A model generated the notes under the pieces. It was not told the DNA's origin and made no database searches. It saw nothing but the letters and a program-made list of their open reading frames with translations. A DNA stretch of 64,000 nucleotides, from positions 310,001 to 374,000 of the forward strand of contig CAJYHN010000010.1 of assembly GCA_913774665.1 (NCBI GenBank), in the 5' to 3' direction. Source of the DNA: an uncultured Microbacterium sp. GTDB lineage: Bacteria; Actinomycetota; Actinomycetes; Actinomycetales; Microbacteriaceae. The position numbers and the translations under genes were made by a program. Shown in pieces: positions 1 to 64,000 of the stretch. How positions within the stretch are numbered: position 1 is the first letter of the stretch; each line of letters opens with the position of its first letter.

Positions 1-1
1 C

Positions 2-940
2 GCACAGTCGCTTCTCGCCGGATCGACCGACCCGAACGCCTGCGCCGTCTCGTTCGCCGGCGACGGGATCGCGCTCGACCCGCAGCTTGAACCGCAGGGC
101 GCGCGCTACCAGAACCTGCCGATCCCGCACGCCGACGGCCGCGTCTTCGCCGGCTGGTACGACACCGCGACCGCGGCCTCGGCGATGACGCAGACCGCGC
201 GCCTGAACGGCGCCGACCTCGTCGCCTGCACCGACCGGCAGCGGACGCTCCACGCCGGGTGGACGACCCCCGAGGCGAACGCGGCCGAGGCCGCCGGCAT
301 CCCGATCCTCATGTACCACCAGTTCACGCGGAATCCGAACGGCGAAGACAACTGGCTGCGCCTCAACTACACCTACATCGGCGACTTCGACGCGCAGATG
401 GCCCACATCCAGCAGTCCGACTTCTACCTGCCCACCTGGGACGAGATGAGCGCCTTCATCGACGGCAGGCTCTTCCTGCCGAAGCACTCCGTGGTCATCA
501 CCGACGACGACGCCGACAGCACGTGGCTCGAGATGGCCGCCCCGATCGTCGGCGACCGCAAGCTCCTGACCACCTCGTTCGTCATCACCTCGGCGCGCAC
601 CGAGGGCACGCCCAACCCCTTCGTCCTCCAGCGGTCGCACACCCACGACATGCACCGCGCCGGAGCGAACGGCAAGGGGCGCATGGTCAACGACGACGCC
701 GACACGATCGCCGCCGATCTGGAGCGGTCGGCGCAGATCCTCGGAGCGAAAGAGGTCGTCGCCTACCCCTTCGGGCACTACAACGACACGACGAAGGAAG
801 GTCTGCGTCGCGCCGGCTTCGAGCTGGGTCGCACGATCGAACACGGGTACGTGCGCATCGGAACCGATAAACTCGCCCTGCCCGTCATCCGCATGAATTA
901 CGGAATGACGGTCGACGATCTCAAGAAAGAGATCGGCTGA
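2..940 (+). CDS. Polysaccharide deacetylase family protein with InlB-type repeat (5' partial)
   Basis: The reading frame is open from the first bases of the window, so the N-terminus lies outside. The first ~60 visible residues (phase: GCA at 2-4) end in LPIPHADGRVFAGWYD, which has the look of an InlB/Flg_new beta-grasp repeat found in surface proteins. The rest is a NodB-like deacetylase: LMYHQF strand, TDDD in place of the usual TFDD, a His cluster SHTHDMH that fits the HxxxH metal site, and AYPFGHYND near the end. Such enzymes remove acetyl groups from cell-wall or exopolysaccharide glycans outside the cell. The TDDD variant leaves the catalytic Asp in place. Substrate is unknown. Confidence 0.8.
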   Translation, partial: AQSLLAGSTDPNACAVSFAGDGIALDPQLEPQGARYQNLPIPHADGRVFAGWYDTATAASAMTQTARLNGADLVACTDRQRTLHAGWTTPEANAAEAAGIPILMYHQFTRNPNGEDNWLRLNYTYIGDFDAQMAHIQQSDFYLPTWDEMSAFIDGRLFLPKHSVVITDDDADSTWLEMAAPIVGDRKLLTTSFVITSARTEGTPNPFVLQRSHTHDMHRAGANGKGRMVNDDADTIAADLERSAQILGAKEVVAYPFGHYNDTTKEGLRRAGFELGRTIEHGYVRIGTDKLALPVIRMNYGMTVDDLKKEIG

Positions 941-950
941 CCCTCCGAAT

Positions 951-1031
951 GCCGGAGAGAATCGGCGGGAAAGCCCGCTCACGAGCAATCGCTCATGACC
1001 CACCGAGGTGGGCATCCGTGATCTCTCAGGT
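951..1031 (+). ncRNA. Candidate structured RNA / riboswitch-like leader
   Basis: Three short perfect hairpins sit in a row: GCGGG-AAAG-CCCGC (965-978), GAGC-AATC-GCTC (983-994) and CCCAC-CGAG-GTGGG (999-1012). They are enclosed by GAGAGA (955-960) pairing with TCTCTC (1022-1027). The enclosing strand continues as CTCTCAGGTAAGTACGCC, which recalls the conserved 3' strand of glycine-type aptamers, and CACCGAGG resembles the CCGAAGG segment only loosely. The element ends about 84 bases before the glycosyltransferase start, a suitable distance for an expression platform. Class and ligand are not established; this is a structural observation. Confidence 0.35.
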
Positions 1032-1114
1032 AAGTACGCCAGACTTTCAGATCGGGCACGCGTCGGCCGGTCTGCGCTGTTCACTTCTGTCTCACCGAGA
1101 AAACGCGAGCTTCT

Positions 1115-2242
1115 ATGGACCTTTCCGTCATCGTTCCGACCTTCAACGAAGGTCCGAACGTCGCCGAACTCGTCCGACGGACGACGAACGCGCTGCTCGG
1201 TCGTACGGTCGAAGTGATCTTCGTCGACGACTCGACCGACGACACCCCTGATGTCATCCGGGCCGTCGCCGCGGCATCCGAGATACCCGTGCGCCTCATC
1301 CACCGTGACAACCCGGTGGGCGGTCTGGGCGGCGCGGTGGTCGAGGGCATCCGCGCTGCGGAGTCCGACCGCTGCGTCGTCATGGACGGCGATCTGCAGC
1401 ACCCGCCCGAGGTCATCGCCGACATGCTCGCGCGCGCCGAGGTCGGCGACGCCGACGTCGTCGTCGCCTCGCGTTACGTCGCCGGCGGCACCTCCGACGG
1501 TCTCGCCAACGCGGTGCGCACGACCGTGTCGCGCGCGTCCACGTTGCTGACCAAGGCGATGTTCCCCAAGAAGCTCAACAACTGCACCGACCCGATGACG
1601 GGCTTCTTCCTCGTCGACCGCCGCACGCTCGAGATCGAGACCCTGCAGCCGCGCGGCTTCAAGATCCTGCTCGAGATCCTCGCCCGCAAGCAGATGCGCG
1701 TGGCCGAGGTGCCGTTTTCGTTCGCCCCCCGCTTCGCCGGCGAGTCCAAGGCGACCTTCAGCCAGGGCGTGCGCTTCCTCACCCAGCTGACCATGCTCCG
1801 CTTCGGCCGCATGTCGGCGTTCGCCCTCGTTGGCGGGCTGGGAGCCGTGGCCAACCTCGCGATCATGTGGGCCCTGCAGGCCTTCGGCGTGCAGTACCTT
1901 GTCGCCGCGGTCATCGCCAGCGTCGTCACGATCATCGCGAACTTCATCGCGCTCGAGTACCTCGTGTTCGCCGACATGCGCGCCGAGTCCGGCCTCATGC
2001 GGTATCGCTTCATCAAGTCGTTCACGTTCAACGGCGTCGAGGCCATCGTGCGCATCCCGGTGATCTGGGTCCTCGTGAGCCAGGCCCACATGCCCAGCGT
2101 CATCGCCGCCGCCCTCACGCTCATCGCCGCCTTCGTGGTGCGCTTCGTCTTCCACGCGCTCGTGGTCTACGCGCCCAAGAAGAGCCGCGTGGGCAAGGCT
2201 GTCCGCGCGATCGAGCCCCTCGAGGACGAAGTCACCGCCTGA
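1115..2242 (+). CDS. Family 2 glycosyltransferase with GtrA-like C-terminus (DPM1-like)
   Basis: 375 aa. The N-terminal ~230 residues are a GT-A fold: SVIVPTFNEGPNV, the acidic VFVDD-like strand (IFVDDSTDD), GLGGAVVEG and the DGDLQHPP metal-binding motif typical of dolichol/polyprenyl-phosphate mannosyl- or glucosyltransferases. The last ~140 residues form four hydrophobic segments (FALVGGLGAVANLAIMW onward) matching a GtrA membrane domain. The enzyme probably transfers a sugar from a nucleotide donor to polyprenyl phosphate at the membrane, feeding cell-wall glycan or protein glycosylation. ATG start; only a weak Shine-Dalgarno is visible. The preceding intergenic region contains a candidate structured RNA. 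Confidence 0.9.
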   Translation: MDLSVIVPTFNEGPNVAELVRRTTNALLGRTVEVIFVDDSTDDTPDVIRAVAAASEIPVRLIHRDNPVGGLGGAVVEGIRAAESDRCVVMDGDLQHPPEVIADMLARAEVGDADVVVASRYVAGGTSDGLANAVRTTVSRASTLLTKAMFPKKLNNCTDPMTGFFLVDRRTLEIETLQPRGFKILLEILARKQMRVAEVPFSFAPRFAGESKATFSQGVRFLTQLTMLRFGRMSAFALVGGLGAVANLAIMWALQAFGVQYLVAAVIASVVTIIANFIALEYLVFADMRAESGLMRYRFIKSFTFNGVEAIVRIPVIWVLVSQAHMPSVIAAALTLIAAFVVRFVFHALVVYAPKKSRVGKAVRAIEPLEDEVTA

Positions 2243-2282
2243 CCCCGGCGCTCACCGTCGCGCTGCGGCGTACGCTGGAGGC

Positions 2283-2540
2283 ATGTCCTCCGACGCAACC
2301 ATCCGTATGTTCGGCGCCGACTGGTGCCGCGATTGCATCCGTACCAAGAAGCAGCTCGACGAGCTCGGCATCGACTACGAGTACATCGACCTCGTGGCCG
2401 ACCCCGCCGCGGCCGACGTGGCCAAAGAGATCTCCGGGCGCACCAGCATCCCGGTGGTCGTCTACCCCGACTCCAGCCACCACGTCGAGCCGTCGAACGC
2501 CGACGTCGAGAGCAAGCTCCGCGAGCTGTCGCTGATCTGA
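2283..2540 (+). CDS. Mycoredoxin / glutaredoxin-like protein
   Basis: 85 aa, a complete glutaredoxin fold. The redox site is WCRDC near residue 16, followed by TKKQLDELGIDYEYIDL and the cis-Pro loop TSIPVVV. Actinobacterial proteins of this size reduce mycothiol mixed disulfides (mycoredoxin) or act as general thiol reductants in the cytosol. ATG start 40 bases after the glycosyltransferase stop. The CxxC spacing RD differs from the PYC motif of NrdH-type redoxins, so mycoredoxin is the better call; the exact partner is inferred from the family. Confidence 0.85.
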   Translation: MSSDATIRMFGADWCRDCIRTKKQLDELGIDYEYIDLVADPAAADVAKEISGRTSIPVVVYPDSSHHVEPSNADVESKLRELSLI

Positions 2541-2550
2541 TCGCGCCGGC

Positions 2551-3489
2551 GTGATCCTCTCCGCCGCGTGGCCCGTGCGGCGCGCGCTCACCGCCGAGAC
2601 GGGAAGCGCGCTGCCCGCGCTCGTCGATCACCACGTGCACCTGCACCTGATCGACCCCGCGGCCCTCGGGCGTCGAGGGATCGCCGCCGTCGTCGATCTC
2701 GGCGGCGATCCCTTCGCCCTCGCACGACGGCCGTCCGGGCTGCCGCGGACCACGTTCGCCGGGGCCTTCCTCACCGTCCCGGGCGGGTACCCCGACGGTC
2801 GCTCGTGGGCGCCTCCGTCGATCGTGCGGTTCGTCACCGATCCTTCGCGGCATCCGGGGGTCGAGGGCGGAGCCCGCACGGCGGTGGATGAGCAGGCGGA
2901 TGCCGGAGCCTCGCTCATCAAGATCGCGCTCCACGCCGACGCCGGTCCGGTGCTGTCCGACGCCGCCCTCGCGGCCGTGGTCGCCTCGGCGTCCGAGCGG
3001 GGCCTTCCCGTCGTGGCCCACGCTCAGGGCCCCGGTCAGGTCGATCGGGCGATCGATGCGGGGGTCTCCGCCCTCGCTCACACGCCGTTCGACGCCCCGG
3101 TCTCTCGACGGCAGGTGGCGCGGGCCGTCGCCGCGGGCCAGGCGTGGATCTCCACCCTCGACATCCACCGCGGGGCCGATCGCGACCGCGCGATCTCGAA
3201 CCTCCGCGCGTTCGCCGCCCGCGGCGGTCGCGTGCTCTACGGCACGGACCTCGGCAACGGCTCGTTGCCCGTGGGCGTCAATCGGCGCGAGCTGCTCGCC
3301 CTGACCGAGGCGGGCGTGCGCGGCGACGCTCTCGTGACCGCACTCACCGACCCCTGGCCCCGCGCCCGGCCCCTCGACGCCGTCTCGACCTTCGTCGCCG
3401 GCGCCGCCCCCACCGACGACGACGAGGTCGCGAGCTGGCTCAGCCGTGCGACCGTCGTTCCGACCGAGGAGCTCACCCGTGTCGACTGA
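2551..3489 (+). CDS. Amidohydrolase family protein
   Basis: 312 aa with a metal-dependent hydrolase (TIM-barrel) signature: HHVHLHL near residue 28 gives the HxH pair, then a Lys in SLIKIAL, VVAHAQG and LAHTPFD supply further His ligands, and LYGTDLGNG supplies the late Asp. The length is short for an imidazolonepropionase-like enzyme, with little N-terminal beta-sandwich. GTG start 10 bases after the redoxin stop, without a clear ribosome-binding site. Its 3' end overlaps the kynureninase start by 11 bases, so the two are probably co-translated and may share a catabolic role. Substrate not known. Confidence 0.8.
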   Translation: MILSAAWPVRRALTAETGSALPALVDHHVHLHLIDPAALGRRGIAAVVDLGGDPFALARRPSGLPRTTFAGAFLTVPGGYPDGRSWAPPSIVRFVTDPSRHPGVEGGARTAVDEQADAGASLIKIALHADAGPVLSDAALAAVVASASERGLPVVAHAQGPGQVDRAIDAGVSALAHTPFDAPVSRRQVARAVAAGQAWISTLDIHRGADRDRAISNLRAFAARGGRVLYGTDLGNGSLPVGVNRRELLALTEAGVRGDALVTALTDPWPRARPLDAVSTFVAGAAPTDDDEVASWLSRATVVPTEELTRVD

Positions 3490-4765
3490 TCCCTCCCCCG
3501 ACTTCGGCTCCGTGGACCGACTCGAGGTCCCCGCCCACTCCTTCGCCGCCGAGGCGGGGCGCCTCGACGGGGCCGATCCCCTCGCGCACCACCGCGACGC
3601 CTTCGTCGGCAGCGAGACGTCGCTGATCTACTTCGACGGCAACTCGCTCGGGCGGCCTCCCCGCGCCACCGCCGATCGACTCGCGCGCTTCGTCACCGAC
3701 GAGTGGGGCGGGCGCCTCATCCGCGGGTGGGACGAGGCGTGGATGGAACTGCCCTTCGTCATCGGCGACCGGATCGGTGCCCTGGCGCTGGGCGCGGCAT
3801 CCGGTCAGACGGTGATCGGCGACTCGACCACGGTCCTGCTCTACAAGATGCTGCGCGCCGCCCTCGACGCTCAGACGGCGCGCGACCCCGAGCGCGTCGA
3901 GATCGTCGTCGGGCGCGACGACTTCCCCACCGACCGTTACCTCGTCGAGGGGATCGCGGCCGAACGGGGGGCGCGCGTGGTCTGGGTCGAGGTCGATACC
4001 GCACGCGGAGTGGATGCCGACTCCCTCCGCGCCGTGGTCGGACCGCGCACCGCGGTGGTGCTGCTGAGCCACGTCTCCTACCGATCGGGCTTCCTCGCCG
4101 ACGGACCCGAGCTCACCGCGATCGCGCACCGGGCCGGAGCGCTCGTGCTCTGGGACCTCTGCCACTCGGCCGGATCCGTGCCGGTCGAGCTCGACGCCTG
4201 GAACGCCGACCTCGCGGTCGGCTGCACCTACAAGTACCTCAACGGCGGGCCCGGCTCCCCCGCGTTCGCGTACGTCGCGTCTCGTCATCACGCGACTCTG
4301 ACCCAGCCGGTCCAGGGATGGATGGGGGCCGCCGACGTGTTCTCGATGGGGCCGCAGTACCGCCCCGCCGAGGGCATGCGCCGGTTCCTCTCCGGCACAC
4401 CCCCGGTGCTGGCGATGGTCGCCATGCAGGACACCCTCGACCTGCTCGACGCGGCCGGCATCGCGGCGGTGAGGGCGAAATCGATCGCCCTCACCGAGTT
4501 CGCGGTGCGGGTGGCCGACGGCATCCTGAGTCCGCTCGGCGTGCGACTCGCCTCTCCGCGCGATCCGGCGGAACGCGGCGGACACGTGACGCTCTCGCAC
4601 CCCGCGATGAGGGCGGTCACGGCCCGCCTGTGGAACGACGACGTCATCCCCGATTACCGCGACCCGCACGGGCTGCGCATCGGACTCTCGCCCCTGTCGA
4701 CGAGCTTCGCCGAAACCCTGGCGGGGATGCAGGCCGTGGCCGCCGCCGTCCGCGCGGAGAGCTGA
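3479..4765 (+). CDS. kynU: Kynureninase (PLP-dependent, aminotransferase class V fold)
   Basis: 428 aa from the GTG at 3479, chosen because GAGGAG at 3466-3471 lies 7 bases upstream; an earlier in-frame start would run deep into the amidohydrolase gene. Fold-type I PLP motifs are clear: YFDGNSLG near the N-terminus, LWDLCHSAG (PLP-binding Asp) and TYKYLNGGPGSP, where Lys252 is the Schiff-base lysine; the YLNGGPG string is characteristic of kynureninase. The family cleaves L-kynurenine or 3-hydroxykynurenine to anthranilates plus alanine in tryptophan breakdown. No kynurenine formamidase or dioxygenase is adjacent, so the physiological route is inferred. Overlaps the upstream amidohydrolase gene. 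Confidence 0.88.
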   Translation: MSTDPSPDFGSVDRLEVPAHSFAAEAGRLDGADPLAHHRDAFVGSETSLIYFDGNSLGRPPRATADRLARFVTDEWGGRLIRGWDEAWMELPFVIGDRIGALALGAASGQTVIGDSTTVLLYKMLRAALDAQTARDPERVEIVVGRDDFPTDRYLVEGIAAERGARVVWVEVDTARGVDADSLRAVVGPRTAVVLLSHVSYRSGFLADGPELTAIAHRAGALVLWDLCHSAGSVPVELDAWNADLAVGCTYKYLNGGPGSPAFAYVASRHHATLTQPVQGWMGAADVFSMGPQYRPAEGMRRFLSGTPPVLAMVAMQDTLDLLDAAGIAAVRAKSIALTEFAVRVADGILSPLGVRLASPRDPAERGGHVTLSHPAMRAVTARLWNDDVIPDYRDPHGLRIGLSPLSTSFAETLAGMQAVAAAVRAES

Positions 4766-4834
4766 GGGCCCCTCGGTGCCGAGGACCACGCACACCCGCT
4801 CCGCCGACCGGAGCCCGAGGGCTAGCCTCGAAGG

Positions 4835-6586
4835 GTGATCGATCCCCTCCTTCTCGTCCTCGCCGGAGTGGTGGTGATCGCTCTCGCCACGGTGATCGGG
4901 CCCCGGTTCAACGTCGCCGGACCGCTCGTTCTTCTGGCGGTCGGCGCGGGAGTGAGCCTGCTCCCCTTCGTCGAGCCGTTCTCGGTGAATCCCGAGGTCA
5001 TCCTCGTCGGGGTTCTCCCCCCGTTGCTCTACTCGGCGGCCGTGCAGCTCCCGGCCATCGAGTTCCGTCGCGACTTCGCCCCCATCGCGGGGCTCTCGGT
5101 GCTGCTCGTCGTCCTCAGCTCGCTCGTCCTCGGGCTGTTCTTCTGGGCCGTCATCCCGGGTCTCGGTCTCGCTCTCGCCATCGCCCTGGGCGCGATCCTC
5201 AGTCCCACGGATGCCGTGGCCACCTCGATCGCGAAACGCCTGGGGATCTCGCCGCGCGTGGTGACGATGCTCGAGGGCGAGAGCCTGCTCAACGACGCCA
5301 CCGCTCTCGTGCTCCTGCGCACGGCCGTGGCGGCCGTGGCGTCGGGGTTCGCGTTCGGCGACGCCCTCGCCGACTTCGCGTGGGCCGTCGTGATCGCCCT
5401 CGTCTTCGGCGCGGTCATCGGCTGGGCCAACCTGCGCGTCCGCGAGCGCGTCTCGAACTCCGCCGCGAACACCGCGCTGAGTTTCACCATCCCCTTCCTC
5501 GCCTACCTTCCGACCGAGCACCTCGGCGGATCCGGTCTGGTCGCCGCGGTGGTCGCGGGCATCGTCACCGGCCAGGGCGCGGCGCGGCGCTTCACCCCGG
5601 AACAGCGCATCAGCGACCGGCTCAACTGGCGCACGGTCGAGCTGATCCTCGAGGGCGGGGTCTTCCTCGTCTTCGGCCTCGAGCTGAAAGACATCGTCGT
5701 CGCCAACCTGAAGGAGCACGAGGGACTCTGGCACGGAACGTGGCTCGCCCTCTCGGCGCTCGGGATCGTGCTGCTCGTGCGCGCGCTGTACGTGACCGGG
5801 CTGATCGGTGTGCAGGCTCGTCGCAGTCGGCGACATGTACGCCGCCAGGACCGGATCGAGGGTGCCCAGCAACGCCTCGACCGCTTCGAAGAGGCGTACC
5901 GGGAGGCCCCCGAGCAGTTCGGCGAGGGGCGTGTCGACCCCGCCCGCACCGAGCGCCGCATCGGGTGGATGCGCACGCGGATCTCACGCACGATGGCCGA
6001 TCTCGACTACTACCGAGACTCGCCCCTGACCGCCCGTCACGGGACGGTGATCGTGTGGGCGGGGATGCGCGGGGTCGTGACCCTCGCGGCAGCTCAGACG
6101 CTCCCGGTGGGCACCCCGCAACGTCCGCTCCTCATCTTCGTCGCCTTCCTCGTCGCGCTGTTCAGCCTGGTCCTGCAGGGGCTCACGCTGTCGCCGGTCG
6201 TGCGGGGAGTGGGCCTCAACGGTGACGGCGGTGAAGGACCCACGCGCGACGAGCAGCGAGCCTTGAGTTCGGAGCTTCGGGATGCCGCGATCGCGGCGGT
6301 TCAGTCGGGCTCCCTCGCGCGGCGCGACGGCGGCCCCTTTCCCGCCGACCTGGTCGAGCGCGCCGGAGCCCGGCTCGTGCAACCGCCGGACGACGACGAA
6401 GCGAACGCACGGGTGCGAGACCTCCTGGAGTTGCGTCTCGCCTCCATCGAAGCGATGCGGAAGCGCCTCGGCGAGCTGAGCCTCGACGGGCGGTTCAGCA
6501 CAGCGGCGCTGCGCCACGCCCTCGCCGAGCTGGACGCCGACCAGCTGAGCCTCGAGCTGCGCATCGACGACGGCGCGGACGACTGA
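4835..6586 (+). CDS. CPA1 family Na+/H+ antiporter
   Basis: 583 aa. About twelve hydrophobic segments fill the first ~430 residues, starting IDPLLLVLAGVVVIALATVI. Antiporter signatures include LSPTDAVATS, the paired acidic NDATALV and GMRGVVTLAAA near residue 410. A charged cytoplasmic insertion (RRSRRHVRRQDR, residues ~325-390) precedes the last membrane segments, and a soluble Arg/Glu-rich tail of ~110 residues follows, as in many actinobacterial NhaP-like exchangers. Likely exports Na+ in exchange for protons at the plasma membrane. GTG start 69 bases after kynU. Confidence 0.9.
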   Translation: MIDPLLLVLAGVVVIALATVIGPRFNVAGPLVLLAVGAGVSLLPFVEPFSVNPEVILVGVLPPLLYSAAVQLPAIEFRRDFAPIAGLSVLLVVLSSLVLGLFFWAVIPGLGLALAIALGAILSPTDAVATSIAKRLGISPRVVTMLEGESLLNDATALVLLRTAVAAVASGFAFGDALADFAWAVVIALVFGAVIGWANLRVRERVSNSAANTALSFTIPFLAYLPTEHLGGSGLVAAVVAGIVTGQGAARRFTPEQRISDRLNWRTVELILEGGVFLVFGLELKDIVVANLKEHEGLWHGTWLALSALGIVLLVRALYVTGLIGVQARRSRRHVRRQDRIEGAQQRLDRFEEAYREAPEQFGEGRVDPARTERRIGWMRTRISRTMADLDYYRDSPLTARHGTVIVWAGMRGVVTLAAAQTLPVGTPQRPLLIFVAFLVALFSLVLQGLTLSPVVRGVGLNGDGGEGPTRDEQRALSSELRDAAIAAVQSGSLARRDGGPFPADLVERAGARLVQPPDDDEANARVRDLLELRLASIEAMRKRLGELSLDGRFSTAALRHALAELDADQLSLELRIDDGADD

Positions 6587-6680
6587 GGCGGAATACCGCG
6601 ACCGGGGTTTCGGTTTCCATTCACGCGCATGCGGTCACCGCGAGAGCCGGGGTGACTCGACGGCGGGAGAGAAGTACCCC

Positions 6681-7433
6681 ATGAGCAGGTTCGCCCAGAA
6701 AGTCGCCCTCGTCACCGGCGGAGGAAGCGGGATCGGAGCCGCGATCGCGCGGCAACTCGGCAAAGAAGGCGCCTCGGTGATCGTCACCGACATCAACCTG
6801 GAGGCCGCCGAGCGCGTCGCCCAGGAGATCACCGTCGTCGGCGGCACCGCCACCGCGTTCGCCCAGAACACCGCGAAGTGGCAGGACTCCGAGTCGGCCG
6901 TCGACTTCGCGAAGAAGACCTACGGCGGACTCCACCTCGCGGTGAACAACGCCGGCATCGGCGGTCAGGCCGCGACCATCGGCGACTACGACATCGAGTC
7001 GTGGGACCGCGTGCGCGCGATCAACCTCGACGGCGTGTTCTACGGGCTGAAGTTCCAGCTCCCCGCGATCGTCGCCTCCGGTGGCGGAGCGATCGTGAAC
7101 ATGGCATCCGTCCTCGGCTCGGTGGGCATCGCCCAGAGCTCCGCCTACGTGGCGGCCAAGCACGCCCTCGTCGGGCTCACCAAGGTCGCCGCGCTGGAGT
7201 ACACCGCCCAGGGCGTGCGCACGAACGCCGTCGGCCCCGGATTCATCGACACTCCCCTGGTGCGCGCGAGCCTGTCGCCCGAGGCTCTGACCCACCTCGA
7301 GAACGAGCACGCCGCCGGTCGCCTCGGCACGGACGACGAAGTCGCCGCCCTCACGCTGTTCCTGCTGAGCGACGATGCGTCCTTCATCTCGGGGAGCTAC
7401 CACCTCGTCGACGGCGGATACTCCGCCCACTGA
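6681..7433 (+). CDS. Short-chain dehydrogenase/reductase (SDR)
   Basis: 250 aa, the classical SDR length. The Rossmann motif TGGGSGIGAAIA, NNAG strand, catalytic Ser region MASVLGS, and the YVAAK active-site pair are all present, followed by PGFIDTPL. The Asp after the second beta strand (IVTDINLE) predicts NAD(H) preference. It oxidises or reduces an unidentified alcohol/ketone in the cytosol. GGGAGAG precedes the ATG by about 9 bases. A strong hairpin terminator follows at once, so the gene is probably the end of its transcript. Confidence 0.9.
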   Translation: MSRFAQKVALVTGGGSGIGAAIARQLGKEGASVIVTDINLEAAERVAQEITVVGGTATAFAQNTAKWQDSESAVDFAKKTYGGLHLAVNNAGIGGQAATIGDYDIESWDRVRAINLDGVFYGLKFQLPAIVASGGGAIVNMASVLGSVGIAQSSAYVAAKHALVGLTKVAALEYTAQGVRTNAVGPGFIDTPLVRASLSPEALTHLENEHAAGRLGTDDEVAALTLFLLSDDASFISGSYHLVDGGYSAH

Positions 7434-7441
7434 GCCGACCC

Positions 7442-7469
7442 CACCGGGCCCGCCGCGGCGGGCCCGGTG
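7442..7469 (+). terminator. Perfect 28-bp palindromic terminator after SDR gene
   Basis: CACCGGGCCCGCCG is followed directly by its reverse complement, giving a 12-bp GC-rich stem with a CGCG loop 8 bases after the SDR stop. There is no U-tract, which is usual in high-GC actinobacteria. Confidence 0.75.
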
Positions 7470-7599
7470 CTGCGCGAGCCTCGGGCAGTGTGCGAGCGCG
7501 TCGGACATCACTCTCGAGAGATGCCCCGTCACACGCGGGACGCCGGGCGGAAGGGGACGTTTCGCAGGCTCGTGCGGCACAATGGACGCGGAGGTTTCC

Positions 7600-8076
7600 A
7601 TGAGCGATCCGATCCCGACGATGCCGTCATCCGCGGATGCCGCCGGGACCCGCCCCGTGCCCCTCGTGCACGCGGCGGCCGAGTGCCCGAGGTGCTTCAC
7701 CGAACTGCAGAGCGACCGCGACTGGTGGCGTGCACGCCCCGCCGGTTCACGGCTGGTCGGCCTCGTGGTCTCGCGCCCCGATATGGAGACCGTCAAGCAG
7801 CAGCGCGACGATCTCACGCGCTTCGGCGTGCCGATCGAGGGCTTCCGTCACCCCGCGCCCGAGACCCTCGAGGGATGGTCGAAGAGACTCGACCGGTTCT
7901 TCGGAACGCTGACGCGCGGTGACGTTCTCGTCGTCGCGAGCGTGCACGCTCTCGGTCTGACGCGCGAGGACGAGACGCGTGCCGTCGCGGACCTTCGTCG
8001 ACGCGGCGTGATGGTCAAAGTCCTCTCTCACGGCGATCGCCACCTGCACGACGCGACCCTTCCGCCGCGCGGCTGA
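7600..8076 (+). CDS. Small resolvase-fold protein lacking catalytic arginines
   Basis: 158 aa from the ATG at 7600, preceded by GGAGG at 7590-7594. From residue ~45 it follows a serine-recombinase N-terminal domain: GLVVSRPDMETVKQQRDDL corresponds to the YARVSTxDQ...Q..L segment, and TRGDVLVVASVHALGLT corresponds to the L.pGDxLVVxRLDRLGRS segment. The Ser is kept, but the catalytic Arg of YARVS and all three positions of RLDRLGR are replaced (SVHALGL). No DNA-binding helix-turn-helix or zinc ribbon follows the domain; an N-terminal CPRC pair is the only extra motif. Probably a catalytically dead, repurposed resolvase domain. Function unknown. Confidence 0.7.
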   Translation: MSDPIPTMPSSADAAGTRPVPLVHAAAECPRCFTELQSDRDWWRARPAGSRLVGLVVSRPDMETVKQQRDDLTRFGVPIEGFRHPAPETLEGWSKRLDRFFGTLTRGDVLVVASVHALGLTREDETRAVADLRRRGVMVKVLSHGDRHLHDATLPPRG

Positions 8077-8110
8077 GGCCGCCGTCTCCGCCCGATGGAG
8101 TGGGCGGTGA

Positions 8111-8383
8111 TCAGGAGGGATCGCTGACGCGCCCCGCCTCGAACGTCTGGCGCACCTCGGCGGTGTCGTAGACGATGTGCAGCGTCTCGATGCGTCCGTC
8201 GGGGGCGAGTTCAGCCACATCGACGACTGTGAACGGCGCGGGGGAACCGTCGGCCAGCACCCAGTCGAACCGGAACCAGAAGCTGACCAGGTCGGCCGGA
8301 GTACCCGCGAAGACGACCGTACCGCCGCCGCGGCCCGCAACGGGACCGAGGTCATTGATCGCCGACGAAACTGCGTGAACGAC
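8111..8383 (-). pseudogene. 3' remnant of an NTF2/SnoaL-like gene
   Basis: On the minus strand an open frame ends at TGA 8111-8113 and encodes a C-terminal SnoaL/NTF2-like half-domain: GGGTVVFAG, SFWFRFDWVLADG, FTVVDVAELAPDGRIETL and VYDTAEVRQTF. This matches the last three beta strands of the fold. Upstream in frame no ATG, GTG or TTG is found before the helicase terminator at 8394-8429, so the N-terminal half and start are missing. It is most simply a truncated relic; a non-standard start is less likely. No function is claimed. Confidence 0.5.
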
Positions 8384-8393
8384 AAGAAAAACG

Positions 8394-8429
8394 ACGAGGC
8401 CCCCGCAGACGGATCTGCGGGGGCCTCGT
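8394..8429 (-). terminator. Rho-independent terminator of the DEAD-box helicase gene
   Basis: A perfect 15-bp stem (arm ACGAGGCCCCCGCAG, loop of 6) is followed on the minus strand by CGTTTTTCTT, so both stem and U-tract are present. It starts 7 bases after the helicase stop. Confidence 0.9.
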
Positions 8430-8436
8430 GACGTGA

Positions 8437-9984
8437 TCAGCCCTGGGCGCGACGGTTCGTGCGCGGGCTGCGAGCGCCGACGACCATACCGGTCGTGGGG
8501 GTTCCGGATGCCGAGCGGCCCGCGCCCTGCGAACGCGAGGCGCCCGCTCCGGCGCGCTGCCCGCCACCGGCGCCCTGGCCGCGACCGGTACCGGAGCGCT
8601 GGCCCTGGCTGCGGCCGCCCTGGGATGCGTGGCCCCCGGCGGCGGGGGCATCGGCCGAGGGACCGCCGGCGCCCCGGCCGCGACGACGACGTCCGCCACC
8701 GGCGGACGCGGCGTCCGCACCCTGGGCGCGCTCGGCGCGCTTGCGCTGGGCGTTCGCGCCCTGCGAGCGTCCACCGCCCTGGGGCTGCATGATGACCGGC
8801 TCGGGCTTGACGTACGGAGCGACCTCGCCGACCAGGGCGACGACCTCGGGAGAGGTCGGCGTCACGGCCGTGGGCGTGGCCGAGATCTTGGCCTTGCGCA
8901 GGATGTCGAGGGTGTCGCGACGCTGCTCGGGGAGCATGATCGTGACGACGTCACCGGCGGTGCCGGCACGGGCTGTACGGCCCGAGCGGTGCAGGTACGC
9001 CTTGTGCTCGACGGGCGGGTCGACGTGAACGACCAGCTCGACGCCGTCGACGTGAACACCGCGGGCGGCGACGTCGGTCGCGACGAGCACCTTGGCGCGA
9101 CCGTCGCCGAAGGCGGCGAGGTTGCGGTCGCGCTGCGGCTGCGACAGGTTTCCGTGCAGGTCGACCGAGGGGATGCCCGCGGCCGTCAGGGCCTTCGCGA
9201 GCTTCTTGGCCTGGTGCTTGGTGCGCATGAAGAGGATGCGGCGCGCGGTGCCCGAGGCGAGGGTCTGCACGAGCTCCTTCTTCGCGTCGGCGTCGGCGGG
9301 CGCGAAGACGTGGTGGGTCATCGCGGCGACGTGCGAGTGCGCCTCGTCGACCGAGTGCAGCACCTCGTTGCGGAGGAACCGCTTGACGAGCTTGTCCACT
9401 CCGTTGTCGAGGGTGGCCGAGAACAGCAGGCGCTGGCCATTGCCGGGCGTGCGCGACAGCAGTCGCGTGACCCCGGGGAGGAAGCCGAGGTCGGCCATGT
9501 GGTCGGCCTCGTCGAGCACGGTGATCTCGATGTCGTCGAGGCTCGCGTGGCCCTGACCGATGAGGTCTTCGAGGCGACCGGGGCACGCGACGAGGATGTC
9601 GACGCCGCCGTTGAACGCGTCGACCTGACGCTTCTGGTTCACGCCGCCGTAGACCGTGGTGGTGACCAGGCCGTAGGCCGCGGCGAGGGGCTTGATGACC
9701 TCGTCGATCTGGTTGGCGAGCTCGCGGGTGGGGGCGAGCACCAGCGCGCGGGGCTTGCGGCCGCGACGGCGGTCGTTCTTGCCGGCGAGGCGGGCGACGA
9801 GGGGAAGCGAGAAGGCGAGGGTCTTCCCCGAGCCGGTCTTGCCGCGGCCGAGCACGTCACGGCCGGCGAGGGTGTCGGGCAGCGTGTCCGCCTGGATGGG
9901 GAACGCGTCGTTCTTGCCTTGCGCGGCGAGAACGTCGACGAGGGGGGCGGGCACGCCGAGGTCGGCGAAAGTCTGGGACGTCAT
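8437..9984 (-). CDS. DEAD-box ATP-dependent RNA helicase
   Basis: 515 aa from the ATG at 9984, which has GGAG six bases upstream; an in-frame start 30 bases earlier lacks one. All helicase motifs are visible: Phe/Gln motif (TFADLG, FPIQADTLP), Walker A GRGKTGSGKT, PTRELANQ, DEAD followed by HMADLGF, SAT, and HRSGRTARAG in domain 2. The last ~120 residues are a low-complexity basic tail rich in Gln, Gly, Arg and Ala with SQG repeats, a likely RNA-binding disordered region. The family remodels RNA in ribosome assembly or cold adaptation. A second, differently decorated DEAD-box helicase lies at 43042-45186. Confidence 0.93.
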   Translation of the reverse strand: MTSQTFADLGVPAPLVDVLAAQGKNDAFPIQADTLPDTLAGRDVLGRGKTGSGKTLAFSLPLVARLAGKNDRRRGRKPRALVLAPTRELANQIDEVIKPLAAAYGLVTTTVYGGVNQKRQVDAFNGGVDILVACPGRLEDLIGQGHASLDDIEITVLDEADHMADLGFLPGVTRLLSRTPGNGQRLLFSATLDNGVDKLVKRFLRNEVLHSVDEAHSHVAAMTHHVFAPADADAKKELVQTLASGTARRILFMRTKHQAKKLAKALTAAGIPSVDLHGNLSQPQRDRNLAAFGDGRAKVLVATDVAARGVHVDGVELVVHVDPPVEHKAYLHRSGRTARAGTAGDVVTIMLPEQRRDTLDILRKAKISATPTAVTPTSPEVVALVGEVAPYVKPEPVIMQPQGGGRSQGANAQRKRAERAQGADAASAGGGRRRRGRGAGGPSADAPAAGGHASQGGRSQGQRSGTGRGQGAGGGQRAGAGASRSQGAGRSASGTPTTGMVVGARSPRTNRRAQG

Positions 9985-10132
9985 GAATACTCCAGCCGCG
10001 GCGCACGCGCGCACGGCGGTTCGGGATGCCGCGATGCTGCGGCTGCAATGGGCGAAGGCGCCGGGTGGCGCATCCGTTCGCCGTGAAGGTCAAAGGCCCA
10101 ACGAAAAGGGGGCCGGTGCGTTCGACGACGCA

Positions 10133-10148
10133 GGGAGCGAATGCTCCC
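10133..10148 (-). terminator. Hairpin downstream of tag
   Basis: GGGAGC-GAAT-GCTCCC forms a perfect 6-bp stem with a 4-base loop, 23 bases beyond the tag stop codon on the minus strand. There is no U-tract. Confidence 0.5.
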
Positions 10149-10171
10149 GATGAGTCCAGTCTAGCGGTGCG

Positions 10172-10744
10172 TCACGCGGCCGCGCGCCAGCAGCCCGCCA
10201 CGTGGTCGTCGACCATGCCCGACGACTGCATGAGCGCGTACATCGTGGTGGGGCCGACGAAGCGGAAACCGCGGCGGCGGAGCTCTTTGCTGAGGGCCGT
10301 CGATGCGGGCGTGACAGCAGGCACATCGGCGAGCACCCGAGGCGGGGTGTGCGCGACCGGTGCGAACGACCACATGAGCGTGTCGAGCTCGCCCTCGGCC
10401 ATGTCGGCGACGAGGCCGGCGTTCCCGATCACGGCCTCGATCTTCGCGCGGTTGCGGACGATGCCGGCATCCTGCATCAACCGCCCGACATCGTCGGGGC
10501 CGAACGCCGCCACGGCGGCGGGGTCGAACCCGTCGAACACCTCACGGAAGCGCGGACGCTTGCGCAGGATCGTGATCCACGACAGCCCCGCTTGGAAGCC
10601 CTCGAGGCTCATCTTCTCGAACAGCGGACGGTCGCCGTGCAGAGCGGTACCCCACTCTTCGTCGTGATAGCGCTGGTACTCGGCGTCGGCGCCGGCCCAC
10701 GCGCAACGGGCGGTGCCGTCGAGACCGATCAGGACGTCGCTCAT
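10172..10744 (-). CDS. tag: DNA-3-methyladenine glycosylase I
   Basis: 190 aa, the normal length of Tag. The N-terminal Cys in RCAWAG, the HDEEWG motif, LFEKMSLEGFQAGLSW and the helix-hairpin-helix segment ending NRAKIEAVIGNA are all as in the family. It excises 3-methyladenine from alkylated DNA in base-excision repair; the N-terminal Cys and C-terminal His residues would bind the structural zinc. ATG start at 10744. No damage-response box is visible nearby. Confidence 0.93.
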   Translation of the reverse strand: MSDVLIGLDGTARCAWAGADAEYQRYHDEEWGTALHGDRPLFEKMSLEGFQAGLSWITILRKRPRFREVFDGFDPAAVAAFGPDDVGRLMQDAGIVRNRAKIEAVIGNAGLVADMAEGELDTLMWSFAPVAHTPPRVLADVPAVTPASTALSKELRRRGFRFVGPTTMYALMQSSGMVDDHVAGCWRAAA

Positions 10745-10793
10745 CTCCTCAGGCTAGAGCCGACCACCGACATGGCGCGGCAGCGCGAGGAGA

Positions 10794-10840
10794 CGCGAAG
10801 CGGACGGCGGCGCCCCCCTTCGACCGCCGCCCGCTTCGCG
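10794..10840 (-). terminator. Hairpin terminator after acyl-CoA oxidase gene
   Basis: CGCGAAGCGG pairs with CCGCTTCGCG, and inside it CGGCGG pairs with CCGCCG after a single A/C mismatch. It directly follows the stop of the minus-strand acyl-CoA oxidase gene. Confidence 0.6.
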
Positions 10841-10842
10841 CG

Positions 10843-12945
10843 TCACGTGGCGGGCTTCTTCTCCGGGATCGGAGCGGTGCCCGCGGCCTTCTGCGCCGCG
10901 TAGTACGACGCGGCTTCGTTCTGACGGTCGTCTTCGACGCCCGACGCGATCGAGGCACGGATGTGCTCGGGGCCGTAGCCGAACGCGTCGACGAGGTCCT
11001 GAGCGTGCGGGCGGAGCCGCGCGCAGAGACGGTCGATGTAGCTCGACACGGCCGCGCCGCGCTGCGTCGACAAGCGTCCGTTGATCAGGTACCAGGCGAG
11101 GTGCTTCTCGATGAGCTGCAGGCCGAACAGGTCGCGCAGCCAGGTGAGCACCGTCAGGGTGTCGCGATCCGTGATGCGGTTGATCGCGTCGGTGAACGCC
11201 TCCCACTGGAGCAGCTCGCCGTGAGCCCGCGCGGCCTCGATCAGCTGCGCCTGGTTCTCGTTGAAGAGCGCCGCGGCGTCTTCACGAGAGAGCTTGGATG
11301 CCGGACGGAGACGCCCGGCGATGTCGGCGATCATCTGCTGAACGCGTCCCGCCAGCAACTCGTGCTGCTGCTCGGCACGGAGCCCCTTCTCGACGGAACG
11401 CGCCGTCGACCCGAAGTCGCTGACCGCCTGCCCGAGCTGACGCATCCCGGCACCGTGGAACAGTTTGCCGGCGGTCTGTCCGACGGCGAAGGCGGCGAGC
11501 TGCTTGGCATGCTTGCCCTTGAACTGCTTGGCGTAGTCGGCGAGAAGTCGCTTGCCGACCAGCTGCAGCAAGATGTTGTTGTCCCCCTCGAAGGTGACGT
11601 AGATGTCGAGGTCGGCGCGCAGGCCCACGAGGCGGTTCTCGAACAGGAAGCCCTGTCCGCCGCACGCCTCACGCGACTCCTGCAGAGTGTCGAGCGCGTG
11701 CCAGGTCGACAGCGGCTTCAGCGCGGCGGCGAGAGTCTCGAGGTCTTCGCGGTCGGCATCCGTGTCGAGGCGGCCGCTGAAGACGCCGTCGAACTTCTGC
11801 AGGAACTCGTCGTGCGCGAAGATCTGCGCATACGTGGTCGCCAGACGCGGGAGCAGGCGACGCTGGTGCTTGCCGTAATCGAGCAGGGTCACCTCGGGGG
11901 TGCCGTTGCCCGAGTCGAACTGACGGCGCTGATTGCCGTACGTGATCGCGATGATGAGGCCGATGGCCGAAGCCCAGGCGGCGGCTCCGTCGAGCGAGAC
12001 GCGCCCCTGCACGAGCGTGCCGAGCATGGTGAAGAAGCGACGACCCGGGCTCGCGATCTCGCTCGAGTACGTGCCGTCGGCGGCGACGTCGCCGTAGCGG
12101 TTGAGCAGGTTCGTGCGGGGCACGCGCACCTGGTCGAAGTGCAGGCGCCCGTTGTCGATGCCGTTCAGACCGCCCTTGAGACCGTCGTCTTCGCCGCCGA
12201 TACCGGGGAGGAAGGCGCCGTCGTCGTCACGGAGGGGCACGTAGAAGCAGTGCACTCCGTGATTCACGCCGTTGGTGATGAGCTGGGCGAACACCGTCGC
12301 CGCCTTACCATGCACGGCGGCGTTGCCGAGGTAGTCCTTCCACGCGCCGCGGAACGGCGTGTGGATGACGAATTCTTCGGTCTCGGGGTCGTAGGTCGCC
12401 GTCGTGCCGATCGCCGAGACGTCGGAGCCATGGCCGGTCTCGGTCATCGCGAAGGCGCCGGGGATCTCGAGGCTCATGATGCCCGGCAGCCACTTGTCGT
12501 GGTGCTCCCGGGTCCCGAGCTGGAGGACCGCCGAGCCGAAGAGGCCCCACTGCACCCCCGACTTGATCTGGAGGCTCGGGTCGGCGGCGACGAGCTCCTC
12601 GAAACCGGCGATGTTGGCGCCGTTGTTCTCTTCGCCGCCGAGACGCTTGGGGAACGCGCGATGCACGGCCTTGTTCTGGACGAGCAGGTGTAGCTGGCTG
12701 AGGGTGCGCTCGCGGTGCGCGTCCATCCCGAGGCTGTCGTCGCGCCACAGGGCGGGATCTTTGATCATCTCGCGCGCCTGGCGGCGGGTGTCGCCCCAGG
12801 TGCCGAGAAGCAGGTCGGTGACCCGCTCGGTGTCGATGCGCGCTTCGGACGCCTCCGCAGCACTGTGCGGTGCGGTCGGGGCGCCCCCGACGGGCGTACG
12901 CGTACTCGTGGCGGGCGTGGTGGGACGGACGGCGGCGTCGGTCAT
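10843..12945 (-). CDS. Acyl-CoA oxidase / acyl-CoA dehydrogenase family protein
   Basis: 700 aa, the length of eukaryote-like acyl-CoA oxidases rather than the ~380 aa of ordinary dehydrogenases. FAD/substrate motifs are AMTETGHGSDVSAIGTTA (FAD-binding beta domain), KDYLGNAAVHG, REACGGQGF and an internal IYVTFEGDNNILLQ. The C-terminal ~200 residues form the extra helical domain of the ACOX family. It introduces the trans-2 double bond in acyl-CoA at the start of beta-oxidation, passing electrons to O2. ATG at 12945. No other beta-oxidation gene is adjacent. Confidence 0.9.
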   Translation of the reverse strand: MTDAAVRPTTPATSTRTPVGGAPTAPHSAAEASEARIDTERVTDLLLGTWGDTRRQAREMIKDPALWRDDSLGMDAHRERTLSQLHLLVQNKAVHRAFPKRLGGEENNGANIAGFEELVAADPSLQIKSGVQWGLFGSAVLQLGTREHHDKWLPGIMSLEIPGAFAMTETGHGSDVSAIGTTATYDPETEEFVIHTPFRGAWKDYLGNAAVHGKAATVFAQLITNGVNHGVHCFYVPLRDDDGAFLPGIGGEDDGLKGGLNGIDNGRLHFDQVRVPRTNLLNRYGDVAADGTYSSEIASPGRRFFTMLGTLVQGRVSLDGAAAWASAIGLIIAITYGNQRRQFDSGNGTPEVTLLDYGKHQRRLLPRLATTYAQIFAHDEFLQKFDGVFSGRLDTDADREDLETLAAALKPLSTWHALDTLQESREACGGQGFLFENRLVGLRADLDIYVTFEGDNNILLQLVGKRLLADYAKQFKGKHAKQLAAFAVGQTAGKLFHGAGMRQLGQAVSDFGSTARSVEKGLRAEQQHELLAGRVQQMIADIAGRLRPASKLSREDAAALFNENQAQLIEAARAHGELLQWEAFTDAINRITDRDTLTVLTWLRDLFGLQLIEKHLAWYLINGRLSTQRGAAVSSYIDRLCARLRPHAQDLVDAFGYGPEHIRASIASGVEDDRQNEAASYYAAQKAAGTAPIPEKKPAT

Positions 12946-13160
12946 TTCGGCACCTTTCGACGTTGCAAAGGACTCTCACTACGGTAGGTGTCCCACAACA
13001 CGAACCCAAACACCCTGTGCGATACCAACAACGGCGCCGCGTCTCGTTTCCGCGGGTCGTTGTGGGTGGTCAACATTCCCGTGTGTGCGCTGAGCGCCGA
13101 GGGGATGCCGCGAGTGCGGTCACCGTGCGGATGGCGGCGAGCGCCGCGCACCGTGCCTGC

Positions 13161-13230
13161 GGGTCGCGTCAGTTCGCGGCAGTTCGCGGCGGGTCGCGTT
13201 AGTTCGCGGCGGGTCGCGTCAGTTCGCGGC
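13161..13230. repeat. Modular 10-bp repeat array at the 3' end of recQ
   Basis: On the plus strand the stretch is built of two 10-mers, A = GGGTCGCGTY and B = AGTTCGCGGC, in the order A-B-B-A-B-A-B with only a C/T change in A. The last module covers the recQ stop codon and final codons, and the rest lies outside the gene. The composite AB period is 20 bp, which is not a multiple of three, so it is not a coding repeat. Confidence 0.85.
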
Positions 13231-15258
13231 GACGACGGTCAGGATCCCGTCGCCGTACGCTTCTCGCTTCTTCGCGCCGATGCCGGTGATGCCGTCGAGG
13301 TCGCCGACCGAGCTCGGGCGTGCGGCCGCGATCGCTCGCAGGGTCGCATCACCGAACACGATGTAGGCCGGAACGCCCTGCTCTCGAGCCTTCTCGGCGC
13401 GCCACGCGCGGAGGGCCTCGAACAGGTCGCGGTCGCCGGCGGCGACATCGTCGGCACTGGACTTGCGCTGACGGCTGCCGCCCCCGCCTCCCCCGGTGCG
13501 TCCGAGAGCGTCACGGCGCAAGGGCACGGGCGTCTCGCCGCGCAGGACGCCGGCCGAGGCCTCGCTGAGGGCCAGCGTGCCGTAGTCGCCCTGAGCGACG
13601 ATGATGCCGCGAGCGAGGAGCTGACGGACGACGCTGCGCCAGTCCTGGTCGGACAGATCGGCGCCGAGGCCGTAGGTGCTGAGCCGGTCGTGGCCCTGCT
13701 GTGCGATGCGTTCGGTCTTCGCTCCGCGCAGGATGTCGATGAGATGACCCGCACCGAAGGCCTGGCCGCGCTCGCGCTGCAGCCGCACGATCGTGGAGAG
13801 AAGCTTCTGCGCCGCGACGAGGCCGTCCCAAGTGTCGGGCGGCGTCAGACACGTGTCGCAGTTGCCGCACGGCTCGGATCGCTGCCCGAAGTAGTCGAGG
13901 AGGTTCTGCCGACGGCATCCGACGGTCTCGCAGAGGGCGAGCATCGCGTCGAGGTGCTGCCCGAGACGCATCTTGTACGAACGATCGCCCGGCGACTGGT
14001 CGATCATTCGACGCTGCTGGACCACGTCGCCCAGGCCGTAGGCCATCCATACGGTCGAGGGATCGCCGTCACGCCCGGCGCGACCGGTCTCTTGGTAGTA
14101 CCCCTCGACCGATTTGGGCAGGTCGATGTGCGCGACGAAACGCACGTCGGGCTTGTCGATCCCCATGCCGAAGGCGATCGTGGCGACCATGATCACGCCG
14201 TCGTCGCGGAGGAAACGAGACTGGTTGGCTGCGCGCACGGAGGCGTCGAGACCCGCGTGGTACGGCAGAGCGTCGAGACCCTGCGCGCTGAGGTAGGCCG
14301 CCGTCTGCTCCACACTCTTACGGCTCAGCGCGTAGACGATGCCGGCAGAGCCCTCGGGCTGCGAGCGGATGAACTGCACGAGCTGCCGCCGCGGGTCGAC
14401 CTTGGCATCGATGCGGTACTGGATATTGGGGCGGTCGAAGCTCGCGACGAACCCGCGCGCGTCGCGCAGGCGGAGCCGCTCGACGATCTCCTGCGCGGTC
14501 GCGGGGGTGGCCGTGGCGGTGAGGGCCATGCGCGGGACATCGGGGAAACGGTCGGCGAGGTCGCCGAGGGCGAGGTAATCGGGCCGGAAGTCGTGGCCCC
14601 ATTGCGACACGCAGTGCGCCTCGTCGATGGCGATGACGCTGAGCCGACCGCGCGCGAGGAAGGCCAGGGTCTGCGCGCCGTTGAGCCGCTCGGGCGCGAC
14701 GTAGAGAAGGTCGAGCTCGCCCGAGAGATACGCCTGCTCGACGGCCTGCCGCTCAGCCGGCGCCTGCGTGGAGTTGAGGTAGCCCGCGCGCACGCCGTTG
14801 GCGATGAGCGCCTCGACCTGGTCGTGCATCAGGGCGATCAGGGGGCTGACGACAAGACCCGTGCCCGGACGTACGAGCGCGGGTACCTGGTAGGTGACGC
14901 TCTTTCCGCCACCGGTGGGCATGAGCACGACGGCGTCTCCGCCGTTCACGACGTGCTGCACGATCTCTGCTTGATCGCCTCGGAAAGCGTCGTACCCGTA
15001 CACCTCGTGCAGGACCGTGCGCGGGTCCCGGCCCGTGAAGTCACGGACGGCCGGGAGCTCTCGCGCGGTGCCGGTGACGGCCACCGCGCGTGCGAACGGG
15101 GACGACGGGTCGACCGGCGGCGGCGGCGCGTCGAAATCCTCGGGTGGAGCGAACTGGTCGGGGTCCCAATCGGCCCCGGCGTAGGGGTCGTCGGGGAGGT
15201 CGTACGGCTCGGGCGGCGCGTCGGCGTACGACTCGGATGCGGCGCCGGGATAAGTCAC
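13219..15258 (-). CDS. recQ: RecQ-family ATP-dependent DNA helicase
   Basis: 679 aa from a GTG at 15258; the frame is open further upstream, but that extension is Arg/Pro-rich and runs into EccC and the terminator. The first ~80 residues are acidic and Pro-rich. Then come Walker A MPTGGGKS, DEAHCVSQWGHDFRP, the SAT-equivalent ALTATA, and QETGRAGRDG. A zinc site CRRQNLLDYF...CGNCDTC marks the RQC region, and an HRDC domain (LRAWRAEKAREQGVPAY, GITGIGAKKREAYG) ends the protein. It unwinds recombination and stalled-fork intermediates. Its stop codon lies inside the repeat array at 13161-13230. Confidence 0.93.
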   Translation of the reverse strand: MTYPGAASESYADAPPEPYDLPDDPYAGADWDPDQFAPPEDFDAPPPPVDPSSPFARAVAVTGTARELPAVRDFTGRDPRTVLHEVYGYDAFRGDQAEIVQHVVNGGDAVVLMPTGGGKSVTYQVPALVRPGTGLVVSPLIALMHDQVEALIANGVRAGYLNSTQAPAERQAVEQAYLSGELDLLYVAPERLNGAQTLAFLARGRLSVIAIDEAHCVSQWGHDFRPDYLALGDLADRFPDVPRMALTATATPATAQEIVERLRLRDARGFVASFDRPNIQYRIDAKVDPRRQLVQFIRSQPEGSAGIVYALSRKSVEQTAAYLSAQGLDALPYHAGLDASVRAANQSRFLRDDGVIMVATIAFGMGIDKPDVRFVAHIDLPKSVEGYYQETGRAGRDGDPSTVWMAYGLGDVVQQRRMIDQSPGDRSYKMRLGQHLDAMLALCETVGCRRQNLLDYFGQRSEPCGNCDTCLTPPDTWDGLVAAQKLLSTIVRLQRERGQAFGAGHLIDILRGAKTERIAQQGHDRLSTYGLGADLSDQDWRSVVRQLLARGIIVAQGDYGTLALSEASAGVLRGETPVPLRRDALGRTGGGGGGSRQRKSSADDVAAGDRDLFEALRAWRAEKAREQGVPAYIVFGDATLRAIAAARPSSVGDLDGITGIGAKKREAYGDGILTVVAAN

Positions 15259-15292
15259 CCCCCAACGGTAACCCGGGCCACCGACACGCACA

Positions 15293-15326
15293 CCGCCCCG
15301 GCATCCATCGGAGGATGCCGGGGCGG
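15293..15326 (-). terminator. Terminator of the leftward type VII operon
   Basis: A perfect 14-bp stem (arm CCGCCCCGGCATCC, 6-base loop) lies 27 bases after the eccC stop on the minus strand, between eccC and recQ. No U-tract. Confidence 0.7.
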
Positions 15327-15353
15327 AAGACGTTCCTGTGAAGGATCGTCCGA

Positions 15354-18300
15354 TCAGTGCGTCGGCGGGGCGAACACCAGCTGCGAGGCGAGCAGGCCCT
15401 GCTCGCGGCTGACGATCTGCGCACGGCCGGGGGCCGCTCGCTCCGGCTTCACTCGGCCGATGAGCGCCCCCTCCTCGGGGTTTCCACCGAGCAGGATGCC
15501 GGTGACGCCCAGGTCGGTGAAGCGCTGGATGATCGGATCGTAGGCGGCACGGCTGGCACCGCCCGAACGGCGGGTCAGGATGACGTGCAGACCGAGGTCG
15601 CCGGCCTGGGCCAGCAGGGGCTGCAGCACCGCGATCGGGTTGCCCTGGCTCGTGGCGACCAGGTCGTAGTCGTCGATGAGGATGAACCCCTCGGCGCCCT
15701 TCCACCAGCTGCGTTCCCGCAGCTGGGTCGGTGTGACGTCGGGCCCGGGGATTCGCGTCGAGAAGTACTGCGACAGGTCGTTCATCCCACCCGTGGCCAG
15801 GTCGTGCGAGGTGAGATACGCACCGAGGTACTCGTCGGGGATCTCTCCGAGCAGCGCGCGGCGGTAGTCGACGACGAAGATCTTCGCCTCGGCGGGGGTG
15901 TACAGCCGCTGGATCTCTTTGGCCACGCCGCGCAGGAACGACGACTTGCCCATCCCCGAGTCGCCGTAGACGAACAGGTGCGGTTCGACGCGGGGGTCGA
16001 TGCCGAAGGGCGACAGCTGCGCTTCTTCGATGCCGAGCAGCATCCGCCGATCGCCCGGCTCGGCGAGGGCGCGCACCTCGTCGAGCGAGATGTTCTCGGG
16101 CAGAAGGCGGAGCTTCGGCCCCGGCTCCCCGTGCCAGGCGTTCGTGATCTTACCGATCATGTCGGCGACACCGTCGGCGATCGTCGAGGGGTCGTCCGAG
16201 CCGTCGATGCGAGGGACGGACGTGAGCATCTGCAGCTTCGACACGGCGAGACCACGGCCGGGCTGGCCGACCGGGACGTTGGCCGCCTGCTTGCGGTCGA
16301 CGTCCGAGTCGGTGGGGTCGCCCAAGCGCAGCTCGAGGCGCGTCTGAATGAGGTCCTTGAGGTTCGCGCGGATCTCGAGCCACCGGTTCGCGGTGACCAC
16401 GACGTGCACGCCGAAGCTGAGGCCGCGAGCGGCGATCGTCTGCACCCGCGCCTCGAGCGGCTCGAACTCCGACCGGAGCGTCGACCAGCCGTCGATGATG
16501 AGGAACACGTCGCCGAATCCGTCATCGAGGCGCCCGTCGCGCCGCCGCGAACGATAGGTCTCGATCGAGTCGACGGCGTTGCGGCGGAAGTACTGCTCGC
16601 GCGCGTCGAGCACGGCCTCGACCTCGGCGATCGCACGGCGGACGGCCTCGGGCTCGGTGCGGGTGGCCACGCCCGAGATGTGCGGGTGCTTCTGCATCGC
16701 GGTGAAGCCACCGCCGCCGAAGTCGAGCACGAAGAACTGGAACTCCTGCGGGGTTCCGGTCAGCGCCAGGGCGGAGACGAGGGTCCGCGCGAGGGTCGAC
16801 TTACCGCTCAGCGGAGAACCGACGATCGCGACGTGACCGGCGGCGCCACCGAGCGACACCGTGAGGTGATCGCGGCGCTGCTCGAGAGGGATGTCGACGA
16901 CGCCGATCGGCACCGTGAGCGCTCCCGCGTCGCGCCAACGACGGGAGACGAGTCCGAGGGCCGGGTCCTCCGCGAGGTCGGGCATGAGTTCGTCGAGCGG
17001 AGCCGGGTCGGCCAGCGGCGGCAGCCACACCTGGTGCGCCTCGGGTCCGCGGTCCTTCATGCGATCGACGGCGATCTGGAAGGTCGAGCGCTTGTCGGCG
17101 GCCGGAGTGGCGAGCGCCGCGGGCGTGGCATCCGTGTTCTCTTCGACCGGCTCGTCGTCGGGCTGGGCGAGGGCGGTGAAGACCTCGACGCGGGCCGGGC
17201 CGGTCGACCCGGACTCCAGGTCGTCCACGTTGAGACGGGCGTTGCCCTTCGGCCGGCCCGAGACGTACGCCGCGCGGAACTGCACGAGGTTCTCGGTGTC
17301 GCTCTTGAGGAATCCGACTCCGGGCTCCTGCGGCAACGTGTACGCGTCGGGGGTTCCGATGATCGTGCGCGATTCGGCGGCCGAGAAGGTGCGCAGACCG
17401 ATCCGGTACGACAGGTAGGTGTCGAGACCGCGCAGCTTGCCCTCTTCGAGCCGCTGGGATGCCAGCAGCAGATGCACGTGCAGGGATCGACCGACGCGTC
17501 CGATGTTGAGGAAGCTGTCGACGAACTCGGGCTTGGCCGTCAACAGCTCGGAGAACTCGTCGACGACGACGAGCAGAGCCGGCAACGGGGCCAGGTCTGA
17601 CCGACCGCCGAGGCGCGCGGTCTCGTATTCTCCGACGTTCGCGAAGTTGCCCGCGGCGCGCAGCAGCTCCTGGCGCCGCACGACCTCTCCCTGCAGGGCG
17701 TCCTGGAAGCGGTCGACGAGCGCGAGCTCGCTGCCGAGGTTGGTGATGACCGCCGAGACGTGCGGCATCTCGGCCATGCCGGCGAACGTCGCACCACCCT
17801 TGAAGTCGACGAGCACGAAGTTGAGCTGCTCGGGCGAGTGCGTCATCGCGAGCGCGAGCACCAGCGTGCGCAACACCTCGGACTTGCCCGAACCCGTCGC
17901 GCCGACCATGACGCCGTGCGGACCCATGCCCTGCGACGCGGATTCTTTGAGGTCGAGGATGAGCGGGGTGCCCGAGGGCTCCTGACCGATCGGCACGCGC
18001 AGGCGGTCGCGCTCAAGGCGGCGCGTCCACGCCTGATCGAAGTTCACCGTGCGAACGTCCGGCAGTCCGAGCAGCTCGGTGAGCTCCAGCTGCCCCTGCG
18101 TGGTCGGCGCGTCGACGACGACCATGGGCGCCGGCCGCAACGGCATGAGCCGACGGGCGGTCGCCTCCGCCTCGGCGATGGTCATGGCATCCGGAATGAA
18201 GGTCTGGGCCCGGCCCGCTCCGTCGATGAACTCGGCGGGGGCGACGACCGGCTTCGACTCGGGGCGACGGCCCCGCGCGACGACGGGCGCCTCTGCGAGC

Positions 18301-19358
18301 GCGACGCGCGCGACGTGCGGGTCGTCGAGTTCGTCCCAGCGCGCGGGCAGGTCGATCACGGTCACGCCCTGCGCACCCTCGAGGCCGACGAGCGGGCTGT
18401 TCGCGGGGGTCTCGACGCCGTCCACGACGAGCACCACGTGCGGGGTCACTCCCCCACCCGGAGTGAATCGCGGACGCGTGGAGAGCTGCGGGGGCAGCAT
18501 GTCGACGAGCTCGTCGAGCGACGCCGAGATCATTCGCGCGGGGCCGAGCCGGTCCTGCACCCGCGACGACATCGCGTGCGGGAGCCACTTGGCCCAGTCC
18601 CACGCGGGCATCTGCGCGGGACCGGCGAGAATCGCGATGATGACGTCCTCGGGGTCGTGCAGGGTCGCGGCGGAGGCCACCAGCGAGCGCGCAAGACTGC
18701 GCACGGCGTCTTCGTCGGAGCCCACGAGCTCGATGCGCGAGTAGTCGCCGAGGGGGAATCCCAGCGGCAGATCGCGCTGCATCTCGTGGGTCAGCATGAA
18801 GCGGTGCGCGGCCGAGGCGGCCACCGGGTCGAGCTGGGCCAGGGGCGGGAGCTCGGGCGCCTCGAGGGTGAGGCTGAGCGGCTGGTCGGTGACGCCGATG
18901 CGGGCGAGGAGGAACGTCTCGTCGCCGGGCTGGCGCTCCCATACGCGCGAGCGCTCCTCGGCGATGAACGGCAGAGCGGCCGGGGCCGGCATGATCCACC
19001 CGCCGTGGCGGCGCTGCTTGCGCGCCGCAACGCGCACGGTGTCACGCAGGTCGGACAGGTAGGCGAGGTACTCGCGACGGTTGCCGAGCACCTGCGCATT
19101 GCGCTGGGCACGCTGACGCCACCCGTTGACCGCCACGAAACCGAGGGATGACAGCAGGAACATGCCGCCGATGAGGAAGCCCGTGGGCCCGCTGTTCGAG
19201 ATGGTCACCATCACGATGGCGCCCACGCTGCCGAGCATCGGCAGGAGGGAGGTCAGGATGCCGCTGCCCCCCTCGTTCGGCACGAGTTCGGGGGGCGGCT
19301 GGAGCACGATCCGCCCGTTGGGCAGGGACGGCGGGGCGATGCGCGGACCCGTGCTCAC
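15354..19358 (-). CDS. eccC: Type VII secretion ATPase EccC (FtsK/SpoIIIE family)
   Basis: 1334 aa from the GTG at 19358, which overlaps the FHA gene stop as GTGA. Two membrane segments lie near residues 28-75 (ILTSLLPMLGSVGAIVMVTI and FLIGGMFLLSSLGFVAV). Three FtsK/SpoIIIE ATPase modules follow, with Walker A sequences GATGSGKSE (~485), GSPLSGKST (~850) and GDSGMGKSS (~1135). Matching Walker B-like strands are LLVVVDEFSEL, VFLIIDGWSTL and FILIDDYDLV. EccC is the motor of ESX-type secretion; its last ATPase module normally binds the C-terminal YxxxD/E signal of WXG100 substrates. Here it is the third gene of a leftward operon with EccD-like and RDD-FHA genes. Confidence 0.95.
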   Translation of the reverse strand: MSTGPRIAPPSLPNGRIVLQPPPELVPNEGGSGILTSLLPMLGSVGAIVMVTISNSGPTGFLIGGMFLLSSLGFVAVNGWRQRAQRNAQVLGNRREYLAYLSDLRDTVRVAARKQRRHGGWIMPAPAALPFIAEERSRVWERQPGDETFLLARIGVTDQPLSLTLEAPELPPLAQLDPVAASAAHRFMLTHEMQRDLPLGFPLGDYSRIELVGSDEDAVRSLARSLVASAATLHDPEDVIIAILAGPAQMPAWDWAKWLPHAMSSRVQDRLGPARMISASLDELVDMLPPQLSTRPRFTPGGGVTPHVVLVVDGVETPANSPLVGLEGAQGVTVIDLPARWDELDDPHVARVALAEAPVVARGRRPESKPVVAPAEFIDGAGRAQTFIPDAMTIAEAEATARRLMPLRPAPMVVVDAPTTQGQLELTELLGLPDVRTVNFDQAWTRRLERDRLRVPIGQEPSGTPLILDLKESASQGMGPHGVMVGATGSGKSEVLRTLVLALAMTHSPEQLNFVLVDFKGGATFAGMAEMPHVSAVITNLGSELALVDRFQDALQGEVVRRQELLRAAGNFANVGEYETARLGGRSDLAPLPALLVVVDEFSELLTAKPEFVDSFLNIGRVGRSLHVHLLLASQRLEEGKLRGLDTYLSYRIGLRTFSAAESRTIIGTPDAYTLPQEPGVGFLKSDTENLVQFRAAYVSGRPKGNARLNVDDLESGSTGPARVEVFTALAQPDDEPVEENTDATPAALATPAADKRSTFQIAVDRMKDRGPEAHQVWLPPLADPAPLDELMPDLAEDPALGLVSRRWRDAGALTVPIGVVDIPLEQRRDHLTVSLGGAAGHVAIVGSPLSGKSTLARTLVSALALTGTPQEFQFFVLDFGGGGFTAMQKHPHISGVATRTEPEAVRRAIAEVEAVLDAREQYFRRNAVDSIETYRSRRRDGRLDDGFGDVFLIIDGWSTLRSEFEPLEARVQTIAARGLSFGVHVVVTANRWLEIRANLKDLIQTRLELRLGDPTDSDVDRKQAANVPVGQPGRGLAVSKLQMLTSVPRIDGSDDPSTIADGVADMIGKITNAWHGEPGPKLRLLPENISLDEVRALAEPGDRRMLLGIEEAQLSPFGIDPRVEPHLFVYGDSGMGKSSFLRGVAKEIQRLYTPAEAKIFVVDYRRALLGEIPDEYLGAYLTSHDLATGGMNDLSQYFSTRIPGPDVTPTQLRERSWWKGAEGFILIDDYDLVATSQGNPIAVLQPLLAQAGDLGLHVILTRRSGGASRAAYDPIIQRFTDLGVTGILLGGNPEEGALIGRVKPERAAPGRAQIVSREQGLLASQLVFAPPTH

Positions 19359-20362
19359 ACCGGACCTCCGATCAGACGACTCAGGGTGAAGACGCGTTCG
19401 CTGAGGCGCACGCGGGTGCCCTCCTCGAGCATGGTGCGCGAACCGGGGCGCAGCACATGGACGGTGCCGTCGTCGTCGATCAGCTCCGATCCGTTCGTGG
19501 ATCCGGCGTCGGTGACCCACGCGGTCTCGCCGTCGTGCTCGAGACGCAGGTGGGTCTTCGAGATGAGGCGGTCGGGGTCGTCGACCGAGATGAGCACGTC
19601 GTTCGGCTGATCCGCGACGGGAGCGCGACCGAAGTTGACGGCGGCGGGAAGCTCGAACTGTTCGCGCTGACCGGTGTCGAAGACGACGAGCAGTTGAGCG
19701 CGGCCGACGCCCGGGGTGCGCGGGGGAGCAGCCGGAGACGGGGCGACGGGCTCGGGGGCGATGGTCGGGGGCCGCTCACCCGCGACACCCGGCGCCTCGA
19801 TCGCGATGATGGGGGCGTCCCACGCCTGCGCGAGCGGAAGGGCCGCCGCCGACGAATCCATGCGCAGCGGCTCGCGGGCTGCGCCGGTGCGCTGGACGGT
19901 GGGCTCGGACAGACTGCGGGGCTCGTCGGCATCCGGAGTCTGCTTTCCGCGGGGCACGGACAGCAGGACCGTGCCCGCGGCGCGATCGGCCCAGGAGCGC
20001 CGACGGCCCGAGGTGTCGAACGCCGCCGAGGCGACGACGACCCACGCTCCGGCGAGGAGGACGAAGCCCCCCAATACCACGAGAAGACCCCGGACGAAGG
20101 CGCGGCCGGCACCCGGCACGACGGGCTCCTCGGCGCGCGCGGTGCGCAGCCCGAAGAGCAGGGCCCCCGGCGTGACGCCGCGTCGCGCCTGAAGGATCCA
20201 CAGGCCGAGCAGGGCCTCGGCGGCGACCGCCGCTCCCAGCACGGGGGAAGCGAGAAGGGATGCCACGCCCGAGGCGATGACCACGAGGGCCGCGTCGACA
20301 CTGAAGGCCCCTACGCGCACCCCCACTGTCGCGGGCGAGCCGAACGGCGTCAGCTGCGTCAT
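19355..20362 (-). CDS. RDD membrane domain - FHA domain fusion protein of the T7SS
   Basis: 335 aa from the ATG at 20362 (ATGA overlap with the EccD-like gene). The first ~150 residues are an RDD-like membrane part with three to four hydrophobic segments (VGAFSVDAALVVIASGVASLL, LLVVLGGFVLLAGAWVVVASA). A disordered Pro/Ala linker follows. Residues ~235-335 are a forkhead-associated domain: NFGRAP, DRLISKTHLRL and DAGSTNGSEL give the Gly-Arg, Ser-x-x-His and Thr-Asn-Gly phosphothreonine-binding residues. Overlap with both neighbours ties it to the EccC/EccD machinery. FHA domains bind pThr peptides, so it could link secretion to Ser/Thr kinase signalling; that role is inferred. Confidence 0.88.
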   Translation of the reverse strand: MTQLTPFGSPATVGVRVGAFSVDAALVVIASGVASLLASPVLGAAVAAEALLGLWILQARRGVTPGALLFGLRTARAEEPVVPGAGRAFVRGLLVVLGGFVLLAGAWVVVASAAFDTSGRRRSWADRAAGTVLLSVPRGKQTPDADEPRSLSEPTVQRTGAAREPLRMDSSAAALPLAQAWDAPIIAIEAPGVAGERPPTIAPEPVAPSPAAPPRTPGVGRAQLLVVFDTGQREQFELPAAVNFGRAPVADQPNDVLISVDDPDRLISKTHLRLEHDGETAWVTDAGSTNGSELIDDDGTVHVLRPGSRTMLEEGTRVRLSERVFTLSRLIGGPV

Positions 20363-21723
20363 GTCGCCATCATCGCACGCGCGATCTCCACCGCTCCGGC
20401 GGCGAGCATGCCCGCCGGAAGAGACAGCGCCGTGGCCAGCGCCTCGAAGATGTCGCCGGTGCGCGACCATCCCAGAGAACGCAATCCGCGACCGACCGGG
20501 ACGACCAGCAGGGCCGAGCCCAGACCGACCACCAGGAGGATGCCGGCGAAGACGACCAGCATGTCGGGAGAAACCCCCGGCAGCAACGCCATCAGCACGG
20601 CGACCACCACGGCGGCCGCCCCCAGCCGCTCCACCCACCGCAGGAACGGCACCGTGCTACGGCGGGAGCTGAGCAAGAGGGCGAGGACGACGGTCGCTGC
20701 CAGAGCGATGCGCCCGCCCAGGACGACCGGGTTGTCGGTGTCGAAGCTCGGCAGCGCTGTGAACGCGCTGGCGGCCCCCGCGGAGATCAGCAGGACGACC
20801 CCGATCGTGAGGCGGGCGGTCGAGCGTTCGACCAGCGCGTCGGCGTCGTCGGCTTCGATGGTGCGGACCTCGTCGGGGAGGTTCTGGCGCACCGTCCAGC
20901 GCGTGCTCTGGAAGCGGCCGTAGTCGATGAAGGTGCCGGGGGCCACGTCGACGAGGCTCGACTGCAGCACGCGCTGCGCCACCGGGACCAGACCGAGGGT
21001 CACGGCGGCCGGGGCCGAGGGGTCGAGGTGCAGCAGCAGCGAGAGGCCCCAGACGGCGGCCAGAACGGCGAGGACGATCGTCGCCGTGCGACTCTGCGCC
21101 CGCAAGGTCTCGGTGGCGCCGAGCACGCCGACGACGCCGGCGACGACGGCCCCCGACAGCAGACCCGTGAAGATCGCGACGAGCGGGGCGGAGGCGGGGA
21201 GGCCGGGGACGACCGCGACACCGCCGCCGAAAGCGAGACCGATCACCCCCACCACGGGAGCGAGGATCGGCGTGCGTGAACGGGCGCGCAGCGCGAACAC
21301 CGCGCCCGCGGACAGAGCGGCCAGGAGCGCCAGGACCGCGACGGGCCCACGCACAGAGGCAGGAAGGCCGTCGCCTCCGACAAGACGGAGGAGGGCCAGG
21401 ATGCCGCCGCCCGCGGCGAGCACCCACCACGCGGCCGAGACGCGCATCGCGCTCGGCGCCGCAGCGGCGCGGGCGACAGCGTCGGGAAGAGAGGCGCCGG
21501 GGTCGACCAGCACGAGGACGACTCCGTCTTCGAGGGCGGTCATCGCCGTCGACCGGTCGATCTCGCGGCCCGAGATCCCCACGACGCGGGTGCCGCGGGC
21601 GGTGTCGGAACCGGCCGCGCGCAGGACGTCATCGACGCGGGCACGGAGAGGAACGACCAGGTCGAACCGGGATTCGCCATCGATGAGCGCCACACGACGC
21701 CCCTGCATCACCTCTGCGCTCAA
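20359..21723 (-). CDS. EccD-like type VII secretion membrane protein (paralogue 1)
   Basis: 454 aa if started at TTG 21723, which has AGGGGG just upstream; GTG 21711 and ATG 21708 are alternatives. An N-terminal ~75-residue segment (RRVALIDGESRFDLVVPL ... EDGVVLVLVDPG) fits the ubiquitin/YukD-like fold of EccD. Eleven hydrophobic segments follow, from SAAWWVLAAGGGILALL to the last at FEALATALSLPAGMLAAG. This is the EccD layout. It heads the leftward operon and overlaps the RDD-FHA gene. A second EccD is encoded at 26590-27924, so this locus has two different EccD subunits. Confidence 0.85.
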   Translation of the reverse strand: MSAEVMQGRRVALIDGESRFDLVVPLRARVDDVLRAAGSDTARGTRVVGISGREIDRSTAMTALEDGVVLVLVDPGASLPDAVARAAAAPSAMRVSAAWWVLAAGGGILALLRLVGGDGLPASVRGPVAVLALLAALSAGAVFALRARSRTPILAPVVGVIGLAFGGGVAVVPGLPASAPLVAIFTGLLSGAVVAGVVGVLGATETLRAQSRTATIVLAVLAAVWGLSLLLHLDPSAPAAVTLGLVPVAQRVLQSSLVDVAPGTFIDYGRFQSTRWTVRQNLPDEVRTIEADDADALVERSTARLTIGVVLLISAGAASAFTALPSFDTDNPVVLGGRIALAATVVLALLLSSRRSTVPFLRWVERLGAAAVVVAVLMALLPGVSPDMLVVFAGILLVVGLGSALLVVPVGRGLRSLGWSRTGDIFEALATALSLPAGMLAAGAVEIARAMMAT

Positions 21724-21825
21724 CGGTCCCCCTCGTTCTCGCGCTCTCCGGCCCACGGGCCGCAACCGCACCAGCGTATCCGTCCGTGCGCAGCCATGTT
21801 CGCCTTTCCACGGTTCACCGGGGAT

Positions 21826-21849
21826 AAAGATGAGAGTTTTGTCATCTTT
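21826..21849. promoter_or_regulatory. AT-rich inverted repeat in divergent T7SS promoter region
   Basis: AAAGATGA and its exact reverse complement TCATCTTT flank the 8-base spacer GAGTTTTG. It is the most AT-rich patch of the 290-bp divergent region and lies about 100 bases before the EccD-like start and 165 before the first WXG100 gene. It is a candidate operator for a regulator controlling both transcripts; no regulator gene is adjacent. Confidence 0.45.
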
Positions 21850-21866
21850 TAAATTGGGCAAGAGGC

Positions 21867-21895
21867 TTGAACCGGGGGGATGCTTTACGTAAGTT
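21867..21895 (+). promoter_or_regulatory. Candidate promoter for the WXG100 transcript
   Basis: TTGAAC (21867-21872) and TAAGTT (21890-21895) are separated by 17 bases, a plausible housekeeping -35/-10 pair. It lies about 120 bases before the first WXG100 start and just beyond the inverted repeat. Sequence resemblance only. Confidence 0.3.
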
Positions 21896-22013
21896 CGAAG
21901 TCCGGTGGGGGGCTCCGGTTCCTCCATCGACGCCGTGCGCGGGTCATCAATCCCCGTGCGCTTATTCGATCCGCAACGCCCGGGCGCGCCCGGAGGAACA
22001 TCGAGGAGACACA

Positions 22014-22325
22014 GTGGCAGATCTCATCGCAGCCCAGGAGGGTGCGCTTCGTCGAGGGGCCGAAGCGGTCAACACCGCGAAGTCGGGCATCGACGAGCAG
22101 GTGCGCAAGGTTCGCACCGAGCTCGACCAGGTGGCCGGTTTCTGGACCGGCGCCGCAGCTGGCTCGTACACGCAGCTCATGCAGCGGTGGAACGAAGAGA
22201 CCACCAAGCTCAACAACGTGCTCGTCACGCTCGAGGACGCCCTCCGCGGCACCGAGCGCGACCAGGCCGCGTCCGAAGAGTCGCACCAGCAGACCATCGG
22301 CAACCTGGGCTCCCTGCTCGGCTGA
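22014..22325 (+). CDS. WXG100 family type VII secretion protein (pair 1, first member)
   Basis: 103 aa from the GTG at 22014, with GAGGAG at 22003-22008. The helix-turn-helix hairpin carries the WTG motif (GFWTGAAAGSY) in the middle. The C-terminus ends NLGSLLG and lacks a YxxxD/E signal. It is clearly paralogous to the protein at 25908-26228: both share EGAL-RG, a LLV/I-TL stretch and the T-GLG/NLG ending. It should form a heterodimer with the next gene product and be exported by the EccC machinery. Gap to the partner is 29 bases. Confidence 0.93.
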   Translation: MADLIAAQEGALRRGAEAVNTAKSGIDEQVRKVRTELDQVAGFWTGAAAGSYTQLMQRWNEETTKLNNVLVTLEDALRGTERDQAASEESHQQTIGNLGSLLG

Positions 22326-22354
22326 CCCCGCTCGACACGAAAGAAGGAACTCTC

Positions 22355-22642
22355 ATGCAGTCCATGTCCGTTCGTCCCGAGCAGGTCATCGCGCTCTCGG
22401 GTCAGATCCGCAACGGTGCCTCCGGCATCCGCACCCGCCTCGACGAGCTCGAGTCGCAGGTCAACGCCCTCCGCTCCTCGTGGGACGGTGACGCGCAGAC
22501 CGCTTACGACCAGGCTCAGGCCCAGTGGACCCAGTCCATCACCCGCCTGAACGAGCTCCTGCAGCAGATCGCCGGCAAGACCGACGAGATCGCCCAGGGC
22601 TACACCTCGACCGACAAGTCCGCCGCCGGCCGCTTCGTCTGA
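22355..22642 (+). CDS. WXG100 family protein with YxxxD signal (pair 1, second member)
   Basis: 95 aa from the ATG at 22355, preceded by AGAAGGA. The WDG turn (SSWDGDAQTAYDQ) and the C-terminal YTSTD, followed by KSAAGRFV, give both hallmarks of an exported EsxB-like partner; the YxxxD/E motif is the established general T7SS signal. It is paralogous to the 26225-26512 protein. The probable role is to carry the co-folded pair to EccC. Two hairpins after the stop could reduce transcription into the downstream genes and keep the pair abundant. Confidence 0.93.
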   Translation: MQSMSVRPEQVIALSGQIRNGASGIRTRLDELESQVNALRSSWDGDAQTAYDQAQAQWTQSITRLNELLQQIAGKTDEIAQGYTSTDKSAAGRFV

Positions 22643-22650
22643 GTCGCCAC

Positions 22651-22702
22651 GAGCCGGCGGTCGCTGAGGCGGCCGCCGGCTCTTGCGGCCCCTTCGGGCC
22701 GC
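22651..22702 (+). terminator. Double hairpin after WXG100 pair 1 (terminator or attenuator)
   Basis: GAGCCGGCGG pairs with CCGCCGGCTC (22651-22682), and GCGGCCC-CTTC-GGGCCGC (22685-22702) follows immediately. There is no U-tract. The position between an abundant substrate pair and co-directional downstream genes suggests partial read-through. Confidence 0.55.
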
Positions 22703-22771
22703 CCCGAGATTTCGCGGCGACACCGCCGCCGCAAAAGCTGCTGTCTTGATCGCGAAGAAACGAGTGATCCC

Positions 22772-23170
22772 GTGTCCAACTTCATCCGCCTCGACGACGA
22801 CCTCACGACCTTCAACATCTCTCTCCTGACTCAGGGACCCGAGGAAATCCCGAACAGGCAGCAGATCGTGGTCGTCGACGGCAACTCGACGGAGGAAGCC
22901 GCGACTGCGTTCACCGACCACTTGAAGCAGCGAGCGGAGGAACTCGCTACGGAAGTCGATAAAGTTCGGATGCTCGTCGCGAAGCACGCCGAAGACCTGC
23001 GCAGCGCCGTCGAAGCGCTGCAAGAAACGGACTCCATCAACTCGACGCAGGCGGACCAGGCTCTCGCGATCATCGACGCCGCATCAGAGGCGCCGTCCTC
23101 GGGCAGCGCGACGAATGGCGCGTCCGGCGGCGCGGCGGCAGTTCGAGCCGCTTTGGGAATTCCGCAGTGA
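22772..23170 (+). CDS. Orphan 132-aa protein inside the T7SS locus
   Basis: 132 aa from a GTG at 22772; no strong Shine-Dalgarno. I do not recognise a family. Residues ~1-35 contain two predicted strands (NFIRLDDDLTTFNISLL and QQIVVVDG). Residues ~40-100 are a long amphipathic helix (TDHLKQRAEELATEVDKV ... ALQETDSINSTQADQAL), and the last ~30 residues are a Ser/Gly/Ala-rich flexible tail. There is no signal peptide, WXG turn or YxxxD motif. The stop overlaps the mycosin start (TGATG), so it is translationally coupled to that gene. It could be a chaperone, regulator or substrate of this system; none can be chosen from sequence. Confidence 0.8.
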   Translation: MSNFIRLDDDLTTFNISLLTQGPEEIPNRQQIVVVDGNSTEEAATAFTDHLKQRAEELATEVDKVRMLVAKHAEDLRSAVEALQETDSINSTQADQALAIIDAASEAPSSGSATNGASGGAAAVRAALGIPQ

Positions 23171-24459
23171 TGCGCCGTGGAAGCCACCGATTCGGCCTCT
23201 TCGCCACCGCGACGGTCGCTCTCGCCGTCGCGTTCGCGGCGGTCCCCAGCGTGGCCCAGGCGGCCAGCGGAAACACGATGGATTCCTGGTGGCAGCGTTA
23301 TGGCGTCGATTCTGCGCATTCGGCTGGAATGACGGGCGCCGGGGTGAAGGTTGCGGTGATCGACGAGCAGATAAACCCGGACCTTCCCGTCTTCGCCGGC
23401 CGCGATCTCTCGGTCTCCTCCACACAGCTCTGCAAGACTCCGACGAACCCCGTGTCGAGCGAAGCCACTAAGAGTTCTCTCCACGGAACCGCCATGGCGG
23501 CTCTCATCATCGGCAATGGTGAGGGGGGCGGATCGGTTCGAGGTATCGCCCCTGACGCGAAAGTGACCTTCTACGGCTATGGCGCCGACGACGGCGGGCC
23601 GGTGTGCGACCCGGACACCGCGGACGACATCTCGGTCTTCGGCTACGCGATCAAGACCGCGGTCGACGACGGCGCCAAGATCATCACGACATCCGTCGGC
23701 GCGACCGCGTATGCCAATGACGGTCCGGTCATCGCCTATGCCTTGGCCCGCGGAGTCGCCATCGTCGCAGCAACGCCCAACCCGAGCCAGGGGCTCGTCG
23801 ATTACAAGAAGGGCTACGACGCGATGAATGGGGTCGTCGGCGCGACGGCCATCGATGAGAACGGCAATCTCCAGTCAGAGGAGGGGAAACCTCTCGCGTT
23901 GCCACAGACCACAGTGGTCGCCGCGGGGTTCAACCTTCCCTCCGTAGGCGTCGTCGGCGACTGGGATGGCACTGCCCCCCGCACGGGGTCGTCGAACTCG
24001 GCCCCGATTGTCGCCGCCATGCTCGCCCTAGCCGCACAGAAGTACCCCGGGGCCACGGGTAATCAGCTCGTTCATTCCTTGATCGCGACGACCAACGGGC
24101 AAGTGAAGGAGCCGGTGCTCTCCAGCGACGGCTTCGGTTACGGCGCAGCCTGGCTGCCCACTCTTCTCGAGAATGATCCGTCGTCCTACCCTGATGACAC
24201 GCCGCTCGTGGGGAAAGCCGCCGGCTTCCCCACGCCCGAGCAGATCTCTACGGCACGCACGGACGGCTTCGTTCCCGTCACGCGGGGGAGAAGTTTCGAC
24301 GACGCTGCAGGACAAACGCCGCAACCGGGGTTCGATCTCTCCTCCGCGATCGTCTGGATCGTCGCGGCCCTCGTCGGTCTTGTCGTCCTCGCCGCCGTGA
24401 TCACCGTCATCATCATCGTCGTTCAGCGCCGAAAGGCCCGGAAGGGAGTCGCGTCATGA
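23170..24459 (+). CDS. mycP: Mycosin-like subtilase of the T7SS (MycP paralogue 1)
   Basis: 429 aa from ATG 23170; a GTG immediately upstream is equally possible. A signal peptide (ATATVALAVAFAAVPSVAQA) leads to an S8 catalytic domain. The triad is Asp65 (VAVIDEQ), His105 (LHGTAMA) and Ser275 (GSSNSAP), with an Asn in AATPNPS as oxyanion residue. A single C-terminal membrane helix (IVWIVAALVGLVVLAAVI) and basic tail anchor it with the protease outside, as in mycosins. The Asp motif DEQ and Ser motif GSS deviate from the usual DTG and GTS. MycP normally stabilises the ESX complex and trims substrates. Overlaps both neighbours by 1-4 bases. Confidence 0.9.
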   Translation: MRRGSHRFGLFATATVALAVAFAAVPSVAQAASGNTMDSWWQRYGVDSAHSAGMTGAGVKVAVIDEQINPDLPVFAGRDLSVSSTQLCKTPTNPVSSEATKSSLHGTAMAALIIGNGEGGGSVRGIAPDAKVTFYGYGADDGGPVCDPDTADDISVFGYAIKTAVDDGAKIITTSVGATAYANDGPVIAYALARGVAIVAATPNPSQGLVDYKKGYDAMNGVVGATAIDENGNLQSEEGKPLALPQTTVVAAGFNLPSVGVVGDWDGTAPRTGSSNSAPIVAAMLALAAQKYPGATGNQLVHSLIATTNGQVKEPVLSSDGFGYGAAWLPTLLENDPSSYPDDTPLVGKAAGFPTPEQISTARTDGFVPVTRGRSFDDAAGQTPQPGFDLSSAIVWIVAALVGLVVLAAVITVIIIVVQRRKARKGVAS

Positions 24460-25862
24460 CTGGTCCTTGGGAGCAGCGCCTCACTAATTTCGCAGAGGGC
24501 GGGGTGCCGTGGGACGTACCCCACCGTTACGAGTTGGAGAGCGGTCTCGAGTCTCTCCTGCAGGTCGTACAGAAGGTGGCGAGTGATCCCGGTCTGATTG
24601 GTCAGAGCGGAGACGCGGCGAAGGCAGCCATCAGCGCCACCGCCGCCGGAGTGGCCCGGCAGATCGACTACGTGAAGTCTCACCTCCCCTCTCGGCTTGA
24701 CCAAGCCAACGATGTTCGTTCCCGCGCGAGAAACGAGCTCTCTTCGCTTCCGGCGGGGGGCATGTCCGAGACCCAGGAGAACGTCGTGCGCGGCGCGGCC
24801 GTGGGAACGACGTTCCTCCTGGGTCCCCTCTCGTTTCTCGCGGGCGAGGGCGCAGTCGGAGTGATCAACAATTACCTCGCTTCACAGCGTGAACAGGCCG
24901 CTCAGGAAATTCTGCGCAAGTACGCCGACGAGATGGATTCGGTCGCTGTGGCGCGCCCACCGGTATTCGACGCCGACTTCTGGGACGACGACGACACCGG
25001 CGAGCAGCCGCATCCTTCGAGCTGGCCCGCGGACGACGGAAGCGGCGGGCGGTCTGGTGGACGCAGCTTCGAGAAGTACCCCGATTGGGACGCCGCCCCA
25101 GGGATCCCGTCCCCCGGCGGGGGTCTCGGAAGCGGCTCATCACAGCCGGAATATCACACGCTGCCCCAGCCTCACGTCATCGGCCCCCGCCCTGACGGTC
25201 CGATCCACGGCGACGTCCCCATCATCGACCTCGACAACATCAAGCCCGAGCCCACTCCGGACGGCTCCATCATCGGCACTCCGACCCTGCCCGGGGCCAT
25301 CCCCTCGGCGCCCGGAGGAGGCCTTCTCGGGGGTTCCGGTGGCGCGGGGGCAGGCATCGGCTCCGGTCTCGGCGCGGGTCTGATCGCCGGCGGTGGCGGT
25401 GCGGCCGCACTCGGCAGCATTGCGCGTGGCGCGGGTGCTCCGGGCGGCAGCCTGTTCAGCGGCGCCGGAGGAACGGCGACTTCCGGTGCCGCAGGTCGCT
25501 CGGGTGGCCTGCTCGGTAAGACCGCCGCCGCCGGATCTGGTCTCGGTACTCGGGGCGTCGGCGGAATGGGCGGCGCTGCCGGAGGCGGCGCGCCCGCACA
25601 ATCGACGGCGAAGGGTGCCGGCATGCGAGCCGGTGGCGTCGGTGGTGGAGGCTCGGCGGGCGGCGCAGCCGCTGGCGGTGGGGCTCGCGGAGCGGGTGCC
25701 GGCAGCCGTGGCATCGGCGGAATGGGCGGGCCCGGCTCTCGCTCAGACCGTCGTGACGACGCATCCCGTGGGCTCGGCGGTCCCATCGCTCCTCGCCTGG
25801 AAGACGATGAAGAGATCGGCCCCCGCTCCGAGAACGCCCAGGCCGGCGGACGCGACGAGTGA
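24456..25862 (+). CDS. Gly/Pro-rich orphan protein, possible T7SS effector or scaffold
   Basis: 468 aa, ATGA overlap with mycosin 1. Residues ~1-105 are helical (YELESGLESLLQVVQKV, AKAAISATAAGVARQIDY) and resemble the amphipathic start of large WXG/PPE-like substrates, without a WXG turn. A hydrophobic segment (AVGTTFLLGPLSFLAGEGAVG) spans ~112-137. An acidic patch (DFWDDDDTGE) follows, then ~250 residues dominated by Gly, Ala, Pro and Ser, with GGMGG-type repeats. The tail is charged (RLEDDEEIG). No signal peptide and no YxxxD/E motif were found. No family recognised; its place between mycosin 1 and WXG100 pair 2 suggests an exported or envelope partner of this system. Confidence 0.8.
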   Translation: MTGPWEQRLTNFAEGGVPWDVPHRYELESGLESLLQVVQKVASDPGLIGQSGDAAKAAISATAAGVARQIDYVKSHLPSRLDQANDVRSRARNELSSLPAGGMSETQENVVRGAAVGTTFLLGPLSFLAGEGAVGVINNYLASQREQAAQEILRKYADEMDSVAVARPPVFDADFWDDDDTGEQPHPSSWPADDGSGGRSGGRSFEKYPDWDAAPGIPSPGGGLGSGSSQPEYHTLPQPHVIGPRPDGPIHGDVPIIDLDNIKPEPTPDGSIIGTPTLPGAIPSAPGGGLLGGSGGAGAGIGSGLGAGLIAGGGGAAALGSIARGAGAPGGSLFSGAGGTATSGAAGRSGGLLGKTAAAGSGLGTRGVGGMGGAAGGGAPAQSTAKGAGMRAGGVGGGGSAGGAAAGGGARGAGAGSRGIGGMGGPGSRSDRRDDASRGLGGPIAPRLEDDEEIGPRSENAQAGGRDE

Positions 25863-25907
25863 TCCGACTTATCGACCCAGTGAACGGTTCCGACAGGAGA
25901 AGACGAC

Positions 25908-26228
25908 ATGTCTGACCGCATTTCCGCGGAAGAGGGAGCCCTTGCCCGGGGCTCCGAGGTGGTGAACGGCGCTCACGCCGACATCGCCGACAGCACCAGG
26001 CGGGTGCTCGCGGAACTCGACGAGTTGCGCGGCAACTGGTCGGGCGACGCAGCAAGCTCCTACGGCGTCCTCGTCGAGGAGTGGACGGCGGGAGCGCGGA
26101 AGCTGAACGACGTGCTCATCACCCTCAGCGCCGCGCTTCAGGCCACGGCCCGCGACCAAGAAGCCGTCGAAGAAGTACACCGCACGACCATCCATGGTCT
26201 CGGAACGATGCTGGGAGGCCAGTCATGA
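25908..26228 (+). CDS. WXG100 family type VII secretion protein (pair 2, first member)
   Basis: 106 aa with the WSG turn in GNWSGDAASSYGVLVEEW. Closely parallels the pair 1 first member in the EGALARG start, LNDVLITLSAAL and the HRTTIHGLGTMLGG end, and likewise lacks YxxxD/E. GACAGGAGAA precedes the ATG. The stop overlaps the next start as ATGA, tighter coupling than in pair 1. Expected to heterodimerise with the next product. Confidence 0.93.
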   Translation: MSDRISAEEGALARGSEVVNGAHADIADSTRRVLAELDELRGNWSGDAASSYGVLVEEWTAGARKLNDVLITLSAALQATARDQEAVEEVHRTTIHGLGTMLGGQS

Positions 26229-26512
26229 GCGACTTCCGCGTCACCCCCGAATCGCTGCACGCCGCGGCTGCTCGACTCCGCTCCGAGAGTGCGCGAATCG
26301 ACTCGACCCTGAGCGGTCTCGACAGCGAGGTCACTCGTCTGCGGGGACAGTGGGAGGGCGCGGCGCAGGCGGCATACGACAACGCCCAGCAGCAGTGGAG
26401 CGCCACGCTCGAGCAGATGCGCGACGTGCTCCAGCGCATCTCGAACGCCACCGACTCGATCGCGGACGACTACGTCTCCGCCGATCGCGCGTCGGCGGCG
26501 CGTTTCCACTGA
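26225..26512 (+). CDS. WXG100 family protein with YxxxD signal (pair 2, second member)
   Basis: 95 aa, exactly the length of its pair 1 counterpart. WEG turn (GQWEGAAQAAYDN) and C-terminal YVSAD followed by RASAARFH provide the same export signal layout as YTSTD...KSAAGRF in pair 1. Translationally coupled to the preceding gene by ATGA. The eccD gene begins 77 bases downstream. Confidence 0.93.
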   Translation: MSDFRVTPESLHAAAARLRSESARIDSTLSGLDSEVTRLRGQWEGAAQAAYDNAQQQWSATLEQMRDVLQRISNATDSIADDYVSADRASAARFH

Positions 26513-26589
26513 CATCCGACCCCTGACCCACCGATAGGATTTCGGGGTCTGACCGCAGGGGGCTTCGGTCCGGAAAGAGGGGGCCGCAG

Positions 26590-27924
26590 ATGGCTGACGT
26601 CATGAATGCGACACGAGCGTTGCTGCGGTTGTCGGTGCAGAGCGAGGGACGCCGACTCGATATCGCGATTCCCGCGCAGGTGCCGGTCATTGAATTCCTG
26701 CCGGGCTTCGCACGATCGCTCGGTGTGCTCGACCCGTCGATGACCTCGGCGGGCTACGCGCTCCAGCGCTCCGACGGAACCAGCGTCGATCCCTCGCGCG
26801 GGGCCGCCGCGCAGGGCATCGTCGACGGCGAAGTCCTCACCCTCGTCCGCGGCGGGCTCGTCGCCCAACCGCGCGTCTACGACGACATCGTCGAGGCCGT
26901 CATCGACGCCACCACCCAGCAGAACCGCCCCTGGACCACGCGCGACAACGCGCGCACGGCCCTGGCGGTCAGTCTGGCGCTCCTCGGCGTCTGCGCGGTC
27001 CTCCTCCTCGCTGCCGGCCGCGCCCTCCCCTTCGGCGCCCTCGTCGCGGGCGGCGGGGCCGTCGTCCTGCTGGTCGTCTCGGCCGTCGTGTCGCGGCTCG
27101 GTCAGCGTGAAGCCGGCCAGGGGCTGGGGATGGCGGCATCCATCTTCGCCGCCGTCGCGGGCTTCATCGCGGTCCCGGCTTCGCTCACCATGTGGGGATG
27201 GCCGATGGCCGCCGCAGGCGGCGGCGCATTCCTCATCGCGGGCGTCTCGCTCGCCCTCACCCGCGACCGCGCCGAGCTCCAGCTCGCGCCCCTCGTCGCA
27301 GGAGGCGCGATCGGAGTCACCGGAACCCTCGCCGCGTTCTTCCCGGCGGCCGCCGTCTGGACGCTCATGGTCGGCGTCGTCGCCACCCTCGGCGGCGCGC
27401 TGCCGTGGCTCGCTCTCGGAACGACGCGACTGCGGGTCGTCTCCCCCCAGAGCGATGCCGAGATGTTCGCCGACCCCCAGCCGATCGACGCCGACGACAT
27501 CGCCGCCCGCGTCGCCCAGGGCAAGCGCATCCTGATCGGCCTGCGCCTGGCCCTCGCCGCGGCGGTTCTCGTGGCGACGCCTCTCGTCGCGGCGCAGAAC
27601 GCGACCGGCGCCCTCGTGTGCGCCCTCGCCTTCGCGGGCATGATGTTCCCCTCGCGCCAGACCTTCGCTCGTTCCGGAGTCCTCACCGTCATGGCGACCG
27701 GCATCATCGGGCTCGTCGTCGCGGGGGTCGTGGCCTCGCTCGCGCAGCCGGGCCTGCGCGTCGGCATCCTGGTCGTGCTCGCGGTGGCCACCGTCTGCGT
27801 CGTCACCGTCACGCTGCTCGCGCCCAAGACGCGGCTGCGGCTGATCCGGCTCGCCGACACCGCCGAGCTCCTGGTGCTGGCCGCTCTCCTGCCCCTCGCG
27901 GTCATCTCGTCCGGTCTGGCCTGA
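26590..27924 (+). CDS. eccD: Type VII secretion membrane protein EccD (paralogue 2)
   Basis: 444 aa. The N-terminal ~100 residues (RALLRLSVQSEGRRLDIAIP ... IVDGEVLTLVRGG) form the ubiquitin-like YukD domain, followed by the linker RPWTTRDNARTALA and eleven membrane segments ending LLVLAALLPLAVISSGLA. This is the standard EccD architecture. In ESX-3/ESX-5 structures two EccD copies per protomer form a membrane barrel around EccB and EccC. The neighbouring eccB starts 3 bases after the stop. A second, more divergent EccD lies in the leftward operon. Confidence 0.93.
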   Translation: MADVMNATRALLRLSVQSEGRRLDIAIPAQVPVIEFLPGFARSLGVLDPSMTSAGYALQRSDGTSVDPSRGAAAQGIVDGEVLTLVRGGLVAQPRVYDDIVEAVIDATTQQNRPWTTRDNARTALAVSLALLGVCAVLLLAAGRALPFGALVAGGGAVVLLVVSAVVSRLGQREAGQGLGMAASIFAAVAGFIAVPASLTMWGWPMAAAGGGAFLIAGVSLALTRDRAELQLAPLVAGGAIGVTGTLAAFFPAAAVWTLMVGVVATLGGALPWLALGTTRLRVVSPQSDAEMFADPQPIDADDIAARVAQGKRILIGLRLALAAAVLVATPLVAAQNATGALVCALAFAGMMFPSRQTFARSGVLTVMATGIIGLVVAGVVASLAQPGLRVGILVVLAVATVCVVTVTLLAPKTRLRLIRLADTAELLVLAALLPLAVISSGLA

Positions 27925-27927
27925 CGC

Positions 27928-29256
27928 ATGGCCACCAAAGGCGATCTGATCGAGGCGCAGAACTTCTCGCGCCGACGCCTCCTCACCGCGTTCGTCAGCG
28001 GCGCCCCGGGCGGCAAAGAACTCCAGCCGAGTTCGCCCCTGCGCGCGGTCATCGCCGCCATCGCGCTCACGGTCATCGTGGTGCTCGTCGGCGTCTTCTA
28101 CGGCCTCATCCGCCCCGGCCTGCCCACCGGCTGGGAGAACGGCAAGCTCGTCCTCGTCTCCGACACGGGCGCCCGCTTCGTCACGGTCGACGGCGTGCTC
28201 CACCCCGTGATCAACACCGCCAGCGCCCGCCTGCTGCTTCCGGCCAACGAGTACGGCGTGATCTCGACCGACTCGTCCACCCTCGGCGGGACCCCCGTGG
28301 GCGACACCCTCGGCATCACCGGGGCGCCCGATGAACTGCCCCCGGTGTCGGGCCTCATCAACTCCGGTTGGAGCGCCTGCGTGTCCGACGACGCCGGTCT
28401 CGATGTGCGCGTCTCGTCCGCCGCGGGCCCGACCCCCGCCACCGACCGCGCCGTCGTCGTGTCGGTGGACGGCATCCTCCACGTCGTCCAGGGCGGCCGC
28501 AGCTTCGCCGTGTCGAGCGAGGTCGCCGACGCCGTGCTGCGCGCAGCCGGGATCTCCTCGCTGTCGCCCGTGACCGTCCCGGCATCCTGGCTCGATCTCT
28601 TCACCGCCGGCACGGCACTCACCCCGATCACGCTGAAGAACTACGGCCAGCCCGTGGCGAATACGTCCCTGCGCGTCGGCCAGGTCATCCGTCAGGCGGG
28701 CGCTCCCGAAGACGAACGCTTCCTCGTGCAGACCGGCGGAGTGCTCGAATCGCTCTCGCCCCTCGCGTGGCAGCTCTACCAGCTCGGCAGCGGCGAAGCG
28801 CTCAAGGGCAAGGTCACCGAGGTGACGGCAGACGAGATCCGCGGGCTCGCCACCGCCAAGCAGGGTCTCGGCGACGAGTGGCCCCCCGTCGGCTTCGAAA
28901 CCGTCGCCGCCGGCCAGCGCCCCTGCGCCGTGCTCACCGGCGGCGAGGGCCAGGCCACGACGACCCTCGCCACGCAACCGTCGTCCACCGCCGTCACCAC
29001 GGGCGTGCGCGTCGACCCCAGCCACGGCGCACTCGTCCGAGCGGGAGGCCGCGGTGACGACAACACAAGCATCCTGACGCTGGTGGATGCCACGGGCACG
29101 GCGTTCCCGCTCCCGGGAGCGACCGACGACACCATCGCCCGCCTCGGCTACTCGACGAACGACGTCGGCTCGATCCCCGACGGGTGGACCGCGCTCCTGC
29201 GTACCGGTCCCTCTCTGAGCGAGAGCGCCGCGCAGCAGACGCCGGAGACGAAGTGA
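27928..29256 (+). CDS. eccB: Type VII secretion protein EccB
   Basis: 442 aa. The N-terminus MATKGDLIEAQNFSRRRLLTAF is typical of EccB, followed by one membrane helix (AVIAAIALTVIVVLVGVFYG, ~40-60) and a large extracytoplasmic region with EccB repeats (LVLVSDTGARFVTVDG, LHPVINTASARLL). Four visible Cys residues could form disulfides outside. EccB dimers cap the ESX complex on the outer face. It is short of the ~470-500 aa of mycobacterial homologues. Stop overlaps the mycosin 2 start as GTGA. Confidence 0.93.
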   Translation: MATKGDLIEAQNFSRRRLLTAFVSGAPGGKELQPSSPLRAVIAAIALTVIVVLVGVFYGLIRPGLPTGWENGKLVLVSDTGARFVTVDGVLHPVINTASARLLLPANEYGVISTDSSTLGGTPVGDTLGITGAPDELPPVSGLINSGWSACVSDDAGLDVRVSSAAGPTPATDRAVVVSVDGILHVVQGGRSFAVSSEVADAVLRAAGISSLSPVTVPASWLDLFTAGTALTPITLKNYGQPVANTSLRVGQVIRQAGAPEDERFLVQTGGVLESLSPLAWQLYQLGSGEALKGKVTEVTADEIRGLATAKQGLGDEWPPVGFETVAAGQRPCAVLTGGEGQATTTLATQPSSTAVTTGVRVDPSHGALVRAGGRGDDNTSILTLVDATGTAFPLPGATDDTIARLGYSTNDVGSIPDGWTALLRTGPSLSESAAQQTPETK

Positions 29257-30581
29257 CCCTGCGCGCACGCACCGCGCGTGTGGCCGCCGTCGCGGCTGCC
29301 GCGGGGATCCTGCTGATCGGCATCCCCTCCCCCGCGTCCGCCGCGGGGCCCTCGAGAACCGTCCTCGCGGCGACCACGCAGAGCCAGTGCACGGCCTCCA
29401 CCCGCATCCCCGAGACCCCCGCGGCTCTCTCCTCGTTGCAGAGTTCGTCGGCGTGGCCCCTCACCCGGGGCGCGGGTGTCACCGTCGCCGTCGTCGACTC
29501 GGGGATCGCTGCGAATCCCCACCTCGACGGGATCGTGCTCCCGGGCGTCAACCTCGTGCCCGACGGCACCGACGGGGCGGGGCGCACCGACAACTACGCG
29601 CACGGCACGGTGATCGCCGGCCAGATCGCCGCCCAACTGATCTCTGGTTCCGGTGTCGAGGGCCTGGCCCCCGACGCGAAGATCCTGCCCGTTCGTGTCT
29701 ATGCCGGTATCGAGAAGCAGCTCGTCGAGGCGGGCTTCGGCCCGAACACCGCGCGGATGGCCGACGGGATCCGGTATGCCGCCGACCAGGGCGCGCAGAT
29801 CATCAACGTCTCGATCAGCACGAGTGAGAAGAACGCCAGCCTCGCAGATGCCGTGGCCTACGCGCAGCAGCGCGGCAGTCTCGTCGTCGCCAGCGCCGGC
29901 AACCGGACGAGCGCCGACTCCGCCGGGCAGGATGAGAAGGACGGAGCGCGCTACCCGGCGGGCTTCTCCGGGGTCATCGGCGTCGCCGCGGTCGGCTCGG
30001 AGGGAGTCGTCACGAAGGCGAGCATCCACGGCCCCCACGTGACCTTGTCAGCGCCCGGCCAGGCCATCGCCTCGTCGTGGCCGCTCGGAGGCGACTGCGT
30101 CGTCGGCGCTGACGAGCCGGCGACCAGCTGGGCGACGGCGTACGTCTCTGCGGCTGCGGCTCTCGTGGCATCCGCTCATCCCTCCGAGACTCCCGCGCAG
30201 TGGGCGTACCGACTCGAGGCGACCGCCGTGCGCGCGCAGCCCGACACCCGCTCGAACATCTCGGGGTGGGGCGTCGTGCAGCCCTACGACGCGATCGTGA
30301 TGGTTCCGGGTACCGGCCTCCGCGGCCCGAAGAGCCCCTTCGTGTCCGCGAGCCCCTCCGCCTCGCCGAGCGCCTCGCCCGAAGCCGTCGCCGTGGTCAT
30401 CGGCCCCGGACCGGATGCCGCGGCCATCACGACCGCGACCGGAATCGGTGTCGCCGGATTGATCGCTCTCGGCGCGATCGGGGCTCTCGCGATCTACGTC
30501 AGCCGTCGCCGCGAAGAGACCGCTCCCCGGCGCGCAGCACCGACGGGCCGCGGACTCTACGGGCCCGAAGAGCCGAAGTAG
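29253..30581 (+). CDS. mycP: Mycosin, T7SS membrane-anchored subtilase (MycP paralogue 2)
   Basis: 442 aa from GTG 29253 (GTGA overlap with eccB). Signal peptide to ~residue 30 (GILLIGIPSPASA), then Asp82 (VAVVDSG), His117 (AHGTVIAG), oxyanion Asn in SAGN and Ser292 in ATSWATAYVS. The last replaces the usual GTSxAxP with Ala for both Gly and Pro. A Pro/Ser-rich linker and one C-terminal helix (GVAGLIALGAIGALAIYVS) follow. Its position after eccD-eccB is the classical mycosin place. It and mycosin 1 differ widely, so they are not a recent copy. Confidence 0.92.
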   Translation: MTLRARTARVAAVAAAAGILLIGIPSPASAAGPSRTVLAATTQSQCTASTRIPETPAALSSLQSSSAWPLTRGAGVTVAVVDSGIAANPHLDGIVLPGVNLVPDGTDGAGRTDNYAHGTVIAGQIAAQLISGSGVEGLAPDAKILPVRVYAGIEKQLVEAGFGPNTARMADGIRYAADQGAQIINVSISTSEKNASLADAVAYAQQRGSLVVASAGNRTSADSAGQDEKDGARYPAGFSGVIGVAAVGSEGVVTKASIHGPHVTLSAPGQAIASSWPLGGDCVVGADEPATSWATAYVSAAAALVASAHPSETPAQWAYRLEATAVRAQPDTRSNISGWGVVQPYDAIVMVPGTGLRGPKSPFVSASPSASPSASPEAVAVVIGPGPDAAAITTATGIGVAGLIALGAIGALAIYVSRRREETAPRRAAPTGRGLYGPEEPK

Positions 30582-30680
30582 CCCGACCTCGCCCGGTGGA
30601 CCCGGTACCGCGCCGGCCGCCCGTCAGCGTCGACGTCCGGCGCAGGCTGTCAGCCGGAAGATCCGGCGCCGACCCTGAGC

Positions 30681-30802
30681 GCGAACAGCGCACCGGTTCG
30701 GCGAACAGCGCCGGTTCAGCGAACAGCGCCGGTTCAGCGAACAGCGCCGGTTCTGCGAACAGCACGCCGGTTCAGCGAACTGCGCCGGTTCAGCGAACCG
30801 CG
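30681..30802. repeat. 18-bp direct tandem repeat between convergent T7SS genes
   Basis: Six full copies and one partial of GCGAACAGCGCCGGTTCA run head to tail; copies 1 and 5 have a 2-base insertion making them 20 bp, and copy 6 has one change in its core. The array lies in the 242-bp gap between the stop of mycosin 2 (+) and the stop of the FHA gene (-). No spacers separate the copies. The 18-bp period would allow in-frame coding, but neither neighbouring gene enters it. Confidence 0.9.
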
Positions 30803-30823
30803 ACGCCGTCGCGGACCGAGCCG

Positions 30824-32236
30824 TCAGGCCACCGTCGCCGGCCGCAGCTCGAGGTGCGCGTCACCGAGGCGGAAGCGTGAAGTCGCGATGGCGGTCGTCC
30901 CACCGCCGACCCGTTCGGTACGACCGTCGTCGTGGATCAGTGTCACGCCGTTCGTCGAGTCGAGGTCGGTGATGCTCCAGCCGGTGACGGTCCATTCGAG
31001 GCGCGCATGCTGCTTCGACATCGTGCGCGTGTCGTCGGCGACCGCGACGTACTGCACCGCGTCTTCTCCGCTGCCCGGCTTCCGTCCGAGGATCACGGTG
31101 CGGCTGGTCAACGCGATCAGGGTGCCGTCGGGGAGGGTCAGGGTCCATTCCCCCCGTCGCCGCGAGCGCGGGCGCGCCGTCTGCGTCAACTCGTCGATGG
31201 GAGCGGCGGGGGCGGCGTCACCGTCTGTTCGGGGAGCGGCTGTGGCATCCGTCGTCTCACCCACCCGGTCGAAGCCGGTGTCGTCGACGGCGGGGGTCCT
31301 ATCCGGAGCCGAGGAGGCCCGCTGTCCGGCCTGTGCCGGCGGCACGGGGGACGCGGCCACAGGGGCCGCCGGAACCGCCGCCGTCGACGCGGGAGCAGCG
31401 TCCTGCGCGGGGGCGGGGGTCTCCGCCGGAGCGCCCTGCGCCACCTCCGCCGACGCGGTCGTGGGCGCTGAGCCCCGCGAGGCGGCGGGAGGAGCCACCC
31501 CGGCAGCCCCGGTGTCGAGGGCCGCGGCTGCGATCGGAGTCGCGGGGGCGCGCGTCAGCGACGGCTCGCCGCCCGGAGCGGTCGCGGGCGCCTGAGGCCC
31601 CGCCGGGACCGCACCCGACTCCGCGGCGTCCCTGGCGGCCGCCTCCGCGGCGGCACGCCGAGACGGGTGAAGGGACGTGTGCTCGAGGTCGTCATCGATG
31701 TCGACCGGACCGGGCAGCACCGGCACCGCGACCGGCTCCGCCGCGATGGCGGTCGAACGTCTGCGTCCCGCGGTCGCGACCTCGGCCGCGCTCGCGCCGG
31801 GGATGGTGGTGATCGGGCCGGATGCCGTCTCGCTCAGGACGACCGGGCTCTCGTCGGCGACGTCGCCAGCAGGCGCGGCATCCGTTCGCGGGCGTGCCGA
31901 GAGGATCGTCGCCCACACGGGCGGAAAGATCACCGCGAGGGCGGTCGTGCCGGCGCCGCGCCCCGCCGTCTGGCCGAGGCGGTGAGCCGCGGTGGCCTTG
32001 AGCACGAGACCGTAGATGTTGACGCCGGGCACCACGAGCAGGACGGCGCGGACCGGGTCGAGTCGCCCCAGGCGGAACAGCTCGGCCTCGTTGACCAGCG
32101 GGATCCAGGCGCGCCAGGGTTCTCCCCCGTGCGTGGCGAAGACACGCGACAATCCGATGGCGTACCAGACGTGCAGCGCGATCACCGGCACGAGGATCGC
32201 ACCCGCGATCCCCGCGATGAGGCTCAGAACAAGCAT
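30824..32236 (-). CDS. FHA-domain membrane protein flanking the T7SS
   Basis: 470 aa. The first ~110 residues have three hydrophobic segments (LVLSLIAGIAGAILVPVIAL, AVLLVVPGVNIYGLVL, LAVIFPPVWATIL) and WRAWIPLVNEAELFRLG, resembling small DUF5684-like membrane domains. Residues ~120-370 are a disordered Ala/Pro-rich linker. The last ~95 residues are an FHA domain: LGRKPG, TMSKQHARLEW and DSTNGVTL. Its architecture mirrors the RDD-FHA protein at the other end of the locus, so a role in phosphothreonine-dependent control of the secretion system is likely but inferred. Confidence 0.85.
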   Translation of the reverse strand: MLVLSLIAGIAGAILVPVIALHVWYAIGLSRVFATHGGEPWRAWIPLVNEAELFRLGRLDPVRAVLLVVPGVNIYGLVLKATAAHRLGQTAGRGAGTTALAVIFPPVWATILSARPRTDAAPAGDVADESPVVLSETASGPITTIPGASAAEVATAGRRRSTAIAAEPVAVPVLPGPVDIDDDLEHTSLHPSRRAAAEAAARDAAESGAVPAGPQAPATAPGGEPSLTRAPATPIAAAALDTGAAGVAPPAASRGSAPTTASAEVAQGAPAETPAPAQDAAPASTAAVPAAPVAASPVPPAQAGQRASSAPDRTPAVDDTGFDRVGETTDATAAPRTDGDAAPAAPIDELTQTARPRSRRRGEWTLTLPDGTLIALTSRTVILGRKPGSGEDAVQYVAVADDTRTMSKQHARLEWTVTGWSITDLDSTNGVTLIHDDGRTERVGGGTTAIATSRFRLGDAHLELRPATVA

Positions 32237-32288
32237 GCGTCCCCCGTCAGCAGTCTGCTTCGACGCTACCGTGCGGCACGGTGTGCCG

Positions 32289-32483
32289 TCAGCCGATTTC
32301 CCGCGTCAGCGCGGCCGGGGGAAGGAGCGCGGCCGTGTCGACGTCGACGCGGCGCACGGAGCACCCCGCACAGCGCACGTACCGCACGCGCCCGTCGCTC
32401 GTGAGGTGGACCGACTCCGTGATCCACGCGTGCTCGTGGACGGATGCCGAGGGGGCCAGGGGGATCGTGCGCGAGGCGGTCAT
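32289..32483 (-). CDS. Small hypothetical protein with Cys pair
   Basis: 64 aa from the ATG at 32483. The sequence SVHEHAWITESVHLTSDG and VRYVRCAGCSVRRVDV has good coding character, with a CxxC pair that might bind metal. It is divergent from the CGNR zinc-finger gene, whose start is 26 bases away, so the two share a very short promoter region. No family is recognised. Confidence 0.5.
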   Translation of the reverse strand: MTASRTIPLAPSASVHEHAWITESVHLTSDGRVRYVRCAGCSVRRVDVDTAALLPPAALTREIG

Positions 32484-32508
32484 GCATCCAGCGTGATGTA
32501 ATGCCGTT

Positions 32509-33030
32509 ATGCATCTCAACCCTTACGGGGAGTACGCCGTCCTGCTCGCCGCGTCCCTCGCGAACGACTGGCCCGCCGATCGCGACGGCATCGAGGCCCG
32601 CACCATCGAGATGGGGATGACGATGACCTTCCCCGTGGCATCCGACGATCATCAGCGCACCCGCGCCGTCATTGACGAGTGGCTCCGCGTGGTCGACGAG
32701 ACCGACCCCGACGCGCGCGCGGCCCTGCTGAACGCGCAGATGGCGGCCGTGACGGCATACCCCCGCCTCACCGACCACGACGGGGAGGGGTGGCACCTGC
32801 ACTACCGCGACAGCGATGAGGCGCTCCCTCGCGTGCTCGCCGCCGTCATCTCGGTGGGCACCTCTCTGCACCTCGTCACGCGCGGCATGAGCCGGCTCGG
32901 CCGGTGCGCCGCCGACCCGTGCGCCAACGTCATGGTCGACGTCACGCGCAACGGCCGGCAGCGGTACTGCTCGGTCCGCTGCGCCAACCGCGCCGCCGTG
33001 CGGCGGCACCGCGCCCGCGAGGTGTCATAG
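32509..33030 (+). CDS. CGNR zinc-finger / ABATE domain regulator
   Basis: 173 aa. The C-terminus carries the CGNR zinc finger: GRCAADPCANVMVDVTRNGRQRYCSVRCANRAAVRRHR, quoted here by its four Cys (RCA, PCA, YCS, RCA), the last followed by the N-R of the name motif. The N-terminal ~110 residues match the ABATE ligand-binding-like domain. Proteins of this type are putative DNA-binding stress regulators. No operator was identified. Confidence 0.85.
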   Translation: MHLNPYGEYAVLLAASLANDWPADRDGIEARTIEMGMTMTFPVASDDHQRTRAVIDEWLRVVDETDPDARAALLNAQMAAVTAYPRLTDHDGEGWHLHYRDSDEALPRVLAAVISVGTSLHLVTRGMSRLGRCAADPCANVMVDVTRNGRQRYCSVRCANRAAVRRHRAREVS

Positions 33031-33115
33031 CAAACGGCATCCGGGATGCCGCCGGGATGGCGGAACACCCCCACCCGCACGTACGTTGCTATGGGTACCG
33101 ACGACAGGAGACCCC

Positions 33116-33454
33116 ATGGCCGACGAACTGACCGTGACGCGCAACGACGACGCCCGCCGCTACGAGATCCACGTGGGCGACGAGCTCGGTGGATTCCTCG
33201 AGTTCCGCGCGATCGACGACGACCGCACCGAACTTCCCCACACCGAGATCGATCCCTCCTTCAAGGGCCGCGGCCTCGGCTCCGCTCTCGCGAGCGAGGC
33301 GCTCTCCGACCTGGCTCGTCGTGGCGGCAGCGTCATCCCCTCCTGCCCCTTCGTCGCGCACTACCTGCGCGAGCACGACGTGCCCGGCCTGGTCGTGGAG
33401 TGGCCGAACGACGACGACGCCGCCGATGCGGCGGGCCCCGGCGAACCCTCGTGA
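33116..33454 (+). CDS. GNAT-like N-acetyltransferase (YjdJ/GCN5-related short type)
   Basis: 112 aa from the ATG at 33116 with ACAGGAG upstream. It is the short ~95-aa acetyltransferase type: HVGDELGGFLEFRAID, TEIDPSFKGRGLGSALAS (acetyl-CoA-binding loop) and VIPSCPFVAHYLREH, whose Cys is conserved in this subfamily. Substrate is unknown. The stop overlaps the pirin gene as GTGA. Confidence 0.85.
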   Translation: MADELTVTRNDDARRYEIHVGDELGGFLEFRAIDDDRTELPHTEIDPSFKGRGLGSALASEALSDLARRGGSVIPSCPFVAHYLREHDVPGLVVEWPNDDDAADAAGPGEPS

Positions 33455-34473
33455 CGCGACTCGACGTCGAGCCTCCCGCGGCCGAGGGTCCGGTCGCGTG
33501 CGACGGTCCGCGCGCGCTCATCGTGGCCGCGCGCGACGTTCCTCTGGGGGGCGTCCGCGGCATGGACGTCCACCGCACCCTCCCCCACCGCGCCCTGCCG
33601 ATGGTCGGTGCCTGGTGCTTCCTCGACCGCTTCGGCCCGCAGGACACCCTCATGCGCGTCGAACCGCACCCGCACATCGGGCTTCAGACGGTGACGTGGC
33701 CGATCGTCGGCGAGGTCAGACATCGGGATGCCGTGGGCAGCGACGTCGTCGTACGACCCGGCGCCCTGAACCTCATGACGAGCGGCGCGGGCATCGCGCA
33801 CTCCGAGTACTCGGTCGGCGAGGGCCCCATTCCCCTGGACGCCCTGCAGCTCTGGGTGGCGTTGCCGGAGTCCCGGCGCCACGGTGCTCCGGCCTTCGAA
33901 CGTCACGAGGACCTCCCGATCCTCGATCTGGGGCAGGGTGCCGACGCGATCGTCGTGATGGGCGAACTCGGCGGAGTCCGCTCGCCCGCCACCGTCCACA
34001 CGCCCATCGTCGGCGCCGAACTGCGCCTGCCGCCCGGTGTCACCGTGCGCGTCCCCCTGCACGTCGATTGGGAGTACGCGGTCTCCGGCATGACCGGAAC
34101 CGTCGACGTGGTGACGGGGATGGATGCCACCGATGCCGACGCCGCGCGACGCCCGGGGGCGGCGCCCGAGGCCGGGCCGACGGCATCCGTCGATCCTTCG
34201 CGGCTGGTCTACGTCGGCACCGGACGCGATCACGTGGAGCTGCGGAGCGCGGAGGGCGCTCGCGTGTTTCTGCTGGGCGGGGAGCCGTTCGAAGCCGACA
34301 TCGTCATGTGGTGGAACTTCGTGGGCCGTTCGCACGACGAGATCGTCGATGCGCGCGAGAAGTGGGAAGCACGTGATCCGCAATTCGGGACGGTGATCGA
34401 TCACGGCCCCGAACGGATTCCCGCGCCGCCGTTGCCGGCGGTGAAGCTGACTCCGCGACGGCGACGCGACTGA
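33451..34473 (+). CDS. Pirin family protein
   Basis: 340 aa from GTG 33451. The cupin metal site is clear: EPHPHIGLQTVTW (His pair), SGAGIAHSEYS and a Glu ligand in this strand. The C-terminal cupin (LLGGEPFEADIVMWWNFVG, then SHDEIVDAREKWEA) is complete. Pirins are iron cupins with quercetinase or redox-sensor roles; the specific role here is not evident. Translationally coupled to the acetyltransferase and ended by a strong hairpin. Confidence 0.88.
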   Translation: MTRLDVEPPAAEGPVACDGPRALIVAARDVPLGGVRGMDVHRTLPHRALPMVGAWCFLDRFGPQDTLMRVEPHPHIGLQTVTWPIVGEVRHRDAVGSDVVVRPGALNLMTSGAGIAHSEYSVGEGPIPLDALQLWVALPESRRHGAPAFERHEDLPILDLGQGADAIVVMGELGGVRSPATVHTPIVGAELRLPPGVTVRVPLHVDWEYAVSGMTGTVDVVTGMDATDADAARRPGAAPEAGPTASVDPSRLVYVGTGRDHVELRSAEGARVFLLGGEPFEADIVMWWNFVGRSHDEIVDAREKWEARDPQFGTVIDHGPERIPAPPLPAVKLTPRRRRD

Positions 34474-34483
34474 CGGACCACGT

Positions 34484-34515
34484 CGTGGCGCCCGAGCCGA
34501 AGCCCGGGCGCCACG
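34484..34515. terminator. Bidirectional terminator between pirin and subtilase genes
   Basis: CGTGGCGCCCG and CGGGCGCCACG form an 11-bp stem around a 10-base loop. It separates the convergent pirin (+) and subtilase (-) genes and can serve both. Confidence 0.75.
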
Positions 34516-34530
34516 ATCGTTCGGTGACGA

Positions 34531-37500
34531 CTAGCGCAACACGATGAACGCGCTGCTGGCGCGCGAGGCCCCCACCGTCGCGCTGCCGCCGTAGACCGCC
34601 TTGATGAGCTTCACACCGCGAGTCTGCGGGTCGAGGGCGATGGTCGCTTTACCGTCCTGCAGGGTCGCGACGTATTCCTTGCCCGCCACGGTGACCGTCA
34701 CGTCGCCCTGGGGAGCGGGGCCGCTCAGCGGCCGCACCCTGATGGTGAGCGTGTACGTGTCAGTGGTCCGACCGACCCACGGGTCGACGCTCACCGTGGT
34801 GAACGAGCCCACCACGACCGGCACCCCCGCGCTGTCGGCGGTCGCCGTCAGCCCGTTCGCGGGCGACGTCGCCGTGACGCGCACGCTGAGCACCCGCCCG
34901 AGGTCGGCGCGCTGTACGCGATACGTCGCCGAGGTGGCTCCGTTCACGGGCTCGCCGTCCCGCAGCCACTGGTACGCCGTGGTCACGTCGGCCGGGTTCC
35001 AAGTGCCGGGAGTCGCGGTCAGGGTGCGGCCGAGCGTGGCCGTGCCCGACACCGTGGGAGCCTCGACCACAGCGGGAGCCGCCTCGCCCGAGTCGACGGT
35101 CAGAACCGTCTGCACGTCCGAGTCGCCGTACCGCACGACACCGAGGTAGCGCGTCTGCGGCGCGAGCCCCTGCCACGAGAGGTCGTACGAGACGGCGGAT
35201 CCCTGCTGAACCGGGATCGGGTTCGGCGTCGCCGCCAGCTGGCCTTCGCCGCCGGGGGTGACGTTCGCATACGTCATGTCCCACGTGAACGGTCCGGTCG
35301 ACGAGTAGAGGTTCGCCTCGATCAGGTACGTCCCGGCGGTGGGGTTCGTCAGCGTCACCCGCTCGTCGGCCGAGGCCGTCGCGGAGGTGAACCGCTCGTA
35401 GTACCGCAGGTCGTCGGGGCTGACCACGCGCGAGACGAACAGGTCGAGGTCGCTGCCGGTGTCGTCCGACGAGTCCAGGTCGAAGCGCGAGAGGGTCGTC
35501 CCCTCGGGCACCTGGACGGTCCACCGCACGTAGCCGTCGGCATCGCCCGAGTCCTGGTTACCGGTGTGACCGGCGACCGGGTTGTCCGGGTCGGCCAGCA
35601 GTGTCTGGGCCGCGAGACCCGACACGCTCAGCGGCAGCTCGCCGCCCACGCCCGGAAGGATCTCGACCGACGTCGAACCCGACAGACCGGCGCCCGAGAC
35701 CTCGGCCGGGGCCTCGGCGGTGGCCGGACGGATCGCGATCGGCGAGCGCACCTGCGTACCGTCGCCGGTCCAGGTGAGGAAGCCGCTGGTCCACTGCTCG
35801 GCAGCCGCGTCGGTCCGCGAGAAGGTCACGGTGAACGTCTTCTGCTCGCCCGCCGCGGCGAACTCGAGCGTGGACGGCTCGACCGTGGCATCCACTCCGG
35901 GGACGTCGACGGATGCCGAGAACGTACCGGCCTTCGTCGAGGTGACCGTGCGCGTGATGGTCTGCGGCTTCGCGAGCGATCCGATCGAGATCGACGCGAG
36001 GTTCAGATCGCTGCCGTCGATCGGGGCGACCCCGAAGTCCTCGAGGCCCTTGCCCTGCAGGAACGCCGCCCAGTCCGCCGGACCATTGAGGTACAGCAGA
36101 CCCGGGTCGAAGTACTTCGTCGGATCGACGTGACCCGCACCCTGCGCGAACGGGTCCTGCGCCGGGGCGCCCTCGACGTCGACGGTGTCGTACGCGGTGG
36201 TCATCATCGCGGACTTCACCTCGGCCGGGGTGGCCAGCGGGCGCTCGCCCAGGTACAGGGCACCGAGGCCGGCCACGTGCGGCGACGACATCGACGTGCC
36301 CGAGAGGAACTCGAACGTCGGGGTGGCGCCGGGCGCGTTGGCCGCTGCCGCGAGGATCGCGACACCGGGAGCCGACACGTCGGGCTTCAGGATGTCGCTG
36401 CCGTCGGCGAGCATCGGTCCGCGGCTCGAGAAGCCCGCGACCTGGGGAGTCGGCGTCGTCTCGCCCGTGACGTTCTCGCCGACGAGAGTGGCGGTGGCAT
36501 CCGCCGTCCCGCGCACGTAGGCGAGCAGAGCGTCGCGGTAGCGCGCGTCGATGTGCACGGTGGGCACCGAGTGGAAGTCGTTGTCGACCGAGGCCGGCGT
36601 GACGTTGACGAGGATCATGCCCACGCCACCGGCATCCTTCACCGCCTGCGACTTCTCGATGCGCGCGTTCTGTCCGCGATCGCACACGACGATCTTGCCT
36701 GCGGCCTTCGCGGGGTCGAGCGATCCGATCAGGCACAGCGCGGCGTTCGCGGGATCGGCCCCGGATGCCGCGATGTCACCGGCGTAGACGACGGGAGCCG
36801 TCACGTCCTGACCTTCGCGCACCGACACCGACGCTCCCGCGGCCTGGAAGCCGTCGCCCAGCTTCACCGTTCCCTCGTACGTCGGGATCGTGGATGCCGC
36901 GACCGTGGTGTACCAGGGCGAGGCGTGGTCGGCGGTCGAGGCGCCGGGGCCGGAGTTGCCGGCCGAGACCGAGACGAAGACGCCGGCCGCAGCGGCGTTG
37001 AAGAACGCCTGGTCCTCGAGGGAGAGAGTGGTGGTCGCAGCTCCCCCGCCGATCGAGTAGTTGATGACGTCGACGCCGTCGGACACCGCGGCGTTGATCG
37101 CGCCGAGCAGGTCGCTCAGAGCGCAGACGTCGTCGGTGGTGACGAGCGGATCGGGACCCGCCCAGCACGCCTTGTAGGCGGCGACCTTGGCCGCCGGGGC
37201 GACACCCGAGATGGTGCCGAAGTCGATGCCCTCGACACTCGCGTCGACGCCGTTGTTGCCCGCCGCGGTGCTGGCGGTGTGGGAGCCGTGCGCGTCGCCG
37301 TCGCGCGGTGAGCGGTAGTCAGCCTCGAAGGTGAAGCCGGTGGCCGCAGCCCCCTGGTCGAAGAAACGGGCGCCGACGAGCTTGGTGGAGTAGTCCGAGA
37401 GCGACCAGCCGTTGCCCTCGGCCACGCGCGTGGAGCGGAAGTCGGTTCCGTCGCCCTTGCGGAAGACCACGTCGTTGCCGTCGAGATACGGCTCCGAGCC

Positions 37501-38103
37501 GGCGGTGGTGCCGAGCTGCTCTCCCGCGAAGGCCGGGTTCTCGGGGGCGATGCCGGTGTCGACGACACCGACGACGACGCCGTCGCCGGCCGAACCGATG
37601 CCGCCGATGCGGTTCCAGACGCCGTTGTCGCCCTCGAGACCGAGGAATTCGGTCGACGGAACCGCGACGGGATGACGGATCTCGTCGGGGACGACCTTCT
37701 GCACACCCTTGGTGGCGGCGAGCTTCGCGGCCTGATTCGGATCCATGGTCGCGCTGAAGCCGTTGACGGCGATCGTGTAGGAGTTGTCGGGGCGGACGCC
37801 CGCCTCGTCGGCGACGTTCTGCTGCCGCTCCTCGAGGAAGGCGGAGTACTTCCTCGCCTGCGGGGAGTCGGTGTCGAGCCGCGCCTCGTCGGACTTCGTA
37901 GCGTCCAGGCCCGGCTCGCCGCCGTCGTAGGTGGCGACGGGGGCCTCGTCGAGGACGACGATGTACCGGCCGGTGGCCGATTCGATGGGTGTGGGGGGAG
38001 TCACCCCCTCGCCCACGTCGGCAGCCTGAACGGCTGTGGCTCCGGCAACGGTGAACAGTCCGGCCAGGGAAATGGCCGCGACCGAACGCAGGGTTCGACC
38101 CAT
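34531..38103 (-). CDS. Secreted multidomain subtilase (S8 family)
   Basis: 1190 aa from the ATG at 38103 (GGAG upstream). Signal peptide ends near VQAADVG (~27). An I9 inhibitor prodomain follows, with the catalytic domain split by a PA insert. The triad is Asp (VVGVVDTGI), His (HGSHTAST) and Ser (SGTSMSSPHVAG), with SAGNSGPG as the oxyanion loop. Fn3-like and bacterial Ig-like domains follow (PTVSGTATLGRTL..., then a final module with TLQDGKATIAL). It should act outside the cell as a broad protease. No sortase motif or C-terminal membrane helix is seen, so it is probably released. Monocistronic, on the minus strand, divergent from the LCP gene. Confidence 0.93.
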   Translation of the reverse strand: MGRTLRSVAAISLAGLFTVAGATAVQAADVGEGVTPPTPIESATGRYIVVLDEAPVATYDGGEPGLDATKSDEARLDTDSPQARKYSAFLEERQQNVADEAGVRPDNSYTIAVNGFSATMDPNQAAKLAATKGVQKVVPDEIRHPVAVPSTEFLGLEGDNGVWNRIGGIGSAGDGVVVGVVDTGIAPENPAFAGEQLGTTAGSEPYLDGNDVVFRKGDGTDFRSTRVAEGNGWSLSDYSTKLVGARFFDQGAAATGFTFEADYRSPRDGDAHGSHTASTAAGNNGVDASVEGIDFGTISGVAPAAKVAAYKACWAGPDPLVTTDDVCALSDLLGAINAAVSDGVDVINYSIGGGAATTTLSLEDQAFFNAAAAGVFVSVSAGNSGPGASTADHASPWYTTVAASTIPTYEGTVKLGDGFQAAGASVSVREGQDVTAPVVYAGDIAASGADPANAALCLIGSLDPAKAAGKIVVCDRGQNARIEKSQAVKDAGGVGMILVNVTPASVDNDFHSVPTVHIDARYRDALLAYVRGTADATATLVGENVTGETTPTPQVAGFSSRGPMLADGSDILKPDVSAPGVAILAAAANAPGATPTFEFLSGTSMSSPHVAGLGALYLGERPLATPAEVKSAMMTTAYDTVDVEGAPAQDPFAQGAGHVDPTKYFDPGLLYLNGPADWAAFLQGKGLEDFGVAPIDGSDLNLASISIGSLAKPQTITRTVTSTKAGTFSASVDVPGVDATVEPSTLEFAAAGEQKTFTVTFSRTDAAAEQWTSGFLTWTGDGTQVRSPIAIRPATAEAPAEVSGAGLSGSTSVEILPGVGGELPLSVSGLAAQTLLADPDNPVAGHTGNQDSGDADGYVRWTVQVPEGTTLSRFDLDSSDDTGSDLDLFVSRVVSPDDLRYYERFTSATASADERVTLTNPTAGTYLIEANLYSSTGPFTWDMTYANVTPGGEGQLAATPNPIPVQQGSAVSYDLSWQGLAPQTRYLGVVRYGDSDVQTVLTVDSGEAAPAVVEAPTVSGTATLGRTLTATPGTWNPADVTTAYQWLRDGEPVNGATSATYRVQRADLGRVLSVRVTATSPANGLTATADSAGVPVVVGSFTTVSVDPWVGRTTDTYTLTIRVRPLSGPAPQGDVTVTVAGKEYVATLQDGKATIALDPQTRGVKLIKAVYGGSATVGASRASSAFIVLR

Positions 38104-38310
38104 CGTGCGCTCCAAACGGGGGGATGAATTGAGCGATCTGCGCGACATCGGTGGCGCGCGTTGCACAAACATAACTCAGAGACGTTTCATCACCAACGTT
38201 CAGTTTGGACGGGGTCCGAAAACGACGATCGTCGGGCCCGCCCCGCCAGCCGTCGCGCCGGGGTCTCGGCATCCTGTCCCCCTAGACTCGACGAAACCCG
38301 AGGAGGAGCC

Positions 38311-39552
38311 ATGCCCCGGCGCCGTCGCACCGTCGCGCAGCACGCCCGCCTGCGTTCGCCGAATCCGCTCGGCCAGCTCGCGAAGCTCCTCGCCGTCGCC
38401 GCGGTGGTCGGTGTCGTCGCGGCGATCGGAGTCGTGTCGTACACGGCGTACGACCTCACGGCCGACTTCGTCGAAGAGGCCGTGGTCGTCGAGAACCAGC
38501 CGGCCGTCCCGCCCGACCTCGGGGCGCTCTCGGGCGGGGTGAACATGATGCTCGTCGGCATCGACGAATGCGAAGAAGAGCTCATCGCGCTCTTGGGCGA
38601 CCGGTGCGAGGGTGCGGACGCGGGCGGACGCCTGAACGACGTGAACATCCTCCTGCACATCTCGGAGGAGCCCCGGAAGGTCACGGTCGTCTCGTTCCCG
38701 CGCGACCTCATCTTCGACGCCCCCGCGTGCGACACCGCCGACGGGGGCCGCTTCGGCGGCGGCACCCTGCAGATCAACGAGCTCTACACCTACGGCGGAC
38801 TCTCGTGCGTGATCACCGCCATCGCCGACATGAGCGGCCAGCAGATCCAATTCGGCGCGATGGTCACCTTCGGCGGCGTCATCGAGATCACCAACGCGAT
38901 CGGCGGCGTCGAGATCTGCCTCGCGAGCGACATGCGCGACGCGAACACGGGCATCGACTGGGAAGCGGGACCGCGAACCATCCAGGGCCTCGAGGCGCTG
39001 CAGTTCCTCCGCACCCGATACGGAGTGGGCGGCAGCGACCTGGCCCGCGTGAGCAATCAGCAGCAGTACATGTCTCGCCTGGCGCGCAAGCTCGTCAGCG
39101 AAGAAGTCCTGTCGAACCCTTCGACGGTGCTGCGCTTGGCTTCGACGGGCCTTCGAAACGTCACGCCGACGCAGAGCCTGACGAATCCGCTGACCCTCGT
39201 CCAGGTCGCGTCCGCGGTGAAGGACGTACCGTTCGAGGACATTGTCTTCGTTCAATATCCGACCGTCACCGCCCGCTCGGATGCCAATCGCGTGGAGCCC
39301 GACGATGCCGCGGCCGAGGTGCTGTGGAACGCGTTGCGCGAGAACCGTTCCATCGAGGTGACCGGAGGAGTGTCGGTCAACGACGGTACGGTCATCGCCG
39401 AACCGACCCCGGGAGAGCAGGTGGCGCCCACGGAAGATCCCGCGGTCGAGCCGGGCGAGGTCGATCCCCAGACGGGCGCCATCGCCCTCCCGCCCGCCAT
39501 CACCGGCTCGAGCGCCGCGCAGCAGACCTGCAGCGCGGGCGTCGTCAACTGA
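38311..39552 (+). CDS. LytR-CpsA-Psr (LCP) family cell-wall ligase
   Basis: 413 aa from the ATG at 38311, after AGGAGGAG. One N-terminal helix (LLAVAAVVGVVAAIGVVSY) anchors an extracellular LCP domain: NMMLVGIDE, RLNDVNILL, VSFPRDLIF, FGGVIEITNAIGGVEI and FLRTRYGVGGSDLARVSNQQ. LCP enzymes transfer undecaprenyl-linked polymers to peptidoglycan. A Pro/Glu-rich tail ends in a lone Cys (QQTCSAG). It faces the VanY-type carboxypeptidase gene convergently, with 1 base between their ends. Confidence 0.9.
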   Translation: MPRRRRTVAQHARLRSPNPLGQLAKLLAVAAVVGVVAAIGVVSYTAYDLTADFVEEAVVVENQPAVPPDLGALSGGVNMMLVGIDECEEELIALLGDRCEGADAGGRLNDVNILLHISEEPRKVTVVSFPRDLIFDAPACDTADGGRFGGGTLQINELYTYGGLSCVITAIADMSGQQIQFGAMVTFGGVIEITNAIGGVEICLASDMRDANTGIDWEAGPRTIQGLEALQFLRTRYGVGGSDLARVSNQQQYMSRLARKLVSEEVLSNPSTVLRLASTGLRNVTPTQSLTNPLTLVQVASAVKDVPFEDIVFVQYPTVTARSDANRVEPDDAAAEVLWNALRENRSIEVTGGVSVNDGTVIAEPTPGEQVAPTEDPAVEPGEVDPQTGAIALPPAITGSSAAQQTCSAGVVN

Positions 39553-39553
39553 G

Positions 39554-40672
39554 TCAGTAGGTCGGCGCGGCCGGCAGCCCGAAGAACTCCTCGAGGGTCG
39601 TGTAACCGCCCTCGCGATAGGCGCGGGCGAGCTCCGGGCCGATGTAGCGCAGGTGCCAGGCCTCGGGCTCGTAACCGCTGACGCTCTCGCGACCCTCGGC
39701 GTACCGGGTGATGAAGCCGTACTCCCACGCGTGATCGCGCACCCACGCGCCCTGCGGCGACGCCGCCACGTCGTCGAGGGTCTTGCACGAACCGTTGCAC
39801 GGGACGATGTCGACAGCCATTCCCGACTGGTGTTCGCTGTAGCCGGGTCGCGCGCTCTCACGATCCGCTTCGGCGACACCCCCGACCGCCACCCGCCCGG
39901 CGTAGGTCGACTTCTGCGTCGTGTACGAGCGGTAGGCGCTGAGGTAGCCGATCTCGCCGACGCCGGCATCGGCCGCCGCTTTCACGAGCGAGGTGAGAGC
40001 GCGCGCGGCGGGAGCACGCAGGGCCGAGTCCTCGAGAGCGCGCACATCGGCGGGCATGACGAGGTCGCCGGGCTGGTAGTCGACCGGGTCGTACGGGCGC
40101 TGCTTGTTGACGACGAGCCACTCGCGGTTCGGGTCGGAGAGCGAGACGCAGGGGGCGATCCCGGATGCCACCGCTGCGCGGAAGGCCCCACCCCCACCGG
40201 CGGCGTCGATGACGGCGGCGTCGTCCCCCGCGGCGAGCGCGGTCGTGAAGGCAGGGTCGTCGCACGGTGTCGCCGTGGCGGCGACGGCTGCGAGCTGGGG
40301 CACGGGGATGCCGTCGTCGGCGACGGCCGGGGGGCCCGCGATCTGCGCGACGGCATCGCTCGCCGCCTCGGGTGAACCCCCCGAGGCGGCAGCACCGACC
40401 GCGATGGCGCACCCGGCGATCACGACGACGGCCGCGGCCACCCCCGCAAGGCGGCGTCGGAGGAGGACGGGAGCGAGTCGACGGATGCCACGGGTCTCGG
40501 ACGCGCTTTCCTGAGGGGCGCCGGCATCGCGGCGCAGCGCGCGACGGGTCGACGCCGCGGCGGGGGCGTCGTCGGCGGCGGCCTCGGGAAGGGTGAGGGC
40601 CGCGGTCGCGAGCCGCTCGGCCTCCGCGCGCGCGGCGCGGCGGGGCGAGGTCTCGGGGTCGTGGCGTGTCAC
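39554..40672 (-). CDS. D-alanyl-D-alanine carboxypeptidase (VanY/M15 family)
   Basis: 372 aa from the GTG at 40672; the only upstream GGAGG is too close to act normally, so a leaderless start is possible. A single membrane helix (RRLAGVAAAVVVIAGCAIAVGA) follows a ~75-residue cytoplasmic tail. The catalytic domain has zinc motifs SEHQSGMAVDI (SxHxxGxAxD) and EAWHLRYIG (ExWH), plus LSAYRSYTTQKSTY. It trims D-Ala from peptidoglycan stem peptides outside the membrane. It diverges from the intein-bearing radical SAM gene, with a LexA box between them. Confidence 0.9.
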   Translation of the reverse strand: MTRHDPETSPRRAARAEAERLATAALTLPEAAADDAPAAASTRRALRRDAGAPQESASETRGIRRLAPVLLRRRLAGVAAAVVVIAGCAIAVGAAASGGSPEAASDAVAQIAGPPAVADDGIPVPQLAAVAATATPCDDPAFTTALAAGDDAAVIDAAGGGGAFRAAVASGIAPCVSLSDPNREWLVVNKQRPYDPVDYQPGDLVMPADVRALEDSALRAPAARALTSLVKAAADAGVGEIGYLSAYRSYTTQKSTYAGRVAVGGVAEADRESARPGYSEHQSGMAVDIVPCNGSCKTLDDVAASPQGAWVRDHAWEYGFITRYAEGRESVSGYEPEAWHLRYIGPELARAYREGGYTTLEEFFGLPAAPTY

Positions 40673-40777
40673 CCCTCCATTGTCGCGGGTGCATCCTGAA
40701 CGGTCGACCCGGCTGGAGTCGGGGGCGCGTGGCCCGAACCTGGACTCGAAGCGATCGGGCACGGTGTTGCCGGATCG

Positions 40778-40793
40778 TCGAACATGTGTTCGA
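40778..40793. promoter_or_regulatory. LexA (SOS) box
   Basis: TCGAACATGTGTTCGA is a perfect 16-bp palindrome matching the actinobacterial/Bacillus-type LexA consensus CGAACRNRYGTTCG. It ends 8 bases before the ATG of the radical SAM gene and 106 bases before the divergent carboxypeptidase start. No other copy was noticed in the window. Confidence 0.85.
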
Positions 40794-40801
40794 CTGTTCT
40801 C

Positions 40802-42937
40802 ATGAGATGGCAGGGTCAGCAGCTGGGGGTGGACGACACGGCGGCACTCCCGGGCATGGAGCGGATGGACGGCCTCGTCCGATCGGTGACGACGCCGGAG
40901 TTCGCCGGGATGACGTTTCACGAGGTGCTCTGCAAGAGCGCGCTGAATCGCGTCCCCGGCGCCTCGGCCATGCCGTTCGACTGGACCGTGAACCCGTACC
41001 GCGGCTGCAGCCATGCGTGTTCGTATTGCCTGTCCCCGGACACCCTCATCTTGAAAGCGGACGGCCGACAGGTCCCCCTGGCGCAGATCCGTGTCGGAGA
41101 CGAGATCATCGGCACCGAGGGGGGATCGCGAGACCGCCGTTATGTGCGAACGACCGTTCGCGCGAAGTGGAGCACTCGCAAACGCCTCCATCGCGTCACC
41201 CTCGCGGACGGCACCGAGATCGAGTGCAGCGCAGACCACCGGTTCCTGACAGAGCACGGATGGAAACACGTCACCGACTCCCCCGTCGCGGGCCGACAGC
41301 GCCCCCACCTCACGGTGTCGAACCGTCTGCAGGGTTTCGGAACGGGCGCCCCCACCTCCGTGGAGGCGCCGGATCCGGACTGGCGCCAGGGGTATCTGAC
41401 AGGCGTGGTGCGCGGTGACGCGACGATGTTCCACAAGACCCCCGACGACGGCAATCGTGTCCGAGAAATCCACCGATTTCGCCTCGCCCTGGCCGATCGT
41501 GAGGCGCTCGATCTCGCAAAGGAGCTTCTCGAACAGATCGGCATCGTCACGATGGTCCGCCCCGTCTCCGTGCCCGCTCATCGCCGACCCATGACGGCTC
41601 TTCACACGGCGAAGACGGACGATGTCGCGCGCCTCGAGGACTACGTCGCGATACCGCAAACGCGAAGCCGGGAGTGGATGGCTGGCTTCCTCGGGGGCAT
41701 CTTCGACGCGAAGGGCTCTGACTCGGGCGAAATCCTGCGCATAAGCAACGCGAACGACGAACTTCTCTCGTTGGCCGAAGAGGCCTTCGCCGCGTTCCGA
41801 TTCGATACCGTTCGCGAACCCGCTCGCCCGGGCACTGTGTCGGATGTCCGCCTGCGCGGAGGGCTCGCCTCGAGACGACGATTCTTCGATATCGCCCACC
41901 CGTCCCTCACGCGCACACTCGATGTCAGCGGGACAGCGGTCAAGACCAGCGTGGACCTGAGAGTCGTGAACATCGAGGACATCGGCTACGACATCGACAT
42001 GATCGACATCACGACGGACACCGAGGATTTCGTCGCGAACGGCGTCATCAGCCACAACTGCTTCGCTCGCAAGACTCACGAGTACCTCGACCTGGACTAC
42101 GGGGCCGACTTCGACTCGCAGATCGTGGTGAAGGTGAACGTGGCCGACGTCCTGCGCACCGAGGTGCGCCGGGGGTCGTGGGCGCGCGAGCCCGTGATGC
42201 TCGGGACGAACACCGATCCCTATCAGCGCGCGGAGGGTCGGTACCGCCTCATGCCCGACATCGTCGGGGCCCTCACCGACAACGGCACACCCTTCTCGAT
42301 CCTCACCAAGGGCACGCTGCTTCGACGGGACCTCCCTCTGCTCGCCGAGGCCTCGAAGCAGGTGAAGGTCACGCTGGCGATGTCGATCGCCGTCTTCGAC
42401 GACGTCCTCCAGCACTCGATCGAACCGGGCACGCCCAGCGCCGAAGCCCGGCTCGAGACCGTGCGCGCGGCGACCGCGGCAGGATTCCGGGTGACGGTGT
42501 TCCTCATGCCGATCATGCCGCACCTCACCGACTCGATCGCCGCTCTCGACGACGCCCTCGCGCGCATCCGCGAGGCCGGTGCCGCACGCGTCGTCTATGG
42601 CGCACTCCACCTTCGCCCCGGTGCGAAGCAGTGGTTCTTCGACTGGCTCGAGCGCGAGCACCCGCACCTGGTCTCGTCGTACCTCGGGCTGTACCCGGGG
42701 GTCTCGACGACGGCCCCGAAGGCCTACCGCACGTGGCTCGGCAAGCGCATGCGGCCACTCCTGCGCGTGCATCGTCTCGACGGGTGGGACGAGGACGACC
42801 ATCCTCGCGGCCGACCTCAGCCGGGATTGGCCGCGAGGACACCGCCCGCCAGCAGCCTCGGCCCGGTACGCGTCACCGGCGCTGCGGCATCCGGTCGTCC
42901 TCGTGTCGCCCCGGCCAGCGAGCCGACGTTGTTCTGA
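40802..42937 (+). CDS. Rv2578c-family radical SAM protein interrupted by an intein
   Basis: 711 aa precursor: 75 residues of N-extein, a 344-residue intein (residues 76-419) and 292 residues of C-extein. Removing the intein leaves a 367-aa protein. The cluster motif reads PYRGCSHACSY then CFARKTHEYLD, so CxxxCxxC is complete only after splicing (Cys69, Cys73 and former Cys420). The C-extein holds the rest of the radical SAM barrel (LGTNTDPYQRAEGRYRL, ILTKGTLLRRDLPLL, VTFLMPIMPH-like). No Shine-Dalgarno precedes the ATG, so translation may be leaderless. The LexA box upstream predicts DNA-damage induction; I recall the M. tuberculosis homologue Rv2578c as a reported LexA target. Substrate unknown. 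Confidence 0.92.
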   Translation: MRWQGQQLGVDDTAALPGMERMDGLVRSVTTPEFAGMTFHEVLCKSALNRVPGASAMPFDWTVNPYRGCSHACSYCLSPDTLILKADGRQVPLAQIRVGDEIIGTEGGSRDRRYVRTTVRAKWSTRKRLHRVTLADGTEIECSADHRFLTEHGWKHVTDSPVAGRQRPHLTVSNRLQGFGTGAPTSVEAPDPDWRQGYLTGVVRGDATMFHKTPDDGNRVREIHRFRLALADREALDLAKELLEQIGIVTMVRPVSVPAHRRPMTALHTAKTDDVARLEDYVAIPQTRSREWMAGFLGGIFDAKGSDSGEILRISNANDELLSLAEEAFAAFRFDTVREPARPGTVSDVRLRGGLASRRRFFDIAHPSLTRTLDVSGTAVKTSVDLRVVNIEDIGYDIDMIDITTDTEDFVANGVISHNCFARKTHEYLDLDYGADFDSQIVVKVNVADVLRTEVRRGSWAREPVMLGTNTDPYQRAEGRYRLMPDIVGALTDNGTPFSILTKGTLLRRDLPLLAEASKQVKVTLAMSIAVFDDVLQHSIEPGTPSAEARLETVRAATAAGFRVTVFLMPIMPHLTDSIAALDDALARIREAGAARVVYGALHLRPGAKQWFFDWLEREHPHLVSSYLGLYPGVSTTAPKAYRTWLGKRMRPLLRVHRLDGWDEDDHPRGRPQPGLAARTPPASSLGPVRVTGAAASGRPRVAPASEPTLF
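41027..42058 (+). other. Intein with degenerate LAGLIDADG endonuclease domain
   Basis: 344 residues. The first residue is Cys (CLSPDTLILKADG, block A). Block B is IECSADHRFLTEHGW, with Ser in place of the usual Thr of TxxH. Block F is IDMIDITTDTEDFVANGV, ending ISHN followed by extein Cys, so all class 1 splicing residues (Cys1, His, Asn, Cys+1) are present. Two LAGLIDADG helices are visible, YLTGVVRGD with its Asp, and FLGGIFDAKG where the catalytic acidic position is Lys. Codon use is somewhat less GC-biased than the exteins, consistent with later arrival. Confidence 0.92.
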
Positions 42938-42997
42938 GAGCCGGCCAGCGGCGCGGGCGCTCGACGATTCTCGGGGTCCCGGCATCCCGAGGATGCA

Positions 42998-43032
42998 CGA
43001 AGCCCCCGTCGCTGAACGTGACGGGGGCTTCG
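42998..43032. terminator. Bidirectional terminator between radical SAM and helicase genes
   Basis: A 13-bp perfect stem (arm CGAAGCCCCCGTC, 9-base loop) lies between the two convergent stops, 9 bases from the helicase end. Confidence 0.8.
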
Positions 43033-43041
43033 AGCGACGGG

Positions 43042-45186
43042 TTACGCGTCGACGTTCGAGAGCTGACGACCCGAGAGCTCCTCGAGCACGTCGTCACCGA
43101 GCGCGGTCTCTTCGAAGGGAGCCTGGATCTCGGCGCGGTCGAGCAGCTCGGTCATCCGACGGCGACGCTGACGCGTGATCAGCGTGACCACCGTGCCGGC
43201 GCGACCCGCACGGCCGGTGCGGCCCGAGCGGTGCAGGTACGTCTTGTACTCGTCGGGAGCGTCAGCCTGGATGACCAGGTCGATGTCGTCGACGTGGATA
43301 CCGCGGGCGGCGACGTCGGTGGCGACGAGCACGTTGACGCGACCCGAGGTGAGCTTCTCGAGGTTGCGCGTGCGCTTCTGCTGGTTGAGGTCGCCGTGCA
43401 GCGCCACCGCGGCGATGCCGGCGTCGTCGAACTGCTCGGCGAGCATCTCGGCGTAGGCACGGGTGCGGGCGAACACGAGGGTCTTGCCCTCGCGGTCGAC
43501 GAGCGAGTCGAGGATCTGCGCCTTGTCGCGGTGCTCGATGACGAGGACGCGGTGTTCGATGGTGCTCGAGTCCTGGTCCTCGCCGGCGACCTCGTAGACG
43601 GCCGGCTCGACGAGGAACTCGTCGACCAGGGCCGCGACCTCGCGGTCGAGGGTGGCCGAGAAGAGAAGCTTCTGGCTGCCCTTCTTGGTCGCGCGGAGGA
43701 TCCGCTGCACGGGCTCGAGGAAGCCGAGCTCACACATGTGATCCGCCTCGTCGAGGACGGCGATCTGCACCTGCGAGAGGTCGAGCTTTCCCTGGTTCAG
43801 CAGGTCTTCGATGCGACCCGGGGTGCCGATGACGATGTCGACGCCCTTCTTGAGCGCACCGACCTGACGCGCCTGGGGCACGCCGCCGTAGACCTGGGTG
43901 GTGAACAGGCCCACGCTGCGCGCGAGCACCTGCACGGTGCGGTCGATCTGCAGGGCGAGCTCGCGCGTGGGAGCGAGGATGATCGCCTTGGGGGCGCGTC
44001 CGAACTCGCGACGCTGACCCGCCTGCGAGCGCAGGATGCTCTCGACCAGCGGCGCGCCGAAAGCGATCGTCTTGCCCGAGCCGGTGCGGCCGCGGGCGAG
44101 GACGTCGCGTCCCTCGAGGATCGGGGCGACCGTGGCCGCCTGGATGGGGAAGGGGCTCGCTGCGCCGAGACCGGCGAGGGCGCGGACCAGATTGTCGCCG
44201 AGACCCAGCTCGGCGAAGCCTGCGCCGGTGACCGTGGCGGCATCCACGGCCTCGGCCTGCAGACGCTCGTGCACCACGTCGACGCGCTGCTCGTGCTCCG
44301 CGGAGCGCTTCGGAGTGCTGTTCCAATCGCTGCGGCTCGGGCCGTCGTTGCGACGCGGGCGGTCGTCGAACGAGCGCGCCGGGCGGTCGTTGCGGTCGAA
44401 CGAACGAGCAGGGCGGTCGGTGCGGTCGAACGAGCGAGCGGGGCGGTCGTCGCGGTCGAACGCACGGACCGGACGGTCGTTGCGGTCGAACGAACGGACC
44501 GGACGGTCGCCGGCGTCACGACGGGGACGCTCATCACGGTCGAACGAACGCGCGGGACGATCGCCGGCGTCACGACGGGGACGCTCGTCACGGTCGAACG
44601 AACGAGCCGGGCGGTCGCTCCGGTCAAACGAACGCGCGGGACGGTCATTGCGTTCGAACGAACGGGCGGGACGGTCGCCGGCGTCACGACGGGGACGCTC
44701 GTCACGGTCGAACGAACGAGCCGGACGGTCCTTGCGGTCGAACGAGCGCGCCGGACGGTCGTCGCGATCGAACGAACGCGCGGGACGATCGTTCCGGTCG
44801 AACGAGCGCGCCGGACGGTCGTCGCGATCGAACGAACGAGCGGGACGGTGGCCGGCGTCACGACGGGGACGCTCGTCACGGTCGAACGAACGCGCGGGAC
44901 GATCATTACGGTCGAACGACCGGGCGGGCCGATCGTCGCGTGCCGACGAGCGGATGCTGCGGGCCTCGGCACGGCCGGCGCGGTCGGCGGCGTTCCAGCG
45001 GCCCTTGTCGGGGGTCGCCTCGGCCTCGGGACGGTACCCGCGGTGGTTGGGGCTCTTGCTCCCGGGCTTGGCGGGACCCTCTGCACCGGGTCGACGCTTG
45101 CGGTCCTGGAACGAGGTCTTCGCGCCGTAGCGGGGCTCGAAGTTCTTGGCGGCGCGGCCGCCGGCGGGCTTCTTGTTCTTGGGCAT
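43042..45186 (-). CDS. DEAD-box RNA helicase with N-terminal RPARSFDR repeat tract
   Basis: 714 aa from the ATG at 45186 (AGGAAG upstream). Residues ~80-272 consist of about sixteen RPARSFDRxD units and four RPRRDAGD units, an extreme Arg/Asp-rich disordered tract. The helicase core follows: FPIQAATVAPIL, Walker A ARGRTGSGKT, PTRELALQ, DEADHMCELGF, SAT, and HRSGRTGRAG. In typical actinobacterial relatives the basic region is C-terminal; here the long tract is before the core. Likely role is RNA remodelling at low temperature or in ribosome assembly; the tract could drive RNA-dependent condensation, an inference. A 330-bp untranslated region lies upstream. Confidence 0.92.
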   Translation of the reverse strand: MPKNKKPAGGRAAKNFEPRYGAKTSFQDRKRRPGAEGPAKPGSKSPNHRGYRPEAEATPDKGRWNAADRAGRAEARSIRSSARDDRPARSFDRNDRPARSFDRDERPRRDAGHRPARSFDRDDRPARSFDRNDRPARSFDRDDRPARSFDRKDRPARSFDRDERPRRDAGDRPARSFERNDRPARSFDRSDRPARSFDRDERPRRDAGDRPARSFDRDERPRRDAGDRPVRSFDRNDRPVRAFDRDDRPARSFDRTDRPARSFDRNDRPARSFDDRPRRNDGPSRSDWNSTPKRSAEHEQRVDVVHERLQAEAVDAATVTGAGFAELGLGDNLVRALAGLGAASPFPIQAATVAPILEGRDVLARGRTGSGKTIAFGAPLVESILRSQAGQRREFGRAPKAIILAPTRELALQIDRTVQVLARSVGLFTTQVYGGVPQARQVGALKKGVDIVIGTPGRIEDLLNQGKLDLSQVQIAVLDEADHMCELGFLEPVQRILRATKKGSQKLLFSATLDREVAALVDEFLVEPAVYEVAGEDQDSSTIEHRVLVIEHRDKAQILDSLVDREGKTLVFARTRAYAEMLAEQFDDAGIAAVALHGDLNQQKRTRNLEKLTSGRVNVLVATDVAARGIHVDDIDLVIQADAPDEYKTYLHRSGRTGRAGRAGTVVTLITRQRRRRMTELLDRAEIQAPFEETALGDDVLEELSGRQLSNVDA
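44360..44945 (-). repeat. Coding tandem repeats in the DEAD-box helicase gene
   Basis: About twenty 24- to 30-bp in-frame units encode RPARSFDRND-type decapeptides or RPRRDAGD octapeptides. Synonymous differences between copies are common, so it is an old tract kept at the protein level rather than a fresh DNA expansion. Confidence 0.85.
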
Positions 45187-45516
45187 GGAAAAACTTCCTG
45201 GGTTCTGTTCGCGCGAAACAGCGACACCGCTCGTGGCGGTGCGATACCCGGACTCTCGTCGGCCGGGGGCCAATTCACTAGTGATGGTCGAGGCCGCGAT
45301 CGCGTCCTGTCCATCGGCCCCTTGGACTCACAAACCCATCCGTGCGTCACGCACGGTGTCCAGAGCCGACCGCACCACGTTACCGGTCGCGCCTGGGAAT
45401 GGCATCCACGTTCCCACCCTCGGGCACGAGAACAGGAAGATGCCACCACGTGCAGGGCAGGGGACCCTCCGACGGGTTCGGGGATCTCGACCCCCGGCCT
45501 GCACGAAGATAGACGC
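45187..45516. other. 330-bp intergenic region upstream of DEAD-box helicase and ABM gene
   Basis: No credible gene was found here. It holds the long leader of the helicase: a CTGTTTCGCGCGAACAG-type hairpin around 45205-45219, CACCGC-TCGTG-GCGGTG at 45225-45241, and the 10-bp palindrome TCACTAGTGA at 45275-45284. A hairpin-forming long leader is usual for cold-inducible helicases. The divergent ABM-gene promoter must also lie here; no clear -35/-10 was picked out. Confidence 0.5.
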
Positions 45517-46149
45517 ATGGCAGACACCGACGCCCACCCCATCACGGTGGCGATCGAGCGGCGCATCGACCCGACGCGCACCGCCGAAGCGACCTCCTGG
45601 ATGCAGGCCGGCACCGACCTCGCGACCGCTTTCCCGGGCTTCCTCGGCTCGGGGTGGGTGCGCGCGGGCGAAGACAGCGACCTCTGGTACATGCTGTACC
45701 GCTTCCGCGACATCACGACGCTCGAGGAGTGGGAGAGCTCGACGCAGCGCCAGTGGTGGCTCGACTCGGGGCGCCCCTTCGCGCGCGAAGAGCGCAGCGA
45801 ACGACGCACCGGAATCGAGGGCTGGTTCGACGCCCCGCACGGCTCGATCCTCGAGGCGGCGACGGTGACGGAAGCCGGAACCCAACCGATCCACCAACCG
45901 GTGCCGGCGGCTCCCCCGCGGTGGAAGCAGGCCGTGACGATCTGGGTCGGGTTCTTCCCGACGAATCTGGCGGCGTCATGGCTGCTGGGCTTCGTTCCCG
46001 GGTTCGCCGAGATCCCCCTCGTCCTGCGCGTGCTCGCCACCACCCTCATGCTCACCCCCGTCATGACCTACGCGGTCCTCCCGTGGGTCACCCGCATGCT
46101 GCAGCCCTGGCTGCAGCGTCCGCGCCGATCGCGAAAGGCCACGTCATGA
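45517..46149 (+). CDS. ABM-domain protein with two C-terminal membrane helices
   Basis: 210 aa from the ATG at 45517. The first ~105 residues are a dimeric alpha/beta-barrel (ABM): ITVAIERRIDPTRTAEATSW, GFLGSGWVRAGE, WYMLYRFRDITTLEEWESS. Two membrane helices follow (AVTIWVGFFPTNLAASWLLGF and LRVLATTLMLTPVMTYAVLPW), a fusion known for monooxygenase-like proteins of unknown substrate. ATGA overlap with the epimerase gene. Confidence 0.85.
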   Translation: MADTDAHPITVAIERRIDPTRTAEATSWMQAGTDLATAFPGFLGSGWVRAGEDSDLWYMLYRFRDITTLEEWESSTQRQWWLDSGRPFAREERSERRTGIEGWFDAPHGSILEAATVTEAGTQPIHQPVPAAPPRWKQAVTIWVGFFPTNLAASWLLGFVPGFAEIPLVLRVLATTLMLTPVMTYAVLPWVTRMLQPWLQRPRRSRKATS

Positions 46150-47051
46150 CCGCCGACCCCACCGGATTCCGCTTCCACCTCCGCGGCGAGCACTCCTCCG
46201 CCGAGATCGCCCAGGTGGGTGCCGCGCTTCGCGCGCTGACGGTCGACGGCGTCGACCTCGTGCCGCGCTACCCCGACGACCTGCCCACGCCCGCGGCATC
46301 CGGAGTCGTCCTGGTCCCGTGGCCGAACCGCATCCGCGACGGCAAGTACTCCTTCGACGGCGAGGACCAGCAGCTCGCGATCAGCGAGCCGAAGTTCGGC
46401 AACGCCAGTCACGGCCTGCTGCGCTTCGGGACCTATCACGCCCTCGAGCACAGTGACGAGCAGCTCGTGCTCGGCGCCGAGGTGGTGCCGCAGACCGGCT
46501 ATCCCTTCCACCTGCGCACGCGGGTCACGTACACCCTTCGCGCCGACGGTCTGCACGTGAGCCACGCCATCGAGAACGTCGGGTCGAAGGCCGCCCCCGT
46601 CGCCCTGGGTGTGCACCCGTACCTCCACATCGGCGGCGTGCCGACGGAGGATCTGGTGGTGCGATCGACCGGTACGACCACTCTCGTCCTCGACGACCGC
46701 AACATCCCCGTCGAGGAGGTGCCGGTCGATGCCGCCACCGACCTGCGCGAGGGTCGCCGTCTCGGCGATGCCTCCCTCGACAACGGCTATCGCGGATTGG
46801 AGCGGGATGCCGACGGCCGGGCGCACCACACCCTCACCGCTCCCGACGGTCGGAGCGTGCAGCTGTGGCAGGACGACGGGTTCCGCTGGGCGCAGGTGTT
46901 CACGACCGACCGCTACCCCGGGCAGTCCCTCGCGGTGGCGATCGAGCCGATGACGGCTCCGGCGAACGCTTTCGCGACCGGGACGGACCTGGAGCGACTC
47001 GAACCGGGCGCGAAAATGACCTGGGAATGGGGCATTTCCTACCGCGCATGA
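46146..47051 (+). CDS. Aldose 1-epimerase family protein
   Basis: 301 aa. The galactose mutarotase fold shows PWPNRIRDGKYSFDG, HGLLRFGTYH (catalytic His of GLxR type), NVGSKAAPVALGVHPYLH (second catalytic His) and a late Glu in AIEPMTAPANAF. It interconverts alpha and beta anomers of an aldose. It overlaps the ABM-membrane gene by 4 bases and ends at a hairpin. No sugar kinase or transporter is adjacent. Confidence 0.9.
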   Translation: MTADPTGFRFHLRGEHSSAEIAQVGAALRALTVDGVDLVPRYPDDLPTPAASGVVLVPWPNRIRDGKYSFDGEDQQLAISEPKFGNASHGLLRFGTYHALEHSDEQLVLGAEVVPQTGYPFHLRTRVTYTLRADGLHVSHAIENVGSKAAPVALGVHPYLHIGGVPTEDLVVRSTGTTTLVLDDRNIPVEEVPVDAATDLREGRRLGDASLDNGYRGLERDADGRAHHTLTAPDGRSVQLWQDDGFRWAQVFTTDRYPGQSLAVAIEPMTAPANAFATGTDLERLEPGAKMTWEWGISYRA

Positions 47052-47060
47052 GGCGGTCTT

Positions 47061-47080
47061 GTCCCCCAAATGGGGGACAC
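47061..47080 (+). terminator. Hairpin terminator after aldose 1-epimerase
   Basis: TGTCCCCC-AAAT-GGGGGACA is a perfect 8-bp stem starting 10 bases after the stop. Confidence 0.7.
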
Positions 47081-47154
47081 AGAATTGGGCATATGACCTG
47101 GGAATTTTCCAGACAAGCCCTCTCCTGAAAAGGCGGCGCGAACGATACCATGTG

Positions 47155-47227
47155 CCCTGACGGTTTCCGTCAAGGCCGGGGGAGGCAGAGGACCAAGGTT
47201 TCTCCTGGCTCATTGCCCGAATGAGCC
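47155..47227 (+). promoter_or_regulatory. Structured leader of the DUF998-like gene
   Basis: Two hairpins lie in the 5' region: TGACGG-TTT-CCGTCA (47158-47172), extended by GCC/GGC after a mismatch, and GGCTCAT-TGCCCGA-ATGAGCC (47207-47227). They lie about 65 bases before the ATG. Function unknown. Confidence 0.35.
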
Positions 47228-47292
47228 GACGGGGGCCGAGGGTCCCGCGGTGTGGGGGGATCCTCGTTCCGTCCTGAGGAAAGATCCCGCAC

Positions 47293-48357
47293 ATGAGCAA
47301 CGCGCTCCGCTCCGTTGTCCCCTTTTCGCTCCCGGTGCCGCGTCTGGGCACTCTCGCGCGCCGCCTGGACGCGATCCCAACGATGCACGTCGGCGGGGCG
47401 GCCCTGATCGTCCTCGTCAGCGGACTGCTGCTGTCGATCGCCACGACGAGCGACCCTCTGTGGTGGCAGTTGCACTTCAGCCAGCTGGGGATCTTCGGCG
47501 ACCTCTCGAGCGCATGCTTCAACACCACGCTCAAGGTCAGCGGAATGATCGTCGTGGTTTTCGCCTTCCGCGTCCGGCGCGATGTGCGACGCGTGGGTCG
47601 CGGTCCCGTCCGTCGGGGCGCTGCGACGGTGGCCTTCATCTGCCTGAATGTCGTGGGCGTCAATCTCGCTCTCGTGGGCTGCATTCCTCTGAACACCGAC
47701 AAAGACCTTCACGACAAGGTCGCGGGCTCGATGGTCTTGGGATTCCTCGCTCTGCTGCTGAGCGCGCCGTTCCTCTTCCACCGTCTCGGCAAGCGGATGG
47801 CGATCGGCACGGGGATCGCGACCGCCTGGCTGATCGTCTCGATCACGCTGTTCGTCTCGGCGACCATCAACCTGGCGCTGTTCGAGACCATCTCGTGCGC
47901 GGCGATGTTCGCGTGGTCGGGCATGTTCACCCAGATCCTCGCCTCGGCGGCGACGGCGGCCACGTCGAACCCGACGGCACAGGATCCCGCCGTGGTGGAC
48001 CACGCCGCCCGCCGGCGCCGTCGCCTGCCGCTCGCCCGGCCGACGGCCACCCGTCGGCCCGCGCGCTCGGCGGCGCAGCGCTCTCCGCGCGTCGCACCCG
48101 CTCACCCCGTCGGGGGCTCGTCGCTCCGCCCCGATCGCGCGGCGACACTCACCCCGAGCGGTGACCGCCGACACCTCGAGATGAGCACCGCGAGACGGAC
48201 GGGACGCCGGGTGTCGGCATCCCGCCCGTTCCGCGTCAGTGCTTCTCGCGCAGTTCTCGGCGGCTCAGGGGGTGCCCGTCGTCGGCCGTCGGCTCGACGT
48301 GCCCTGCCTCTCGCGCCGCCCGCCGCTCACGGCGCCTCTCGCTCGCTCCTTCGATGA
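47293..48357 (+). CDS. DUF998-like membrane protein with long basic tail
   Basis: 354 aa. The first ~225 residues have six hydrophobic segments (VGGAALIVLVSGLLLSIA, MIVVVFAFRV, AATVAFICLNVVGVNLALVG, SMVLGFLALLLSAPFLF, ATAWLIVSITLFVSAT) and a WWQLHFSQLG motif of DUF998 proteins. From ~residue 236 it becomes Arg/Ala/Pro-rich with no hydrophobic part. The last 122 bases run antisense through the 3' end of the RND pump gene. The tail may be real, or the ancestral stop may have been lost by a frameshift. Confidence 0.75.
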   Translation: MSNALRSVVPFSLPVPRLGTLARRLDAIPTMHVGGAALIVLVSGLLLSIATTSDPLWWQLHFSQLGIFGDLSSACFNTTLKVSGMIVVVFAFRVRRDVRRVGRGPVRRGAATVAFICLNVVGVNLALVGCIPLNTDKDLHDKVAGSMVLGFLALLLSAPFLFHRLGKRMAIGTGIATAWLIVSITLFVSATINLALFETISCAAMFAWSGMFTQILASAATAATSNPTAQDPAVVDHAARRRRRLPLARPTATRRPARSAAQRSPRVAPAHPVGGSSLRPDRAATLTPSGDRRHLEMSTARRTGRRVSASRPFRVSASRAVLGGSGGARRRPSARRALPLAPPAAHGASRSLLR

Positions 48358-51300
48358 GGTTGTAGAGCGTCGGCAGCACCAGCAGCGTCAGGAACGTCGA
48401 CGACACGAGCCCGCCGATCACCACGACCGCCAGCGGCTGCGAGATGAATCCGCCGTGGCCGGTGATCCCGAGAGCCATCGGCACGAGGGCGAAGATCGCC
48501 GCGAGGGCCGTCATCAGGATGGGACGCAGGCGTCGGGCGCCTCCCACGACCGTCGCCTCGAAGACGCTGAGACCGCGGGCCCGGTACTGGTTCACGAGGT
48601 CGATGAGCACGATCGCGTTGGTCACCACGATGCCGACGAGCATCAGTGCACCGATCATGCCCGCGACCCCGAGCGGAACACCCGTGATCAACAGCATGAG
48701 GATCGCTCCGGTCGCCGCGAACGGCACCGACACGAGCAGCTCGAGCGGCTGGCGCAGCGACTTGAAGGTCGCGACCATCACCACGTAGACGATGAGGATC
48801 GCCGCGAGCAGCGCGAGGCCGAGCTGACTGAACGCGTCACGCTGGTCGGTGACCGAACCACCGACCTTCGCCGTGGCCCCCTGCGGCAGGGAGGTGTCGG
48901 TGAGGGCGGCGGTGACGCTGGCTGACGAACTGCCCAGGTCGTCGGTCGTCGGCGTCACCGTGATCGTGGCCGTGCGCAGCCCGCGCGAGGTCGAGATCGA
49001 CGGCGGGGTCTGGCTCTGCTCGACGGCGGCGATCTCGTCGAGGCGGACGTTGCCGCGCGCGCTCGGGATCTCGAGGGCGCGCAGGTCGTCGATGGTCTTC
49101 GGCGGGTTGGCGGTGGCGACGTACACGGTCACCCCGCGTCCGTCGAGCTCCACCGTGCCGGCCTGCCGCGGCTGCTGCGTCGCCGAGACGAGCGCACCCA
49201 CTGCGCGTTCGGACAGCCCGCGCTCGGAGGCCGCGTCGCGGTCGACGCGCACGGAGACGAAGGGGAGGGATGCCGAGAGGCTGCTGGTGACCTGACCGAT
49301 GCCGTCGCGCCCCTGCAGACCCGCGACCACGGCATCGCTCGCCTGCTGCAGCGACTGTCCGTCGGCGGCGGTGACGTCGACGGTGATGCCGGCCGAGCCG
49401 AGTCCGCCGCCGGAGGCCGCGACCTCGATCTCGCCCGCGTCGGGGAGCGCCTCGAGTTCGGTGCGGACGCGGTCGCGGAGCTCGACCTGGTCGACGCCCG
49501 ATTCGGAGGTGATCGAGTACGTGATGCCCGAGCCGCCGCCCGAGAAGGCGTCGCGCAGCGCCGACCCGCTCGAGCCGATCGAGGTCTGCACCGTCTGCAC
49601 GCCATCCATGTCGAGCAGAACGGCCTCGACCTTCTGGGCCGCCGCGTCCTCGGCATCCAGGCTCGGGGCGGAGCCGATCTTCTGAGTGACGGTGAAAGTG
49701 TTCTGACCGGAGTCGCCGAGGAAGTCCGTCTTGAGCAGGGGGACGGACGCGAGCGTCCCGCCGAGCACGAGCACGGCCAGAGCGAGGGTGACCCACGAGT
49801 GCTTCAGCGTCCAGCGCAGCACCGGAACGTAGGCCTTCTGCAAGCGCGAGGGCGGCGCGGTCGGCGACTCGGGGTCGATCGGATTCCCCTCGGCGTCGCG
49901 GATGACCTTTCCGGGCTTCAGGAACCACGACGCCAGCACGGGCACGATCGTGAGCGACACGAGCAGAGAGGCCGCCATGGCGATCGTCACGGTCAGCGAG
50001 AACGGCCGGAAGAGCTCTCCCGTCACGTCCCCCACGAAGGCGATCGGAAGGAACACCGCAACGGAGGTGATGGTGGATGCCGTGATGGCGGCCGCCACCT
50101 CGCGCACAGCGCGCACGATCGTGGGGATCTTGTCGGCGTCACCGACGTAATGGCGCTTGATGTTCTCGATCACCACGATCGAGTCGTCGACGACGCGGCC
50201 GATCGCGATCGTGAGCGCGCCGAGCGTCAGGATGTTCAGCGAGTATCCGAAGGCCTGCAGCCCGACGAAGGTGATGAGGACGCTGGTGGGGATCGAGATC
50301 GCCGTCACGAGCGTCGACCGCACCGACATGAGGAAGATGAGGATCACCACGACGGCGAAGACGAGACCGAGAAGCCCCTCTTGCGCGAGGGCCTCGATCG
50401 ACTGCTGGACGAACGGCGCCTGGTCGAAGACGACCGTGAACTTCGCGCCCTGGCCGAGCTGCGATTCGAGACCCGGGAGCGCATCGAGAACGCCACGCGA
50501 GACGTCGACGGTGTTCGCGGCCGGGAGCTTCGTGACGGCGATGGTCAGGGCCGGCTGCCCGTCGACGCGCGACAGCGTGGTCACGGGGTCGGGCTCGAGG
50601 GCGACCGTGGCGACATCGCTGATCTTCGTCTGCCCCGCCTGGAACTGGGCGGCGCCGGTGGGCACGAGCGGGAGGGCGGAGATCTCGTCGACGCTGGTCA
50701 GCTTCGACCCGGTCTGCACGGTGAGGGTCTGGTCGCCCTCGGTCAGGGAGCCGCCCGGGAAGAGCACACCGTTGGCGTCGAGGGCGTCGGTGATCGCCTG
50801 CTGGCTGAAGCCGCGCTCGGCGAGCTTGGTGGTGTCGGGGGTGATCGTCACGCGCTGGGCGGTGCCGCCCACGATCTGCGCGCCGTTGACCCCCGCGACG
50901 TCCTCGAGGTCGGGGACCACGCTCGTCTGGAGGATGGACTGCGTCGCCTCGGCGTCGGTGAATCCCGTGACGGCGAGCTGGATGACGGGGAAGTCGTCGA
51001 TGCTGGCCGACGCGACGGTGGTGTCGGCGGAGTCGGGGAGCTGGTCCTTGATGCGCGCGATCGCGGCGAGGATCTTCTGCTGCGCCCCGGCGAGGTCGGT
51101 GCCGTAGGTGAACTTCGCCGAGACGATCGACGAGTTCGTCGTGCTCGTGGCGGTGCTCGATTCGAGCCCCTCGACACCGCGGATGGCGTTCTCGATCGGG
51201 GTCGAGACATCGGTCTCGACGACCTCGGGCGACGCCCCCGGGTAGGTCGTGACGACGGCGAGCTGGGGGAACTCGATCGAGGGGATGAGCTCCTGCTTGA

Positions 51301-51397
51301 GGCTGGTGAGCGCGAGCCCGCCGAAGACCGCCGCGACGATCGTGACGAGGGCGATGAGGGCGCGGTTCTTCAGGCTCAGGACGGCCAGGTACGACAC
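48236..51397 (-). CDS. RND-family efflux transporter (AcrB/SwrC-like)
   Basis: 1053 aa, GTG start with GGAGGG upstream. The internal two-fold architecture is visible: helix 1 at ALIALVTIVAAVFGG, a large periplasmic-type loop, six helices (e.g. LLGLVFAVVVILIFLMSV), the charged segment GRVVDDSIVVIENIKRH whose Asp pair is the proton relay, and the same set again (VPFAATGAILMLLITGVPLG, VGIVVTNAIVLIDLVNQY). This is the HAE1-type pump of Gram-positives. No membrane-fusion protein gene is adjacent. An 18-bp palindrome lies just upstream of its start. Confidence 0.93.
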   Translation of the reverse strand: MSYLAVLSLKNRALIALVTIVAAVFGGLALTSLKQELIPSIEFPQLAVVTTYPGASPEVVETDVSTPIENAIRGVEGLESSTATSTTNSSIVSAKFTYGTDLAGAQQKILAAIARIKDQLPDSADTTVASASIDDFPVIQLAVTGFTDAEATQSILQTSVVPDLEDVAGVNGAQIVGGTAQRVTITPDTTKLAERGFSQQAITDALDANGVLFPGGSLTEGDQTLTVQTGSKLTSVDEISALPLVPTGAAQFQAGQTKISDVATVALEPDPVTTLSRVDGQPALTIAVTKLPAANTVDVSRGVLDALPGLESQLGQGAKFTVVFDQAPFVQQSIEALAQEGLLGLVFAVVVILIFLMSVRSTLVTAISIPTSVLITFVGLQAFGYSLNILTLGALTIAIGRVVDDSIVVIENIKRHYVGDADKIPTIVRAVREVAAAITASTITSVAVFLPIAFVGDVTGELFRPFSLTVTIAMAASLLVSLTIVPVLASWFLKPGKVIRDAEGNPIDPESPTAPPSRLQKAYVPVLRWTLKHSWVTLALAVLVLGGTLASVPLLKTDFLGDSGQNTFTVTQKIGSAPSLDAEDAAAQKVEAVLLDMDGVQTVQTSIGSSGSALRDAFSGGGSGITYSITSESGVDQVELRDRVRTELEALPDAGEIEVAASGGGLGSAGITVDVTAADGQSLQQASDAVVAGLQGRDGIGQVTSSLSASLPFVSVRVDRDAASERGLSERAVGALVSATQQPRQAGTVELDGRGVTVYVATANPPKTIDDLRALEIPSARGNVRLDEIAAVEQSQTPPSISTSRGLRTATITVTPTTDDLGSSSASVTAALTDTSLPQGATAKVGGSVTDQRDAFSQLGLALLAAILIVYVVMVATFKSLRQPLELLVSVPFAATGAILMLLITGVPLGVAGMIGALMLVGIVVTNAIVLIDLVNQYRARGLSVFEATVVGGARRLRPILMTALAAIFALVPMALGITGHGGFISQPLAVVVIGGLVSSTFLTLLVLPTLYNLIEGASERRRERRAAREAGHVEPTADDGHPLSRRELREKH

Positions 51398-51420
51398 AGG
51401 GGGGACCCTCCGGGTAAGTC

Positions 51421-51438
51421 CGATACAGGAATGTATCG
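51421..51438. promoter_or_regulatory. Operator-like palindrome upstream of the RND pump
   Basis: CGATACAGGAATGTATCG is a perfect 7-bp inverted repeat around GGAA, 23 bases before the GTG start, with GATACT at a -10-like place just further upstream. The form is that of TetR-family operators on efflux genes. No regulator gene is next to it; the nearest TetR gene is at 54262. Confidence 0.6.
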
Positions 51439-51483
51439 AAGCTCAGTATCCCATGCACTCCCCGCGGTCGGACCGCCGCATCC

Positions 51484-51849
51484 TCACAGCGCCGACCCGA
51501 TCGACAGTCCGACTGCCGCCGCGACGACGGACCCCAGGAACGACGCCACCGCGTACGAGACCGCCGCGCGCGAGCGCCCCTCTTCGGCGAGCAGAGCCGT
51601 GGTCACGGCCACCGCACTGAAGGTCGTGTACCCGCCGAGCAGGCCCGTCCCGAGGATCCACCGCCACGACTCGTCGGCGGGAAGGGGGGTCAGGATGCCG
51701 AGCACCAGTGCCCCGGTGAGATTCACCACCAGGATGCCCCAGGGGAACCGCTCCCCCGTGCGGCGCCGCACAGCCACATCGAGCAGATAGCGCAGCGCCG
51801 CCCCCACGCCGCCGGCGAGGGCCACGGCGAGGAAGACGAGCGGCATCAC
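51484..51849 (-). CDS. crcB: Fluoride channel CrcB/Fluc subunit (copy 1)
   Basis: 121 aa, four membrane segments. Signature residues are GGVGAALRYLL, NLTGALVLGIL (the polar Asn that lines the fluoride pore) and GLLGGYTTFSAVAVTT. Fluc subunits form dual-topology dimers that export F-. A second subunit gene lies at 60563-60934, 8.7 kb away, whereas pairs are commonly adjacent. No fluoride riboswitch was recognised upstream. Confidence 0.92.
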   Translation of the reverse strand: MMPLVFLAVALAGGVGAALRYLLDVAVRRRTGERFPWGILVVNLTGALVLGILTPLPADESWRWILGTGLLGGYTTFSAVAVTTALLAEEGRSRAAVSYAVASFLGSVVAAAVGLSIGSAL

Positions 51850-51881
51850 GCCGTCAATCTACCCCTCGCCGCGCGGGCCCC

Positions 51882-52106
51882 TCACGCCTCGAGCGCCTCG
51901 ACGCGACGACGCAGCTCGGACGCCTTCTCGGCGCCGATCTGCGCTTCGGCGAGCTTGAGCGCGGCGCTCGCGGTGAGCGTGCGGGCCACGAGGTAGGTGG
52001 GGCTCGCTTTGAGGTCGGGGATGACGTCGAGGATGATGCTCTCGGCATCGGGGTCGGTCATGAGCTTGCCGAGCTTGATCTTGGCGAGGTCGTAGCGGGC
52101 GGTCAT
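51882..52106 (-). CDS. Small hypothetical helical protein
   Basis: 74 aa from the ATG at 52106, chosen for an excellent AAGGAGGACCG Shine-Dalgarno. Mostly helical and charged (MTARYDLAKIKLGKLM, ELRRRVEALEA) with no motif recognised. Close spacing to crcB (32 bases) suggests one transcript. Confidence 0.65.
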   Translation of the reverse strand: MTARYDLAKIKLGKLMTDPDAESIILDVIPDLKASPTYLVARTLTASAALKLAEAQIGAEKASELRRRVEALEA

Positions 52107-52172
52107 CGGTCCTCCTTGAGCGGAGCGCGTCGTCGCACCCTCGGCAGATTGTTGCACATATGTCCCGTTACG

Positions 52173-52328
52173 TCACCGGGAGACGGCCGGCCCGCCCTGA
52201 CGCGAGACGACCCGAGTGGCGCAGACGCGCCGACGGCCCGGGTCGAGCGTCTCGAGGTAGTCGTCACGACCCAGTGCGAGGCGGACCGGCCGCGCGCTCA
52301 CCCGCATCGCCGTGGCCGTGAGCGTCAT
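52173..52328 (-). CDS. Possible 51-aa small ORF
   Basis: An open frame from the ATG at 52328 to TGA 52173 has reasonable codon use (e.g. VRLALGRDDYLETLDPG). There is no convincing ribosome-binding site and no recognised family. It lies 15 bases after the SRPBCC gene stop on the same strand. Weak call. Confidence 0.2.
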   Translation of the reverse strand: MTLTATAMRVSARPVRLALGRDDYLETLDPGRRRVCATRVVSRQGGPAVSR

Positions 52329-52343
52329 CGACGGCGACACCGT

Positions 52344-52787
52344 CTACTCCTCGCGCGCGGCGGCGGCCATGTCGGCGAGCGCATTCGTCGTCACCGAACG
52401 GACGACAGCCGGCAGACCCGCGGCGATCTTGCGCCCGATGAGGGGGCCGAACACCATGGCGAGGGGCCCGGAGATCTGCACGGCGTGCGTCACCGACAGC
52501 CCGTTCGGCGTCTGGCGCATGCGGTGCGGGAAGGACAGCACCGCCCCCGGCAACCCGATGCGGAAGTTCATCGCGACCCCCGGCTGCAATTCGGTGAAGG
52601 TGAAGCGCTGCGCGGGGGTTCCGTGATTGACCACCCGGCCGGAGTCCCCGACGCGCGCGGGCACGGGGAAGGTGGCCTCACGCAGGTCGGGATCGTCGAG
52701 GACCCAGTCCCCGGGGGTGGTCCACCTCTTCCACACCGCGTCGGCGGTGGCGGTGGTGAGGTGCGTGTACTCGCGGCGCCAGGTCAT
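52344..52787 (-). CDS. SRPBCC family protein
   Basis: 147 aa, helix-grip fold: REYTHLTTATADAVWKRW at the start, LQPGVAMNFRIGLP and a final long helix. Such small START-like proteins bind hydrophobic ligands or act as cyclases. ATGA overlap with the upstream amine-oxidase-like gene suggests they act on the same compound. Confidence 0.8.
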   Translation of the reverse strand: MTWRREYTHLTTATADAVWKRWTTPGDWVLDDPDLREATFPVPARVGDSGRVVNHGTPAQRFTFTELQPGVAMNFRIGLPGAVLSFPHRMRQTPNGLSVTHAVQISGPLAMVFGPLIGRKIAAGLPAVVRSVTTNALADMAAAAREE

Positions 52788-54205
52788 CGGGCGACTCCCG
52801 TCTGTTCGTGATCGGTCGAGGAGGAGGTCAGGATGCCGCGGGCGTGGAGCGCCGCGCGCTCACCGGCGCGGACGGCTCCGTCCATGAATCCCGTCCAGCG
52901 GTCGGCCGTCTCGGCACCGGCCCAGAGGATCGGCCCGACAGGGGCGGCCAGGACACGGGCGTAGGGCACGACCGCTCCCGGCCCCGGGGCGGCGGTGGGG
53001 CCACCGCCGACCCAGGGCTCGGCGCCCCAGCGCTGGTCGATGTACCCGATGGCATCCAGTGCCCGGGGGCCGAACAGGTCGGCGAAGGACGACAGCGCTC
53101 GCGCTCTGCGCTCGGCGGGTGCCAGCTCGTCCCACTCGCGGGCGTAGACCCCGCCGATGAAGCCGAGGAGCACGCCGGGGGCGTCGGCGCGAGCGGGACC
53201 GGCGTCGAACGTGATGAAGATCGGGCCGGTGTCGGACAGCCCTTGCCCCGACAGGTCGTGGTCGCGCCAGAACGGCCGCTCGTACACGGCGTAGGCCTTC
53301 GACAGCACCCCGGCCGGCCAGCGCTGGGCCATCTGAGCATGGGAGGGGGGAAGGGCGGGTGCGAAATCGATCCTGCCGCGCACGGCCGGCGGCACGGCGA
53401 CGACGACGGCGCGGGCGGTCACCGTCTCGTCGGCCGTCGACACGCGCACCCCCTCGGCGACGGTCTCGATGCGCCGCACCGGGGCGCTCACCCGCAGAGC
53501 CGACCCGAGCCCCTCGGCGAGACGCGCGGCGATCGCGTGCGAGCCCTCGGCGAAGTGCTCCTCCTGCGCGCCACCCTCGGTGTCGAGCATCGACGACAGC
53601 CCACCCGCCTGGTGGATGTAGTGCAGAGCGTGCAGGAAGGAGATCTCGTCGGGCTCGCATCCCCACGTCGTCCGGCCCGCGATCGCGATGAGCTCTCGCG
53701 CCGCCGGAGAGGCGTACGAGCGGCGCAACCACGATCCGAGGCTCTCGGCGTCCCAGCTCGCGGCCTGCGGGGCGGCGGCGGGATCACCCCGGGGGACGGT
53801 GCGCGCCAGCCGGTCGAGGGTGAGCTGGATCCGACCCACGTCGAGCAGGCTCACGCCGACCGGGGGCACCGTGCCGCGGTAGCGCCGGTGCTCGCCGCGC
53901 CACCGGATGACGTTGCGACCCGCGGCGTAGGTCCGGTAGCGCGAGACGCCCACTTCATCGGCGAGGGCGAGGATGCGATCCTGACCGGGGCCGACGAACG
54001 TGCCGCCGAGGTCGACGTGGGCCCCCGCCACGTCCGCCGACGACACGCGTCCGCCGACGCGGGGCGCGGCTTCGAACACCGCCACCGTCGCACCGAATTG
54101 GCGAAGCCGGTGAGCGGCGGTCAGGCCCGACAGTCCGGCGCCGACCACGATCACGTCGACGTCCGGGGCCGGGACTCGGTCGGCAGGGGGCGGGGAGGCG
54201 GTCAT
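52784..54205 (-). CDS. Flavin amine oxidase / NAD(P)/FAD-dependent oxidoreductase
   Basis: 473 aa. The FAD-binding beta-alpha-beta motif VIVVGAGLSGLTAAH leads the protein, then VGGRVSSADVAGAHVDLGG and the C-terminal PILWAGAETADRWTGFMDGAVRAGERAA that closes around the isoalloxazine. TWGCEPDEISFLHALHYI and YDAGPAR-like segments match monoamine oxidases. It likely oxidises an amine or polyene in the cytosol. ATG at 54205, divergent from a TetR gene 57 bases away, so probably under its control. Confidence 0.88.
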   Translation of the reverse strand: MTASPPPADRVPAPDVDVIVVGAGLSGLTAAHRLRQFGATVAVFEAAPRVGGRVSSADVAGAHVDLGGTFVGPGQDRILALADEVGVSRYRTYAAGRNVIRWRGEHRRYRGTVPPVGVSLLDVGRIQLTLDRLARTVPRGDPAAAPQAASWDAESLGSWLRRSYASPAARELIAIAGRTTWGCEPDEISFLHALHYIHQAGGLSSMLDTEGGAQEEHFAEGSHAIAARLAEGLGSALRVSAPVRRIETVAEGVRVSTADETVTARAVVVAVPPAVRGRIDFAPALPPSHAQMAQRWPAGVLSKAYAVYERPFWRDHDLSGQGLSDTGPIFITFDAGPARADAPGVLLGFIGGVYAREWDELAPAERRARALSSFADLFGPRALDAIGYIDQRWGAEPWVGGGPTAAPGPGAVVPYARVLAAPVGPILWAGAETADRWTGFMDGAVRAGERAALHARGILTSSSTDHEQTGVAR

Positions 54206-54261
54206 AGGCTTACTCCGATCTGAAGGTGAAACCGACCACCCCGGTCGGCGAGGAGGGCAGC

Positions 54262-54897
54262 GTGAGCGAGACGACGAGCCGGCCGATGCGGGCGCGCGGT
54301 CGCGCGCGTCGCGACCTGCTGCTGGACGCCACGATCGCGATCATCGCCGAGGGGGGCATCGCGGCCGTCACGCACAGGGCGGTGGCCGCTGCGGCGGGAG
54401 TGCCGCACTCCTCGACGACGTACTTCTTCGACTCGCTCGACGACATGATCGGCGAGGCCGTCGCGCACGCGATGGCGGCCGAGCTCGAGCGGCTCGAGCA
54501 GTTCCGCTCCGTCCTCGTCTCGGGCGGGAACAGCCCGGGGGCGGCGATCGACGAGTTCGTCGAGATCGTGCGCAGCCAATCGCAGGACCATACGGTGGCG
54601 CAGTTCGAGATCTACCTCTTCGCCTCGCGTCATCCCGCGCTGCGCGTGCACGTCGAGAAGATCCTCGACGAGACGCGGGCGCTCGCGGCGGCCGTGCTGC
54701 AGACGAACGGCGTGACCGATCCGCACGCCGCCGCTGCGGTCGTCGCCCTGATCGACGGTTTCGCCCTGCATCGCATCGCCCGTTCCGAGGAGGTCCAGTT
54801 CCAGTCACTGGCGCACGCCCTGCGCGCCGCCATCGTGGGGTTCGTAACCCTCGCCGCGACCTCTTCGCTGGGCGAGGGGGATCACTCCCCCACTTAG
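54262..54897 (+). CDS. TetR family transcriptional regulator
   Basis: 211 aa from the GTG at 54262, which has GAGGAGGG upstream; an in-frame GTG 36 bases earlier lacks one. The N-terminal helix-turn-helix is RARRDLLLDATIAIIAEGG...THRAVAAAAGVPHSST, followed by TYFFDSLDDMIGEAV, and the rest is a ligand-binding helical domain. The gap to the divergent oxidase gene holds CCGACC-ACCCC-GGTCGG (54232-54248), a possible operator. It is the natural candidate to regulate the oxidase/SRPBCC pair. Confidence 0.9.
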   Translation: MSETTSRPMRARGRARRDLLLDATIAIIAEGGIAAVTHRAVAAAAGVPHSSTTYFFDSLDDMIGEAVAHAMAAELERLEQFRSVLVSGGNSPGAAIDEFVEIVRSQSQDHTVAQFEIYLFASRHPALRVHVEKILDETRALAAAVLQTNGVTDPHAAAAVVALIDGFALHRIARSEEVQFQSLAHALRAAIVGFVTLAATSSLGEGDHSPT

Positions 54898-55040
54898 TTG
54901 GCACAAACGTACAGGTTTCTCGCGCAGGCCACCCCCTCTCGGCGGTAAATTCACATCTTCGTCACACAAAACAGCACGTGTGTGCAATAAAGTGACTCGA
55001 TAGTCGATCCCATTGCCGTGATCGACAGAAGGGTTCCGCG

Positions 55041-56111
55041 ATGCTCCGTCCCCGTCCCCAGGATCACCTGCTCCGCTGGGGCGCGCGCGCCCTCGGGTCG
55101 CTTCCCCCCGCGGTGCTCCGCGCGGTGAACGGCCGCCCCGTCGTGATCGACGGCAACACCCTGCACCCCGCGGTGCAGACGTCCCTGCGCGTGATGAACG
55201 ACGCACCCGGCGCCCTGTTCGAGCGACTCCCCCTCGACGAGGCCCGCGCGCACATCGAGCTCGAGGCGTGGACATTCGCCGGGACGACGAAGCTCGCGCA
55301 GAGGGACGACATCGAGATCCCCACCCGCGCCGGCCGGGTTCCGGGCCGCGTGTATCGCGCGGACCTCGACCGCGCGGCATCCGGGATCATCGTGTACCTC
55401 CACGGCGGCGGCTGGGTGCTCGGATCGGTCGACAGCGCGGATGCCACGTGCCGCACCCTCGCGAAGACCTCGGGCATGACGGTGGTGTCGGTCGGCTACC
55501 GACGGGCCCCCGAGGCGCCGTTCCCGGCGGGTCTCCACGACAGCGTCGACGCCTTCCGGTGGGTCCGCGACAACGCCGCGCGTTTCGGCGGGACCGCTGA
55601 CGCGGTCGGCGTCGGCGGCGAGAGCGCGGGCGGCAACCTCTCGGCGGTCGTGGCGTCGGTCGCCCGGGACGACGCCGAGGGCGCCCCGGCGTTCCAGATC
55701 CTGTTCTGTCCCGTCACCGATCTCTCGCGCAAGCACCGCTCATACGCGCTGTTCGCCGACGGCTTCTTCCTCACGGAAGCGCAGATGGACTGGTACGCCG
55801 CGCACTACCTGAGCGGCGGCGGAAGCGCCGATGATCCGCTGGTCTCGCCCCTGCGCGCCGAGGACCTCTCGGGCCTGGCCCCGGCGTATGTCGCGGTGTC
55901 GGGTTTCGACGTGCTCCGCGACGAGGGCATCGCCTACGCCGAGCGTCTCGAGGCCGCCGGTGTCGCAACGCACCTCGTGACCCACACCGGCCAGATCCAC
56001 GGGTTCTTCAACGCCTGCGGGGCGCTGCGCGACGCGCGCGACGCCGTGGCGGATGCCGGGCGGTGGGCCGTGACGACGCTCGCGGCGACGCGGACGGGCG
56101 GCATCCGGTGA
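55041..56111 (+). CDS. Alpha/beta hydrolase (HSL-type esterase)
   Basis: 356 aa. The oxyanion motif HGGGWVLGS, nucleophile GESAGG, catalytic Asp in SGFDVLRDEG and His in GQIHGFF are all present in HSL order. The first ~90 residues form the cap. Substrate is an unknown short ester. The 143-bp region upstream contains two short palindromes, GCAC-GTGT-GTGC (54974-54985) and GACT-CGAT-AGTC (54994-55005). GTGA overlap with the MFS gene. Confidence 0.9.
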   Translation: MLRPRPQDHLLRWGARALGSLPPAVLRAVNGRPVVIDGNTLHPAVQTSLRVMNDAPGALFERLPLDEARAHIELEAWTFAGTTKLAQRDDIEIPTRAGRVPGRVYRADLDRAASGIIVYLHGGGWVLGSVDSADATCRTLAKTSGMTVVSVGYRRAPEAPFPAGLHDSVDAFRWVRDNAARFGGTADAVGVGGESAGGNLSAVVASVARDDAEGAPAFQILFCPVTDLSRKHRSYALFADGFFLTEAQMDWYAAHYLSGGGSADDPLVSPLRAEDLSGLAPAYVAVSGFDVLRDEGIAYAERLEAAGVATHLVTHTGQIHGFFNACGALRDARDAVADAGRWAVTTLAATRTGGIR

Positions 56112-57385
56112 CCGCTGACGCGACGCCCGCCCCCCTCACCGCCTACGCCGAACCCACCCGCCCCGTTCGCGCGGGCTGGATCGCGGCCTTCGCCGGGGTG
56201 TGGCTCGGACTGTGGATGGCGCAGCTCGTCCCGGTGCAGGTGCTGCTGCCCCTGCAGATCGCCGCGCAGCACGCCTCGGACGACTGGCTCGTCTCGCTCG
56301 TCGCCTACGGCCTGGTCAGCGCCGTCGCGGGGACGTTCGTCGTCGTCGCCTACCCCATCGTGGGCGCGCTGAGCGACCGCACCCGGTCGCGGTTCGGACG
56401 CCGTCGCCCCTGGATCTTCGGCGGTGTCCTGCTCGCGGCCGTCGGGCTCGCACTCCTCGGCGTCCAGACCGAGACGCTGGGCACGGTGACGATGTGGACC
56501 GCGGTCATGATGGGTTTCTGCATGGCCTCCGCCGCCCTCACCGCCGTCATGGCCGACCGGGTGCCCGCGGGGCAGCGGGGACTCGTGTCGGGCTGGATCT
56601 CGGCGCCGAACGCTCTCGGCATCCTGCTGGGGATCGTGCTGGTCACCGCGGTGTTCACCACGACGGCCTCGGGCTACCTCGCGCTGGCCGTGTGCTGCGT
56701 GGCCCTGGCCGTGCCGTTCCTGCTCGTTCTGCGCGACGTTCCGCTGACCGCGGCCGACGCGGCGCTGCTCGGCCCGCTCACCGCCCGCACGATCATCTCC
56801 TCGATCTGGGTCGACCCCCGACGCCACCCCGATTTCGCGTGGACCGTCGCGAGCCGGGTGCTCATCAATCTCGGCAACGCGATCGCGACGACGATGCTGC
56901 TCTACTTCTTCACCTTCGCGCTAAAAGTGGCCGACCCGACCGGCTTCCTCGTCTTCACGACGGTGATCTACATGATCGTGACGATCGTGGCATCCGTCGC
57001 CCTCGGCAAGCTCAGCGACGTGGTTCAGCGCCGTCGCGTGTTCGTCCTCGCCTCGGGGGTGGCCCAAGCCGTCGCGGCCCTGCTGCTCGCCGTGGCCCCG
57101 GCCGAGTCGACCGCCGTGATCGGCGCCGTGCTGCTCGGGCTGGGACAGGGGTGCTTCTTCGCCGTCGACCAGGCCCTGGCCACGCAGGTCCTGCCCTCGG
57201 CCGAGACGCGCGGCAAAGACGTCGGGATCATGAACATCGCCCTGGCCGGTCCGCAGGCGTTCGGCCCCCTGCTCGGGGCGGGGGCCGTGGTGCTGTTCGG
57301 CGGGTTCTCGGGGCTGTTCCTCGCCAGCGGACTGGCGGGCCTGCTCGGCTCGGTCATCATCATGCGGGTGCGTTCGGTGCGGTGA
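56108..57385 (+). CDS. MFS transporter (GPH-like)
   Basis: 425 aa from GTG 56108. Twelve hydrophobic segments; the loop GALSDRTRSRFGRRRPWI between helices 2 and 3 is the signature of SLC45/sugar-type MFS carriers. The second half has the matching DVVQRRRVFVLAS loop. Translational coupling to the esterase gene suggests it imports or exports the esterase's substrate or product. Ends 45 bases before the convergent aldehyde dehydrogenase. Confidence 0.9.
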   Translation: MTADATPAPLTAYAEPTRPVRAGWIAAFAGVWLGLWMAQLVPVQVLLPLQIAAQHASDDWLVSLVAYGLVSAVAGTFVVVAYPIVGALSDRTRSRFGRRRPWIFGGVLLAAVGLALLGVQTETLGTVTMWTAVMMGFCMASAALTAVMADRVPAGQRGLVSGWISAPNALGILLGIVLVTAVFTTTASGYLALAVCCVALAVPFLLVLRDVPLTAADAALLGPLTARTIISSIWVDPRRHPDFAWTVASRVLINLGNAIATTMLLYFFTFALKVADPTGFLVFTTVIYMIVTIVASVALGKLSDVVQRRRVFVLASGVAQAVAALLLAVAPAESTAVIGAVLLGLGQGCFFAVDQALATQVLPSAETRGKDVGIMNIALAGPQAFGPLLGAGAVVLFGGFSGLFLASGLAGLLGSVIIMRVRSVR

Positions 57386-57430
57386 TCGTCGACGGATGCC
57401 GGGAGCCCGCGGCATCCGCGCGGTGGCGGA

Positions 57431-58897
57431 TCAGCCGTAGAGCAGCCGGATGATGCGCTCGACGAGACGGTCGACCTTGGCCGTGCGTCGCATCGTGGTC
57501 AACGTCACCAGCGGGAAGCGCTGACGGGTCAGCGCCTTGGGGTAGGCGAACTCGCGGAGACCGTCCGCCCCGTGGATGCGTCCGAACCCGGAATCACCCA
57601 CCCCGCCGAAGGGAAGGGCGGGAACCGCGGCGAACGAGATGACCGAGTTGATCGCGATCATTCCTCCGCGCAGGCGCAGGGCGAGCTCGCTCCCCCTCTT
57701 CCGGGAGAACACCGACCCCGACAGTCCGTAACGCACGGCGTTGGCCTTCTCGACGGCCTCGTCCATGGATGCCACGCGGTTGATGACCAGGGTCGGCCCG
57801 AAGGTCTCCTCGCGCACGGCATCCGCGTCCTCGTCGACGTCGGTGAGGAGGACGGGTTGCAGGGTGGTCCCCGGGGCCGGGGCCGATCCGACGCGCGCCG
57901 TCGCCCCCCGCGCGAGCGCGTCGGCGACGTGCGCCCGGACCACGTCGGCCTGGCGCGGCATGGTCAGCGGGCCGAGCGTCGCCTCGTCGTCGGCGCCGGC
58001 GCGGAGTTCGCGCGTGCGCTCGGCGACGGCCTCGACGAAGCGGTCGTAGATCTTCGCGTGCGCGTAGACGCGTTCGATGCCGATGCAGGTCTGACCCGCG
58101 TTCGAGTACGCACCCCAGACGGCCGCCTCGGCCGCGGCCCCGAGATCGGCGTCCTCGTCGACGAGGAGGGCGTCTTTGCCACCCGCCTCGATCACGACCG
58201 GGGTGAGGCTCTCGGCGCACGCGGCCATGACGGCCTTGCCCGTCGCCGTGGATCCGGTGAAGGCCACCTTGTCGACACCCGCGCGGCAGAGGGCGGCGCC
58301 GGTGGGCCCGAGACCGGTCACCACGGCGAAGACGTCGGCCGACCCGCCCGCGCGCACGAACGAGCGCTGCAGCCACACGCCCACGCCGGGGGTGTACTCG
58401 CTGGGCTTGAACACCACGGCATTGCCCGCGGCGAGCGCGTACGCGATCGAGCCCATGGGCGTGAAGACCGGGTAGTTCCACGGACCGATGACCCCGACCA
58501 CGCCGTACGGGGTGTACCCGACGCTCGCCGACTGGTTGAGCATCAGCACGCCCGCGCCCACGCGACGCCGACGCAGAACCGGGCGCGCGTGGGTCGCCGC
58601 CCAGGCCAGGTGGTCGAGGGCGAGCATGATCTCGAGCCGGGCGTCCCCGCGGGGCTTGCCGGTCTCGGCCCGCACCACGGCGATGAGGTCGTCGAGGTGC
58701 GCCACGATGTCGCGACGCCACGCCTGCAGCGCGCGCCGTCGCCCCTCGAACCCGAGGGACCGCCACCCGCGCGCCGCGCGCCGCGCGCGCACCACCGCCG
58801 ACACCACCTCGGCGGGGCTCCGCACCGGGAAGGTGTCGACGACGCGCCCGTCGAGAGGGCTCAGCGAGTCGAAGGTGTCGGTGGTCATGGCATCCAT
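57431..58897 (-). CDS. Aldehyde dehydrogenase family protein
   Basis: 488 aa. Motifs: GPWNYPVFTPMGSIAYALAA, VFKPSEYTP, FTGSTATGKAV (NAD Gly), VVIEAGGKDALLVDED (catalytic Glu) and NAGQTCIGIERV (catalytic Cys). Either the ATG at 58897 or 58888 could start; the first has GGAG 7 bases upstream and is preferred. It lies 1 base after the aldolase stop and is the last gene of the PfkB-aldolase-ALDH operon, so it probably oxidises the aldehyde released by aldol cleavage. Confidence 0.9.
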   Translation of the reverse strand: MDAMTTDTFDSLSPLDGRVVDTFPVRSPAEVVSAVVRARRAARGWRSLGFEGRRRALQAWRRDIVAHLDDLIAVVRAETGKPRGDARLEIMLALDHLAWAATHARPVLRRRRVGAGVLMLNQSASVGYTPYGVVGVIGPWNYPVFTPMGSIAYALAAGNAVVFKPSEYTPGVGVWLQRSFVRAGGSADVFAVVTGLGPTGAALCRAGVDKVAFTGSTATGKAVMAACAESLTPVVIEAGGKDALLVDEDADLGAAAEAAVWGAYSNAGQTCIGIERVYAHAKIYDRFVEAVAERTRELRAGADDEATLGPLTMPRQADVVRAHVADALARGATARVGSAPAPGTTLQPVLLTDVDEDADAVREETFGPTLVINRVASMDEAVEKANAVRYGLSGSVFSRKRGSELALRLRGGMIAINSVISFAAVPALPFGGVGDSGFGRIHGADGLREFAYPKALTRQRFPLVTLTTMRRTAKVDRLVERIIRLLYG

Positions 58898-58898
58898 G

Positions 58899-59546
58899 TC
58901 ACGCTCCGTGCTTCTGTCCGTACCCGGTCGAGACCGCGGCGGTGAGCACCGCGGCCTGCTGCTCGGGGCTGAGTTCGGCGGGGACCGCCACCGCCCGCGC
59001 GCGCAGGTAGATGTCGCACGCCCACTCGAGCAGGGCGGTGTTCGTCACCGCGTCGGCGAGGTCTCGGCCCGTGGTGACGGCGCCGTGGTGCGCGAGGATC
59101 GCGGCGTTGGCGGCGGCGAGGGCGTCCCCCGTGTCCGCGGCGAGCTCGGCCGAGCCGAAGACCGAGAACGGCACCACCTCGATCTCGCCCCCGAGGGCGA
59201 GCTGTTGGTAGTGCACGCAGGGAAGTCGGTCGGCGACGAGGGAGAGCGCGATCGCCGCGGGAGCGTGCGTGTGCACGACGGCCCCGACGGCCTCGTCGGC
59301 GTAGGCCGCGCGGTGCAGGTCGAGCTCGGAGCTGGGAGCGAGCGTCCCCTCGACGACCCTCTTCTCGTCGTCGACGATCACGACGTCGTCGGCGACCGCG
59401 TCGGCGAAGACGACCCCGGTCGCGGTGATCGCGATCCCGCCGTCCACGCGCACGCTGACGTTGCCCGCCGTCCCCTTGACGAGTCCCTGCGCCGCGAGCG
59501 CACGGCAGGCGTCCGCCACGGCTTCTCGCACACCGGTCGCGATCAC
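58899..59546 (-). CDS. Class II aldolase / adducin family protein
   Basis: 215 aa from a GTG at 59546 (GTGA overlap with the kinase). Zinc ligands VVHTHAP and HHGAVTTG, plus the catalytic Glu in SSELDLH, match fuculose-phosphate aldolase. The sugar kinase upstream and aldehyde dehydrogenase downstream fit a route of kinase, retro-aldol, aldehyde oxidation. The sugar is not identified. Confidence 0.9.
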   Translation of the reverse strand: MIATGVREAVADACRALAAQGLVKGTAGNVSVRVDGGIAITATGVVFADAVADDVVIVDDEKRVVEGTLAPSSELDLHRAAYADEAVGAVVHTHAPAAIALSLVADRLPCVHYQQLALGGEIEVVPFSVFGSAELAADTGDALAAANAAILAHHGAVTTGRDLADAVTNTALLEWACDIYLRARAVAVPAELSPEQQAAVLTAAVSTGYGQKHGA

Positions 59547-60472
59547 AGCGCTCCCGCCGAGAGCAGAGCGTCGATGGATGCCGCATCGTACGCGCCGTGA
59601 TCGGTACCCGCACCGGCCACGACCTGCGCGGCGGTGGCCGATCCGAAGCGCGCGGCGTCGCGCGAGGACTGGCCGCGGAGTTTGGCGAAGACGAAGCCGG
59701 CCGAGAAGGCGTCTCCGCCGCCACTGGTGTCGACCGGTTCCGCGGGGACGATGGGGACGAACTCGAGGTCGCCGCCGTCGATCACCACGATGTCGTCGCC
59801 GCCGTTGGTGACCGCGACGACCGCCGCTCCCGCCGCGTGCAGGGCGCGCGCGGCAGCCGGGAGGTCGTCGGTACCGGTCCAGCCCATGGCCTGTTCGGCG
59901 TTGGGAAGAACGTAGTCCGTGTGCGCGAGCAGGGGCTCGATGAGCGCGTAGAACGCGGGGTCGCCGCCGATGAGGAAGTCGAGTGACGTCGTCGCCCCGT
60001 GCCGCCGGGCGTGGTCCAGGATCTCGATGACGTTCTCGGGACCGAGCAGCTCGGGTGCTCCGACATGGACGTGGTCGGCGGCGGCGAGCGCGTCCCAGGG
60101 CACGAAGTCGGCGGCGAGCGCGTTCGCCCCGACCACGTGGAGCGCCGGTCGCGAGCCATCGGAGCGGATGGGCAGGACGGATGCCGAGGTCGGCAGCTCA
60201 TCCGTGCGCAGGTTCGACACGTCGATGCCGGCGTCGCCGAGCAGGCCCACCAGCACGCGCCCCGCGACGTCGTCACCCACGGCTCCGCTCGTCACCACGC
60301 GCGCGCCGAGCTTGTTCAGCACGAGCGCGGTTCCGCCGGCGGGTCCCGCTGCGGACATCACGATCTCGTCGACGAGGAGCGAGCCCTGCCCTTCGGGGAT
60401 CTCATCGACGGGCTGGACGATCGTGTCGAGCACGTGGGCTCCGAGCGTGACGATCGAGGGGGCGGCGTTCAT
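59543..60472 (-). CDS. PfkB-family carbohydrate kinase
   Basis: 309 aa from the ATG at 60472 with GGAGG 8 bases upstream. Ribokinase-fold motifs: GPAGGTALVLNKLGARV (PfkB signature 1), SGAVGDDVAG, and DTSGGGDAFSAGF with its catalytic Asp (signature 2). First gene of the operon; an unlinked regulator might act through the palindrome at 60521-60540. Substrate not evident from sequence. Confidence 0.9.
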   Translation of the reverse strand: MNAAPSIVTLGAHVLDTIVQPVDEIPEGQGSLLVDEIVMSAAGPAGGTALVLNKLGARVVTSGAVGDDVAGRVLVGLLGDAGIDVSNLRTDELPTSASVLPIRSDGSRPALHVVGANALAADFVPWDALAAADHVHVGAPELLGPENVIEILDHARRHGATTSLDFLIGGDPAFYALIEPLLAHTDYVLPNAEQAMGWTGTDDLPAAARALHAAGAAVVAVTNGGDDIVVIDGGDLEFVPIVPAEPVDTSGGGDAFSAGFVFAKLRGQSSRDAARFGSATAAQVVAGAGTDHGAYDAASIDALLSAGAL

Positions 60473-60520
60473 CGTCGAACCTCCGGGTCGGGTGACCGGC
60501 GCGGCGAACCCACGACGGTA

Positions 60521-60540
60521 AGTGGCACATTTGTACCACT
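60521..60540. promoter_or_regulatory. Operator-like inverted repeat before the kinase operon
   Basis: AGTGGCACATTTGTACCACT is a near-perfect 20-bp palindrome (9-base arms with one mismatch, TT centre) 48 bases before the kinase ATG. It resembles DeoR/GntR-type catabolic operators in form. A related but imperfect string, TTGGCACAAACGTACAGG, occurs near 54898 between the TetR and esterase genes. Confidence 0.55.
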
Positions 60541-60562
60541 TTCTCGTCGGGTTCGACAAGCG

Positions 60563-60934
60563 TCAGCGAGAAGCCCGCCCTCCGCGACCGAGAAGCACAC
60601 CGCCCCAGGCGGCCGCCGTCCCGACGACGACCGTCGCCACCCCCCACCAGAGCAGGCCGAGGTCGGCCGACTCGACGGCGAGGGAGCTGTAGGTGGTGAA
60701 CCCGCCCAGGATGCCGGTCCCGATGAACAGCTGCACGCGCTGCGCGCGCGAGGACTCCGGCATCCGCGCTCTCCAGCCGTACAGGATGCCGATCGCGAAC
60801 GCCCCGACGACATTGATCAGCGGCACGAGGGCCGGGCCCAGATCTTCGCCCAGCGCCAGGGTGAGACCGGCGCGCACGGCCGTACCGATCGCGCCGCCGA
60901 CGGCGACGAGGCCCGCATCCCGCCACATGCTCAC
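60563..60934 (-). CDS. crcB: Fluoride channel CrcB/Fluc subunit (copy 2)
   Basis: 123 aa, four membrane segments, with GGAIGTAVRAGL, PLINVVGAFAIGILYGW (Asn of the pore) and GILGGFTTYSSLAVE. Partner of the copy at 51484-51849 if the two form a heterodimer; here separated from it by the accessory gene block. It is followed by the kinase operon on the same strand. Confidence 0.9.
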   Translation of the reverse strand: MSMWRDAGLVAVGGAIGTAVRAGLTLALGEDLGPALVPLINVVGAFAIGILYGWRARMPESSRAQRVQLFIGTGILGGFTTYSSLAVESADLGLLWWGVATVVVGTAAAWGGVLLGRGGRASR

Positions 60935-60975
60935 CGCGCCACCCTACGCCCGCGGCCCGACGCACCTGAGCGGCG

Positions 60976-62031
60976 TCACCCGATGTCGGCCCACTGCCGC
61001 GGCGTCTTGGCCTCGAGCCAGGCCACCAGGTCGGGGAAGTCGTCGTACACGCTCATCGCCTCGAACAATCGACGACCCCGCGCGTCCGCGCCCCGAAGCC
61101 GACCGCCCGACAGCAGCGAGAGCTCCGCGATCTCGGATGCCGCGACCACCCGCGACCGGCGGAGTCCCGGGCGGACGACGAGGTGATCTTCGAAGCCGAC
61201 GATGCGCGCACGTCCGGCGGACAGCGCCCAGAGGAAGATGATCGCGCCGAGAACACCGAGGGTGCCCAACCACATGGTCACCCCGACAGCGGCGAGCGGA
61301 CCGCCCTCGATGATCTCCCCGACCGCGAGGACGACGGCGCCCGCCAGGAAGACGAGACCGGTGCCGCGCGCGATCAGGTGCTGCGAGGGGGCGCGCTCGA
61401 CGACGAAGAGAGGTCGAGGGGCGCCGTCGTCCGCGGGGGGATCGCTGAGGGCGAGGAGGGGATGAGGAGCGGGGGCCGGCCGGTTCTCGACGCGCCGGCG
61501 GACGAGCAGATACCCCACCACGGCGAGCACGCCCACGGCGCCCACGCCCGCGAGCCACGGGAGGTTGAGCACGAAGGCTGTGGGGATGGCCAGCAGCGAG
61601 TACGTGAAGACCGCCAGCACCGCCGTCTCCCGCTGGCGGCGCTTCTTCCACGTCGCGCGCCAGTCGACCCGTGCGTTCCGTTTCGACATCGCCCGGGCTG
61701 CCGCGAGCAGCTGCGGGTCCGCGGCCGCGCGAGCGACCTCCTCGTCGGACCATTCGTGGCGATGCCACCCGCGCGGCTCCGCCGTTCCCTGCATCGCCGC
61801 CCGGAGCAGGTTGCGGAACGCGTCGTCCTGCCGGAGCCCTCGCCGCAGCCCGGAGGACGAGGCCGCGGTCGGTCGGAACAGCTCCTGCGCGCCGGGGACC
61901 AGCTCGTACAGGGCGCGGGCCTCCGGGGTCAGCAGGGCGTAGAGGCGCGTGGGGGATGCGTCCGGATCATCGACACCGGCCCTCCGGCGAGACCGGCGGG
62001 ACGCGTCCGAGGGCGAGAGGTCGTCCGTCAC
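60976..62031 (-). CDS. Hypothetical membrane protein with two helical hairpins
   Basis: 351 aa. The first ~130 residues are soluble and charged. Two pairs of membrane helices follow (VFTYSLLAIPTAFVLNLPWL with VGVLAVVGYLLV, and LVFLAGAVVLAVGEII with LGVLGAIIFLWAL). The last ~95 residues (ARIVGFEDHLVVRPGLRRSR, FPDLVAWLEAKT) look like a PH-type cytoplasmic domain. No family is named. It lies 41 bases upstream of crcB copy 2 in the minus-strand series. Confidence 0.75.
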   Translation of the reverse strand: MTDDLSPSDASRRSRRRAGVDDPDASPTRLYALLTPEARALYELVPGAQELFRPTAASSSGLRRGLRQDDAFRNLLRAAMQGTAEPRGWHRHEWSDEEVARAAADPQLLAAARAMSKRNARVDWRATWKKRRQRETAVLAVFTYSLLAIPTAFVLNLPWLAGVGAVGVLAVVGYLLVRRRVENRPAPAPHPLLALSDPPADDGAPRPLFVVERAPSQHLIARGTGLVFLAGAVVLAVGEIIEGGPLAAVGVTMWLGTLGVLGAIIFLWALSAGRARIVGFEDHLVVRPGLRRSRVVAASEIAELSLLSGGRLRGADARGRRLFEAMSVYDDFPDLVAWLEAKTPRQWADIG

Positions 62032-62061
62032 GCGTCGATCCTCTCAGCCCGTCGTCGCGAA

Positions 62062-62104
62062 CGCCCGCGCTCCCGGCCGCCTTGACAGACCGGGAGCGCG
62101 GGCG
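62062..62104 (-). terminator. Terminator of the sugar ABC operon
   Basis: Perfect 15-bp stem (arm CGCCCGCGCTCCCGG, 13-base loop) 13 bases after the binding-protein stop on the minus strand. No U-tract. Confidence 0.75.
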
Positions 62105-62117
62105 GGGAGCTCCCGAC

Positions 62118-63464
62118 TCAGCCCGCCGCGGTGTTGTAGGCGGCGATCTGCGACGCGGCCTTCGTCTCGGCATCCGACATGGTCGAGGTCACGTCGGCTC
62201 CCTCGGCGACCTGGGTGAACGCCCCGATGACGGTCGAGCGCAGCGAGGGGAAAGCACCCGTGCGGCAGCCCGCCGCGGCGTTCGACGCCGGAGTGTTCGC
62301 CAGCTGGTCGGCCATCGCCTTCACGTTCGGGTCGGCGAGCGAGGCCGCCCCCGTCGCGGTGGAGGCCGCGCCCGTGTTCGACGCGAGATAACCGGTGGCC
62401 TTCGCCCACGCCGCCTGCACCTCGGCCGAGTGAAGGAAGCTCACGAAGGCGTAGGCCGCGCGCTGCTGCGCGTCGGAGTGCCCGTCACCCGAGATCCAGA
62501 GCGCGTTACCGCCGATGACCACGCCCGCGTCGTCGGACTCGGCGGTGGAGGGGAAGGCAGCGACCGCCGAGGCGGCCTTCGTCGGATCAGCCGTCGTATA
62601 GGCGCCGGTCGAGGTGAGCATGATGCCCACCTTGCCGCTCGCGAAGGCCGAGACCATCGCGCTGTTGTCGGTGCCGGGGTTGAGCATCGTGCCGTCCTGG
62701 AACAGCGTCTGCAGTCGCTGCATGAAGCCCACCTGCGTCGGCGAGGTGAGCTGCAGTCCGGTAACGCGGTCGGAGCCGCGACCGTTATCGGGGGTGCAGA
62801 AGTCCACCCCGCCCGCCGCCGACATCTGCTCGATCATCCACGAGTCCGACATGTTCATCGTCAGGCCCGAGGCACCGGTCGCCGCGTGGATCTTCTCGGC
62901 CCAAGAGGCCACCTCGGCGAGCGTGCGCGGCGGGGAGTCGGGATCCAGCCCCGAGCGCGTCACGAGGTCGCGATCGAGGTACATGACCGGCTGCGACACC
63001 GCGAACGGCATGGCGGCGAGCCCGCCCGCGCCATCGCCGTAGTACGCGCTGACCGCCGGCGGGAAGCTGTCGAGAGAGAACGAGGCGTCGCCCTCGGCGA
63101 GGGTCGAGAGGGGGACGGTCTTCTTCGAGTCGACCATGAAGCCCGTCGAGATGTCGTTCATCATCAGGACGTCGGGGGTCGTGCCCGACTGCACGGCGGC
63201 GGTGTACTTCGTCTGGGCGTCGGCGTACGACCCCTGGAACGAGGAGTCGACGGTGATCTCGCCGTCGTGCTCGCTGTTGAACTGCGACACGAGGGCGTCG
63301 AGCTCGGTCGCCGCCGGCCCGCTCATCTCGTGCCAGAACTGGAGGGTCACGGGACCGGAGTCGGCTCCGGAGGAGGATCCGGATGCCGTGCACCCGGCGA
63401 GGGCGAGGAGGAGGGCGGCTCCCGCGGCGGTCGCCGCGATCGTGGGGCGGGGGCGCAGAGACAT
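62118..63464 (-). CDS. ABC transporter sugar-binding lipoprotein (family 1, UgpB-like)
   Basis: 448 aa from the ATG at 63464. A lipoprotein signal peptide ends with the lipobox LALAGC. The mature part begins TLQFWHEMSGPAATELDAL, the strand seen in family 1 sugar/glycerol-3-phosphate binding proteins, with ALWISG and KATGYLASNTGA later. It would sit on the outer face of the membrane and deliver an unidentified sugar to the permease encoded just upstream. The last ~70 residues have one AAAGCRTG Cys. Confidence 0.92.
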   Translation of the reverse strand: MSLRPRPTIAATAAGAALLLALAGCTASGSSSGADSGPVTLQFWHEMSGPAATELDALVSQFNSEHDGEITVDSSFQGSYADAQTKYTAAVQSGTTPDVLMMNDISTGFMVDSKKTVPLSTLAEGDASFSLDSFPPAVSAYYGDGAGGLAAMPFAVSQPVMYLDRDLVTRSGLDPDSPPRTLAEVASWAEKIHAATGASGLTMNMSDSWMIEQMSAAGGVDFCTPDNGRGSDRVTGLQLTSPTQVGFMQRLQTLFQDGTMLNPGTDNSAMVSAFASGKVGIMLTSTGAYTTADPTKAASAVAAFPSTAESDDAGVVIGGNALWISGDGHSDAQQRAAYAFVSFLHSAEVQAAWAKATGYLASNTGAASTATGAASLADPNVKAMADQLANTPASNAAAGCRTGAFPSLRSTVIGAFTQVAEGADVTSTMSDAETKAASQIAAYNTAAG

Positions 63465-63490
63465 GGGCTCGGGTTTCTTTCTGTCGGGTC

Positions 63491-64000
63491 TTATTTGAGA
63501 GCGCCGGCGGTGATCCCGCCGGCGAGGAAGCGCTGCGCGAACAGCACGAGGAGGAGAACGGGGAGGGTGACCATGGCCGCGCCGGCGAGCACCACGCCGA
63601 CGTCGGCGGCCTCGGCGCTCGAGAGTTGAGCGATGCCGACCTGGACGGTGCGGTTCTCGGGAGAGTTGGTCACGAGCAACGGCCAGAAGAAGCCGTTCCA
63701 TGCGGCGGTCGCGCTCACGAGCGTCACCGAGATGAGCGTCGGCTGCACGATCGGCAGCAGCATCGATCGAATGAAGCGGACGTGCCCCGCCCCGTCGAGA
63801 AGGGCGGCGTCGCGCAGCTCCCCCGGGAAGCTGAGGAACGCCTGGCGGAACAGGAAGATGCTCAGCGCTGAGGCCAGGAACGGCAGGAACACCGCCGGCA
63901 GGGTGTCGATCAGCCGCCACGACGAGATCGTCAGATAGTTCGCGATGAGGATCGTCTCGCCCGGCACCATCATGCTCGACAGGATCAGCAGGAAGAGGGC
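63491..64000 (-). CDS. Carbohydrate ABC transporter permease (MalG/UgpE type, 5' partial)
   Basis: At least 169 aa on the minus strand; the frame is open to the window edge, so the N-terminus is missing. The EAA loop FPGELRDAALLDGAGHVRFIRSMLLPIVQPTL is represented by GELRDAALLDGAGHVRF, and the last helix LPVLLLVLFAQRFLAGGI is followed by a GALK end typical of MalG-family permeases. Upstream of the binding-protein gene in the same operon, 26 bases apart. The second permease is presumably beyond the edge. Confidence 0.9.
   Translation of the reverse strand, partial: ALFLLILSSMMVPGETILIANYLTISSWRLIDTLPAVFLPFLASALSIFLFRQAFLSFPGELRDAALLDGAGHVRFIRSMLLPIVQPTLISVTLVSATAAWNGFFWPLLVTNSPENRTVQVGIAQLSSAEAADVGVVLAGAAMVTLPVLLLVLFAQRFLAGGITAGALK

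Follow-up and report, generated by a model that had tools for sequence, protein, structure and literature searches.

The window analyzed here, a stretch of 64,000 nucleotides from an uncultured Microbacterium sp., carries on its + strand an ORF for a protein of 717 residues (positions 40784..42937) that matches the family models NF038136 and NF038135 and represents the precursor of an intein-containing, Rv2578c-family radical SAM protein. Against NF038136, the NCBIfam model named "intein-containing Rv2578c family radical SAM protein," the whole precursor scored 734.9 bits, above the curated cut-off of 700, and the extein scored 485.4 bits against NF038135, the intein-free equivalog model of Rv2578c (cut-off, 430). 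The precursor was also above the cut-off of the intein model TIGR01445. Pfam analyses detected the Radical_SAM domain PF04055, a LAGLIDADG domain and Intein_splicing, the latter just under threshold (35.4 versus a cut-off of 35.8); in alignment A2, Intein_splicing was matched by 67 of 70 members at E 0.001.

A preliminary description of the locus, made from the sequence alone, had placed an intein at 41027..42058 within a radical SAM enzyme, which the matches to NF038136 and TIGR01445 and the residues at both borders confirmed. It had also supposed that intein-bearing members of the family might already be annotated, and NF038136 is such an annotation: in that model the intein covers positions 76 to 334, the C-extein starts at 335, and the insertion site is that of the window. 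The TIGR01445 search for further inteins in the window's genome matched the 41027..42058 intein alone. Elsewhere in the window, the gene at 43042-45273 (- strand) resembles by eye that of a DEAD-box helicase whose long N-terminal tail consists of RPARSFDR repeats, and the strand opposite to it has an open frame of 1,323 codons spanning that gene.

Architecture of the precursor and its cluster motif

Translation and comparison with intein-free genes delimit an N-extein of 81 residues (40784..41026, + strand, as for all features below) that ends in NPYRGCSHACSY and contains the first and second cluster cysteines, Cys-7 (41006..41008) and Cys-3 (41018..41020). It is followed by a class 1-type intein of 344 residues (41027..42058), assigned from HMM matches, comparison within the genus and its predicted fold, and by a C-extein of 292 residues (42059..42937) that starts with CFARKTHEYL and harbors the Radical_SAM domain. 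Both hallmarks of the radical SAM superfamily, CxxxCxxC and a PF04055 domain, are thus present, and from its sequence the protein is predicted to bind the cluster.

The residues that define a class 1 intein are all in place, i.e., Cys1 (TGC, 41027..41029), S68-A-D-H71 with the block B His in an N-terminal splicing region that comprises blocks A and B (41027..41251; TIGR01445), His343-Asn344 of block G (42053..42058), and Cys+1 (TGC, 42059..42061). The usual block B motif is TxxH, according to the passage of a review that deals with it, and the window intein has Ser in the Thr place. A Cys at position 67, adjoining block B, is common to the window intein and one other copy only, L033. From this set of residues we infer that the intein splices by class 1 chemistry: Cys1 would make the first thioester, Cys+1 would then accept the N-extein, Asn344 would cyclize, and in the joined enzyme Cys+1 would be the third cluster ligand. 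That Cys+1 becomes a cluster ligand had been proposed in the preliminary description, rightly as judged from the motif.

The unspliced chain reads NPYRG-C-SHA-C-SY-C1-LSPD, with Cys1 in the position of the third cluster cysteine. The CxxxCxxC motif had been thought to exist only after splicing, but CSHACSYC is complete in the precursor through Cys1, and this earlier reading has to be corrected: the precursor has a decoy motif of its own, completed by Cys1. As read from the sequence, splicing would exchange the third residue of the motif, Cys1 leaving and Cys+1 entering, with a full CxxxCxxC at both stages.

The same arrangement recurs in the 118 rows that we compared (80 named loci; 26 from a phylum sample, one of which belongs to a genus mate; and 12 from the genus, counting the window; 110 of the rows are different). 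Cys-7, Cys-3, Cys1, Asn and Cys+1 each occur in 118/118 rows and the penultimate His in 117/118; the motif expressions used for these rows required the cysteines, and eight named loci outside the expression, read by eye, have the same cysteines. The third cluster cysteine was not found elsewhere in homologues: those read have it at the same position. L206, from a named Gammaproteobacteria bin, is the sole case among the 118 rows with Leu as penultimate intein residue (SLN before Cys+1).

The predicted structure of the intein (mean pLDDT, 90.1) consists of an intein and an I-DmoI-like LAGLIDADG endonuclease. Its Foldseek match to the TliVMA intein (E 1.9e-14) points to a Hint fold, with a global TM of only 0.34 and an rmsd of 15 that may reflect a different placement of the two domains. 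A single-sequence search gave no solved relatives of the intein at 0.001, and a profile search gave I-DmoI and several inteins; the C-extein alone had no solved relatives at 0.01. In a fold search with the whole precursor model, the 50 matches listed were intein, endonuclease, maturase and WhiA entries, and the host was not placed.

As the precursor retains a complete CxxxCxxC through Cys1, its Cys-7, Cys-3 and Cys1 could in principle bind a cluster, Fe or Zn, so that iron-sulfur status would time maturation. In the passages cited, Zn and oxidants are reported to act on catalytic cysteines of other inteins, with Zn bound to these residues blocking them (PMC8529194; PMC6195587). However, any Cys1/Cys+1 intein at this spot would give the same letters, and the predicted precursor is poorly modelled at the cluster loop (residues 65-70, pLDDT of <50; pTM, 0.54). 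We consider such gating by a cluster or metal very improbable; an ordinary homing intein that occupies the cluster motif is the reading that we prefer, and the following sections bear on it.

A single insertion site within and beyond the genus

In a sample of 247 genomes of the genus, the host gene was present in 235 and the intein in 66, at a single site. Sixty-five of these 66 could be read through, and all 65 have the intein at the third cysteine, a recurrence that argues against a chance arrangement. They comprise 54 full inteins (343-348 residues) and 11 mini-inteins (154-283 residues), among which C1, S68, D70, H71, H343 and N344 are invariant. The remaining bearer, L093 (genome G133), is a broken gene: the N-extein and the first half of the intein, with its start at the usual place, are present in the fetched stretch, and the intein end and C-extein are absent from it. 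L085 (genome G019), a full copy, has a stop within the intein. The enzyme may have been lost in both hosts.

In the 67 intein-free genes of the genus that were fetched, a non-random set picked from the listed matches, the motif NPYRGC-x3-C-x-Y-C is uninterrupted. Alignment to them placed the insertion exactly at the third cysteine, as the preliminary description had it. L127, the nearest empty gene among those fetched, has TGCTCCTAC directly joined to TGCTTCGCC, and the window reads TGTTCGTAT, then the intein, then TGCTTCGCT. One further intein-free gene, L017, has CFSR where others have CFAR.

Two features vary among the genus inteins. A non-catalytic Cys at intein position 10 is found in 23 of the 54 full and 8 of the 11 mini copies, and the window has Lys there. 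The mini-intein L097 (genus mate G180) contains, within the N-terminal splicing region, EIIGT five times in tandem followed by the imperfect EIIGR and EILGA; other mini-inteins have one copy.

Beyond the genus, the same codon is occupied in 26/26 parsed intein-bearing loci among the matches listed for the phylum sample (396 genomes), and seven more genomes, outside these 26 loci, gave two-piece matches resembling mini-inteins. A scan of named genomes returned at least 583 relatives, of which the best 80 were kept, and in all 80 the intein precedes the third Cys. By NCBI ranks, these best 80 of at least 583 fall into nine named phyla, i.e., Actinomycetota, Pseudomonadota, Omnitrophota, Myxococcota, Planctomycetota, Gemmatimonadota, Rhodothermota, Deinococcota and Armatimonadota, with one locus lacking a phylum; single assignments may be wrong because many loci are metagenome bins.

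Four loci, L160 to L163, carry the same intein in a different host, the PA0069 radical SAM subfamily. L160 and L163 scored 468.7 and 455.6 bits against NF033668 (PA0069 family; cut-off, 360) and were both below the NF038135 cut-off, and L161 and L162 were placed by BLASTP. Among the NCBIfam families listed for L160 and L163, none models a PA0069 protein with an intein. On the intein tree (FastTree) there are three changes of host subfamily and on the extein tree one, which indicates one intein lineage, mostly faithful to its host type, with few crossings. New here is the presence of this intein at this codon in PA0069, a second subfamily of radical SAM enzymes, and across nine named phyla. In radical SAM enzymes of the Rv2578c/PA0069 type, the allelic site immediately precedes the third [4Fe-4S] cysteine; it is a known rule, according to the passage cited, that inteins occupy conserved stretches of active sites (PMC7765530).

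Within the genus, the intein is patchily distributed. The extein tree (132 rows) requires 31 changes between presence and absence, at least 12 of them forced by well-supported branches, and the 11 mini-inteins need 9 changes on it. The intein and extein trees of 65 genus copies share 11 strong splits, and 2 strong intein splits conflict; as much of the history is common to both, descent with loss accounts for part of the pattern.

Recent transfer is seen in three of 19 hand-picked close pairs for which dS and dN were compared, the intein being much closer than the extein at silent sites: dS values for intein versus extein were 0.023 versus 0.253 for L070/L071, 0.063 versus 0.429 for L056/L062, and 0.070 versus 0.225 for L073/L075. 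Most of the other pairs have an intein divergence about equal to that of the extein or higher. Between the window clade and L034, the intein is somewhat less diverged (dS of 0.199-0.207, versus 0.308-0.315 for the extein). Co-conversion, sought as fewer differences adjoining the site, was examined in eight pairs, seven with an intein on both sides and one against the empty L127; the three transferred pairs showed no such depletion and no tract beside the intein. These comparisons of sequences and trees indicate that descent, loss and transfer have together shaped the genus pattern.

The G+C content is 0.634-0.658 within the intein (two 500-base steps wholly inside it) and 0.716 at the end of the host gene. 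Phage or plasmid carriers of the window's intein were not found among 50,697 phage and 72,556 plasmid records (tblastn, E 1e-5). Viral contigs were also considered as carriers: the intein alignment gave eight confirmed loci there, and all eight are intein-free radical SAM proteins.

The endonuclease lesion and constraint on the intein

The LAGLIDADG homing endonuclease domain occupies approximately intein residues 120-295 (41384..41911), as delimited by Pfam, the fold match and a profile alignment with I-DmoI. In this alignment, Asp131 of motif 1 (41417..41419) corresponds to I-DmoI residue 21 (D), and intein residue 229 of motif 2 (41711..41713) corresponds to I-DmoI residue 117 (E); we take D21 and E117 to be the catalytic acids. 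An E117A variant of I-DmoI is present among the structure matches in the Protein Data Bank.

Asp131 occurs in all 54 full-length genus inteins. Residue 229 is Glu in 52 of the 54; the two exceptions, the window and L033, have Lys. An active LAGLIDADG endonuclease of the I-DmoI type has two catalytic acids, of which the window copy keeps D131 and has Lys229 in place of the second. This substitution suggests that the endonuclease is probably dead in the window lineage and that homing has therefore probably been lost, by a change from Glu229 to Lys that would be recent because L034 keeps Glu229.

Substitution patterns are consistent with this reading. The endonuclease-region dN/dS values of the window clade, 0.48, 0.37 and 0.33, are three of the four highest among the 19 pairs; the other 16 range from 0.06 to 0.36, the fourth highest being the 0.36 of L043/L044. 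At columns where at least 49 of the 54 copies agree, the window departs 13 times and L033 15 times, versus 0-8 departures in others and 11 in the stop-bearing L085. The splicing region follows the same trend: its dN/dS in the window clade against L034 is 0.27 and 0.33, versus 0.13 or less in other computable pairs, and for window/L033 it is 1.98, on very few changes (dS, 0.009). As the splicing-region values are also highest in the window clade, constraint appears to be relaxed on the whole intein, beyond the endonuclease.

Relaxation of the splicing region might mean that the intein is by now an inactive passenger that splices poorly, and that the host enzyme is failing in the window genome. 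Six of the 13 otherwise conserved columns changed in the window lie before residue 106, and decay of this kind has precedents in the genus, with the stop inside the L085 intein and the broken L093 gene. Nevertheless, the named splicing residues of the window intein are all intact despite the raised dN/dS, its frame is open throughout, and the extein is under strong purifying selection, with dN/dS of 0.00-0.05 among the window, L033 and L034. We give a failing passenger very little credence.

We are instead confident of a reading that covers the locus as a whole, namely a class 1-type LAGLIDADG intein fixed at one allelic site, which is mainly a homing element and whose endonuclease in the window probably died recently. 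It would persist mainly by homing into a target that the cluster motif keeps constant at the DNA level. After death of the endonuclease, the window genome would have retained it because only precise excision would be tolerated. Occurrence at one site, patchy presence, transfer, frequent loss and mini forms are all accounted for by a homing element alone.

Redox chemistry at the site and comparison with known systems

MoaA is a radical SAM enzyme. The two residues that mark an intein of the MoaA redox-trap type, a Cys at -3 and Cys1, are both present in the window, where Cys-3 is a possible disulfide partner of Cys1 by analogy with the P. abyssi MoaA intein only. In that intein, a Cys-3/Cys1 disulfide is reported as a native redox trap (PMC10663303; PMC3922620, in the passages cited). 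The part of a review that treats these inteins describes the MoaA host as an oxidoreductase and reports a Cys1/Cys+1 disulfide in the Pab PolII intein.

By this analogy, an oxidized Cys-3/Cys1 disulfide would block the first acyl shift and hold an oxygen-labile enzyme as a protected precursor for as long as the cell is not reducing, the intein acting as a selected switch. Both published disulfides are precedents for such redox gating, and both Cys-3 and Cys1 occur in 118/118 rows. However, conservation of Cys-3 is uninformative for a switch, because this residue would be conserved anyway as a cluster ligand. The cases appear to belong to a single intein lineage at a single site and hence provide no independent site choices. 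Moreover, the intein is patchily present in the genus, has been lost and transferred there and occurs in mini forms, which shows that hosts manage without it, and most genus-sample genomes keep the enzyme without it (gene in 235/247, intein in 66/247). A selected redox switch is thus unlikely in our view. We regard as still less probable its broader form, in which a cluster, Fe or an oxidized pair of Cys-3 and Cys1 would keep the nucleophile bound, and the intein would be a general maturation checkpoint for iron-sulfur loading across two subfamilies and nine phyla.

The chemistry proposed for a switch is nonetheless sound and has precedents, a regulatory reading is a plausible and reasonable hypothesis, and the intein could conceivably serve as an oxygen or iron switch. 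Slowing of splicing by redox state or metals may well be demonstrable in vitro because the cysteines have the positions described for P. abyssi MoaA; for the homing element that we favor, it would be a by-product of the site unless shown otherwise. The best 80 of at least 583 relatives and the 65 readable copies in one genus constitute a large natural set in which one radical SAM enzyme can be compared in its intein-bearing, mini-intein and intein-free forms. Such comparisons allow a direct test of whether inteins at iron-sulfur motifs regulate their hosts.

Our searches of an open-licence library gave, among the papers listed, none that describes this Rv2578c-family intein. Compared with the NF038136 family, the window has the same host family and insertion site and differs in nothing of kind, but its copy has Lys at the second endonuclease acid. 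It is ordinary as a homing-type intein, and its family is already catalogued; its place is chemically interesting. With I-DmoI (PDB 2vs7, 5a0w and others) it shares a single-chain, two-motif endonuclease; I-DmoI, in contrast, is intron-encoded and free-standing, and has E117 where the window intein has Lys.

The host of the P. abyssi MoaA intein is a radical SAM enzyme, as is that of the window. According to the published passages on it, the P. abyssi intein shares Cys-3, Cys1 and the CxxC spacing of the cluster motif with the window intein, but it is archaeal, lies in another host family and has a disulfide that controls splicing, which is reported for it and not for the window intein. The M. 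smegmatis DnaBi1 and M. tuberculosis SufB inteins are described, in the passages cited, as splicing in a manner sensitive to oxidation and Zn, with a catalytic Cys as sensor (PMC6195587; PMC8529194). As described there, DnaBi1 is a class 3 intein with an internal Cys partner, unlike the class 1-type intein of the window, and SufB is an iron-sulfur assembly protein, whereas the host in the window is a radical SAM enzyme.
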